Part shown: piece by piece, positions 1-36,024 of the stretch | How positions within the stretch are numbered: position 1 is the first letter of the stretch | How the letters are laid out: each line of letters starts with the position of its first letter | Source: Saprospiraceae bacterium | GTDB lineage: Bacteria > Bacteroidota > Bacteroidia > Chitinophagales > Saprospiraceae | Assembly (NCBI GenBank): GCA_026983735.1 | Contig: JALSTN010000261.1 | Span: 1-36,024 of the forward strand | DNA: 36,024 nucleotides | Direction of reading: 5' to 3' | Translations under genes and position numbers: made by a program | Notes under the pieces: model-generated | The model's input: the letters and a program-made list of their open reading frames with translations, nothing else | Databases searched by the model: none | What the model was told of the DNA's origin: nothing

Positions 1-354
1 CACCCAGGCCCATAGTGAGTTATTCCGTGCGCTTGACAATCCATTTACTCCACGCGTGTAAGCCTTGCCTACCCAAGTCTCCCCGATCGGGACTTTAGGA
101 TCATTTTTAAAATAGTAATTGATCGGTTCCGGTGTATTGCGTATGGGCCGAAACAACTTTTCAATTGTTTTGGAAAGTCCATCCCTGACACTTTGTTTGA
201 TTTCTCTATGTGAAGCGCCAAATGTAGCTCTTCTCAACAAATGGGCTGCATTATGATAATTCCATTCTCCAGTATATTCTGGCAGCCCGGAAGGAACAGG
301 AGCTGCGGTTTCCTCTAGTTTGCCGACCTTTTGTTTGGTTGTACTATCGCTCAT
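1..354 (-). CDS. DUF1800 family protein, N-terminal part (truncated by window edge)
   Basis: Manual reverse translation from ATG at 354: MSDSTTKQKVGKLEETAAPVPSGLPEYTGEWNYHNAAHLLRRATFGASHREIKQSV...; 'AAHLLRRATFGAS' is the typical DUF1800 N-terminal motif. Frame is open to the window edge. Confidence 0.82.
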   Translation of the reverse strand, partial: MSDSTTKQKVGKLEETAAPVPSGLPEYTGEWNYHNAAHLLRRATFGASHREIKQSVRDGLSKTIEKLFRPIRNTPEPINYYFKNDPKVPIGETWVGKAYTRGVNGLSSARNNSLWAWV

Positions 355-875
355 AAAACAATATTTATTTAATGAAAACTGTTGCTAATTTATACAAATA
401 TTGCAAAGATGGGACAGTAAACCTTAAAAATAATTTCCTACTCCTCCAAAAAAGCGTCTTTTATTATAAAGATAACAGAAATTACTCATTTTTTATCAAC
501 TTTCTCAAGAAGAGCGACCATTGTAAATCTGAGAATAACAGAATACTCCACTACATACTACCTATACCTTGTAAAAAAAATAATGTACATTTGTTCTGGC
601 AATTAGACCATAGAAATGAGAATAGAGATCAATTCATTTATTTATCAATCACTGTGATTTGGCATCGAGTCTTTACAAGTCAACATATGGAGAATAACCT
701 TCCTGTTTTCAACTTCGCCTTAGTAACGGTTGTCATGAACCGAACACAAATTTTATTAATCTTAGATTCACACAGAAGTATAATTAAAAAAACTCAGGTG
801 ATAACGAAGCGGTTACATAGCTGCAGAAAATTTATAATACATTTAATTTCAATTTATTACAAACTTTCTGCAACT

Positions 876-2309
876 ATGAAAGTTGGCTTTACCTATATAC
901 TCTTCTTGCTTCTAAATTCGAGCGCTCCACTAATCGGACAAGTATCTAACCTTTTGGTTAACCCTGGCCTGGAGATGCATGATTCATGTAAAATCAAACA
1001 TCGGGTAGATTTTTTTAATGGAGGATTTGGGTGGGAGCGTATCAAACCATCTACCCCGGATTTATTTTGTTCCGGAGGTATCCCTACAGATAACGGCACT
1101 CCGAAAAATTACCAAGGAGTTCAACCACCACATTCGGGAGAAGCTTATTTGGGCTTAGTAACTGAATTTCTCACTAAGGATAAAGAGACTTGCCGGGAAT
1201 ATGCTATAGGGACATTAAAATCTCCTTTGGAATCCGGATTTTGGTATTACCTCGAATTTTATTATTCCCTGGCAGACAAATCGACTTATGCGATGGATAG
1301 ATTAGGGATGAAGGTTTTAAAATCACCGCTTGATGACAATTTCATATCTACTTGTCCATCGATCGGAAAAGCCCTATACATTACAGAACCTGACATAGAG
1401 TCCACTTCGACTTTACTCAATACCGATATATGGCAACATGTCTTTGGCACTTATCTGGCCCAAGGAGGAGAAGACCGGATAATTCTAGGATGTTTTAGAC
1501 CGACGGACCCTACACTTATCAATTATAGGCTGCTCAATCCCAACCAAAATAGCAGTAAGTATTCTTCGTATTACTATTTTGATGACATGAGAGTAGTTAA
1601 AATAGGTGTAAAGTTGCCGGATACAGTCTACTTATGCCCCGGTGAAATCTATGCTTTGGAAGCTCAAGTAGACACCTCTTTACACGCCAACTTACAATGG
1701 AATACCGGACAATCCGGTAATAAAATCAGTATATCTTCACCGGGACAATACATCTTAAGCCTGGACTTTGGGATGGCACACCTCTTTGACACAACGGACG
1801 TCGTCCTCCTTCCCAACACACTGGATCTGGGCATGGACACCTTTGGCTGTAATGACAGAGTCTTTGTGTTAACCCCGGACCATCGATTTGATAGTTATCA
1901 TTGGAATGATGGCTCTACCCTTCCCTATTTGCCTGTTGAACACTCCGGCTCCTATAGCCTAACAGTGCAAAACAAGTGTGGTCAATTCGAAGATGAGGTA
2001 TTTGTAGATATATTGGATTGCACTTGTCAAGTTTACATCCCTAATGTTTTTACTCCCAATGGCGACGGGCAGAACGATGTGCTTGGCCCATTCCTCTATT
2101 GCCTTAGTTCTGAAATCGTCCAATATCAGTTTGACATCTACGATAAATGGGGAGGAAAACAATTTACCACAAAAGATCCTTCAGAAAAATGGAATCCATC
2201 AAAGCCCTTACCTGGAGTCTACACCTATCAACTCCGGATGACACTACTAAGACCTGATGGTCAAACTCTTCCTTTTCTAAAATCAGGAACAATATCTCTC
2301 TTGAAATAA
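876..2309 (+). CDS. Secreted protein with T9SS type B (gliding motility-associated, CHU-like) C-terminal sorting domain
   Basis: ORF 372..2309, but a signal peptide (MKVGFTYILFLLLNSSAPLIGQ) starts at ATG 876. C-terminus 'CTCQVYIPNVFTPNGDGQNDVLGPF...YQFDIYDKWGGKQF...PLPGVYTYQLRM' matches type B sorting domains. Confidence 0.85.
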   Translation: MKVGFTYILFLLLNSSAPLIGQVSNLLVNPGLEMHDSCKIKHRVDFFNGGFGWERIKPSTPDLFCSGGIPTDNGTPKNYQGVQPPHSGEAYLGLVTEFLTKDKETCREYAIGTLKSPLESGFWYYLEFYYSLADKSTYAMDRLGMKVLKSPLDDNFISTCPSIGKALYITEPDIESTSTLLNTDIWQHVFGTYLAQGGEDRIILGCFRPTDPTLINYRLLNPNQNSSKYSSYYYFDDMRVVKIGVKLPDTVYLCPGEIYALEAQVDTSLHANLQWNTGQSGNKISISSPGQYILSLDFGMAHLFDTTDVVLLPNTLDLGMDTFGCNDRVFVLTPDHRFDSYHWNDGSTLPYLPVEHSGSYSLTVQNKCGQFEDEVFVDILDCTCQVYIPNVFTPNGDGQNDVLGPFLYCLSSEIVQYQFDIYDKWGGKQFTTKDPSEKWNPSKPLPGVYTYQLRMTLLRPDGQTLPFLKSGTISLLK

Positions 2310-2316
2310 CCGATTT

Positions 2317-3822
2317 TTAAAGCCTTTTTATGCTTTCGCCTTTGAGAATTTGGGGCTTGGAGATGAACACCATTCCCAGAAAAGTGAGTAGACCATTTAG
2401 TGCAATAATGAGAAATCCAAACTTGAACCCACCAAACCAAATAGCTGAGTAGGTATCCATTAGGTATGAAATGGTCGGAGCCAGAAGTACAACCCAAGGA
2501 ATCCATTGATCCTTCACCTTTCGATCTGTCAACATACCAAAGGCAAACATTCCTAAAATAGGGCCATAGGTATAACCCGCTATCTTAAACAGATTGTTGA
2601 TTACAGCATCATTATTTATCCAATTATAAATGATAATAACAAAAAATAATATTAGGGCAAATATCAAATGTACCTTGCGACGTGTATTTGTCTTTTGCCG
2701 ATCCGTTTTTATCTCATCATTGGGCAGATCTAATATATCCACACAAAACGATGTTGTCAATGCAGTCAACGCACTATCTGCACTTGAATAGGCTGCTGCG
2801 ATAAGGCCTACAATAAATACCAACCCAATGTAAGGCGACAAATACTTTAATGCGATTAAAGGGTACAATTGGTCCGATTTGGCCGGAATCTCAATACCGT
2901 TTTTTCGCGCATACATATATAGGAGTGCTCCCATGGTCAGAAAAATGGCATTGACCACAAACAAAATTATAGAGAATAGTGCCATATTTTTTTGAGCATC
3001 CTTTATATTCGGGCAACTGAGATTTTTTTGCATCATATCTTGGTCCAGTCCGGTCATTACAATTGCAATCAATGCTCCTGCTAGGAATTGCTTGTAAAAG
3101 TTGTTTGGATCACTCCATCCGTTTTCAAAGAAAAACCATTGCCCCAATCCTGCTTCACTAACCGCATGGGGAATGTCCCAAATCCCAATACCTAAGCTAC
3201 TCGACAATGCAAAAACAGTGAGAAGCACCGCCGCAATCATACTTATCGTCTGCAGCGTATCCGTCCATACAATGGTCTTAATCCCTCCCTTAAAGGTATA
3301 GGTTAAAATTAGAACAATCGTAATGGCTACGGTATGCCAAAAAGCCAATCCTAAAGGCCCTGTCACAAATGCATCCAATACCAAAGCCACCAAAAACAAT
3401 CTGAAGGCCGCCCCGATGGTTCTAGACAATAAAAAGTAGAACGCTCCCATCTTATAAGCTCTAGCACCAAAACGCTCCCCCAAATACTGATATATGGAGG
3501 TAAGATTACGCCGATAGTACATCGGCATTAATACAAACATGATGACGGCATACCCCACAAGGTAGCCCATTACCATTTGCATATATGAAAATTCCATGTT
3601 CCCCTTCCCGGCACCGACCAATCCGGGTATGGAGATGAAAGTAACCCCGGACAAACTGGCGCCAATCATCCCAATTGCCACCAAGATCCATGGTGAACGC
3701 CTACTCCCAATGTAAAAATCCGAGTCTGTCGCACGAGCCGAAGTCCAATAGGAAAATCCGATAAGAATGAGAAAGTAAGCTGCGATTACTAATAGAATAA
3801 CCCAAGGAGAAAGTGTTGTCAT
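2317..3822 (-). CDS. Sodium:solute symporter (SSS family)
   Basis: About 500 aa multi-TM protein; 'SDFYIGSRRSPWILVAIGMIGASLSGVTFISIPG' is SSS-like. ORF extends to 3879; start at internal ATG (MTTLSPWVILLV) at 3822 is more plausible. Confidence 0.85.
   Translation of the reverse strand: MTTLSPWVILLVIAAYFLILIGFSYWTSARATDSDFYIGSRRSPWILVAIGMIGASLSGVTFISIPGLVGAGKGNMEFSYMQMVMGYLVGYAVIMFVLMPMYYRRNLTSIYQYLGERFGARAYKMGAFYFLLSRTIGAAFRLFLVALVLDAFVTGPLGLAFWHTVAITIVLILTYTFKGGIKTIVWTDTLQTISMIAAVLLTVFALSSSLGIGIWDIPHAVSEAGLGQWFFFENGWSDPNNFYKQFLAGALIAIVMTGLDQDMMQKNLSCPNIKDAQKNMALFSIILFVVNAIFLTMGALLYMYARKNGIEIPAKSDQLYPLIALKYLSPYIGLVFIVGLIAAAYSSADSALTALTTSFCVDILDLPNDEIKTDRQKTNTRRKVHLIFALILFFVIIIYNWINNDAVINNLFKIAGYTYGPILGMFAFGMLTDRKVKDQWIPWVVLLAPTISYLMDTYSAIWFGGFKFGFLIIALNGLLTFLGMVFISKPQILKGESIKRL
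2463..2474 (+). repeat. Dispersed 12-mer GGTATGAAATGG (copy within symporter CDS)
   Basis: Exact match read in sequence: taGGTATGAAATGGtcgg. Confidence 0.8.
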
Positions 3823-4069
3823 TATACAGTCATTAGAGGTACAGTCATCCCCTCCCAAATTCTTTTTATAGGAAGGCAATACATAAACTTATCTTGCAAA
3901 AGTACATTTTTTTTTGCATTGGAAGAACTCTCCTTTTGCCCCCATCTTACAATCCCATTAATTGCATCCTCTTCTTCACTTTTATTATAGGTCACTTATA
4001 AAATTTATAAATACAACAAAAAAACCATAAAAAAATACTGGAAATAAATCTCAATATGAAAAAAGTATA

Positions 4070-4077
4070 TACCTTTG
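4070..4077 (+). promoter_or_regulatory. Bacteroidota-type -7 promoter-like element TACCTTTG
   Basis: Match to TAnnTTTG in the intergenic region upstream of the DUF1800 operon; about 400 bp from the start codon, so assignment is weak. Confidence 0.3.
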
Positions 4078-4107
4078 GGCATACCTTTTTATAAAAAGGA
4101 TAGATTC

Positions 4108-4119
4108 CCATTTCATACC
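4108..4119 (-). repeat. Dispersed 12-mer GGTATGAAATGG (intergenic copy, minus orientation)
   Basis: Exact match as CCATTTCATACC: gattcCCATTTCATACCggcac. Confidence 0.8.
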
Positions 4120-4476
4120 GGCACTTATAATTCCTTTAGTGGATCTCTAATATTATAAGTACTAATTACTCCAAAGCCAAGGTATAATCAAAGGGGATAC
4201 AGATGGAATCTCCTTCATAATAGTTTACTTCTATTCAATCGTCAAAAGGGAGTAAAATATACCTAAATACAAAGATACATTAATATTAATGTAAGTACTT
4301 TATTAAATTTGCAATATTATATTTTTTAAAATAAGGCGCAATGCTATATTTTATATCGTTTTCATCGAAGTAAAAAACTTCAAAACTTTTGAGACAAATT
4401 GAAAAGCAATGTTGTATTACGAATAGTAGTTCAAAAGATCATAGTCATATTATATCATCCAATAAATCACTCCAAA

Positions 4477-6294
4477 ATGTCTAGAAAAATTATATTATTA
4501 GGATTCTATATATTTGGGTCCCTCATTGGCCTCAATGCCCAAGAATATAACGATTACATCGGTGCGGGGCATTCAGATGGGGTAAAAGTGTATAGTAGTA
4601 GTGACTTACACGAGCGGTATCCCGGAAAATTCATAGCAGAAGGACGCAATACCATTAACGGCAATGGTTTGGAGGGAGCATTGGTTGAAGCCTCACGTTT
4701 TTTGTCACAGAGTACCCTAGGGTACGATATGAAGGTAATCCATCAAGTCGCGGACATGGGAATAGAAGCATGGCTAGAGGATCAATTCACAAAACCTGCA
4801 CCGGATTTTATAGCTAAGACAGTTGAGGCCTATGAAGTGTCCAATTATTTTGCTCTAACCGTCGGCGGGGCAGATTCCAATGAAATTGCAGATCGCCCGA
4901 ACTGGGTGCACTTCGAATATGCCTGGTGGGAATACAATGCATTCAATGATCAAGATATGCTGCGGCAAAGAGTAGCCGAAGCGTTAAGTGAAATACTTGT
5001 TGTTTCCTATAATAATGGACGAGTAGCCAGCAGAGGTAGAGGTATGGCAACCTACTATAATATCCTACTCAAAAACGCGTTTGGCAACTTTCTGGATTTG
5101 TTGAGAGACGTCACCTATAGCCCTACTATGGGCAACTATTTATCCCATTTCAATAATCCAAAAACAGATACTTCGGAGAATCAACATCCCGATGAGAATT
5201 ACGCACGTGAAATTATGCAACTCTTTACTATTGGCCTATATGAACTCCATCCGGATGGAAGTAGAAAAGTAGATGCAGACGGCAATTTCATACCCACCTA
5301 TGACAATAATGACATCTCCGAATTTGCAAAGATATTTACAGGTCTAGGTGCTACTGATGTAATTGAAAATATGTACCGCGACACAGCCTCTTTTGGTATG
5401 TATTGGGGGTTTACGGATTTTACGAAACCTATGAAAATGTATGAAGAATGGCACGAACCGGGGGAAAAACACCTTCTTCGAGGCCTCACCGTACCGGATG
5501 GACAGACGGGAGAAGAAGATATTGAAATGGCTCTGAAGAATTTATTTAACCATCCCAATGTGGGTCCCTTTATCGGAAAGCGCCTCATCCAGCACTTAGT
5601 TAAATCCAACCCAACACCGGAGTATGTGAACGATATTACAGCGGTATTCAATGATAACGGTCAAGGAATCCGTGGAGACTTGAAATCCGTTATCAGAGCG
5701 ATTTTACTGCACCCTGAAGCAAGGGATTGTGAATGGATTTCTGACCCTAAAGCAGGGAAAATGCGTGCTCCTCTAATGAGATATACACATTTTGCAAGAT
5801 CCATGACGAAAGATCATCCTTACGGCAATTATTGGAATCTAGGGTATGACTACAACATTCAAGTTGGACAAAATATGATGGGCTCCCCGACGGTATTCAA
5901 CTTCTACAACCCTTCCTTTAGTCCTAATGGGCCGATTAGTGATGCCGGATTAGTCGCTCCGGAATTTCAAATACACAATACCCGTTCCAGCATAGCTTAT
6001 GCAAATTATGTGTATGGATGGGTGCACTGGGATTATATATTTAGTAACTGGGTACCGGGTGATCCTGACTCCAAGTTGGAATACCCGGAACTGTATCCTT
6101 TGGCCAGGCAGACAGAACCCTTTATTAATTATATGGACCTATTGTATACCTATGGTAATCTTTCCGACTACAGTAGAAATCTATTTAGAGAAATACTTGA
6201 AAAGCGCAAATCAGATAGCGAATACAAAGAAGATCGAGTACGTTTAGGGCTTTACCTCATGTTGATCTCTCCAGACTACGTCATTCAAAAATAG
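4477..6294 (+). CDS. DUF1800 family protein, predicted secreted
   Basis: Signal peptide MSRKIILLGFYIFGSLIGLNAQ from ATG 4477 (ORF opens at 4399). Motifs 'ASRFLSQSTLGYDMKVI', 'NYAREIMQLFTIGLYELHPDG', 'FNFYNPSFSP' are typical of DUF1800. Confidence 0.88.
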   Translation: MSRKIILLGFYIFGSLIGLNAQEYNDYIGAGHSDGVKVYSSSDLHERYPGKFIAEGRNTINGNGLEGALVEASRFLSQSTLGYDMKVIHQVADMGIEAWLEDQFTKPAPDFIAKTVEAYEVSNYFALTVGGADSNEIADRPNWVHFEYAWWEYNAFNDQDMLRQRVAEALSEILVVSYNNGRVASRGRGMATYYNILLKNAFGNFLDLLRDVTYSPTMGNYLSHFNNPKTDTSENQHPDENYAREIMQLFTIGLYELHPDGSRKVDADGNFIPTYDNNDISEFAKIFTGLGATDVIENMYRDTASFGMYWGFTDFTKPMKMYEEWHEPGEKHLLRGLTVPDGQTGEEDIEMALKNLFNHPNVGPFIGKRLIQHLVKSNPTPEYVNDITAVFNDNGQGIRGDLKSVIRAILLHPEARDCEWISDPKAGKMRAPLMRYTHFARSMTKDHPYGNYWNLGYDYNIQVGQNMMGSPTVFNFYNPSFSPNGPISDAGLVAPEFQIHNTRSSIAYANYVYGWVHWDYIFSNWVPGDPDSKLEYPELYPLARQTEPFINYMDLLYTYGNLSDYSRNLFREILEKRKSDSEYKEDRVRLGLYLMLISPDYVIQK

Positions 6295-6320
6295 TTTTAT
6301 TCACTCCAAATTAAAAGAAA

Positions 6321-7727
6321 ATGTCTACTAAAAATATAAGAAGAAGAAAATTCATATCTGACCTTACAAAAACAGGAATCGGACTAAGCACCTTTTCTAC
6401 CTTAGGCGGTCTCAATCTGTTAAAAGGAGCTACCTTGTTCAATAGCTCTATCTATGAACCCAGCGCAGACTACAAAGTACTCGTATGTCTGTTTTTAGGA
6501 GGGGGGAATGATTCTTACAACATGCTTGTCCCAATGGGTAAAGATTACAGCACCTACGAGACAACACGTACCAATCTCGCTTTATCCGAAGATCAACTCC
6601 TGGAAATCAAACCGACCAACACGCCGGGAAAGCGCTTTGGACTTCACCCTAGACTCGATGAATTACAAGCTCTATTCAATAATGGGAACGCTGCATTTAT
6701 CTCTAATATCGGAACATTAATTAATCCCGTCACCCCACAAGAAATCGAAGATGACACTGCGGAGTTACCTCTGGGGTTATTCTCCCACTTAGATCAAGCC
6801 ATCGAATGGATGACGGCTTCTCCCCATAAGAGAATTTTAAAGGGATGGGGAGGTAAAATAGCAGATCGGATGACGGCACAAAATCCTCCGAATAATATAC
6901 CCATGAACTTCTCTCTATCTGGGACGAATACTTTCCAGCAAGGACTTTCGACAATAGAGTTTGCCATCAACCCCTACTCCACTTCCTATGGATTTCGAAA
7001 CTACGGCGAAAGAGAATACAGCACTTATTGGACGGATTACACACATGCCATTGACAGCTTGCTGGAGCACCCCTACAAGGATCCATTCAAGCAGACCTAT
7101 GCCAATGTATTAAGGGATTCCAGAGATGCTTATTTGACCTTTGGAGATGCGATGGAAAATACAGAAGATATTACTACTGAATTTAGGACTACACGGTTAA
7201 GCCAGTCCTTTAAGCGCATCGCCAAAGTTATTAAGGCCAACCAAATACTGGGGTTCAAACGACAAATCTTCTTTGTAGATTACGGTGGATTTGACAATCA
7301 TGATGAGCTTTTGGATAACCACAATACTTTACTCAGAGAAGTAAATGATGCTGTGGGGGCATTTTATCGTGCACTTGAAGAAATCAATGCCGCTCAAAAT
7401 ACGGTCCTATTTTCCATGTCTGAATTTGCACGCACCCTTACTTCCAATGGGAATGGGACTGATCATGCCTGGGGGGGACATTCCTTTGTCGTAGGTGGCA
7501 ATGTAAATGGAAAAAAAATCTATGGGGAGTACCCCTCATTAGACCTCAATAACGACGAATTCATCTACAGGGAGACCGTAGTTCCGACACATTCTACAGA
7601 TGAATATTTTGCCGAGTTAGCCAAATGGTTTGGTGTTGGGAACAGTGATATCAATGACATCTTTCCCAACCTCAAGAACTTTCATAATATTAACTCGGGA
7701 CTCCCCTTTGGATTCATCAATGTTTAA
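6321..7727 (+). CDS. DUF1501 family protein with twin-arginine-like N-terminus
   Basis: N-terminus 'NIRRRKFISDLTKTGIGLSTFSTLGGLNLL'; 'CLFLGGGNDSYNMLVP', 'FSMSEFARTLTSNGNGTDHAWGGHSFVVGG' are DUF1501 signatures. Starts 27 bp after the DUF1800 stop. Confidence 0.9.
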   Translation: MSTKNIRRRKFISDLTKTGIGLSTFSTLGGLNLLKGATLFNSSIYEPSADYKVLVCLFLGGGNDSYNMLVPMGKDYSTYETTRTNLALSEDQLLEIKPTNTPGKRFGLHPRLDELQALFNNGNAAFISNIGTLINPVTPQEIEDDTAELPLGLFSHLDQAIEWMTASPHKRILKGWGGKIADRMTAQNPPNNIPMNFSLSGTNTFQQGLSTIEFAINPYSTSYGFRNYGEREYSTYWTDYTHAIDSLLEHPYKDPFKQTYANVLRDSRDAYLTFGDAMENTEDITTEFRTTRLSQSFKRIAKVIKANQILGFKRQIFFVDYGGFDNHDELLDNHNTLLREVNDAVGAFYRALEEINAAQNTVLFSMSEFARTLTSNGNGTDHAWGGHSFVVGGNVNGKKIYGEYPSLDLNNDEFIYRETVVPTHSTDEYFAELAKWFGVGNSDINDIFPNLKNFHNINSGLPFGFINV

Positions 7728-7767
7728 TAGCTAAATAAAGTCTAATAGATTATAAAAATAAACTGTC

Positions 7768-8760
7768 ATGAAAAAAATATTTATTCTATATACTCTTATC
7801 ATTGGATTTTCTTCTTTGGCATCTGCTCAGTGTTATCCCGATCGGCATAACACCACATGGTTTGACGCTTGGATATCTTGTGATATGGCGCAAAATCCAA
7901 ATCAAGCTAGAGGTACTTCCCACTGGATCATGTACGACCTGGGGCGAGATTACGTCATTAGCAAGATGCATTTCTGGAATCTTAACATTCCCGGTCGAAT
8001 CCAAGATGGCGTCAGACAAATGTCCATTGATGTTTCGGACAATGGTAACGACTGGACAGAAGTCGGCATTTATGAAGCGGACAGCGCTACGGCATCTAGC
8101 ATTTACGAAGGCGTAGAAATACCCGATTTTGGCCCTACTAGTGGGCAATATCTCTTGATAACGATCCTAGATACCTGGGGTGGAAATTGTGCAGGATTTA
8201 GTGAGATGAGAATTGAGGTAGAACCCAAAATCATCAGTTCTACCCCCCAGCTGGAAGATATGGACTGTCAGCCAAAGAAGGATGGCATTCGTATTACTTG
8301 GGAACAACAATCCAAAGATGAAGAAGTATTTATTGAAAAGAGTGTAGATGGTATGAAATGGCAAAATATCAACCATTTCATACCCAATAGTGCGTCTCAA
8401 GGAAGTTATTATTGGGAAGATAGAGAAACAACTCAAGGTTACTATCGACTCAAAAGAAAGCAATCCGGCGCGTTCGCTTACTCTAAAGTCCACTACTGTA
8501 CAAAATCAAGTTTGGTGGCTTCTGTCTGGCCCAACCCGGTTAAGGGCAAATGTCAACTCCGCATTGGAAGCACTTCCCATGCAAAAATAGAGTACCGTGT
8601 CAGCAACGTTTATGGGCAAACCATTCATAGCGCGTCAATTCCCGCTGCTGGCCCCCTCACTTACATTGATTTGAACTTACTTAGTCTCGCTCAAGGTACG
8701 TATATCATCGACGTCCAGCAAGACGGAGAAACCACTTCAACAAGATTTGTGAAGCTATAA
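7768..8760 (+). CDS. Secreted discoidin (F5/8 type C)-like protein with T9SS type A sorting domain
   Basis: Signal peptide MKKIFILYTLIIGFSSLASAQ; discoidin-like region 'WIMYDLGRDYVISKMHFWNLN...GVRQMSIDVSDNGNDWTEVG'; C-terminus 'SVWPNPVKGKCQLRI...YRVSNVYGQTIHS...LAQGTYIIDVQQDGETTSTRFVKL'. Confidence 0.82.
   Translation: MKKIFILYTLIIGFSSLASAQCYPDRHNTTWFDAWISCDMAQNPNQARGTSHWIMYDLGRDYVISKMHFWNLNIPGRIQDGVRQMSIDVSDNGNDWTEVGIYEADSATASSIYEGVEIPDFGPTSGQYLLITILDTWGGNCAGFSEMRIEVEPKIISSTPQLEDMDCQPKKDGIRITWEQQSKDEEVFIEKSVDGMKWQNINHFIPNSASQGSYYWEDRETTQGYYRLKRKQSGAFAYSKVHYCTKSSLVASVWPNPVKGKCQLRIGSTSHAKIEYRVSNVYGQTIHSASIPAAGPLTYIDLNLLSLAQGTYIIDVQQDGETTSTRFVKL
8350..8384. repeat. Inverted pair of the 12-mer (GGTATGAAATGG - 11 nt - CCATTTCATACC) within a CDS
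   Basis: GGTATGAAATGG at 8350-8361, CCATTTCATACC at 8373-8384, loop caaaatatcaa; perfect 12-bp stem. Confidence 0.85.
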
Positions 8761-8883
8761 AATCTAACTAAAGATATAGCCAGAGGGGGAGCGAGCGTTT
8801 GCCCACAAAAAGGAATTCGTCTTTTTGCCTTATGACTATAGCATATGTTGGATAGGGGTTTTATTTTCCATCTAGCAAGTAGT

Positions 8884-9852
8884 CTAGCAACAACCTCCTC
8901 CGTCATAAAAGTAAGTAGAAGGAGTAATCAATAGATCCGGTATACCTGAAGATTCTAATTGAGCTGCTGTTTTATCACAAACTGCAAGCGGCATATTGTT
9001 GAGCATAAGATGCCCCTTCCCATCATCAATATACTCCTCACTGCCGAAGTAAATAGCGGTCTTCCCTGTAAAAACACAGGGACCATCTGCCGGCATCGGG
9101 TCCTTTATCGCTGCAACTTCAATGCTTTCGATAAATATATTTTCTTGTATCCCGTATTTACCGGATGACAATACTCGATAGGGACGACGGGCCCGAACTT
9201 CTATCGTAGCAAAGCCCGCTTCTGTCAATCGGTCAATGTATTCTCCAAATGGGATGGCCCCGGATAAACAAAGTGCTCTGAGATGATCGTCATCGCGCAA
9301 TGCCTCCGGCATCTTTTGATCGCAAATAGGATCAGATAATACGAGTTTCCCACGAGGTTTTAATACTCGATAGGCTTCAGACAATGCTTTATCCAAATCA
9401 CTCTGTTTAAATATATTAAAGAGGCAGTTTTGGGCTACAATATCAACACTTGCATCTTTTATCGGCAATTCCAATGCATTCCCCTTTCGCAAATCTACAA
9501 AATCCTTAGAGAACCATTCATTTACACCAGCTGCCTTATCAAGATTTTCTCTACACACCTTCAGCATATCCTCTACTGCATCCACCCCTATAATTCGGCC
9601 TTTACTCCGACTAAAATAAGCGAACTGAAGCAATTCCATTCCGCCACCTACTCCTAAATACAATACACTGGGATTCCCCGAAAGATCACGAGGATGCACT
9701 GTGCTTCCACAACCATAATTCATCTCCAACATAATCGCGGGAATCTCTAGCTCAGGGAGTTGCCATATGGGGGTAGTTGTGCAGCAAAGACCTACATCTG
9801 GAGTGCTTGCTGCTCCAGCATATAGATCATAGGTTGACTCTAAATAACTCAT
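8884..9852 (-). CDS. arsM: Arsenosugar-biosynthesis-type arsenite methyltransferase (ArsM-like)
   Basis: SAM methyltransferase motif I 'VLYLGVGGGMELLQFAYF'; N-terminal 'DVGLCCTTTPIWQLPELEIPAIMLEMNYGCGSTV'; C-terminal 'STYFYDGGGCC' as in the arsenosugar ArsM group. Confidence 0.78.
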   Translation of the reverse strand: MSYLESTYDLYAGAASTPDVGLCCTTTPIWQLPELEIPAIMLEMNYGCGSTVHPRDLSGNPSVLYLGVGGGMELLQFAYFSRSKGRIIGVDAVEDMLKVCRENLDKAAGVNEWFSKDFVDLRKGNALELPIKDASVDIVAQNCLFNIFKQSDLDKALSEAYRVLKPRGKLVLSDPICDQKMPEALRDDDHLRALCLSGAIPFGEYIDRLTEAGFATIEVRARRPYRVLSSGKYGIQENIFIESIEVAAIKDPMPADGPCVFTGKTAIYFGSEEYIDDGKGHLMLNNMPLAVCDKTAAQLESSGIPDLLITPSTYFYDGGGCC

Positions 9853-10082
9853 CTGGTTTATCTGTTTAATATGGGTTCAAGCTAAATGAACTAATTCAAC
9901 TCATTAAACATGAGTGTAGGGCAATAGTTCTCATTCCAAACACCAATACTGTCTATTGTATGACCAAACAGTCTAAATGCAACAGTTTAACACGAACATT
10001 ATAAATTTAGTCAAATAAGGGAACCAGATAATTTTATTCAACAATGAATTGCAAGATAATACAGGCTTTAGGCAAGTGGGAC

Positions 10083-12356
10083 CTACTCCGAAATCTCTAC
10101 TTCGCTAGGATCGACATCTACTGCATTAATCATATCCCGCTGCGACTTAAACAAGTTCAGTCCAAAAATACTTAAGTTCTTAAACTCCGCAAGAATATTA
10201 AAATAAAGCAGGCTATTACGTGTACCAACATCCCCCTTTTTAATCCGTTTTATTTGAAGTTTTCGAAGGGTACTATTTTCTTTAATTAATTCCTCTTGCG
10301 TAGCTAATAGAGCAGCGTAATCATCAAAATCTTTCTTTTGCAACATCCCAATGAATTGATTAAAAAAATCTGAAGTGTGATTAGCGAGTTGAAGGAGTTG
10401 ATTTATTTGATCTTCCTTTAACGGTTTGTGGTTATTACTTACATGTTTATAAGAAGGAATCACAATATGCGATACGCTGTGCGTTAACTCTCGAAGGTAA
10501 TCCAAAATTTGCACATAATAATGTGCCAAATCCATTGTATCCTCCGGCATTTTACTAATGGTTTGATCCAAGTTATCTTTCCATTTTTTAGTTCTGGAGT
10601 TTAGCGAGGAAAATCTTTTCTTTACTTTTTGCAATTCGTTTAAGTCTTCTGTCAACAGGGATTGTAATGCAGAGGGAATCACCTTATCCATTTCCGTTTT
10701 GACTCTTTCGATCCTCGACAAACCCTTGTCGACCAAACTTTGTCTATTGATATTAACCAATTCGACTATTTGATCCTCCTCATTTTCAGATTGCTTTTGT
10801 CTGTGGTACAAATGAGTTCGATACAATACATAAATCACAATGGCTAACATCCCAAATACGCCTATCCATCCTCCAAAATAAAATATATTAAGCATGATGA
10901 ACGATATCGTAAAAGCTATAAATGCGGTAAAAAACCATCCACCCACAACTGCAAAAACTCCTGAAACCCGATATACCGCACTTTCTCTTCCCCAGGCTCC
11001 ATCAGCAAATGATGTACCCATCGCTACCATAAAAGTAACATAGGTAGTTGACAAAGGTAGTTTCATATTGGTCGCCAGTGAAATCAAGATACTTGAGACC
11101 ATTAAAGTTACTCCTCCACGAATCACATCAAATTCCGGGGCCAATTCTTTTAACTTTCGAACCATTTTTCTAAATGGTGAATCATCAAATCTACTAGACA
11201 AAAAGGAGGATACCGGTGCAGGCAATACCTTATTAATACGCTGCCCTGTTTTAACTGAAAATCGCACAATTGCTCTCGACAAGGCAGAAGAACCAAATCG
11301 CTCATCTCCTCCACCCTGTCGCCCCAAATCCAATGAGGTCTTCACAACAGCCTTTGCCTTAGACGAAAGATATAGTGTAATCATCATTATCACACCGGCC
11401 AAGAGTAACAAAATGATAGGTGTCTTTACTTTGCCGGCAAGCCCTTCCATCAAATAACTATGTGCATCAACTCCACCATGTGAAGTAAAATCAAGGTAGG
11501 AGGCATAACCTGCTAATGGAACACCAATAAAATTAACTAAATCATTACCCGAAAAGGCTACTGCTAAAGCAAATGTACCAAAAAGGATTATAATCTTAAA
11601 TACATTGATCTTGGTTAAATATATCAATCCGCCAAGTATTACTACCCAGCTTCCCAGCAAATAAACACTAATCTTCAACGGATGGCTGACAAACATCATA
11701 CGAGTAGTGGAATCTAAAAAGGTAGCCGATTTTAATCCCTTAACGATAACAAAATAAGAAATACTCGTCATAACCACACCCGCCCATAATATGGTAATCC
11801 ACTTCGGGGTCTTGTGATAATCAAATGAAAAAATTACTCGACTAATGTATTGGAGAACAGCTCCTACAGTAAAAGCCACTACTACTGAGAGCAGGATTCC
11901 TGAAATAATAAACAGCGCCTTCCCTGAATTGATATATTCCATTACAGAGAGATCGGACTCCTGATGAAAGGACTTTATCACCGCCATGCCTACTGCAGCC
12001 CCTAGCAATTCAAAGACGATAGATACCGTAGTCGATGTCGGCATCCCAAGGGTATTAAACCCATCCAACAATAGTATATCTGTCACCATCACCGCCAAGA
12101 AAATAAGGATAATCTCATGAAAGGAGAATAGTCCCGGGTGAAATATCCCTTTTCTAGCGACTTCCATCATACCACTTGAGGTAACAGCACCGAGAATGAC
12201 CCCCAAGCTAGCTACTAATAAGATCCACTTGAAGGTTGTAATCTTGGTCCCTACCGCAGTATTCAGAAAATTAACTGCATCATTGGAGACGCCAATTATC
12301 AGGTCGGAGATCGCTAAAACACCTAATACTAATACAATTACGAGATATATATCCAT
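10083..12356 (-). CDS. Inorganic phosphate transporter, PiT family, with C-terminal PhoU-like region
   Basis: 'GVSNDAVNFLNTAVGTKI' and 'AFSGNDLVNFIGVPLAGY' are the duplicated PiT signatures (GxxND). The C-terminal ~230 aa is soluble and helical, resembling PhoU. Confidence 0.88.
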   Translation of the reverse strand: MDIYLVIVLVLGVLAISDLIIGVSNDAVNFLNTAVGTKITTFKWILLVASLGVILGAVTSSGMMEVARKGIFHPGLFSFHEIILIFLAVMVTDILLLDGFNTLGMPTSTTVSIVFELLGAAVGMAVIKSFHQESDLSVMEYINSGKALFIISGILLSVVVAFTVGAVLQYISRVIFSFDYHKTPKWITILWAGVVMTSISYFVIVKGLKSATFLDSTTRMMFVSHPLKISVYLLGSWVVILGGLIYLTKINVFKIIILFGTFALAVAFSGNDLVNFIGVPLAGYASYLDFTSHGGVDAHSYLMEGLAGKVKTPIILLLLAGVIMMITLYLSSKAKAVVKTSLDLGRQGGGDERFGSSALSRAIVRFSVKTGQRINKVLPAPVSSFLSSRFDDSPFRKMVRKLKELAPEFDVIRGGVTLMVSSILISLATNMKLPLSTTYVTFMVAMGTSFADGAWGRESAVYRVSGVFAVVGGWFFTAFIAFTISFIMLNIFYFGGWIGVFGMLAIVIYVLYRTHLYHRQKQSENEEDQIVELVNINRQSLVDKGLSRIERVKTEMDKVIPSALQSLLTEDLNELQKVKKRFSSLNSRTKKWKDNLDQTISKMPEDTMDLAHYYVQILDYLRELTHSVSHIVIPSYKHVSNNHKPLKEDQINQLLQLANHTSDFFNQFIGMLQKKDFDDYAALLATQEELIKENSTLRKLQIKRIKKGDVGTRNSLLYFNILAEFKNLSIFGLNLFKSQRDMINAVDVDPSEVEISE

Positions 12357-12373
12357 GTTGGTCTAGTTTTGCA

Positions 12374-12381
12374 CAAAGGTA
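12374..12381 (-). promoter_or_regulatory. Bacteroidota-type -7 promoter-like element TACCTTTG
   Basis: CAAAGGTA on + strand, just upstream of the PiT start at 12356. Confidence 0.35.
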
Positions 12382-12617
12382 AAAGCTCATTTACCATTTG
12401 TATATTATTCTTATGTTAAGTTAATATTAAATTTATATGGTTTTTATCCATTTCTGAAGACCGTTGAAGTAAGCTAACTGCAGTTATCTCACATCACCGT
12501 GGCCAATTTTTCTCCAATAATTACTTGCCCTAAGCAGTAATCAAAATCAATTTTAAAGTTATCTCCTCCCTTACCCGCATATACCCAACTCAAACAAAAG
12601 AAAAATGATAAATAGAT

Positions 12618-13694
12618 TTATATCGCATTGCGATTGATACAATTCAAATCTTCAAAAGCTTGCTTTAATCTATCGACAAAAGAGATTTCAGCTTGCCTGA
12701 GCCACTTTCTAGGATCGTAGTACTTTTTATTAGGTTGGTCTTCACCTTTAGGATTGCCAATCTGAGTTTGAAGATAAGCTCCATGCTCCTTAAAATACTC
12801 CCGAACACCAGAAGCAAAAGCCCATTGTAGATCGGTATCTATATTCATTTTTACTACACCGTATTCTATGGCTTCTCGGATATCCTCTTTGGAGGAACCG
12901 GAGCCCCCGTGGAATACAAAGTCAACGGGGTTGGGTTTAGTTTTCCACTTATCCTGAATATATTTCTGTGAATTTTTAAGAATTATCGGCTCCAGGGTTA
13001 CATTCCCAGGTTTATAGACCCCATGGACATTGCCAAAGGCCGCGGCGACGGTAAAGCGATTGCTAATTTTTGAAAGCACTTCATACGCTCTAGCCACTTC
13101 TTCCGGCTGTGTATACAGAAGGCTATTATCGACATTAGAATTATCTACACCATCTTCTTCTCCACCGGTTACCCCTAATTCAATCTCCAATAGCATTTCA
13201 ATTTTGGACATCCGCTCGAGATACTCCGCAGAAATCCTCAGATTATCCTCAAGCGGCTCCTCTGAAAGATCCAGCATATGAGAGCTAAACAGAGGATGTC
13301 CTTTTTCCTTATAAAAACGCTCCCCGAAGCTCACCATTCCCTCTAGCCATGGCAATAATTTCTTCGCACAATGATCCGTATGGAGAACAACACTAACCCC
13401 ATACTCTTTAGCTAAAGTATGCACATGAGTTGCACCTGATATAGCCCCGAGAACGGAGGCTCTTTGATGGGTATTGTCCAATCCTTTTCCGGCATAGAAT
13501 GAAGCACCTCCATTTGAAAATTGAAGAATGACCGGAGAATTTACGGATTTTGCTGCTTCTAAAACTCCATTTACGGAATCAGTTCCTATTACGTTAGCCG
13601 CGGGAATAGCAAAGTTTTCCTCATTCGCATATCGGAATAATTCTACGAGTTCATCACCGTATAAAACACCTGCTCTAAATTTAGTTTTCGACAT
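12618..13694 (-). CDS. fbaA: Class II fructose-bisphosphate aldolase
   Basis: 'AIPAANVIGTDSVNGVLEAAKSVNSPVILQFSNGGASFYAGKGL', 'VVLHTDHCAKKLLPW', 'FVFHGGSGSSKEDI' match FbaA-type aldolases. Confidence 0.93.
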   Translation of the reverse strand: MSKTKFRAGVLYGDELVELFRYANEENFAIPAANVIGTDSVNGVLEAAKSVNSPVILQFSNGGASFYAGKGLDNTHQRASVLGAISGATHVHTLAKEYGVSVVLHTDHCAKKLLPWLEGMVSFGERFYKEKGHPLFSSHMLDLSEEPLEDNLRISAEYLERMSKIEMLLEIELGVTGGEEDGVDNSNVDNSLLYTQPEEVARAYEVLSKISNRFTVAAAFGNVHGVYKPGNVTLEPIILKNSQKYIQDKWKTKPNPVDFVFHGGSGSSKEDIREAIEYGVVKMNIDTDLQWAFASGVREYFKEHGAYLQTQIGNPKGEDQPNKKYYDPRKWLRQAEISFVDRLKQAFEDLNCINRNAI

Positions 13695-13761
13695 TTGATT
13701 ATTATTATAATGAAAGAGAATAAAATCAGCCGGGGCAAAAATCCCCTTTAGCCTGCAGATG

Positions 13762-13769
13762 CAAAGATA
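13762..13769 (-). promoter_or_regulatory. Bacteroidota-type -7 promoter-like element TATCTTTG
   Basis: CAAAGATA on + strand, about 70 bp upstream of the fbaA start. Confidence 0.35.
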
Positions 13770-13843
13770 GGCTATTAACTTCTATTTTCACTTTGTAAAT
13801 GGCAGCCGAATTTTACAGGTATTTATTTTTAATGGCCTATACG

Positions 13844-13884
13844 TAAAAGAGGTATGAAATGGTTGCCATTTCATACCTCTTTTA
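13844..13884. terminator. Perfect 19-bp-stem hairpin (3-nt loop) containing two inverted copies of the 12-mer; likely trxB terminator
   Basis: TAAAAGAGGTATGAAATGG-TTG-CCATTTCATACCTCTTTTA; 20 bp after the trxB stop on the minus strand, with A/T-rich stem ends. Confidence 0.75.
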
Positions 13885-13903
13885 ACCAACAATTCAATAA
13901 TAA

Positions 13904-14845
13904 TTACAGAATTTCCTTCTCGGACAAATATCTCTCGGCATCTAGGGCGGCCATCGCGCCACTACCTGCTGCAGTAATTGCCTGCCGATAAATACGATCC
14001 TGACAATCACCGGCAGCAAATATGCCTTCCACATTGGTTAGGGAACTGCCCGGCTTAGTAACGATATATCCTTGATCATCCATATCAATCCATCCTTTGA
14101 AAGGTTGGGTATTGGGGATATGACCGATCGCAACGAAAACAGCTTTAACGGGTAAGACTGTTTTCTCATTGGTCAATCTATTGAGTACCCTTACTCCATC
14201 TACCTCTTCTTCCCCAAGTATTTCGTCTACAACCGTATTCCAGTGGATGTCAATATTAGCAGCCTTTTTAACACGGTCTTGCATAATTTGGGATGCCCGC
14301 ATTTCATCTCGTCTCACCAAAAGGTTAACTTTAGGACTAATCTTCGATAGATATAATGCTTCTTCTAGTGCACTGTCTCCCCCCCCGACTACGGCCATCT
14401 CTTTACCTCTAAAGAAAAAGCCATCACAGACGGCACAAGAGGAAACCCCTTTATTCATCAATTTTTCTTCTGAAGGAATCCCCAGCCATCGTGCACTTGC
14501 ACCCGTAGAAATAATCACAGCGTGCGCTTGTATCTCTTCACCACCTGTTGTCCATAGCTTATGAACAGGACCTGTAAAATCAACCTTATCAATAACTTCA
14601 TACTTCACAACAGTACCAAATCGTTCAGCTTGCTTCCTAAAATCTTCCATCATCTCAGGCCCCTGTACACCTTCGGGGTATCCTGGATAGTTTTCTACGT
14701 CTGTTGTAATCGTCAATTGGCCACCGGGTTGTGGTCCGGTAAAAATAATTGGGGTCATACTCGCCCTGGCTGCGTAAATCCCGGCGGTATATCCCGAAGG
14801 ACCAGCCCCTAATATTAGACAATTATGAATTTGTTTTTCTTCCAT
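13904..14845 (-). CDS. trxB: Thioredoxin-disulfide reductase
   Basis: 'LILGAGPSGYTAGIYAARASMTPIIFTG', redox motif 'SSCAVCDGFFF', 'GIFAAGDCQDRIYRQAITAAGSG'. Confidence 0.94.
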   Translation of the reverse strand: MEEKQIHNCLILGAGPSGYTAGIYAARASMTPIIFTGPQPGGQLTITTDVENYPGYPEGVQGPEMMEDFRKQAERFGTVVKYEVIDKVDFTGPVHKLWTTGGEEIQAHAVIISTGASARWLGIPSEEKLMNKGVSSCAVCDGFFFRGKEMAVVGGGDSALEEALYLSKISPKVNLLVRRDEMRASQIMQDRVKKAANIDIHWNTVVDEILGEEEVDGVRVLNRLTNEKTVLPVKAVFVAIGHIPNTQPFKGWIDMDDQGYIVTKPGSSLTNVEGIFAAGDCQDRIYRQAITAAGSGAMAALDAERYLSEKEIL

Positions 14846-14892
14846 TTTACTTCGTATTGATAATTAATAAAATTCATTATTAAAACATATAG

Positions 14893-15447
14893 TTATACCC
14901 CTTTACCTTTCAATTGTTCGATTCGATTACACAAATTGTGACAAGTGTCACTTAGCTCTTCTTTCTTAACTTCATAAACGATATCTGCCATTTCATACCA
15001 AGGACCTCTTTCTTCTAAACCGCTTTCAATCCATTCCCTTATTTGAGCTTCAGATTTAGACGCAAGTAACGGACGCGTTTCAACATTGGCCTTCAAACGT
15101 TCAAATAGAAGGTCCTGTGTCCCTTTCAGGTACACACTTAATCCTGATTGACTCATGAGTTGATGAGTAACACTCCGGCAAGGTGTGCCTCCTCCGCATG
15201 CCACTATTAACGCATGAGATCCGGGAATAATCTTCTCCAACGCCTTCTTCTCATATTGCCGGAAAGCTTCTTCCCCCTCCAATTTAAAAATATCAGAAAT
15301 CGCACGTCCTCTTAATTCGGTAATGAAGGTATCCAAATCGATAAATGGAATTTCACATATTTCAGCGAGTTCCCTACCAACAGTAGATTTGCCTATACCT
15401 GGCATCCCCCACAGAAAAATAATACTTGAATGGGATCCCTTTTCCAT
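14893..15447 (-). CDS. aroK: Shikimate kinase
   Basis: Walker A 'WGMPGIGKSTVGRELAE', 'PFIDLDTFIT', 'GEEAFRQYEKKAL', 'VACGGGTPC', 'ETRPLL'. Confidence 0.88.
   Translation of the reverse strand: MEKGSHSSIIFLWGMPGIGKSTVGRELAEICEIPFIDLDTFITELRGRAISDIFKLEGEEAFRQYEKKALEKIIPGSHALIVACGGGTPCRSVTHQLMSQSGLSVYLKGTQDLLFERLKANVETRPLLASKSEAQIREWIESGLEERGPWYEMADIVYEVKKEELSDTCHNLCNRIEQLKGKGV
14988..14999 (-). repeat. Dispersed 12-mer GGTATGAAATGG (copy within aroK)
   Basis: Exact match as CCATTTCATACC: tctgCCATTTCATACCaagg. Confidence 0.8.
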
Positions 15448-15456
15448 GAGACGATA

Positions 15457-17292
15457 CTATTTTAACAACTTATGTCCAATACGCCCCCACAGCTGCCAAA
15501 GCAACCCTCCTACTATCACAACAATAGCTAGCCAAACCCCCACCATAATCCAATGTCCGTAGATACACTGTCCGATGAGAAATAGGATGGCATACACCAA
15601 TAACGTACCTAATAACATAGCTAAAACCCCCTTCGGAATACTGGTTTCTTCAGAGGGAATCGCAATGTGTCGACCCGCCTTTACAGCGCGGTCTAACACA
15701 GGGCTCCACCCCTTCCCTCCCGGCTGAATTTTCTTGTAAAAAGACTCTAGGACTTCTTGACTATCTGGAGGAGTAATATACGTCACAATAAGCCAAATGA
15801 TCGTCGTGAGAAGTACGACCATTGGGAACTTCATCCAAGGTGCAAATAATCCTTCCTGGAAGATTCCCAATTCATCTTTGTGCCCAAACAAAAACGCTCC
15901 TACTGATGTAAAATTGAAGAGGACAGAAATTATTCCAGAGGCAAACATTGCAGAGATCTCACTCCAGGCATTGATCCGCCACCAAAACCAACGTAATATA
16001 AAAATCAGTCCTGTACCGGCTCCAAATAAAATGATAATATCAAAAATTTGCTTAGCATTCTGCAAATTTAGCGCAAACCAGGCACTCACAACCATCATAA
16101 ACACCGTCGCAATACGCCCTACTTGCACTAATGTGTGTTCACTCGCCTCCGGGCGCACAAATCTTTTGTAAAAATCATTGACTACGTATGATGCGCCCCA
16201 ATTAAGATGGGTTGAAATCGTACTCATATATGCCGCTAAAAGAGAGGCCAATAATAGACCGTACATCCCAGCAGGCAAAAAAGTCAACATGGCGGGATAA
16301 GCCATATCATTACCCAATTTGTCTAAAGGTATATCAGGAAACGCCTGCTTCAAACTTGCAATATCCGGAAAGACTACAAGAGAGGCTAGCGCAACAAGTA
16401 TCCATGGCCATGGCCGAATGGCGTAGTGTACGATATTAAAGAAAAAAGTTGCACCAATAGCATGATTCTCATCTTTAGCCGCCAACATGCGCTGAGCTAT
16501 ATATCCACCACCACCGGGTTCAGCTCCGGGGTACCAGGCACTCCACCACTGTACTGCAAGTGGAATAATCAAAACCGTCATCATAACCTCCCAATTATCG
16601 AAATCGGGCAAAAGAGAGGTTTTGGCTTGAACTAATTCATTAGACAATAATGCTTGTAAACCTCCAACCTGTGGGAGTGTTACAGCATAATACGCTGCAG
16701 CGACAGCACCGATCATAGAAAGTATGAATAGGATGAAATCCGTATATACGACCCCTCTAAACCCACCGATAGCACTGAAAATAGCAATTACTACTCCAGA
16801 GCTTATCACGACTTGTTGAGGGGATAGCCCCAACATAATTCCTCCGATCTTTATAGCGGCCAATGTCACTACTGACATAACCATAATATTAAAAATTAAT
16901 CCCAGGTAAATAGAGCGAAAACCTCTGAGAAAACGAGCAGCAGGACCACCATACCTCAACTCATAAAATTCCATATCCGTCGTCACATTTGATCTTCTCC
17001 ATAATCGAGCATAAATAAAAACAGTCAACATCCCGGTCAGTAGGAACACCCACCATACCCAGTTACCCGCTACTCCATCCCCACGGACTATATCTGTCAC
17101 TAATAAGGGAGTGTCGGCAGAAAATGTCGTAGCCACCATACTAAACCCTAAAAGCCACCAGGGCATACTTCTTCCTGATAGGAAAAATTCCGCAGTATCT
17201 TTCCCTGATTTTTTTGAAACCCATAATCCTATCGCCAAAACCACTACAAAAAAACCAATAAGAATCCCCCAATCCAACAAAGTAATGTTCAT
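15457..17292 (-). CDS. Sodium:solute symporter (SSS family)
   Basis: 'FVVVLAIGLWVSKKSGKDTAEFFLSGRSMPWWLLGFSMVATTFSADTPLLVTDIVR'. ORF opens at 17436; ATG 17292 (MNITLLDWGILIGFF) is more plausible. Confidence 0.86.
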   Translation of the reverse strand: MNITLLDWGILIGFFVVVLAIGLWVSKKSGKDTAEFFLSGRSMPWWLLGFSMVATTFSADTPLLVTDIVRGDGVAGNWVWWVFLLTGMLTVFIYARLWRRSNVTTDMEFYELRYGGPAARFLRGFRSIYLGLIFNIMVMSVVTLAAIKIGGIMLGLSPQQVVISSGVVIAIFSAIGGFRGVVYTDFILFILSMIGAVAAAYYAVTLPQVGGLQALLSNELVQAKTSLLPDFDNWEVMMTVLIIPLAVQWWSAWYPGAEPGGGGYIAQRMLAAKDENHAIGATFFFNIVHYAIRPWPWILVALASLVVFPDIASLKQAFPDIPLDKLGNDMAYPAMLTFLPAGMYGLLLASLLAAYMSTISTHLNWGASYVVNDFYKRFVRPEASEHTLVQVGRIATVFMMVVSAWFALNLQNAKQIFDIIILFGAGTGLIFILRWFWWRINAWSEISAMFASGIISVLFNFTSVGAFLFGHKDELGIFQEGLFAPWMKFPMVVLLTTIIWLIVTYITPPDSQEVLESFYKKIQPGGKGWSPVLDRAVKAGRHIAIPSEETSIPKGVLAMLLGTLLVYAILFLIGQCIYGHWIMVGVWLAIVVIVGGLLWQLWGRIGHKLLK

Positions 17293-17455
17293 AATTCTTC
17301 CTAAATAGATTAATAAATTAGCTGCAAGTCCAGTTCCATTTGACCGCAAGTTACAAATAATCTGTTTTCTCCCTTTATCAAGTATGCTATACCTTGCAAA
17401 AAAAGAAGGGGGAACAAAATGCCCCGCCCTCCTCATATAATAACATCAACAAAAG

Positions 17456-17476
17456 AACAGACTTGGGGAGTCTGTT
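17456..17476 (-). terminator. Intrinsic terminator-like hairpin downstream of susD
   Basis: AACAGACT-TGGGG-AGTCTGTT, 8-bp stem and 5-nt loop, followed on the minus strand by CTTTTGTT; 10 bp after the susD stop. Confidence 0.55.
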
Positions 17477-17485
17477 TATCCCTTT

Positions 17486-19180
17486 CTATTTCTGCCACCA
17501 GAGCTTCGTATCCATTTGATCTGGTCCTTGCGCAGCATTAGCTGCTTCGACACTAGCACCATTGAGATCATAGGATTTAGGCCCATATTGCATCCTTGTC
17601 GGATAGGCGCCATTAATGTCTCCTAACCCATAAATATCAATATCACTAACACCATTGGCTAATTCCTTTGGGAATCCGGACTTTCTAACGGTCGCCCATC
17701 CTTCAAATCCTTCGGTGTAGTTGGCAATCCATTTTTGTACGTTGATTTGCTCCAACATTTCCTCTTGGCTACCTTTCAGCTTTCCCATCGGGGAAGAGGC
17801 AATAAATTGGTCGATACTTGCATCGTCAATCTTGTATAACTTCATAGCTGCTCTTAGACCATTTTCATACATAGATTGAGCATCACCACTTGCAAGTCCT
17901 CTCAATATAGCTTCGGCTCGATTGAAATACACTTCTGCAGAGGTGAGCACTATTTCAGCATTAATATTGTCATCATCCGGATCCATTCCAATAATGCTTT
18001 TACTGGGATTAGAGAAGAATTCAAATCTGGCAAGTGGCTTAACAAAACCATTCAAACGTGTAGGTTGACCTACGTAATAGGTATTTTCGGCCATGGTAAT
18101 CGTATAGTCCAGATCGTTTTCTTGAACGGTATATTGAGCTCCGGCGTCATCTAAAACAGATTTTATATAATCCAATCGCTTAGGGAACAATGCCCAGCCA
18201 AGAGAGTCTTTATCTTTCGCTGGACGACTAATGGTTACCTCACCTCCCGGAGCAGGTTCAGCATACGCTCCTAGACGAGGATCTTGGTTTTTCTGTAGAT
18301 AATTTATCAGCGTCTGACTAACTTTCCATTTAGAGCCCAAACCACCAAATCTTATCCAGATGTCACCATAAGAGCTACTGTTGTATTGGTTAATGCCATT
18401 ATCCTTATCTACTAGAGCATCTTCAGTCTCCAAAAGAGGACCATTCAGTGCTTCCTTAACTGCTGCTTGTGCAAAATCAGCACCCGGAGCACCCAATGCG
18501 CGCATGGCAATTCGTAGTTTTAAACTGTTCGCAAAGGCTTTCCACTTTTGTAAGTCTCCTTTAAAAAGAATATCATTCTCCCCAAGATCTTCTACCCCTT
18601 CACCTGTTTTCGTCGCGTCCCCAATGGTATTCACTGCTCCTGTCAATGCATCTATCAGACCTTTGTAAATATCTTTTTGAGCATCGAACTTAGGTAAAAG
18701 AACCGTTGGGTCACCTGCTTCAGAGTAAGGGACATTGCCAAATACATCCGTGTATTGCTGGTAGTACAGCGACTGCAAAATAACACCAACTGCATGACTG
18801 AGCTCATTCTCAAAATCTCCCCCGGGTTCGGTCAGCTTCAAATAAGTATTAATGAAATTAAAATAGCTTCCATACATCTCCCAAGACGCTTGGGTATATC
18901 CTCCATGGAATTTATACCCCAGCTCGTCATTCCACCATGAACCATGATTCCCGAAGCAAAAATATCCGGCAAAACGATCAGCATGTATTAGATTGGCCCT
19001 CCAATAATAGTATCTGGAAGGAGCATACAATTTGTATTCCGCTTTAGTTATAAAATATCTGGCACTCGCCTCTTCGGGCGTAATCGCATTTGGATTGGTA
19101 TTGATTTTCTCAAAATCACTTGTACAAGCAAAAATGCTAAGTAAAATGCCTGAGATGAATAAATAAATTATATTTTTCAT
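17486..19180 (-). CDS. SusD/RagB family nutrient-binding outer membrane lipoprotein
   Basis: Lipoprotein signal 'MKNIIYLFISGILLSIFACTSDFEKINTNPNAITPEEA'; adjacent to SusC. Confidence 0.88.
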   Translation of the reverse strand: MKNIIYLFISGILLSIFACTSDFEKINTNPNAITPEEASARYFITKAEYKLYAPSRYYYWRANLIHADRFAGYFCFGNHGSWWNDELGYKFHGGYTQASWEMYGSYFNFINTYLKLTEPGGDFENELSHAVGVILQSLYYQQYTDVFGNVPYSEAGDPTVLLPKFDAQKDIYKGLIDALTGAVNTIGDATKTGEGVEDLGENDILFKGDLQKWKAFANSLKLRIAMRALGAPGADFAQAAVKEALNGPLLETEDALVDKDNGINQYNSSSYGDIWIRFGGLGSKWKVSQTLINYLQKNQDPRLGAYAEPAPGGEVTISRPAKDKDSLGWALFPKRLDYIKSVLDDAGAQYTVQENDLDYTITMAENTYYVGQPTRLNGFVKPLARFEFFSNPSKSIIGMDPDDDNINAEIVLTSAEVYFNRAEAILRGLASGDAQSMYENGLRAAMKLYKIDDASIDQFIASSPMGKLKGSQEEMLEQINVQKWIANYTEGFEGWATVRKSGFPKELANGVSDIDIYGLGDINGAYPTRMQYGPKSYDLNGASVEAANAAQGPDQMDTKLWWQK

Positions 19181-19304
19181 TATTATGTAATTTTATTTTG
19201 AAAAGATTTGATCTATTACTTTTGAATTTAGCCATTTCATAACACGGACAAGATTTCGTCCTTCGAACTAGTCGTACATGTCTTTAAAACAACTAAATAT
19301 GCCT

Positions 19305-22300
19305 CTAAAACTTGACTTTTAAGTTTAAACCGATGCTTCTGACAGAGGGTAAATTGTAGTACAACATCCCTTGGGCGAAGTTACTTGTACTATACGTCGA
19401 CTCCGGATCGAAATTCCCTAAATCATTGCGCAAGAATAAGAGATTTCGCCCGACAAACCCCAAACTAACCGATCGGATAGGTGCATTGCTAAGCATAGCC
19501 ATAGGCAGTTTAAAATTGACTGCAACCTCCCTGAGACGAATATTGGTCTGATCATATACATAATTGGAGGCTATACCACTCATCGCCCCCCAATATTGTT
19601 GCCCCGTAATCTTTGTTGTATTCTTTTCCCAAACAGGATCTTCAGCTGTACCCGTATTTATTACACCATCTACTACGATACCATCCTCTCTGTATTCTAG
19701 TGATCTATCCGAAACACCTGCAGCATCGAGACCTGCATCCGTCCCGGAGTAAAGTTGCCCACCGATTCTTCCATCTATCAGAAAACGAAGTACGACCCCT
19801 TTATAAGTAATCACATTGTTAAGTCCGCCAATCCATTTAGGTTGATAGTTTCCCAAATAAACCTTATCACTTGTCGCAACAGGTCGACCATTTTTGTCGA
19901 CAATAAGATCCCCGTTTTCATTGGTCTTGAAGGTGGTACCATAGATATCACCAAATCCGGGATTAGCTACAATTGAACTATCCTTTAGACGTGCACCCTC
20001 CACTGTTGCCTGCACGACGACACTTCCTGAATTGTTGGTACTAAATACATAGTTATCAATCCCTTTAAACAATTCTACAAGTTTGTTCTTATTCTTTGAA
20101 AAGTTAAAGGATATATCCCAAGTTAAGTCTTGTGTTTGAACGGGTGTAACACCCAGTAAAAATTCAAACCCATCATTATTGACTTGTCCTACATTCGTAA
20201 ACTTGGCGGTATATCCGGTAGCTGGAGCGACCGGTACGGTCGTAATCAAGTTTTTAGTCTTTTTGGAATATACGGAAATATCACCATAAACTCTATTGCC
20301 AAACATCTTATACTCTAATCCAAACTCCAGAGAACTCGTCTGTTCGGGTTTCAAATCAGGGTTTCTCTGTACCGAACTCTGAGACAACACCGTTAGGTCT
20401 TGATAACTATCCGCATCCAAGCTGTAGGAATTCAACAATTGATACGGTCCGGTATCACTTCCCACATTTGCCCAACTCACGCGAACCTTTGCAAAATCAA
20501 GCCGGTCGACATGCATCAACTGGCTCAAGATTAAAGATAAGCTAGCTGACGGATAAAAATAAGACCAATTGTCCTTTGGCAATGTAGAGGACCAATCATT
20601 TCGCCCGGTGATATCCAAATAGGCAAAATTCTGATAGGAAAAAGAAGCCGATCCATAGACAGAATGAATTTTCTTTTTTCCCAACTCATTGTAGAAGGGG
20701 AACGTATTTTTAGCACTAGAGACCGTAGCCTTTGTCGGAATTTTAAAATCATCTCCTCTTACTCCTTGAGAAGTAAAAGTGGACAAGAGCTTATTCGCTC
20801 CAAGATTTAAGTTTAATCCGATGTCATCTGTTAATTGATTATTGTACATCAACAAGACATCCGCATTGGTCTCCGAATTCTTATAATCCCTAAAATTAAA
20901 TCTGCCTTTACTAAAGAACCAATGACCATATTGGCTAACCGTTTCAATTGTCTGGTTGACATAATCTGTACCGATGCGGCCAAATATGGACCAATGATCC
21001 GTCAGCTTATAGGTAGCTTTTACGAATCCCTGTAAGCGGTTCCTCCGATCATCATTTCTATCATTATACAAGATCCAGAAAGGGTTGCTGCCAAGACTAT
21101 TGTATGAAATGGCGGAAAGGGTCGCTGGATCTTGAAAATTGGATTTTAGGTCAGCTATCGGGATATTTCTAGGTGTCTTATAGACATAAGCCATGATTCC
21201 CTCTGTACCCTGATCTGGTCTATTAGTGGCACTTTGTTGAAAATAAGTCACTTTAGCATCCAAGTCCAATCGATCTGATATGGCAGTTGTTGCTCTGAGA
21301 TTAAAATTATGGCGATTGAGTCCAGACTGTTGTAGTATTGAGCTAATCGCTGAATTAGAATATGAAAAGCGTGCGGTAGTACGATCATTCCCGCCCTCTA
21401 ACGTCACTGTTTGAACTACATTATGTCCGGTGCGGAAAAAATTCTTGATATTGTCCGGTTGAGCAGAATAGGCTTTTGTAGCGCCTTCTTCTGTCCAGTA
21501 TGGCTGAACAGAACCGTCCATCTTAGGTCCCCAGGAGCCGGATTGATCCTTTAGAGTAGCAAAATCAGTACTTATGGCTCCATTCGAGCCCATCCCGTAT
21601 TCATTTTGGAGTTTTGGTAAAAGCATCGGGTTATCAAAGGAATAATGAGCAGAGTATCCTACGCCAATCCCTTTTTGAGCGGTCCCTTTTTTCGTGGTAA
21701 TAAGAATTACACCATTCGCCGCTCTTGATCCATAGAGCGCCGCAGCGTTGGGGCCTTTAAGCACTGAAATAGATTCTATATCATCTGAGTTGAGGTCAGA
21801 TATACCCGTCCCATAATCAGATCTTCTATAATTTGCTGTTCCTGTACCATTGGCACTACCAAAACCCGAATTGTCAATAGGGACACCATCCACGACATAT
21901 AAGGGTTGATTGTTACCCGAAAGAGAGTTATTTCCTCGAATAACGATTCGAGTTCCACTACCGGGACCTGCCGTTGACTTACTCATGACCAGACCGGCGA
22001 CACGTCCGGTTAGCTGATCGATCACATTGCTCTCTTTTGCTTGTGAAAGTTCGTCTCCGGACACTTCAGTAATGGCATAGCCCAAAGCCTTTTTTTCTCT
22101 TGAAATACCTAATGCAGTTACGACGACCTCGTCTAAAAGAGCGCCCTCCTCTAACGTGACATCCAATATAGTTTGATCCACAATCTCTACACTTACAGGT
22201 CTATATCCGACCAAAGAAAAGGTAAGCGTAGCTCCTTGAGCAACATTTATGTCATAATGTCCATCCAAGTCTGTAACCGTCCCTTTGGAAGTCCCCTCTT

Positions 22301-22430
22301 CGATAATATTCACACCGATAAGAGGGGCACCGTCAGTAGAACGGACCATACCGGAGATATTTTTTTGACTCCATCCTTGACTTATTACAAGCAAGATGAT
22401 AAATGCAGTTAGAAAATAGTTTTGTTTCAT
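19305..22430 (-). CDS. SusC/RagA family TonB-linked outer membrane protein
   Basis: Signal peptide MKQNYFLTAFIILLVISQGWSQ, carboxypeptidase-like domain 'ISGMVRSTDGAPLIGVNIIEEGTSKGTVTDLDGHYDI', plug 'LYVVDGVPIDNSGFGS', 'ESISVLKGPNAAALYGSRAANGVILITTKKG'. Start set to 22430 rather than the ORF limit 22508. Confidence 0.93.
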   Translation of the reverse strand: MKQNYFLTAFIILLVISQGWSQKNISGMVRSTDGAPLIGVNIIEEGTSKGTVTDLDGHYDINVAQGATLTFSLVGYRPVSVEIVDQTILDVTLEEGALLDEVVVTALGISREKKALGYAITEVSGDELSQAKESNVIDQLTGRVAGLVMSKSTAGPGSGTRIVIRGNNSLSGNNQPLYVVDGVPIDNSGFGSANGTGTANYRRSDYGTGISDLNSDDIESISVLKGPNAAALYGSRAANGVILITTKKGTAQKGIGVGYSAHYSFDNPMLLPKLQNEYGMGSNGAISTDFATLKDQSGSWGPKMDGSVQPYWTEEGATKAYSAQPDNIKNFFRTGHNVVQTVTLEGGNDRTTARFSYSNSAISSILQQSGLNRHNFNLRATTAISDRLDLDAKVTYFQQSATNRPDQGTEGIMAYVYKTPRNIPIADLKSNFQDPATLSAISYNSLGSNPFWILYNDRNDDRRNRLQGFVKATYKLTDHWSIFGRIGTDYVNQTIETVSQYGHWFFSKGRFNFRDYKNSETNADVLLMYNNQLTDDIGLNLNLGANKLLSTFTSQGVRGDDFKIPTKATVSSAKNTFPFYNELGKKKIHSVYGSASFSYQNFAYLDITGRNDWSSTLPKDNWSYFYPSASLSLILSQLMHVDRLDFAKVRVSWANVGSDTGPYQLLNSYSLDADSYQDLTVLSQSSVQRNPDLKPEQTSSLEFGLEYKMFGNRVYGDISVYSKKTKNLITTVPVAPATGYTAKFTNVGQVNNDGFEFLLGVTPVQTQDLTWDISFNFSKNKNKLVELFKGIDNYVFSTNNSGSVVVQATVEGARLKDSSIVANPGFGDIYGTTFKTNENGDLIVDKNGRPVATSDKVYLGNYQPKWIGGLNNVITYKGVVLRFLIDGRIGGQLYSGTDAGLDAAGVSDRSLEYREDGIVVDGVINTGTAEDPVWEKNTTKITGQQYWGAMSGIASNYVYDQTNIRLREVAVNFKLPMAMLSNAPIRSVSLGFVGRNLLFLRNDLGNFDPESTYSTSNFAQGMLYYNLPSVRSIGLNLKVKF

Positions 22431-22492
22431 GATTTGAGTTTTATTATTAAAAAATGAATCAACGCGATTTTGATTTACAAAAATATCTATCC

Positions 22493-24472
22493 TTAAAGTC
22501 CTCTCCATTTGGAAAAAGCTTCCATGGCCTCATACTCTGCCAATCCGAGTTTGCGGTAAAGAGCTGCAGTCATTCGATTTCTATCTTCAGCTCGTTGCCA
22601 AAACTCCCGAACATCAGCTCCTGGGAAAGGTGGATGATCCTTTTGAGACTGATGCATAAAGATGGCTTTTCTTTTCTTTTCTAATTCAATCGGACTGAGG
22701 GGAACCGCCATATCGATTTCATGAATAGGCCATTCATTCCACGCTCCTCTATACAACCATACCCAACAGTCTTTAACCCATCTCTTTCTTTTTAATTTAT
22801 GCATCGAGGCAAAAACTGCATCTAAACATACTCTGTGTGTTCCATGTGGATCCGCCAGATCTCCAGCAGCATAAATTTGATGAGGCTTTATTTTCTCAAT
22901 CAACTTTGTAACCAACTCAACATCTTTATTTCCCAGGTTTTTCTTCTTGGAAGTCCCGGTCTCATAAAATGGGAGGTCAAGGAAGTGAATATGGCTATCT
23001 TTGACACCACAAAAACGAGCACCTGCTCGTGCTTCTGAACGCCTTATCAAACCTTTAATTCGCCGTACAGAAGGACGATCTACCTCGCCACTTGTCTTAC
23101 TCTTTAGAAACATTTCCGCTGAATCAAAAACACCATACAGTTCAAGGGAAGATCTATCAAATGAGGCGATACTTTCTTTAGAAAACTCAATAAATTTCAA
23201 TGCATCATGATCGTGTACCGCAATGTTTCCGGAAGTTTGGTACACCACATGAACATCATGCCCTTGTTCTACCAAGCGCAATAGTGTCCCTCCCATAGAT
23301 ATTACATCATCATCCGGATGTGGACTGAATACAATTATTCTCTTTTGTTCCGGGCGTGCTCTTTCCGGTCTATGTCGATCGTCCTCTCCCGGCTTGCCCC
23401 CCGGCCATCCGGTAATGGTATGCTGAATGCGGTTAAAAACCTTAATATTGATGTCGTAACTTGATGCATATTCTATTATTAAATCACTTAAACCATTTTC
23501 AGAATAATCTTCATCCGTTAACTTCAAAATGGGTTTTTCTACCCTTTCGGACAACCAAATAACCGCCTTACATATGAGGTTATCTGTCCAATTGCATATT
23601 CCCACTTTCCAAGGTGTCCGAATTCGACTAAGTTTTTCTGCCGCACTCAAATCAACAAACACCTTGGTGCGTTTATGCTTTTGTAAGTAGGAGGAAGGTA
23701 CATTAGGGGTAATTGGTCCTTCCACAGCTTCTTTGAGAATATCCGCCTTGTGCTGCCCCCATGCCATCAAAAATATCTTCTTGGCTTTCATGATACTCCC
23801 AATCCCCATTGTTATAGCTCTATAAGGTACATTTTCAATACCGTTAAAATCCTCCGCCGCATCCCTCCTGGTAATCGCATCAAGCTTCACTAGTCGAGTA
23901 AGTGAGTTTTCCCAAGACCCCGGTTCATTAAAACCGATGTGCCCCGTACGGCCTATACCCAACAACTGAATATCTAAGCCTCCATAACTGTCAATTAATT
24001 TTTCATACTCATCACAATACAACTCCCATTTATCCATCTCAATAGTTCCATCCGGGATATGAATTTGATCAGCAGGAATATCAATATGATCAAACAAATA
24101 TTCATGCATAAAATAAACATAGCTTTGTCTCGAATCAGGAGACATCGGATAATACTCATCTAGATTGAAGGTAATCACGTTGCGAAAGCTCAATCCTTCA
24201 TTTTTGTGCAACCTTACAAGTTCTTCATATACCTTTATAGGAGAAGATCCTGTAGCTAAACCCAGTACCAATGGCAAACCATCTTGCTGTTTTTGACGAA
24301 TGGCAAGTGCAATTGACCTGGCAATATGACGAGATGCATCTAAAGAATTTTCCCAAATTGTCACGGGAAGCTTTTCTACTGACTTCAACAAATATTTCAA
24401 ATCTTTTTGAGCATAAGGGTGAGAAAGCACTTCGAAATTGATATTTTGAGATGGAGTTGTTTCTGCTTGCAT
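22493..24472 (-). CDS. nagB: Glucosamine-6-phosphate deaminase (NagB-type) fused to PIG-L/LmbE-family deacetylase domain
   Basis: NagB domain: 'LGLATGSSPIKVYEELVRLH', 'VITFNLDEYYPM', 'LLGIGRTGHIGFNEPGS'. C-terminal PIG-L domain: 'IIVFSPHPDDDVISMGGTLLRLVEQGHDVHVVYQTSG' and 'DLADPHGTHRVC'. Confidence 0.88.
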   Translation of the reverse strand: MQAETTPSQNINFEVLSHPYAQKDLKYLLKSVEKLPVTIWENSLDASRHIARSIALAIRQKQQDGLPLVLGLATGSSPIKVYEELVRLHKNEGLSFRNVITFNLDEYYPMSPDSRQSYVYFMHEYLFDHIDIPADQIHIPDGTIEMDKWELYCDEYEKLIDSYGGLDIQLLGIGRTGHIGFNEPGSWENSLTRLVKLDAITRRDAAEDFNGIENVPYRAITMGIGSIMKAKKIFLMAWGQHKADILKEAVEGPITPNVPSSYLQKHKRTKVFVDLSAAEKLSRIRTPWKVGICNWTDNLICKAVIWLSERVEKPILKLTDEDYSENGLSDLIIEYASSYDINIKVFNRIQHTITGWPGGKPGEDDRHRPERARPEQKRIIVFSPHPDDDVISMGGTLLRLVEQGHDVHVVYQTSGNIAVHDHDALKFIEFSKESIASFDRSSLELYGVFDSAEMFLKSKTSGEVDRPSVRRIKGLIRRSEARAGARFCGVKDSHIHFLDLPFYETGTSKKKNLGNKDVELVTKLIEKIKPHQIYAAGDLADPHGTHRVCLDAVFASMHKLKRKRWVKDCWVWLYRGAWNEWPIHEIDMAVPLSPIELEKKRKAIFMHQSQKDHPPFPGADVREFWQRAEDRNRMTAALYRKLGLAEYEAMEAFSKWRGL

Positions 24473-24594
24473 AAATACTTATTATGTTAAATATCAAATA
24501 ATTAACCGGGCATATGGGATATCACCCAACCGTATTATGACAGTAAAATTACTTCAATTATTGATTCATAGGTAATAAAATTCCAATATTTTTC

Positions 24595-24622
24595 AAAAAA
24601 CTGTGTGCGCACACAGTTTTTT
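24595..24622. promoter_or_regulatory. Perfect 28-bp palindrome, predicted LacI-family operator
   Basis: AAAAAACTGTGTGCGCACACAGTTTTTT between divergent nagB (start 24472) and the LacI-type regulator; the central CG-symmetric TGTGTGCGCACACA core is LacI-like. Confidence 0.8.
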
Positions 24623-24696
24623 ATACTACCTTTATACTAGTGCTCCTTTCTCTGCTTTAATTTGTTTTATCAAACAAACATGAATTTTATTAATCA

Positions 24697-24704
24697 TACC
24701 TTTG
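24697..24704 (+). promoter_or_regulatory. Bacteroidota-type -7 promoter-like element TACCTTTG
   Basis: Upstream of the LacI regulator gene and downstream of the palindrome. Confidence 0.4.
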
Positions 24705-24742
24705 GTTAATAAAAGTAATAGTAGAGCAATGCGGCACGATAG

Positions 24743-25882
24743 ATGCACAAACTTTGTATTACAATTTTCCCCTATTCATTAGAAAATTTTGAAGCAGTGA
24801 AAAAAACTATTCGTATAAAAGATATAGCTGAAGAAGCAGGAGTATCCACCGGCACTGTAGATCGAGTTATCCACGGCCGGGGAAATGTATCTCAAAAAAA
24901 GAAGGAACGCATTCTTAACGTAATGAAAAAACTAGGCTATGAACGCAATATTGTTGCCAGCACCTTAGCTTACAATAAAACGATCCGAATAGCGGTTCTT
25001 TTGCCTGATCCTGCTACGGATCCTTATTGGAACGAACCACTCAATGGCATTCAAGATGGGATTCAAGCAGTCCAACATTTTGGAGTTAAAATGACACCTT
25101 ACCTCTTTGATATATTTAGTGAGGCTGACTTTTCCAATCAAGCGAATCAAGCCCTAATGGATCATCCGGATGCCCTACTCATTGCTCCACTCTTTCTTAA
25201 AGAATCCAAACTCGTCCTCGAAAAAGCAGAGCAACTCAATATTCCTAATGTCATGATCAACACAAACCTGCACAATGAGTCTACCTTGTCTTATATCGGT
25301 CCAGATTCGTATCAGAGTGGTCTTCTAGCTGGGAGACTTCTTCATTTTGGGCTTCAAAAAGGAGAAGCAGCCCTTCTTCTCAACCTTTCAAAAGGAAGTA
25401 CAAACGCGCACCACCTTTTAGAGAAAGAAGAGGGTTTTAGGGATTATTTCAGGACCAAGCCCAACAGTCAAATTAAAATCATAAAATACGATTTCGAACA
25501 TTTCAGCAATACCCAAAAGCTTGCCTTATTTCTTGATAACTTACTTCACTTACAACCTGATATTCGGGGAATATTCATTACTAATTCACGTAGCTATCAT
25601 GTCGTTGAAGCACTGCCGACAACCACTGCGGAACAACTAATAATCGTCGGGTTTGATCTAATTGAGCAAAATATTCAATTTTTAGGGCAAAATAAAATCA
25701 ATTTTTTAATTAATCAGAATTCCTTTCAACAAGGTTATCTAGGCGTTATGACTTTATTTGACCATTTCATACTCCGAAAAAAAATTCTTTTAAATCAATT
25801 CCTTCCACTAGATATTATTGTAAAAGAAAATCATATGTACCACCAGCACAACACAAGAAATACACCGTTCCTTCACACTTAA
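24743..25882 (+). CDS. LacI family transcriptional regulator with periplasmic-binding-protein-like domain
   Basis: HTH 'IRIKDIAEEAGVSTGTVDRVIHGRGNVSQKKKERILNVMKKLGY', then 'IRIAVLLPDPATDPYWNEPLNGIQDGI'. True start may be GTG 24797 (VKKTIRIKDIAEEAG). Confidence 0.88.
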   Translation: MHKLCITIFPYSLENFEAVKKTIRIKDIAEEAGVSTGTVDRVIHGRGNVSQKKKERILNVMKKLGYERNIVASTLAYNKTIRIAVLLPDPATDPYWNEPLNGIQDGIQAVQHFGVKMTPYLFDIFSEADFSNQANQALMDHPDALLIAPLFLKESKLVLEKAEQLNIPNVMINTNLHNESTLSYIGPDSYQSGLLAGRLLHFGLQKGEAALLLNLSKGSTNAHHLLEKEEGFRDYFRTKPNSQIKIIKYDFEHFSNTQKLALFLDNLLHLQPDIRGIFITNSRSYHVVEALPTTTAEQLIIVGFDLIEQNIQFLGQNKINFLINQNSFQQGYLGVMTLFDHFILRKKILLNQFLPLDIIVKENHMYHQHNTRNTPFLHT

Positions 25883-26000
25883 ACTTCTACATTTAAGCTC
25901 TATTTATGCAACAATTAGACAATAAATCACCTTCAATCTTCTAACCGATACTCCATATCAATAATTCCCTATATCTTTGAGCTTTTAATTGAATCCTCTT

Positions 26001-26516
26001 ATGAAGAAATTTAAACCAGGTGTTAGAAATTGGGCATTTATTTACTTTTGTATACTTGCATTAAGCATAGGCCTGAGTGCTTGTAATTCAAATGGATCAG
26101 CAGTAAAGGTTAAACCGAACAGAAATGAATGGGGATCTGTTCTAGAAATGAATGCTACACTATCAGCACCTAACAAAGCAGATTTAGTTGGGCAGATTCT
26201 TTTTGACACTGACACCTTAAAATTGGGTAATGTCCCTGCGAGAAGTTACATTACCAAAGAAGTGGGTTTCAGCATTGCCGGAGAAGGTCCCGTCGTAATC
26301 CTCAGTTGCCAATCAAGTTGTGGATGCACAGCCCCAAAATGTCCAAAATTAATTTATCACCCTGGAGATAAAGGAAGTTTCCCCGTTAAGTTCAGAAGTA
26401 CAAATCAAGCACCCGGACCGTTTGAAAAAGTAGTCAAGGTGAAAATATTAGGCACTCCCAACAAAAAACAAATTGTTGTAACAGGAGTTGTACTTCCTGA
26501 AGAAAAAACGGAATAA
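26001..26516 (+). CDS. DUF1573 domain lipoprotein
   Basis: ORF opens at TTG 25989; ATG at 26001. Lipobox 'LSIGLSACNS'; 'LFDTDTLKLGNVPARSYITKEVGFSIAGEGPVVILSCQSSCGCTAPKCPK...YHPGDKGSFPVKFRSTNQAPGPFEKVVKV'. Confidence 0.82.
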   Translation: MKKFKPGVRNWAFIYFCILALSIGLSACNSNGSAVKVKPNRNEWGSVLEMNATLSAPNKADLVGQILFDTDTLKLGNVPARSYITKEVGFSIAGEGPVVILSCQSSCGCTAPKCPKLIYHPGDKGSFPVKFRSTNQAPGPFEKVVKVKILGTPNKKQIVVTGVVLPEEKTE

Positions 26517-26573
26517 TGCCTTTCCTCCACTGCATTGCAATTAATCTATATCTTAACACCAAATACAACCTCA

Positions 26574-26858
26574 ATGAATCCAGCTACCAGTAATTTGATT
26601 TTTTTCGGCCTCATTATGGCGATTTTTTATTTCTTTTTCATTCGCCCTCAAGGTAAAAAGCAAAAAGCACAAAACGCATTTGTCGATAGCTTGCAAAAAG
26701 GGGATCACGTCGTAACTTCCAGTGGAATAGTTGGTAAAATATCGAAAGTTGATCCTAATATAATAGAACTTCAAGTAGATCAAAAAACCTTCCTGAAAGT
26801 GCTTCGTTCTACTATATCCAAGGAGCTCACCGATGCCTTAAACAACGCCGACAAATAA
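26574..26858 (+). CDS. yajC: Preprotein translocase subunit YajC
   Basis: 'FFGLIMAIFYFFFIRPQGKKQKAQNAFVDSLQKGDHVVTSSGIVGKISKV'. ORF opens at TTG 26535; ATG 26574 preferred. Confidence 0.9.
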   Translation: MNPATSNLIFFGLIMAIFYFFFIRPQGKKQKAQNAFVDSLQKGDHVVTSSGIVGKISKVDPNIIELQVDQKTFLKVLRSTISKELTDALNNADK

Positions 26859-27010
26859 CCTGATAGATTCGCGGTATAACACGATCCTGAATTTAATTCC
26901 TACTTAGATACAAGGGTAGGATTCACAACAGAGGGCAAAGCGTTTTGACAGGCGCAGAATATTTACAATATATTTAATTCCAATTTATTAACAATATTAC
27001 AAGCATATCA

Positions 27011-27050
27011 AATGGTATGAAATGGTATGAAATGGTATGAAATGGTATAA
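27011..27050 (+). repeat. 10-bp tandem repeat (AATGGTATGA x3 + AATGGTATAA) spanning the ybbR-like start codon
   Basis: Read directly; contains three overlapping exact copies of GGTATGAAATGG (27014, 27024, 27034). Confidence 0.93.
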
Positions 27051-27954
27051 AAATATTCATCGAGATAAAAAAGCGCTTATCATTTCGATGATTTTGTCTC
27101 TTCTAATATGGGCCAGTCTACAAATGTCAAAAAGTCGAATGGTAGAACGTGTGATTGAGACACGTTTAGTCCCTCATACAGGATATGCTTTGGTGCGCAA
27201 TTATCCCAATAAACTAACACTGCGAATATCCGGTTCCGGTTGGCATTTACTCGCATTAAATATAAAGAATAGTGACACTTGGGAATATACTTTACCTAAA
27301 AGATCGGAAATTATTTTATCAGAAAGAATTCTTGGAGATTTAATACGCAAATCTTTTAACTCCAAAGGAATTTCAATAGTTTCTGTCACGCCCTCCCCCT
27401 TGGTTCTACACCAAGAAAAAGAACGCACCAAAACAGTACCTATCTCAGTAAAGGTGAAAGCTAAAGTCCCTAGAAAGTATTTGGTCAGCGGCCCTGTTTC
27501 TATCCTTCCGGACTCTATTACCATCAATGGGCCGAAAGAACAAGTAGAACAAATCAAACAGTGGGAATTGGGTGAATATACACTTAGCAATCTCAAAAAC
27601 CAAATGCTACAAGCGGATATTCCCCTAAGTAAGTCTATACCGGAGGTGAATATCTCAGCAGATAGCGTTCACCTTTCCTTGCCTATTGAAGAGGCTACAG
27701 AAAAACAGGTTATGGTACCCATTTCCTTTGATACGACCTATCCCATTGCTAAGATCTTCCCTAACAAAGCACAAGTTATCCTCTTAACTCCTCTCGGTAA
27801 GTACGACAATATCACCTCAGATAAACTCCACCTCCTTTTCTTCCCGGATTCTATAAACCGATACCCCACTTATCCTTTAATATTGTCCGATACCCCTAAA
27901 TACTGTAGACATATCAGGACCATACCGGAATATGTTGAAGTATATTTTAAATAA
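27037..27954 (+). CDS. YbbR-like domain protein, membrane-anchored
   Basis: N-terminal TM 'KKALIISMILSLLIWASLQMSKS'; YbbR-like repeats 'PISVKVKAKVPRKYLVSGPVSILPDSITINGPKEQVEQI'. Confidence 0.72.
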   Translation: MKWYKNIHRDKKALIISMILSLLIWASLQMSKSRMVERVIETRLVPHTGYALVRNYPNKLTLRISGSGWHLLALNIKNSDTWEYTLPKRSEIILSERILGDLIRKSFNSKGISIVSVTPSPLVLHQEKERTKTVPISVKVKAKVPRKYLVSGPVSILPDSITINGPKEQVEQIKQWELGEYTLSNLKNQMLQADIPLSKSIPEVNISADSVHLSLPIEEATEKQVMVPISFDTTYPIAKIFPNKAQVILLTPLGKYDNITSDKLHLLFFPDSINRYPTYPLILSDTPKYCRHIRTIPEYVEVYFK

Positions 27955-27991
27955 AATACTATACTTACCACCATAAGACATATTATTTTCA

Positions 27992-27999
27992 TACCTTTG
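27992..27999 (+). promoter_or_regulatory. Bacteroidota-type -7 promoter-like element TACCTTTG upstream of rpsO
   Basis: ttttcaTACCTTTGcgccgc, 55 bp upstream of the rpsO start. Confidence 0.45.
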
Positions 28000-28053
28000 C
28001 GCCGCTAAAACTGATTTTCGCAATCACATTTGGTCATAAAAATAAATTAAATC

Positions 28054-28329
28054 ATGGCAGTTTATCTAGCTAAAGAAAAATTACAAGAGATTTTTAAAGA
28101 GTACGGTGGAGATGAAAAAAACACTGGTTCTATCGAAGGACAGGTAGCTTTATACACTTATAGAATCAAAAATCTATCCGATCATCTTAGAAAAAACAAA
28201 AAGGACTACAGCTGCAAACGCGCACTACTATCCCTTGTTGGAAAGCGTAAAGCTAAATTGAAGTACCTTGCAAAAAAAGATATCAACAGATACAGAGCTA
28301 TTATTGAGAAACTCGGATTGAGGAAATAA
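28054..28329 (+). CDS. rpsO: 30S ribosomal protein S15
   Basis: 91 aa; 'GSIEGQVALYTYRIKNLSDHLRKNKKDYSCKRALLSLVGKRKAKLKYLAKKDINRYRAIIEKLGLRK'. Confidence 0.96.
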   Translation: MAVYLAKEKLQEIFKEYGGDEKNTGSIEGQVALYTYRIKNLSDHLRKNKKDYSCKRALLSLVGKRKAKLKYLAKKDINRYRAIIEKLGLRK

Positions 28330-28452
28330 TATCACTGATATCTTTCATTTTTTGTATTGCACACAGGCATACATTTCTTTTAATTTATCGGGTATAACTT
28401 ATCATGCTAAGGCTATTTGCCTTGCATATTATAACTATTAAAACAAGTATAT

Positions 28453-30642
28453 ATGGGACAACAAACCCCAATTTCGACCTCCTTTAATCTTCCCGATGGA
28501 AGAGAGGTCACTATTGAGACCGGCAAATTGGCCACTCAAGCAGATGGCTCTGTAGTCATAAAATGCGGAAATACAATGCTTTTTGCCAGCGTGGTATCAG
28601 CCAAAAAGGCAAAAGAAGGACAATCCTTCTTCCCCCTCTCTGTAGACTATCAGGAAAAATTTGCTGCCTCGGGAAGGATACCCGGAAATTTCTTTAGAAG
28701 AGAAGCACGTTTATCAGATTATGAGATTCTTATTAGTCGATTAGTAGATAGAGCTATTCGTCCATTATTTCCTGATGGATATATGAATGAAACTCAAGTA
28801 ATCATCAATTTGATCTCTGGAGATGAAGAGACTTTGCCTGATAGTTTTGCTGCATTAGCAGCATCTTCAGCTATCGTAACCTCAGATATTCCATGGGCTG
28901 GCCCAATTTCAGAAGTAAGAGTTGCAAGAATTAATGGGGATTTCGTCATTAATCCGAATCGATCAGATTTAAAAAATGCTGATTTTGACATTATTGTCGC
29001 AGCTACTGAAGAGGATGTAATGATGGTAGAAGGCTCCATGAATGAATGTCAAGAAGATGAGCTTGTAGAAGCCATCAAGATAGGTCATGATGCTATCAAA
29101 ACTCAAATAAATGCTCAAAAGGCCCTAGTAGATTTAGTAGGAGATAAAGCTCAAAAACGCGAAGTAGAACTTCCTGAAACAAAGGAAGATTTGGACAATG
29201 AGATTCTTAGTGCAACAAAGGACGATATCTTAAAAATCGCCAGGGGAAAGCTTGATAAAAAGTCACGCAAATTGGGCTTTGAAGAGATTCTTAATCGCTT
29301 ACTAGACCAATGGACAGAAGAAAAAGGAGATGATTTCATCATAGAGAATAGCGCTTATATTTCTTCATCATTTGACAAGCTCAAGAAAAAGCTGATACGA
29401 AAAATGATGCTAGAAGAACAAACTCGTTTGGATGGGCGAGCATTCGATGAGGTTCGGCCTATTTGGACTGAAGTGGATTATCTTCCGGCCACACACGGAT
29501 CTGCCATCTTTAACCGAGGAGAAACTCAAGTACTTTCTTCTTTGACGCTAGGTACTAAGCAAGATCAACTTATGAAGGACACTGCTTTGGAAATGTCTTT
29601 TGAAGATTTTATATTGCATTACAATTTCCCGGCTTTCTCCGTTGGAGAGACAAAACCAATGAGAGGTCCCGGAAGGCGTGAAGTTGGGCATGCCAATTTA
29701 GCAAGTCGTGCATTGCGTCCGGTGCTTCCCAAAGACTATCCTTATACCTTGAGAATCGTAGCAGATGTCCTAGAATCTAATGGATCTTCTTCAATGGCTA
29801 CAGTCTGCTCAGGATCTTTAGCGCTTATGGATGCAGGTGTACCTATAAAATCCAATGTCTCAGGTATTGCCATGGGCATGATTAAAGAAGGCGATGATGT
29901 TGCTATTTTGTCTGATATACTTGGAGATGAGGATGCATTGGGAGATATGGACTTCAAAGTGACTGGAACTGCCAATGGAATAACTGCGTGTCAAATGGAT
30001 ATCAAAATAGAAGGATTGCCTTATGACCTTCTCATCAAGGCCCTTCAACAAGCGAAAGAAGGACGCATGCATATTTTAGGCAAGCTGAATGAAACCCTTG
30101 ATCAACCCAGACCTGATTTAAAGGACCATGCACCAAGAATCGAAGAGATTATCATTGATAAGAGCTATATTGGAGCAGTAATAGGGCCAGGAGGTAAGAT
30201 TATTCAAGAAATACAAGCGACTACCGAGACAAATATCTCCATAGAGGAGGTAGATGACAAAGGAGTTGTACAAATATCCAGCAACAATAAAAACTCCATT
30301 GAAAAAGCGAAAAAGATGATTCAGAAAATTGTCTTCGTACCATCTGTTGGAGATGTATATGACGGACGAGTAGCAAGTGTTATGCCGTATGGGGTATTTG
30401 TTGATTTCATGGGAAAGAGTGGTTTGCTTCATGTCTCGGAAATCGCTCATCATCGGGTTGAAAAAGTAGAAGACTACTATAAAGAAGGGGACGAAGTTAA
30501 AATCAAAATTGTAGATATAGACAGTCGAACAGGCAAATTCCGGCTCTCTGCTAAAGCACTGATCCCAAAGCCTGAAGGCTCCGGAAGAGATAGAGGCGGA
30601 CGTGGAGACAATCGCTCTAATTCTGACCGAAACAGACACTAA
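28453..30642 (+). CDS. pnp: Polyribonucleotide nucleotidyltransferase (PNPase)
   Basis: RNase PH-like repeats, KH motif 'IGAVIGPGGKIIQEIQATTETNISIEE' and S1 domain 'GDVYDGRVASVMPYGVFVDFMGKSGLLHVSEIA'. Confidence 0.97.
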   Translation: MGQQTPISTSFNLPDGREVTIETGKLATQADGSVVIKCGNTMLFASVVSAKKAKEGQSFFPLSVDYQEKFAASGRIPGNFFRREARLSDYEILISRLVDRAIRPLFPDGYMNETQVIINLISGDEETLPDSFAALAASSAIVTSDIPWAGPISEVRVARINGDFVINPNRSDLKNADFDIIVAATEEDVMMVEGSMNECQEDELVEAIKIGHDAIKTQINAQKALVDLVGDKAQKREVELPETKEDLDNEILSATKDDILKIARGKLDKKSRKLGFEEILNRLLDQWTEEKGDDFIIENSAYISSSFDKLKKKLIRKMMLEEQTRLDGRAFDEVRPIWTEVDYLPATHGSAIFNRGETQVLSSLTLGTKQDQLMKDTALEMSFEDFILHYNFPAFSVGETKPMRGPGRREVGHANLASRALRPVLPKDYPYTLRIVADVLESNGSSSMATVCSGSLALMDAGVPIKSNVSGIAMGMIKEGDDVAILSDILGDEDALGDMDFKVTGTANGITACQMDIKIEGLPYDLLIKALQQAKEGRMHILGKLNETLDQPRPDLKDHAPRIEEIIIDKSYIGAVIGPGGKIIQEIQATTETNISIEEVDDKGVVQISSNNKNSIEKAKKMIQKIVFVPSVGDVYDGRVASVMPYGVFVDFMGKSGLLHVSEIAHHRVEKVEDYYKEGDEVKIKIVDIDSRTGKFRLSAKALIPKPEGSGRDRGGRGDNRSNSDRNRH

Positions 30643-30711
30643 CCCTCTCTAGCATATTTATTTCTTATAAAATGTGCTTTACGGTAGATTATAATTTAGC
30701 AAAAACTAAAA

Positions 30712-30747
30712 GGAAGCCTTTTCTGTTCTTTGGCAGTGGAGGCTTCC
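30712..30747 (+). terminator. Possible terminator hairpin downstream of pnp
   Basis: GGAAGCCT...AGGCTTCC followed by gttt; 8-bp stem with a long (~20 nt) loop. Confidence 0.45.
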
Positions 30748-31101
30748 GTTTAGATAATAACTTTTATCTCTTATAAATGATTTGTAATGATTACTATAAG
30801 GGATAATTTTTCTAAAGAGAATCCTTAAGATACTTTCTTCTCCCCTGCTCGTCAGGTTTACTCCAAATCGTGCATTAGACCATTCTCTTGATGGATAATA
30901 CTATTGACAGTCTCTTGAAATCTTATTTTAAAATAAATTTATCGGAAGGTCTACTCAAGAGATAGTGTGATTCTTAACTCTCAGGAAACTCCAAATCATC
31001 ACCTTCAATTAACCCTCAACTGTTATTCTAATGCGATGTATTTTGACTTTAGAACATAGTGTCACCCTGGCATTCTATTCTAGATGGTTTAGGACCATCC
31101 G

Positions 31102-32298
31102 TTAGTCTTTTAGATTTGTCAGGCGCCGAGCCACGATTTTTCGTCCCTTCCAATTGATCGTGCGTATCAACAGGCTCAAAGGTCCTATTAGGGAAATATA
31201 AAGAATATTCATACTCCAAACAAAAGGAAAGAAAACTAACTTGGAAATATCTAAATGAAACCTTCTAAGACAATAAAATAAAAACAGAAAATCTCCAAAA
31301 AACTTAACACCTATGGAAGCCCAAATCAACACACTCATTGGCCATTTAAACCACACTAAAAAGAAAAGGCTTAAGAGTATCAAAAGATTGGAGATACCTA
31401 CTCCTATTAAAATATATTGAAAAATTTTGGAAGGATTCAAACTGTTCTTCCCCCCCCAACGTAACCTTTGAAGAACAAAGGTTTTTAAGCTCTTAACAGG
31501 AGTTGTAAATACGGCAGGTCCTGGTTGATACAATACTTTCATATCATTATTGGCCAATGTATTTATCAAGAAAACATCATCTCCCGAAGGAATGTCAATA
31601 TTATTATCAAACCCTTGAATGGAGTCAAATGCATTTTTCGAAAATGCCATATTCGCACCATTCGCCAAATAATACCATTTTTTGACGATGCCAAACTGAA
31701 TCACATAAGCCATCCCAGCATATTCCAACATTTGAAACACCGACCATAAATCCCATCCCCCCTTTACGAACACCGGCATAGCACAAAAACTCCAATTATA
31801 CCTATTGTAGCTATACCCGATACTCATCAGCCATTGGGAGGGGACAATACAATCCCCATCGGTACATGCGATCACTTCATATCTAGCTTTTGAAATACCA
31901 TATGTCAATGCTGCCTTTTTTCCATGAAGTTTACTCGGAAGTTTTAAATACTTTATACTATTTTGCTGACTCAGCAAAAGACTGGAGGAACCATCATCAC
32001 TGTGATCATCCACTAATAGAATTTCATAATTAGGATAATCTAATGTATCCAATGATTCTAAGAGATCCGGAAGGTTAATAAGCTCATTGCGGATGGGAAT
32101 CACTACCGATATCCCTGGCAGATCTACCTCAATTTCCTCTCTGAAAATGAATTCTTGGAAGTCCTGTTGATCAAAATTCAAACGAATCATTCTCAGGAAT
32201 AATACATAAAATATTTGCACTAAAAAGGGGATAAAAGAAAGGAAAAGTAGCGCATTAACCCCTATTAGGGCTACCAGGGAAATCAACGACAATAACAT
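31102..32298 (-). CDS. Membrane glycosyltransferase, GT2 family
   Basis: 'GISVVIPIRNELINLPDLLESLDTLDYPNYEILLVDDHSDDGS', 'ACTDGDCIVPSQWL', 'SGDDVFLI', 'QRLRW'; N- and C-terminal TM segments. Confidence 0.86.
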   Translation of the reverse strand: MLLSLISLVALIGVNALLFLSFIPFLVQIFYVLFLRMIRLNFDQQDFQEFIFREEIEVDLPGISVVIPIRNELINLPDLLESLDTLDYPNYEILLVDDHSDDGSSSLLLSQQNSIKYLKLPSKLHGKKAALTYGISKARYEVIACTDGDCIVPSQWLMSIGYSYNRYNWSFCAMPVFVKGGWDLWSVFQMLEYAGMAYVIQFGIVKKWYYLANGANMAFSKNAFDSIQGFDNNIDIPSGDDVFLINTLANNDMKVLYQPGPAVFTTPVKSLKTFVLQRLRWGGKNSLNPSKIFQYILIGVGISNLLILLSLFFLVWFKWPMSVLIWASIGVKFFGDFLFLFYCLRRFHLDISKLVFFPFVWSMNILYISLIGPLSLLIRTINWKGRKIVARRLTNLKD

Positions 32299-32309
32299 TA
32301 TACCCCCTT

Positions 32310-32747
32310 TTATCTTTCCTCATAACCGGAGAGGAAAGGACCATCTTCTTCAATATTAGAATCACTATCTGAAACTTCATCTGTATCTACCACTTCATAA
32401 TCTGTCCAAATCCCCTCTCTTTCCTCTTTGATCTGCTGTCCTACTTTTTTCATATAACGCACGCCCAAAGCCTTGAAAAACAAAAAACCAACCACAAAAG
32501 GAAACCCGACAAATGTAAGCAAGATATAAAGCAATCCGGAGAGTGGCCTTTCAAGTAAGAGGTTATACAGCCATTTACCATAATCAAGGACAACCCGATA
32601 GTTAATCAATAAGGTCAATATAAAAAGGACTGGAGCAACCCATCGTAAAAGAAAAAAAAGACCTTTTATGAAATAAAACCCTAAAAGTAGGAAAAGAATC
32701 AGAAACATAAAACCGATCCATGGATTGCCTCTTGTGGAATATTGCAT
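32310..32747 (-). CDS. Hypothetical small membrane protein with acidic C-terminus
   Basis: 145 aa ORF, two to three hydrophobic segments, 'VVDTDEVSDSDSNIEEDGPF' tail; 11 bp upstream of the GT2 gene on the same strand. Confidence 0.6.
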   Translation of the reverse strand: MQYSTRGNPWIGFMFLILFLLLGFYFIKGLFFLLRWVAPVLFILTLLINYRVVLDYGKWLYNLLLERPLSGLLYILLTFVGFPFVVGFLFFKALGVRYMKKVGQQIKEEREGIWTDYEVVDTDEVSDSDSNIEEDGPFLSGYEER

Positions 32748-32832
32748 ACGATTAATAGTTTACTCTAAATAACACCCCTCAAACAATAAATGTTGTAGAG
32801 TATAGTAAAAAGACTAAAACACACGTACAATA

Positions 32833-34605
32833 TTAGGATAGGGCTTCCCCCACTGATGTCTGAAACTGCATATCATATAACTTTTTAAAATATCCATCAG
32901 AGGTCTGTACGAGTTCATCGTATTGCCCATGCTCTACTATTCTGCCTTTATCAAGGACAATCACTTGATTAGAATTCTTAATGGTAGCCAGACGATGAGC
33001 TATAATAATAGTTGTTCGATCCTTTGTTAATTTATCAATGGCCTTTTGTATCACACGTTCGGTCATCGTGTCAATAGAGGAGGTCGCTTCATCTAAAATC
33101 AATAAAGTCGGATCAAAAACGAGTACCCTGACAAAAGCAATTAATTGTCTTTGTCCAACACTCAGATTGGCGCCTCTCTCTTGAAGGATATGGTCATATT
33201 GATCCGGAAAATGCTCAATTATCTCATGTGCACCAATGGATCTCGCTGCATCAATGACCTTTTGCTTTGAAATAGATTGATCTCTTAATCGAATATTGTC
33301 TAGAATAGATCCCGTAAATAAAAACACATCTTGCAATACAATTCCAAGGTGTCTTCGTAATGTCTCATTATTTAAGGTCTTAATCTCAATACCATCAATT
33401 CGAGCATGACCGCGATGATATTCATACAATTTACAGATGATATTAATGATAGAGGTTTTTCCTGAGCCAGTTGCTCCCACTATAGCTGTCGTGCTACCGG
33501 CAGGGATAAAAAAACTGATATCCTTCAATACATCCTGCTGACCATCATAGCTAAAATACAAATGCTCAAATTCTACTTGCCCCTTAAATCCAACCAATGA
33601 TTGTTCCCCTGTATCTTCTAAGTACTCCTCTTTATCAAGTAGAGAAAATACCCTTTTTGAAGCGACCATTGCCATCTGAACATTATTAAACTTATCCGCT
33701 AAAAATCTAATTGGGCGAAACAATCGGTTGACATACATAGGAAAGGCGACTAACACGCCTAAGGTCAACTCTCCTTTTACAACACCGCCGGCTCCTAACC
33801 ATATCATGAGGGCCAATGCAAAGGAAGATATAATTTCTACAACAGGAAAAAAAACTGCATAATACTGTATTGTATTCAAGTTTGCCTTTGTGTATGCTTT
33901 ATTCAGGGCTTTGTAAACCTTACCTTCTCGCTCTTCGACGTTCATAACCTGAATGGTCTTCATTCCGGATATTCTTTCTTGTAAAAAAGAATTCATCTCA
34001 GATATTTTCTTGCGAACAATCTCAAAAGACAGTTTAACCTTCTCCTTGAAAATATAGGTAGCAATGAGCATTAACGGGATCGTCCCAACACAAATTAGAG
34101 TCAACTTTACACTTGTTATTAACATTAAATAAAGCACAGCAAAAATTGAAAACAAATCAGCAACTATCATAGTTAGTCCTTGCCTAGTAAATACTAATCC
34201 TAAGGTCTCAATATCACTAATGACCCGTGTTGTATTTTTCCCAATCGGTGTCTGATCAAAATATCTCATCTTATAATCCAATAACCGATCAAAAAGCTCA
34301 TTTCTAAGATCCAAAACAATTCGTTGGCCCAACCATTCTGTACCGTATACAAACACGTATTCTACTAAAACCTGCAAAACCATAACTGAGATATAAATCA
34401 ATACCCATTTTAGTATCTCTTCCGCAATACTTCCCTGTGTAAATACATCCACTAGTTGGTTGATGATATAGGGTGCCAAGGATCGTAAGGGTGCAAGTAC
34501 TAAGGCCAAGGCTGTGGCTATAAGAACACGAAGAGTGTATGGCCTTGCTCTTTTTAAAATACGCCATAATATGCCTAAATCCCCCTTACGTGTAACCTTT
34601 TCCAT
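32833..34605 (-). CDS. ABC transporter, fused permease/ATP-binding (MsbA-like exporter)
   Basis: Walker A 'VGATGSGKTSIINII', signature 'LSVGQRQLIAFVRVL', Walker B 'LLILDEATSSID'; N-terminal six-TM domain. Confidence 0.92.
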   Translation of the reverse strand: MEKVTRKGDLGILWRILKRARPYTLRVLIATALALVLAPLRSLAPYIINQLVDVFTQGSIAEEILKWVLIYISVMVLQVLVEYVFVYGTEWLGQRIVLDLRNELFDRLLDYKMRYFDQTPIGKNTTRVISDIETLGLVFTRQGLTMIVADLFSIFAVLYLMLITSVKLTLICVGTIPLMLIATYIFKEKVKLSFEIVRKKISEMNSFLQERISGMKTIQVMNVEEREGKVYKALNKAYTKANLNTIQYYAVFFPVVEIISSFALALMIWLGAGGVVKGELTLGVLVAFPMYVNRLFRPIRFLADKFNNVQMAMVASKRVFSLLDKEEYLEDTGEQSLVGFKGQVEFEHLYFSYDGQQDVLKDISFFIPAGSTTAIVGATGSGKTSIINIICKLYEYHRGHARIDGIEIKTLNNETLRRHLGIVLQDVFLFTGSILDNIRLRDQSISKQKVIDAARSIGAHEIIEHFPDQYDHILQERGANLSVGQRQLIAFVRVLVFDPTLLILDEATSSIDTMTERVIQKAIDKLTKDRTTIIIAHRLATIKNSNQVIVLDKGRIVEHGQYDELVQTSDGYFKKLYDMQFQTSVGEALS

Positions 34606-34845
34606 ATAAAATATAAATAATAAAATCCAAAAAATGAAATTGAACCGAATCTTCTAGTAAGGTGATCGACCAAAAAGTCAAAGCCAAGAATGTGCAAAAC
34701 ACTTTCTAATACTGTACAAGCAAATTAAAATACATTGGCTACTCTAAAGTCTAACAAGAATAAATGCTGCAAGTTCAATGAACTATACACATTAGCGATT
34801 GCTTGAAGTAAGAACAACTTATCCAAAGGATAATCGAACAAAAAG

Positions 34846-34875
34846 AAAGCCGAACTCATCACTGAGTTCGGCTTT
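34846..34875 (-). terminator. Intrinsic terminator downstream of gldN
   Basis: AAAGCCGAACTCA-tcac-TGAGTTCGGCTTT, 13-bp stem and 4-nt loop; on the minus strand followed by CTTTTTG. Confidence 0.85.
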
Positions 34876-34934
34876 TATCTTTTAGATAAGGAATAATAAA
34901 GAGAAAAACAATTTACGATTCCATTTGGCTATCA

Positions 34935-35843
34935 CTAATAGGACCACAAATCTTGTTCGAAATTAAAGAGGTAATTTTTAATTCTACGAGATTCAAGTAA
35001 ACGATCTATCCCTTCTTGCAACGGATCATCCAATGGAGACTTAATGTAGTCTTTAATCCTCAAATCCAGTGGATTTGTGATCTTATAGATAAAACTAGAA
35101 AAATATCTCGCTTCAAATAAATCTTGCCAAGTCATAGGAGCAACATCATTGCTCGCATTAAAGACCAATTCTTTGGAAAGGTATTTTCTCGCTTCTGGGA
35201 AATACACCCAAAACAAAGGCAAAGCATATTTGAAGGTACCTGTTTCTGGATCATAGAAATCTTTAATCGGAGCTATACCCAATACTCTAACCAATAGTCT
35301 AGATGATTCCTCATCAAAAAACCATACCTCCTTAATCCGATACTGCTTGATGTCTTCATAATTGATATCGTTATGAACTATTTTGACAGTTTCTTCATAC
35401 GTATCTTCATCAAAATCAATAAGGGTATCTACAGTACTCATTTGAGCTTGTACTTCCTCGATGGTCATGATGTGTTTAAAATCATCTTTATTATAAACCG
35501 TGATATCACCATTTAGTGCAAGATCTGCAATAACCTGAAAGAAAGGTCTTTGAGGATTTACGAAAGCCAAATTCATTTTTTCAGCTACATCAATCACTCG
35601 CCAAACCTTCTTTTCCCACGGAATATCAGCTTCCCTCATAGGCTCATAAGGTAAGACCCTATTGTCTTGGATAAGCGTACGTTTAACAACCCCATCAACT
35701 ACATGAGCTGTATCAACTTCTGTTGATTCCTTAATTAGTTCTTCGTCCCCGCCCATCTCAATTTTATCCTGCGAAAACAAAGCAGGAGAAACAAGAACGC
35801 CTAAGAACAAGAATAAAAATTTGAATTTATATGAAAACATCAT
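34935..35843 (-). CDS. gldN: Gliding motility / T9SS protein GldN
   Basis: 'READIPWEKKVWRVIDVAEKMNLAFVNPQRPFFQVIADLALNGDITVYN...EVWFFDEESSRLLVRVLGIAPIKDFYDPETG...PLFWVYFPEARKYL' is typical GldN; follows the gldM C-terminus. Confidence 0.93.
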   Translation of the reverse strand: MMFSYKFKFLFLFLGVLVSPALFSQDKIEMGGDEELIKESTEVDTAHVVDGVVKRTLIQDNRVLPYEPMREADIPWEKKVWRVIDVAEKMNLAFVNPQRPFFQVIADLALNGDITVYNKDDFKHIMTIEEVQAQMSTVDTLIDFDEDTYEETVKIVHNDINYEDIKQYRIKEVWFFDEESSRLLVRVLGIAPIKDFYDPETGTFKYALPLFWVYFPEARKYLSKELVFNASNDVAPMTWQDLFEARYFSSFIYKITNPLDLRIKDYIKSPLDDPLQEGIDRLLESRRIKNYLFNFEQDLWSY

Positions 35844-35859
35844 AAATAGTTTTAAAAGA

Positions 35860-36024
35860 TTATCTGATATTGAATACCATCTGGCTCAATGGTCGTCCGG
35901 CTCGGTCCCCGGGGCAAGTAGCTTTGATATTTTCAAAGAAGTACTTGTCTCCTGGCTTTGCCTTATTAATCAAAGCTCGTGTATCCGGTCTGTATTTTCC
36001 ACCGCGATTCGTTACGGGTTCAGG
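35860..36024 (-). CDS. gldM: Gliding motility / T9SS protein GldM, C-terminal fragment (cut by window edge)
   Basis: Manual translation: ...PEPVTNRGGKYRPDTRALINKAKPGDKYFFENIKATCPGDRAGRPLSQMVFNIR*; GldM-like C-terminus immediately upstream of gldN. Confidence 0.78.
   Translation of the reverse strand, partial: PEPVTNRGGKYRPDTRALINKAKPGDKYFFENIKATCPGDRAGRPLSQMVFNIR

Follow-up and report, generated by a model that had tools for sequence, protein, structure and literature searches.

The window, by which we mean the whole 36,024-nucleotide stretch of a Saprospiraceae contig analysed here (from the genome G000), carries a gene of the thioredoxin reductase type, trxB, followed downstream by fbaA for a class II fructose-bisphosphate aldolase, and the space between the two is occupied by a 41-nt hairpin whose sequence is exactly that given by the first-pass annotation. 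Its stem includes two inverted copies of a 12-mer, GGTATGAAATGG, of which the window holds 10 exact copies. Pfam matches in the window include a T9SS sorting domain and GldN, which assign the DNA to Bacteroidota. The features considered below are as follows.

2463-2474, + strand: copy of the 12-mer (motif scan)
4108-4119, - strand: copy of the 12-mer, intergenic (motif scan)
8350-8384, no strand: second facing pair of 12-mers, gap 11, in the ORF of a T9SS-sorted protein at 7768-8760 (motif scan, Pfam)
12618-13694, - strand: fbaA, class II fructose-bisphosphate aldolase, the downstream gene (ORF and Pfam)
13844-13884, no strand: perfect 19-bp hairpin with a 3-nt loop, terminator-like on both strands (sequence, fold, simulations)
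13851-13862, + strand: 12-mer copy GGTATGAAATGG, left arm of the hairpin (motif scan)
13866-13877, - strand: 12-mer copy GGTATGAAATGG, right arm of the hairpin (motif scan)
13904-14845, - strand: trxB, thioredoxin reductase type (Pyr_redox_2), the upstream gene, ending ahead of the hairpin (ORF and Pfam)
14988-14999, - strand: copy of the 12-mer in a shikimate kinase ORF (motif scan, Pfam)
27014-27045, + strand: three overlapping 12-mers with a 10-bp period, beside the start (27037) of a YbbR-like ORF (motif scan, Pfam)

The hairpin arms (13844-13862 and 13866-13884) are 19 nt each and 100% complementary around a loop that reads TTG on the forward and CAA on the reverse strand, confirming the perfect 19-bp stem and 3-nt loop described earlier. 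The hairpin does lie just past the trxB stop codon as described, at a measured distance of 19 nt and not 20 bp. It exceeds every other perfect inverted repeat of the window, and 30 windows simulated from an order-2 Markov model reach 7-12 bp. Compared with shuffled sequences, its predicted RNA structure scores z = -4.7, with 0 of 200 shuffles as stable. Within the stem, the two 12-mer copies occupy the loop-proximal end, and the base is TAAAAGA/TCTTTTA, with A4/T4 tracts on both sides; CTCTTTTA occurs on both strands, its four T within the stem. The hairpin was absent from the output of a consensus terminator scan because its T-tract is short (4 T) and inside the stem, and an Rfam scan of the window at gathering thresholds returned zero family matches. 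Elsewhere in the window, the called ATG of the YbbR-like ORF at 27037 falls within the third of the overlapping 12-mer copies.

A dispersed 12-mer in two related genera

The description of the 12-mer as dispersed was borne out genome-wide: the 3.32-Mb G000 holds 345 exact copies of GGTATGAAATGG (161 on the + and 184 on the - strand), a density of about 0.1 per kb, against none of the reversed word used as control. Within the window, 16 sites match with up to two mismatches where 4.5 would be expected, and in sampled DNA, some stretches of which were picked for listed sites, there are 73 copies in about 0.5 Mb of G000 and 83 in 0.67 Mb of G001, a genome of the same genus, compared with 0.1-0.3 from Markov models (0.1-0.2 for G000). 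This is the extreme genome-wide over-representation of a short, non-palindromic word that characterises uptake sequences. The core of the recognition word is GTATGAAATGGT; single mismatches fall mostly at the two bases of either end, leaving a strict core TATGAAAT, which is followed by T in 77% (G000) and 92% (G001) of copies and then by a weak tail, and the upstream flank is T-rich. A one-mismatch form, GGCATGAAATGGTGG, recurs in G001 (9 sampled copies); one copy lies in the trxB coding sequence there (L135), and the trxB of the window has none.

With ORFs called by a simple longest-ORF rule, about 60% of the copies fall within ORFs. They run in either orientation and use every frame in which the TGA built into the word does not act as a stop, and intergenic DNA is about 4-fold denser in copies. 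Orientation does not follow GC skew (38:35 and 41:42). As in uptake sequences, the word therefore occurs on both strands and in genic and intergenic DNA alike, and is tied neither to a protein motif nor to the direction of replication. An origin as a protein motif was rejected on the use of all permitted frames, and replication polarity on the GC-skew ratios; together with the occurrence in both orientations, these observations make a protein motif, a promoter element or a replication-polar site unlikely. The facing pair at 8350-8384, which falls within the coding region of a T9SS-sorted protein, indicates that the word is tolerated in coding DNA even as a hairpin. Copies are not clearly more evenly spaced than random (P = 0.20 and 0.08), a comparison of conserved with accessory genes rests on 3 and 8 sites, and site-by-site comparison of the sampled DNA of G000 and G001 yielded a single overlapping site, at which the word is unconserved.

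The distribution of the word is sharply bounded. Exact copies number 440 in G001 and 0-5 in the other sampled genera of the family. Among 397 family genomes, counts of GTATRAAATSGT reach 426 in G000, 601 in G001, 517 in G094 and 519 in G186, the last two belonging to a second genus, with the remaining 393 at control level; all four sampled genomes of the two genera thus carry the motif. In the second genus the dialect is GTATRAAATSGT, often followed by G (G094 sample of 131 kb, about 0.13 Mb, 53% G+C). By PNPase, G094 represents the closest sampled genus outside that of the window (72% identity, 1165 bits; the next scores 1116 bits). K-mer tables of 26-115 kb each from six sampled non-carrier genera, inspected by eye, revealed no comparable dispersed word. 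Judged by these genome sequences, the 12-mer is a clade-specific word in two dialects, as in Neisseriaceae, and so shares with uptake sequences their occurrence in related species in clade-specific forms.

Other repeats were encountered in the same samples. A longer, dispersed AT-rich repeat with ACATGAATTTTATTAA, often within TATGAAACGAACATGAATTTTATTAA...TTCACACAGA, occurs at about 24678 in the window and 14 times more in the sampled G000 DNA (e.g. L058, L067); it is probably a repeat of a small mobile or intergenic kind. The G001 sample has a different word, GTGCA(T/C)TTTGTAATACACAC, at about 29 places in 0.67 Mb (e.g. L046:576, L113:9705), followed in places by an inverted copy and resembling the ends of small elements. 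In the G024 sample (L168-L172), from an unrelated genus of the family, there are many words of the GAGGAATCGAGGAA/GAATTGAGGAA type, probably tandem arrays.

Facing pairs and probable termination after trxB

The first-pass annotation had likened the inverted pair to the terminator pairs of Neisseria DUS and Haemophilus USS. At this locus the likeness stands, with a dispersed word at a position suited to a terminator and bearing A4/T4 tracts; its extension to the whole genome does not. Facing pairs with a gap of up to 25 number 12, 11, 5 and 5 in the four carrier genomes, or 2-6% of copies. They are commoner than outward pairs of the exact 12-mer (0 in G000, 2 in G001), and of 16 facing pairs from the window's genus examined in context, six lie within about 45 bp past a stop codon, albeit in small numbers; to that extent the grounds on which the first-pass annotation would have been refuted apply only in part. 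Five of the 16 are inside genes. Only the trxB pair has T-tracts after the stem (1/16), and only there is the stem extended to 19 bp. Gene-end hairpins, defined as perfect stems of at least 7 bp, include the motif in one of 28 cases in G000 and one of 26 in G001 among the sampled gene ends, which contradicts a genome-wide role of such pairs as terminators. Frequent inverted pairs within terminators, a usual though not strictly defining trait of uptake sequences, are thus lacking for the 12-mer; Kingsford et al. report the motif in about 55% of Neisseria terminators and in 17-29% of those in Pasteurellaceae (PMC1852404).

The geometry of the pairs also varies. Six in G001 are back-to-back palindromes (gap 2 between 10-mers) and six in G000 have a gap of 10-11; at G000:C299:8413-8620, the motif or its dialect form makes up an array of four facing pairs at steps of about 44 bp. 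Because the upstream flank of the motif is T-rich, a facing pair normally reads T-hairpin-A, opposite to the polarity that a terminator requires. The trxB hairpin, flanked by TAAAAGA/TCTTTTA, is the exception among facing pairs.

This exception probably represents an intrinsic, bidirectional transcription terminator, with termination predicted to occur at 13844-13884. It is a stable hairpin shortly past a stop codon, as intrinsic terminators are, and it resembles those of G000 and G001 in its perfect stem, its A-tract and T-tract and its position a few tens of nucleotides past the stop, the A-tract/stem/T-tract design being common to other gene-end hairpins of G000. It differs from them in a shorter T-tract and in containing the 12-mer, from which nearly all of their stems are free. 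About 27 nt past the stop of the G001 trxB ortholog, whose protein is 89% identical, there is again a perfect 19-bp hairpin, ATAAAAATGGAAGGCGATA-GAGA-TATCGCCTTCCATTTTTAT, unrelated in sequence to that of the window, with A5/T5 tracts and without the 12-mer. A hairpin at the orthologous site suggests that this position needs one, a need that G000 would have met with two copies of the word.

Could the hairpin instead be no terminator at all, merely two uptake tags in inverted orientation like other facing pairs? Such a reading accords with the 15 of 16 examined facing pairs that have no T-tract, with those found inside genes and with a T-run of just four at trxB. We nevertheless consider it unlikely, while granting it appreciable weight: the trxB pair is the sole one with an extended 19-bp stem and T-tracts on both strands, an unrelated hairpin stands at about the same place after the orthologous trxB, and the usual T-rich upstream flank is replaced here by TAAAAGA, as if selected for termination.

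The 12-mer as a putative uptake tag

In its genomic signature the 12-mer matches a DNA uptake sequence, and from this we infer an uptake function. Hundreds of dispersed, mostly genic copies could also represent a site for chromosome organisation or repair (of the KOPS, Chi, nucleoid-protein or segregation type), the trxB hairpin then being a chance pairing used as a terminator. Both the 10-11 nt gap of the G000 pairs and the 10-bp tandem period could fit a protein binding to one face of the helix. KOPS and Chi-type words, however, are polar along the replichore, whereas the orientation of the 12-mer is unrelated to GC skew; known segregation and occlusion sites are palindromic and fewer; and a dialect shift between related genera, with no trace in the 393 other family members, would be unusual for a core function. 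We therefore regard a chromosomal site as improbable.

A mutational, methylation or repair bias might maintain the word even if it played no part in uptake. Such maintenance has been proposed for HIP1 of cyanobacteria, which is likewise clade-specific and very abundant and whose function is debated. HIP1 is palindromic and 8 bp long, whereas the word described here is non-palindromic, a 12-13-mer whose extended flank is weakly conserved, and we are aware of no methylase or repair enzyme recognising a site of such length; a bias of this kind is accordingly a distinctly poor candidate. Poorer still, and in our view very improbable, is descent from a small mobile element or a REP-like repeat family. 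The word is repeated, is paired in places and forms the motif-pair array of C299 in G000, but similarity stops a few bases beyond it on either side, its copies are mostly single, genic and in all permitted frames, and the other dispersed elements of G000 look different, being longer repeats.

The best-studied systems of sequence-specific DNA uptake, those of Neisseriaceae and Pasteurellaceae, are tied to type IV pili; these two proteobacterial families are the only ones for which such signals are known in detail. The DUS of Neisseriaceae (GCCGTCTGAA and its dialects) resembles the 12-mer in being a non-palindromic word of 10-13 bp with hundreds of copies, present on both strands and in genic and intergenic DNA, with some facing pairs that form hairpins (PMC3630211, PMC1852404) and, as reported by Frye et al., with clade-specific dialects that have TGA in one frame (PMC3630211). 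The 12-mer differs in belonging to a different phylum, in its unrelated sequence, in its very few facing pairs and its absence from nearly all terminators, and in a density that falls well short of the DUS numbers given for several genomes of Neisseriaceae (PMC3630211). With the USS of Pasteurellaceae (AAGTGCGGT and its extended motif) it shares a strict core that is short and has a weak extended motif after it, dispersed and unpolarised copies, and facing pairs at preferred gaps; the USS flank, however, starts with A, such that facing pairs read A-hairpin-T (PMC1852404), unlike the T-rich upstream flank of the 12-mer.

The machinery also seems to depart from these models. In the three of the four carrier genomes that were scanned (G000, G001 and G094), with the 12 best candidates per genome scored, no PilB/PilT-type motor ATPase (PF00437) passed the cut-off, and 11 other family genomes gave clear matches with E-values of 1e-100 or better. 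Where uptake sequences are served by a minor type IV pilin receptor within a pilus system, as with ComN, the proposed USS receptor and itself a minor type IV pilin (PMC12616744), the failure to find the motor means that a receptor of the ComP/ComN type is not expected here. A putative receptor would thus be independent of pili, and the usual type IV pilin system is unlikely. ComEC (PF03772) was found in G000, where its reading frame is interrupted by a contig end, as well as in G001 and G094, and also in all nine non-carriers tested, hence its presence does not discriminate carriers. Within the same phylum, Riemerella achieves competence with ComEC, DprA, ComF and RecA, the other proteins involved being novel (PMC8459023), and when DNAs compete R. 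columbina favours its own (PMC7965970); an established uptake word is lacking there, the candidates being A-rich k-mers (PMC7965970). In the open-licence literature searched we found no report of a Bacteroidota uptake sequence, and the exact 12-mer retrieved unrelated titles, those listed being mostly rodent and cell studies, probably through primers.

In the mechanism we propose, a surface or periplasmic receptor preferring tagged DNA would bias uptake during natural transformation, recombination of the incoming tagged DNA would keep the tag and spread it over the chromosome by molecular drive, and the stem of the trxB terminator would have been assembled from two inverted copies of the tag. 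That the hairpin is a terminator of trxB assembled from two inverted copies of the word, and that the word works as a self-recognition tag for DNA uptake, we put at about an even chance, on the sequence evidence set out above. Slightly more tentative, and a little short of even, is our wider proposal that the two Bacteroidota genera constitute a third independent lineage of uptake sequences, with its own dialects and a receptor independent of type IV pili, and that the tag at trxB was co-opted into a terminator. If true, uptake tags can arise with another uptake machine, in Bacteroidota in which no pilus motor was detected. DNA bearing the motif could then serve as bait, giving a direct handle on the largely unknown DNA receptor of Bacteroidota, and the two dialects would allow a natural test of its specificity.
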